In this document: positions 1-5,413 of the stretch, piece after piece | How positions within the stretch are numbered: position 1 is the stretch's first letter | How the letters are laid out: each line of letters starts with the position of its first letter | From: Deltaproteobacteria bacterium | Lineage (GTDB): Bacteria > Myxococcota_A > UBA9160 > SZUA-336 | DNA length: 5,413 bases | Direction: 5' to 3' | Assembly (NCBI GenBank): GCA_030624945.1 | Contig: JAUXJB010000127.1 | Span: 1-5,413, forward strand | The notes under the pieces: model-generated | Seen by the model: the letters and a program-made list of their open reading frames with translations, nothing else | Told to the model about the DNA's origin: nothing | Database searches by the model: none | Translations under genes and position numbers: made by a program

Positions 1-1100
1 AGGCCGAAGGGTTCCTCACGGGACTGGATGCCGGCCTCAGCATGCGTCGAGGAGGCCTGATGATCACGGGGCAAGTCAGCGGATCCTTCGGCCTCGATCC
101 CGTATTCGACATCGGCAGCTTCTCGTTTAGCGATGATATCGATGCCCTCACTCAGGTTGCAAACATCGTAGGAGCGGGCACCGATCGCTCCGGATTCTTT
201 ACGAACACCGGTAGCCAGGCGCTTGCCGACATCATCGCAGTCGCGTTGGGCACTTGGAATCAGGATCAGGCCGAGGAGCTCGTGTACCAGGCGGAGCTCG
301 CGGGTCTCGACACTTCGTCGGTAGGGATTCAGGACATGATCTCGCGCGTTGCGACCGCCACGGGAGGTGTGGCCGCGCTGGATCTCTCTCAGAACGCGAG
401 CGGCGTGATCGTGCAGGGCCTCCTGACCGAGGAGATCGGGTTGGGTTACGGCCACTCGCTCTTCGGTGACCGCGTTGGCATCGGCGCGAACGTGAGGGCC
501 GTCTACGGTCAGACGTACTACAGCTTTCTCCAGTACGACGACATCACGGGCACAGACGATCTCATCGATGACATAACGGATTCCAACAACAAGGAGACGA
601 GCCAGCGCGTCGCCCTCGACGTGGGGATCTTGCTCCAACCGAAGGATTGGCTGCGGCTCGGGTTGGTGGCGAGGAATGTCAACAGTCCCGAGTTCAAGAG
701 CAAGGGACCGGATGATGTCGAGCTGGAAGAGCAGATTCGCGCGGGCATAGCGCTCAACGTGCTCCCGAACTGGATTGTCGCCGCGGACATCGATGTCACC
801 GAGAACGAGTCCCAGAACGTCGATGGCTTCGCTTCGCGCATGCTTTCGATCGGCACGGAATTCCGAATCCCGTTTTGGGTGGGGAGTCTTGCGTTACGGG
901 CCGGTGCCCACACGAACCTCGCATCGGAGGGCGACGACGGAGTGACGTTGACCGCCGGTTTCGGCCTTCGCCTTACGCACCTTCGGCTCGACTTTGCAGC
1001 GGGCGCTGCAACCACGCGCGAAGAGCTCGAGGTCGGTGGCTCGGACATCCCGTCTCGCTTGCACTTCTCCGGGGCCCTCCGGTGGGTGTCTGAGTTCTAG
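1..1100 (+). CDS. TraF-like outer-membrane beta-barrel protein (5' end missing)
   Basis: The reading frame is open from the left edge (first full codon at position 3) to TAG at 1098-1100, giving about 365 visible residues. The ATG at 42 is probably internal, because no signal peptide follows it and the frame continues upstream. Seen: a mainly helical stretch at about codons 40-140 (positions 140-430), followed by alternating amphipathic strands typical of a barrel, for example YGHSLFGDRVGIGANVRAVY, then LDVGILLQPKDWLRLGLVAR, WIVAADIDVTE and LTAGFGLRLTHLRLDFAAG. The protein ends in ...WVSEF, and a C-terminal phenylalanine on the last strand is the usual signal for BAM-dependent outer-membrane insertion. 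The order helical insert, 'GYG' strand, 'G..YGQTYY' strand and long barrel resembles PF13729 proteins, which are annotated 'conjugal transfer protein TraF'. That name is misleading: most such genes lie outside conjugation operons and have no proven role. Alternative: another FadL- or PorV-like barrel. The barrel nature is surer than the family. Confidence 0.62.
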   Translation, partial: AEGFLTGLDAGLSMRRGGLMITGQVSGSFGLDPVFDIGSFSFSDDIDALTQVANIVGAGTDRSGFFTNTGSQALADIIAVALGTWNQDQAEELVYQAELAGLDTSSVGIQDMISRVATATGGVAALDLSQNASGVIVQGLLTEEIGLGYGHSLFGDRVGIGANVRAVYGQTYYSFLQYDDITGTDDLIDDITDSNNKETSQRVALDVGILLQPKDWLRLGLVARNVNSPEFKSKGPDDVELEEQIRAGIALNVLPNWIVAADIDVTENESQNVDGFASRMLSIGTEFRIPFWVGSLALRAGAHTNLASEGDDGVTLTAGFGLRLTHLRLDFAAGAATTREELEVGGSDIPSRLHFSGALRWVSEF

Positions 1101-1116
1101 AACGCCTGGCGCGAGA

Positions 1117-1147
1117 GGGCGCCACATGTCCGCGTCGAGTGGCGCCC
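1117..1147. terminator. Hairpin between convergent genes, probable bidirectional terminator
   Basis: GGGCGCCAC (1117-1125) pairs perfectly with GTGGCGCCC (1139-1147) around a 13-nt loop. The hairpin lies 17 bp after the stop of the barrel gene and directly abuts the stop codon of the convergent NAD kinase gene (1148-1150). A strong stem in this position suggests termination from both sides. There is no good T-tract on either side (CTATTG on the + side, TCTCGCG on the - side), so it is not a textbook intrinsic terminator. It could instead protect mRNA 3' ends. Confidence 0.5.
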
Positions 1148-1915
1148 CTATTGAATGAACTGCTCGTTCAGGATCCGTTCCTCGAGACCGTGACCCTTAT
1201 CGAACAGCAGCTTTAGCGAGCAACCGCGATCCTCACGGATCGTGAGCTCTACCACATCCCGGACCTCGCTCGAGTCCGCGACCGAGCTCACGGGGCGCTT
1301 CAAATGGTCCAGGACCTCGATCCGAACCATGGCACCGCGGGGCAGCAAAGCACCGCGCCAGCGGCGCGGTCGGAATGCGCTGATCGGCGTTAGCGCGAGG
1401 ACGCCCGCGTCCAACGGCAGGATGGGGCCGTGAGCCGAGAGGTTGTAGGCGGTGCTTCCCGCCGGGGTCGCCAGGAGCACGCCGTCGCAGATCATCTCCT
1501 TGACCCGCACGATCCCGTCCACGGAGATGCGCAGCTTGGCCGCTTGCCGTGTCTGCCGCAGCATCGAGACCTCGTTGATGGCCGGGAGCTGCAACGTAGC
1601 GCCCGAAGTCGTCTGTGCCTCCATGCGAAGCGGATGGAGCGTCGTCATCTCGGCCTCGGCAATCCGATCCAACAGGCCGTCTTCTTCGTAGTCGTTCATC
1701 AAGAAGCCGACCGTGCCCCTGTTCATGCCGTAGATGGGCACCTGACGCTCCATGGTCCGGTGTAAGGTGTGGAGCATGTACCCGTCCCCGCCCAGGGCGA
1801 CGATGACCTCGGCCTCTTCCAGGCACTTGCTTGCATAGCGGGCCTGCAGTCTCTTGAGCGAGGTCTGGGCGATCTCGGCATCGCTGGCGACGAAGGCGAT
1901 TCGATCGACGTTCAT
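1148..1915 (-). CDS. nadK: NAD kinase (ATP-NAD kinase)
   Basis: Phosphorylates NAD+ to NADP+ in the cytosol, the only de novo route to NADP(H). With the ATG at 1915 it has 255 residues. Motifs in order: GGDG at 42-45 (nucleotide-binding and catalytic Asp), [12 protein letters not shown] at 63-74, the NE motif at 114-115 (INEVSMLRQ), and the active-site block [20 protein letters not shown] at 143-162. The last third is the usual beta-rich NAD-binding domain. Length and the '[10 protein letters not shown]' block match the short alphaproteobacterial-like type rather than the roughly 290-residue E. coli type. The ATG at 1915 matches where family members begin ([11 protein letters not shown]), but it has only a weak ribosome-binding site. 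An in-frame GTG at 1984 would add 23 Gly/Ser/Pro/Ala-rich residues and is preceded by GGAG (complement of 1991-1994) at a 6-nt spacing, so a 278-residue form is possible. The gene runs divergently from the HAD gene and convergently with the barrel gene. Function is nearly certain; the start is not. Confidence 0.95.
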
Positions 1916-1973
1916 GGATCCGCTTGTGCCGTGTCCCGTGCCCGGGCTGCTCCCCGCAGCTCCGGGCGCAAGA

Positions 1974-1979
1974 GTGTAC
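1974..1979 (-). promoter_or_regulatory. Possible -10 box for nadK
   Basis: The minus strand reads TACACT here, a 4/6 match to TATAAT. Transcription would begin near 1966, between the GTG (1984) and ATG (1915) start candidates, and so would favour the ATG. No convincing -35 box lies 16-18 bp upstream, and a 4/6 hexamer can occur by chance, so this is weak. Confidence 0.2.
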
Positions 1980-2026
1980 CCCACCCGGCTCTCCGCGCCG
2001 ATCGCGGCCCTCCGGAATTCCCCGCT

Positions 2027-2057
2027 CCGACAGCGTGATCCCCATACCCGCTACACT
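2027..2057 (+). promoter_or_regulatory. Possible promoter of the HAD gene (leaderless?)
   Basis: CCGACA (2027-2032, 4/6 to TTGACA) and TACACT (2052-2057, 4/6 to TATAAT) are separated by 19 bp, slightly long. TACACT ends 6 bp before the ATG at 2064, so transcription from it would start at or next to the start codon. The lack of any Shine-Dalgarno sequence before that ATG fits a leaderless mRNA. The evidence is limited to these weak matches. Confidence 0.25.
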
Positions 2058-2063
2058 GGCGCA

Positions 2064-2714
2064 ATGGGGTTTTCCGCGGTGATATTCGACCTCGGTGGCG
2101 TCGTGCTGGGTTCGCCTTTGCACGCCATAGCCCGCTACGAACGGAGAATCGACATCCCGGGAGGGTTCATCAACCGCGTGATCGTCGACGCGGGTGCGGA
2201 AGGCGCCTGGTCCCGCCTCGAGCGCGGAGAGATCCTGGTCGACCGCTTCTATGACGAGTTCGATCGCGAGTGTGCGGAGGCGGGAAACGCGATCTCGGCT
2301 CGGGACATGATGGCGGGAATTGCGGAGAGTGGCGGTCCGCGGCCGCAGATGATCGCGGCGATCCAAACCATTCGCGAGCGGGGGTTGCGCGTTGCGGCAC
2401 TCACGAACAACTGGGCATCGGAGAACCGAGGCGATGGGGGGAGCGGGGGGCTCCGGCGGTTGTTTCACGTGTTCGTCGAGTCCAGCGTCGTCGGGCTGAG
2501 CAAGCCCGATCCCAGGATCTATCGTCACGTCTGCTCCGAGCTCGAGGTGGAGCCCCGCGCGGCCGTCTTTCTGGACGACATCGGACGCAATCTGAAGACG
2601 GCGCGAGAGCTCGGCATGAGGACGATCAAGGTCGAAGATCCGGATCTGGCGCTCGGCGAGCTAGAGACCGCCCTCGGGTTCAAGCTGCGATCGGAGCCCC
2701 GGCTGCCGAGCTAG
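2064..2714 (+). CDS. HAD-IA family hydrolase (ACAD10 / epoxide hydrolase N-terminal type)
   Basis: A 216-residue haloacid dehalogenase superfamily protein, probably a cytosolic phosphatase for a small metabolite; the substrate cannot be told from sequence. Motif I is VIFDLGGVVL (6-15) with Asp9 as the likely nucleophile. The usual second Asp (DxD) is Gly11, as in other 'DLGGV/DLGNV' members such as the YihX type. A helical C1 cap follows at about 20-90, with the family-typical GAWSRLERGEI (47-57). Motif II is ALTNNW (112-117), with Thr114 in the Ser/Thr position. Motif III is GLSKPDPRIY (144-153), with Lys147. Motif IV is VFLDDIGRNLKTARELGMRT (168-187), with Asp171-Asp172. Length is normal for the subfamily. 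I chose the ATG at 2064 because motif I follows at once; the frame is open for 70 codons upstream, but that part lies over nadK and its leader. No Shine-Dalgarno is visible. The last 54 bp overlap the 3' end of the convergent methyltransferase gene. Confidence 0.9.
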   Translation: MGFSAVIFDLGGVVLGSPLHAIARYERRIDIPGGFINRVIVDAGAEGAWSRLERGEILVDRFYDEFDRECAEAGNAISARDMMAGIAESGGPRPQMIAAIQTIRERGLRVAALTNNWASENRGDGGSGGLRRLFHVFVESSVVGLSKPDPRIYRHVCSELEVEPRAAVFLDDIGRNLKTARELGMRTIKVEDPDLALGELETALGFKLRSEPRLPS

Positions 2715-3476
2715 AGGCGCATTTCTCAGCAGGCGGTAGCGGTTCAGCGCGCCGCCTCGACCATCGCTGGCGTAAGAGTCCAGCGGCTCCAGGTCGATGT
2801 GTGCCAGCAGGTCGCGCTCTTCCGCGGGGTCTACCCAGTGGCAGTAGCGGATCGGCCCACTGCCGCGGTCTCCCCAGCGAAGCAATGTGTCTCCCGGCTC
2901 CAGCTGGCGGGGATCGATGGGCCACGGCGAGTGCCGATTGTATTCGGGCACGCCGACCTGCTTGCCCGCGAAGCGGGCGTGCGCACCGAAGTCCCAGAAC
3001 GCGAGTGCGAGAAGGCCCCGCGGCGCAACGCGCTGGGCGAGTCGTTCCAGCAACTCGCGGCGCCGCGCTTTTCCCGGGATGTGGTGCAGGATGCCGAACG
3101 CGGCCACGCAATCGTAGGTCTCGGACGTCCCCGCGGCGGGCAGGGGCTCCTCGACCAGGTCCCGTTGCTCGAATTCCGCCGCCACGCGGGGGATGCTTCT
3201 GCCGCGAGCAGCAGCCAACAAGCTGGCGCTCGCGTCGATCCCCCGGTACACAAGAGGGCGCGTCAGAGCATCGGATAGAAAGCGCGCGAACCGGGCGTTT
3301 CCGCAGCCGATGTCCAGGACGGAGAGGGAGCTCGGACACCCCGCCTGTGCGAGATGCGGCAGGATACGCCGCCAGCCGGGCCAGGGATCGCCACGCGTTT
3401 CCTCGAAACTTCTGGCGTGGTCGCGGTAGAAGGTGCGGTTCAGGGCGTTGAGGGCGAGCGCGGTTTCTTCGTTCAC
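2661..3476 (-). CDS. Class I SAM methyltransferase, Trm9/ALKBH8-like (predicted tRNA wobble-uridine methyltransferase)
   Basis: A 271-residue Rossmann-fold SAM-dependent methyltransferase. Motif I is VLDIGCGNARF (53-63), the acidic SAM-ribose position is GIDAS (79-83), and motif IV with following helix is CVAAFGILHHIPG (123-135), then RVAPRGLLALAFWDFG (149-164). Several features recall eukaryotic Trm9/ALKBH8, which methylate cm5U34 of tRNA to mcm5U34. The N-terminus NRTFYRDHARSFEETRGDPW (13-32) parallels 'VY..IA.HFS.TR..PWP'. GCGN and 'ILHH' parallel 'IGCGNGKYL' and 'VIHHF'. The W after the motif after IV (FWDF) parallels 'YVWA'. The C-terminus GDTLLRW...IRYCHW...LDSYASDGRGGALNRYRLL parallels 'DVLVPW...HRYYHVF...SYYDQGNWCVIL'. 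It lacks the AlkB and RRM domains of ALKBH8. The start is the GTG at 3476, the only start that fits the family N-terminus; extending to 3692 would run over elp3. It has no clear Shine-Dalgarno. It is divergent from elp3, which makes the presumed substrate cm5U34. The alternative is a methyltransferase on another substrate. The fold is certain, the subfamily likely, and the substrate inferred. Confidence 0.85.
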   Translation of the reverse strand: MNEETALALNALNRTFYRDHARSFEETRGDPWPGWRRILPHLAQAGCPSSLSVLDIGCGNARFARFLSDALTRPLVYRGIDASASLLAAARGRSIPRVAAEFEQRDLVEEPLPAAGTSETYDCVAAFGILHHIPGKARRRELLERLAQRVAPRGLLALAFWDFGAHARFAGKQVGVPEYNRHSPWPIDPRQLEPGDTLLRWGDRGSGPIRYCHWVDPAEERDLLAHIDLEPLDSYASDGRGGALNRYRLLRNAPLARQPGLRSQLEPEGGL

Positions 3477-3500
3477 GTGCGATCTGGGAGGCCGGTGGAA
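3477..3500. promoter_or_regulatory. 24-bp divergent start region between the methyltransferase gene and elp3, with elp3 ribosome-binding site
   Basis: Only 24 bp separate the GTG (3476, -) from the ATG of elp3 (3501, +). GGGAG at 3486-3490 is a plausible ribosome-binding site for elp3, with a longish 10-nt spacer, and it supports the ATG at 3501. On the minus strand the same bases read CTCCC, so the methyltransferase has no ribosome-binding site here. There is no room for a promoter, so promoters for both genes must reach into the opposite coding sequence. I found no convincing -35/-10 pair in the flanks. Confidence 0.45.
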
Positions 3501-5273
3501 ATGAAGACGGGCGGAGCCGCCCGACAAAGCTTTGATCCCCAGCGCTACGAGCGCGATCTGCTCTGTATCCTCTCCGAGGTTCGACCGCTTCCCGCGGTCT
3601 CGCAGCGCGATCTGCAGAGAATCTTGCGCAAGTACCCGCGCGACGGCAAGGGCTTCTTCTCGCGCTCCGAGCTGATCGCGGGCTTCCGCCACCTCGCGCG
3701 AGGGCAGGGCTGGGACGATGAGGCGAGCTTCGTCCGGAAGCTCCGCAAACGTCGCATACGTACACTTAGTGGTGTTACCCCCGTTACCGTCCTGACCAAA
3801 CCGTTCCCCTGTCCCGGTCGGTGCATCTTCTGTCCCAGCGACGTGCGCATGCCCAAGAGCTATCTGTCGTTAGAGCCGGGTGCCCAGCGAGCTGCCCAGC
3901 AGGGCTTCGATCCCTATTTGCAGACGCGCGTCCGGCTGCAGGCGTATCACGAGCTCGGCCATCCCACCGACAAGATCGAGCTGATCGTTCTCGGCGGCAC
4001 GTGGTCGTTCTATCCCGAGCCGTATCGCGTCTGGTTCATCAAGCGCTGCCTCGATGCGCTGAACGACTTCTCGGGGGCGGATCCGGCTACCGCTCCGGAG
4101 CACGCCCCTCTCCGCGACCCGGGGGAACCCTCCGAATCGGTGCACGGAGGTCTGGGAGGTGCCTCCTACAACCAGGTCGTCTCCAGCCACCTGCGGCGCC
4201 GTCTCCAGGGCGCGCTCGTCGGCGACTGGGAGCGGGCGGAGTGGGAGGATCTGGAGGCCACACAACGCCGGAACGAAGGGGCGAGGTGTCGGGCGGTCGG
4301 CATCTCGCTCGAGACGCGTCCGGATCAGGTCACGCGCGAGGAGGTGGTAACGCTCCGCCGTCTCGGTGCCACCAAGGTCCAGATCGGGGTGCAGAGCCTT
4401 CAGGACAGCGTGCTGGCCCTGAACGAGCGCGGTCACGATGTGTCCCTCTCGCGCAGGGCGATCGGCCTTCTACGTGGCGCCGGCTTCAAGATCCACGTGC
4501 ACTGGATGCCGAATCTCTACGGCTCTACCCCACAGGCGGATGTGGAGGATTTCGATCGCCTCTTCGACGACCCGGCCATCCGACCCGACGAGCTGAAGAT
4601 CTACCCGTGCAGCCTGATCGAGAGCGCCGAGCTGATGCGTCACTACCGAGCGGGGTCCTGGCGTCCGTATGCGCGCGAGGAGCTCATCGAGATTCTCGAG
4701 CACGCGCTCCTGCGCACTCCCGCCTATTGCCGGGTGACGCGCGTGATCCGGGACATCTCCGCCAGCGACATCGTGGTGGGCAACCGGACCGCCAATCTGC
4801 GGGAGGTCGTGGAGGAGCGGCTCGCGGCGCAGGGTCGGCAGCTGCAGGAGATCCGGAGTCGAGAGATCCGCTCGGGCGAGGTCGACGACTCGCGCGCGCT
4901 GCTCGAGGAGAGAGCTACCTACGAGACGTCGGTCGGTCTTGAGCGCTTCCTGACCGTCACGACCGCGGGCGATCGGCTGCTGGGCTTTCTGCGCCTGATG
5001 CTGCCGAAGCAGCCGGCGTTCATCGAGGAGATTCGCGAGAGCGCGATGATTCGGGAGGTCCACGTCTACGGGGAGGTGGCCGGGATCGGCGAGCCCGCGG
5101 GCGCGCGCTCGCAGCACAGGGGTTTCGGTCGCCGTCTCGTCGCCCGCGCGGCGGAGCTCGCCAGGGGCGCCGGCTACAGCGATCTCGCCGTCATCTCCGC
5201 GATCGGCACCCGGTCCTACTACGCGCGTCTAGGATTCACGCGCGGCCGACTCTACCAGCACCTGCGGTTATAG
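3501..5273 (+). CDS. elp3: Elp3: tRNA U34 carboxymethyltransferase (radical SAM/GNAT enzyme)
   Basis: Catalyses carboxymethylation of wobble uridine (cm5U34) in tRNA from acetyl-CoA and SAM. It has 590 residues, full length with some excess over the roughly 550 of eukaryotic Elp3. Order: an N-terminal basic helical region (about 1-90, probably tRNA-binding), ending LRKRRIRTLSGVTPVTVLTK, equivalent to 'KPVRTASGIAVVAVM' in yeast. The radical SAM cluster is Cys104-x3-Cys108-x2-Cys111 (CPGRCIFCP), followed by RMPKSYLSLEPGAQRA, IELIVLGGTWSFYP (159-172), GISLETRPDQVT, TKVQIGVQS (291-299), RGHDVS and DELKIYPC (363-370). A linker follows with RSREI (452-456). The C-terminal GNAT domain has REVHVYG (518-524), the acetyl-CoA loop QHRGFG (538-543) and GTRSYYARLGF (569-579), with Tyr573-Tyr574. 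The ATG at 3501 is preceded by GGGAG and followed by FDPQRYERDLL, a normal bacterial Elp3 beginning; an ATG at 3354 would overlap the methyltransferase. Stand-alone Elp3 without Elp1/2/4-6 is known in bacteria and archaea. Odd points are an insert at about 190-262 and no CxCxxC at the linker. Confidence 0.96.
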   Translation: MKTGGAARQSFDPQRYERDLLCILSEVRPLPAVSQRDLQRILRKYPRDGKGFFSRSELIAGFRHLARGQGWDDEASFVRKLRKRRIRTLSGVTPVTVLTKPFPCPGRCIFCPSDVRMPKSYLSLEPGAQRAAQQGFDPYLQTRVRLQAYHELGHPTDKIELIVLGGTWSFYPEPYRVWFIKRCLDALNDFSGADPATAPEHAPLRDPGEPSESVHGGLGGASYNQVVSSHLRRRLQGALVGDWERAEWEDLEATQRRNEGARCRAVGISLETRPDQVTREEVVTLRRLGATKVQIGVQSLQDSVLALNERGHDVSLSRRAIGLLRGAGFKIHVHWMPNLYGSTPQADVEDFDRLFDDPAIRPDELKIYPCSLIESAELMRHYRAGSWRPYAREELIEILEHALLRTPAYCRVTRVIRDISASDIVVGNRTANLREVVEERLAAQGRQLQEIRSREIRSGEVDDSRALLEERATYETSVGLERFLTVTTAGDRLLGFLRLMLPKQPAFIEEIRESAMIREVHVYGEVAGIGEPAGARSQHRGFGRRLVARAAELARGAGYSDLAVISAIGTRSYYARLGFTRGRLYQHLRL

Positions 5274-5413
5274 CGCAGAGGGCAGCCCCGGCTCCCGGTC
5301 GCGATTTCTTGGCGGCCTGGGCTTCTCCGAGGGATCGAAGTAGCGTTGTTTGCGCCCGATGAAGGCCACGTGGACGAGGGGATCTCCCTGCGTCGTGTAG
5401 CGGTGCCGGTAGC
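5268..5413 (-). CDS. C-terminal end of an unidentified gene (5' end outside the window)
   Basis: The minus strand is open from the window edge to TAA (complement of 5268-5270), giving 48 codons. It reads YRHRYTTQGDPLVHVAFIGR, then KQRYFDPSEKPRPP and ...REPGLPSAL. Support for coding: about four-fifths of third codon positions are G or C, as in the neighbouring genes, and the residues are a normal mix with a hydrophobic strand (LVHVAFIG) and then a Pro/Arg-rich tail. The competing plus-strand frame is also open but has lower third-position GC and a less protein-like composition. I do not recognise the family. Its stop interleaves with the elp3 stop in the sequence TTATAG, so the two genes converge with a 6-bp overlap. 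Confidence 0.5.
   Translation of the reverse strand, partial: YRHRYTTQGDPLVHVAFIGRKQRYFDPSEKPRPPRNRDREPGLPSAL

Follow-up and report, generated by a model that had tools for sequence, protein, structure and literature searches.

A head-to-head Elp3 and Trm9-like methyltransferase gene pair as a predicted two-enzyme route to mcm5U34 in bacteria

Known Elp3 and Trm9 systems and the gene pair

The chemistry of the wobble uridine (U34) of tRNA is usually split by domain, and for the thiolated forms cmnm5U and mnm5U are described as bacterial and mcm5U as eukaryotic (PMC5400242, in excerpt). Yeast Trm9 acts on the cm5U34 that Elp3 makes (excerpt of PMC6367351), and ALKBH8 includes a methyltransferase domain of the Trm9 type (excerpt of PMC5372719). 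In archaea, Elp3 and Trm9 were predicted in 2008, with the genes clustered in Sulfolobus solfataricus (PMC2584109, in part), and mcm5U is documented in Haloferax volcanii according to a passage of a review (PMC7663514). The initial annotation knew of no established description of such a pair. For archaea this does not stand, as the 2008 prediction came earlier; for bacteria it does, in that no paper among the literature matches listed (titles and starts of abstracts, with the subscription literature mostly outside) described a pairing of a bacterial Trm9-type enzyme with Elp3. Elp3 with Trm9 had been predicted before in archaea, and some bacteria are known to have Elp3; we therefore regard the pair as a new bacterial form of a known pathway, one that appears to replace MnmE/MnmG.

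The window, by which we mean the whole analysed stretch of 5,413 nucleotides, contains both genes in divergent orientation. The elp3 gene (radical SAM and GNAT/KAT) is on the plus strand at 3501..5273, from ATG 3501 to the stop at 5273 (590 aa). The open reading frame for a Trm9-like class I SAM methyltransferase is on the minus strand at 2661..3476, from GTG 3476 to the stop at 2661 (271 aa). The gap between the two start codons is 24 bp (3477..3500), and both genes lie where the initial annotation had placed its divergent pair. The spacing between the pair members varies among genomes. A ribosome-binding site, GGGAGG, is located on the plus strand at 3486-3491, 9 nt ahead of the elp3 ATG, and inspection of the sequence upstream of the methyltransferase GTG revealed no clear one. 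The start codons of both genes are our choice, and the elp3 frame is open upstream to ATG 3354. No RNA family reached its gathering score within the window. The methyltransferase is a real protein, because its seven closest database relatives (itself excluded) are 59-65% identical across 92-93% of its length.

Elp3 cleared the cut-off of 350 for NCBIfam TIGR01211 with 456.7 bits, and its PDB matches were the Elp3 structures 6iaz and 5l7j. The radical-SAM cysteines are C104, C108, and C111 (CxxxCxxC; 3810..3833, plus strand); of 44 aligned bacterial Elp3 sequences, the window counted, 43 have Cys at the first of these positions and all 44 at the second and third. In a hand-counted alignment with 5l7j, the acetyl-CoA/KAT residues K77, K193, E386, and Y441 of the Dehalococcoides mccartyi enzyme correspond to K158, K330, E519, and Y573 of the window. 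With three cluster cysteines and four KAT residues in place, the Elp3 of the window looks intact at the sequence level.

Co-occurrence with Elp3 and the MnmE/MnmG route

Among 59 relatives, 40 had both genes (39 with Elp3 over the cut-off), 3 had the methyltransferase only, none had Elp3 only, and 16 had neither. The methyltransferase was present in 40 of the 40 relatives having Elp3, and the head-to-head order is more than chance because it was seen in 36 of these 40 (own genome counted). In one of the three methyltransferase-only relatives, G020, Elp3 is cut by a contig end beside the methyltransferase. In a phylum sample of 114 genomes, the methyltransferase was found in all 15 genomes with Elp3 over the cut-off and in 1 of the 99 others, which is G020 again; 15 of these 16 methyltransferase-bearing genomes are also among the 59 relatives, and the Fisher tests of co-occurrence disregard shared descent.

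A second set of 80 methyltransferase loci came from named genomes, for the most part Chloroflexi/Anaerolineae and Myxococcota-type MAGs, and 79 of these loci were in genomes with an Elp3 match. Elp3 was at 51 of the 80 loci and head to head at 49, which together with the relatives bears out the conserved elp3 neighbourhood that was at stake in the initial annotation. Thirty of the remaining 31 named genomes have Elp3 elsewhere or otherwise arranged, 28 of them over the cut-off. Records with the pair bear the names Anaerolineae, Acidobacteriota, and Myxococcales, and G169, a genome outside the class, has the same gene arrangement. Besides the two genes, no neighbour cluster occurred in more than 13 of the 80 loci, so that a third conserved neighbour was not found. 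The link between the Elp3 and methyltransferase genes is real. That the two have no functional link, being neighbours by descent in one lineage that travel together by accident, is extremely improbable: the spacing of the pair varies and many genomes are related to each other, but the pair extends over differently named groups and to G169, Elp3 far exceeds the next commonest neighbour cluster (51 against 13 of 80 loci), and both genes are still carried by 30 of the 31 genomes in which they are separated or fall on different stretches.

The initial annotation had contrasted the pair with MnmE/MnmG, which most bacteria use. Neither protein was found in the 59 relatives (0/59 for MnmG and 0/59 for MnmE, whose search covered these 59), and MnmG was found in none of 49 named genomes. 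In the phylum sample, MnmG was present in 66 of 114 genomes and in 0 of the 16 methyltransferase-bearing ones. Loss of MnmG does not require the Elp3-methyltransferase pair, because 32 of the 114 phylum genomes have neither route. MnmA was found in the own genome and in 54 of 59 relatives. Trm112 as an obligate partner was considered and is unsupported: its model PF03966, a weak one of 40 positions, matched 35 of 59 relatives, comprising 21 of the 43 methyltransferase-bearing ones (own genome counted) and 14 of the other 16. The bacterial methyltransferase probably needs no Trm112.

Similarity of the methyltransferase to Trm9

All the methyltransferase landmarks listed by the initial annotation are present, namely TR..PWP, IGCGN, ILHH, FW after motif IV, DTLLRW, RYCH, and SYASDG. 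The protein matched five generic Pfam methyltransferase models and no NCBIfam model above its cut-off. Its Pfam matches were to methyltransferase models only, with no AlkB or RRM domain; it is therefore Trm9-like rather than ALKBH8-like, and of the earlier assignment to both, the Trm9 half holds, through the family profile and the active-site residues. A profile of the family searched against the PDB placed Trm9 (5cm2_Z) first of 251 matches (E 1.8e-11, 46.9 bits; next 41.8), in agreement with the expected likeness. The single-sequence PDB search did not agree, ranking dTDP-sugar N,N-dimethyltransferases first (E 6.3e-7) and Trm9 14th of 17 (E 0.023). Over 187 aligned positions, the methyltransferase is 24% identical to yeast Trm9. 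The family profile gave fungal Trm9 47.0-61.5 bits and an unrelated methyltransferase of the own genome, L001, about the same (52.2 bits), and L001 has no equivalents of Trm9 R241 and N271. In the reverse direction, a fungal Trm9 profile retrieved 17 of 18 bacterial family members, weakly. A tree of the bacterial family with fungal Trm9 and eight other methyltransferases had long branches and outgroups too distant to place the family, leaving its branching unsettled.

The predicted structure (pLDDT 93.0) matched class I methyltransferases. The first Foldseek match was a C-methyltransferase and the top rows were all class I, with Trm9 (5cm2) at rank 28 (E 2.1e-10); with VIA-align, the best matches were protein N-terminal methyltransferases and Trm9 was not among the 50 rows listed. 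By fold, the best matches are thus other class I methyltransferases, contrary to what the initial annotation would predict. Because the class I fold is common to many enzymes, it is too widespread to discriminate, and we read the Trm9 active-site residues, rather than the fold, as carrying the case for a Trm9 identity.

Of the five active-site residues that were tested in yeast Trm9, the methyltransferase of the window keeps four. By alignment, R28 (codon 3393..3395, minus strand, as are the following) corresponds to yeast Trm9 R29 in the TR..PWP motif, H131-H132 (3081..3086) to H115-H116, R210-Y211-C212-H213 (RYCH; 2838..2849) to R241-Y242-Y243-H244, and N245 (2742..2744) to N271. The equivalents of R29, H115, R241, and N271 are each kept in 109 of 109 rows of the family, and the H of RYCH in 107; all four Trm9 residues together were found in 0 of 8 control methyltransferases. 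The fifth residue, Y243, is absent, being Cys in 105 of 109 rows, including the window, Val in 3, and Ser in 1. This fingerprint was counted on whole domain matches, with the rows comprising relatives (L010-L038) and named loci (L039-L118) that partly overlap, so that the 109 rows correspond to fewer independent genomes.

The methyltransferase might be functionally tied to Elp3 yet modify something else, for instance a ribosomal protein, a translation factor, or a different position in tRNA, its resemblance to Trm9 being general class I likeness. We regard this as very unlikely, as R210, H213, and N245, lid and active-site residues that are not part of the SAM-binding core, agree with Trm9 and vary little or not at all, and as Trm9 ranked first in the PDB profile search. 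A wobble nucleoside other than cm5U34 is a somewhat less remote, still unlikely, target. CmoM forms mcmo5U34 by SAM-dependent esterification of the U34 carboxylate, and the bacterial enzyme could esterify or alkylate cmo5U34 in the manner of Escherichia coli CmoM, or else a further Elp3 product; the pathway would then end in a nucleoside other than mcm5U. CmoM does have the R, W, R, and H positions of the bacterial methyltransferase. However, it lacks equivalents of H115 and N271, the family profile gives it a low score (27.1 bits against 47.0-61.5 for Trm9), no CmoM-type NCBIfam match to the methyltransferase was found at E <= 1e-3, and the methyltransferase genes occur almost without exception together with Elp3, which makes cm5U.

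Predicted pathway and comparison with known systems

The reading we prefer, and consider likely, is that Elp3 and the Trm9-like methyltransferase form a two-enzyme route predicted to convert tRNA U34 to mcm5U34 in place of MnmE/MnmG, which went undetected in this lineage. Elp3, with radical SAM chemistry and acetyl-CoA, would put a carboxymethyl group on U34 C5 to give cm5U34, presumably acting alone by analogy with archaeal Elp3. The methyltransferase would then use SAM to esterify the carboxylate of cm5U34 to mcm5U34, and the substrate would be held by R28, H131, R210, and N245 in the way that yeast Trm9 uses R29, H115, R241, and N271. Finally, MnmA would probably add the 2-thio group in tRNA-Lys, Glu, and Gln, giving mcm5s2U34. 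The pathway interpretation of the initial annotation is supported, with mcm5U as the inferred product.

More broadly, we lean toward the view that Anaerolineae, a Myxococcota-type class, and some Acidobacteriota have swapped cmnm5U for the eukaryote/archaea-type mcm5(s2)U through Elp3 and a stand-alone Trm9 with a lid cysteine, without Elongator subunits or Trm112. If true, the domain split of wobble-uridine chemistry would break down for several bacterial groups, and the question of which of the two systems is older would be raised. The eukaryotic pathway would gain a minimal bacterial counterpart of two enzymes, open to expression in E. coli and to study in the absence of Trm112 and the other Elongator subunits. 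A function would also be provided for a methyltransferase family mostly named only 'SAM-dependent methyltransferase' in sources.

Like the proposed route, MnmE-MnmG (cmnm5U34) acts on U34 C5 in bacteria, probably in the same tRNAs, but with other enzymes and another product, and MnmG was not found in any methyltransferase genome searched for it. ALKBH8 also carries AlkB and RRM domains, neither of which was found in the methyltransferase of the window. The Elp3 of D. mccartyi is likewise bacterial, and K77, K193, E386, and Y441 are common to both enzymes. Its N-terminus is described as much shorter (parts of PMC7663514 and PMC6367351), and the window Elp3 is longer by about 75-80 residues at the N-terminus and by ~56 between 190 and 247. 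The archaeal systems of H. volcanii and S. solfataricus are alike by description, with a Trm9 homologue and an Elp3 that lacks the other Elongator subunits (PMC2584109, in part); archaea would have no MnmG to replace, since none of four archaeal control genomes matched MnmG (0/4). Yeast Trm9-Trm112 (YML014W) shares the class I methyltransferase type and the equivalents of R29, H115, R241, N271, H244, and D270. The bacterial enzyme differs from yeast Trm9 in its low identity, in the replacement of Y243 by Cys in nearly all members, and in having no long insert before RYYH. Unlike eukaryotic Trm9, it does not track Trm112 and is often encoded beside elp3.

Divergent elp3 and methyltransferase genes

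The assembly holding the window is 1.78 Mb in 301 contigs and 73% complete. The methyltransferase gene (2661-3476, minus strand, GTG start, 271 aa) and elp3 (3501-5273, plus strand, ATG start, 590 aa) are transcribed divergently from either side of a 24-bp gap. The coordinates, gap and motifs that the initial annotation had given for both genes were all correct on sequence check. The methyltransferase gene and a HAD-type phosphatase gene (about 2064-2714, plus strand; TIGR02247, 152 bits) meet tail to tail, their ends sharing 54 bp. An NAD kinase of the PRK04761 type lies at 1148-1984 on the minus strand (390.5 bits, cut-off 211), and a plus-strand frame at 3-1100, open at the window start, encodes a protein matching TraF_2 (65 bits) and, below cut-off, PorV.

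The window Elp3 scored 456.7 bits against the Elp3 family model TIGR01211 (cut-off 350) and matches solved Elp3 structures, including 6iaz and D. mccartyi 5l7j. The radical-SAM cysteines C104, C108 and C111 are present in 43, 44 and 44, respectively, of 44 rows (window and 43 relatives). K77, K193, E386 and Y441 of D. mccartyi Elp3, named as key residues in PMC6367351, align with K158, K330, E519 and Y573 of the window protein, as counted by hand. PMC7663514 describes the N-terminus of D. mccartyi Elp3 as short, whereas the window Elp3 has about 75-80 residues ahead of the conserved core. About 56 extra residues (approximately 190-247) are absent from both solved prokaryotic Elp3 compared, 6iaz and that of D. 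mccartyi; a few positions in this stretch are conserved among relatives.

Relationship of the methyltransferase to Trm9

Single-sequence model searches with the methyltransferase returned generic class I models only. In the single-sequence PDB search, dTDP-sugar N-methyltransferases came first (E 6.3e-7), and Trm9 was 14th of 17 (E 0.023). The predicted structure is confident (pLDDT 93.0), and its fold comparison indicated the class I fold only, Trm9 coming below other enzymes in the ranking. A 42-sequence profile of the bacterial family (A1) placed Yarrowia Trm9 first among all PDB sequences (5cm2_Z; E 1.8e-11, 46.9 bits, against 41.8 bits for the runner-up). In hhalign, run for this one family pair, A1 aligned with a profile of 23 fungal Trm9 (A2) over 217 columns at 98.7% probability, C-terminal part included. 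Against selected proteins, A1 scored 13 fungal Trm9 at 47.0-61.5 bits, the own-genome methyltransferase L001 at 52.2, and the controls UbiG, CmoA, CmoM and CmoB at 36.3, 30.6, 27.1 and 20.5 bits. The fungal Trm9 profile gave the window protein 25.3 bits, L001 17.3 bits and L002 10.7 bits; it listed 17 of 18 other bacterial members tested (12.8-44.9 bits), P0107 being the one missing at E <= 10, and did not pick up any of the four E. coli controls. On these scores, the profiles alone lean to a Trm9 identity but do not decide it.

For Trm9 identity, the active site is more telling than the profile scores. According to a review (PMC5372719), the yeast Trm9 mutations R29A, H115A, R241A, Y243A and N271A have a strong effect on turnover and on affinity for tRNA. 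By alignment, the window protein has R28, H131, R210, C212 and N245 at these positions. The equivalents of R29, H115, R241 and N271 occur in 29/29 rows of relatives and 80/80 named-locus rows, two sets that overlap in part. No control methyltransferase among the eight compared (CmoM, UbiG, CmoA and CmoB of E. coli plus another four encoded in the own genome) has all four residues. The Y243 position is Cys in the window protein and in 105 of the 109 rows (Val in 3, Ser in 1).

Among the matches listed, 7 of 120 relatives bear the source name 'tRNA (uracil-5-)-methyltransferase TRM9', presumably an automatic label. The family is also carried by records titled Pleurocapsa, Spirochaeta and Bacteroidetes (L049, L102, L106), titles that may be misassigned.

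Association with Elp3 and searches for MnmE/MnmG

The set of 59 relatives includes the own genome. In 43 of them the methyltransferase match is strong (best E <= 1.3e-20; next genome down 2.9e-8), and Elp3 was found in 40 (39 over cut-off), all 40 falling among the 43. Of the other three, G020 has an Elp3 cut by a contig end and adjoining the methyltransferase, and G050 and G058, with no Elp3 match, are 74% and 78% complete. In 36/40 relatives with both genes, the matches are head to head and no more than 600 bp apart, counting G051 and G038, in which the methyltransferase adjoining Elp3 is a fragment cut by a contig end; in the other four they are about 1.4-1.5 kb apart (two), 6 kb apart (one) or on different contigs (one). 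The phylum sample (113 genomes at >= 90% completeness plus the own genome) has the methyltransferase in 16/114 and Elp3 over cut-off in 15/114, G020 being the sole difference; a weak 74.6-bit match in G163, which has MnmG, was left out of the Elp3 count. Since 15 of these 16 genomes are also among the relatives, the new information of this set is the negatives and G169, a genome from outside the class in which the two genes diverge in the same way. Ignoring shared descent, Fisher p for Elp3 with the methyltransferase is 9e-12 (relatives) and 8e-18 (phylum). In the named-genome scan, the best 80 of 298 methyltransferase relatives were kept. Elp3 lies inside the fetched stretch in 51 of these loci, head to head in 49; the neighbour cluster next in frequency is seen in 13. 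Of the 31 named genomes outside this layout (29 without nearby Elp3, plus L057 and L063), 30 have an Elp3 match somewhere in the genome (28 over cut-off).

Genome searches found neither MnmG nor the MnmE helical domain in any of the 59 relatives, and each search was positive in 9/14 control genomes. MnmG occurs in 66/114 phylum genomes, yet in 0/16 of those with the methyltransferase (Fisher p 2e-7, shared descent ignored), and was found in 0/49 of the named genomes with the methyltransferase that were searched. The 2-thiolase MnmA was found in the own genome and in 54/59 relatives overall. Probably, then, these bacteria have kept U34 thiolation and rely on Elp3 for C5. Elp3, the methyltransferase and MnmG were all not found in 32/114 phylum genomes (including G005, G013, G016, G019, G021, G023, G024 and G032) and 16/59 relatives, some of them incomplete; MnmG loss thus reaches beyond this pair. 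An MnmA match is kept in 15 of these 16 relatives.

Trm112 (PF03966, a weak model of 40 positions) matched in 35/59 relatives, 21/43 with the methyltransferase and 14/16 without. The Trm112/YcaR-type match of the own genome (G000:C182:479-610, 46.9 bits) is on a different contig from the pair.

Comparison with known Elp3/Trm9 systems

According to a 2020 review (PMC7663514), mcm5U is documented in Haloferax volcanii, and cm5U derivatives in Dehalococcoides lack direct evidence. Elp3 and Trm9 have been predicted in archaea, with clustered genes in S. solfataricus (PMC2584109). Our literature search turned up no publication on a Trm9 partner in bacteria and, as far as the searches show, the second, methyltransferase step in bacteria is without earlier report in the literature searched. 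The predicted chemistry is the same as that of the known Elp3/Trm9 route. The partner needs of the bacterial pair apparently differ from the known system, and the pair appears to displace the standard bacterial MnmE/MnmG system; on these grounds we regard it as a variant of the known pathway.
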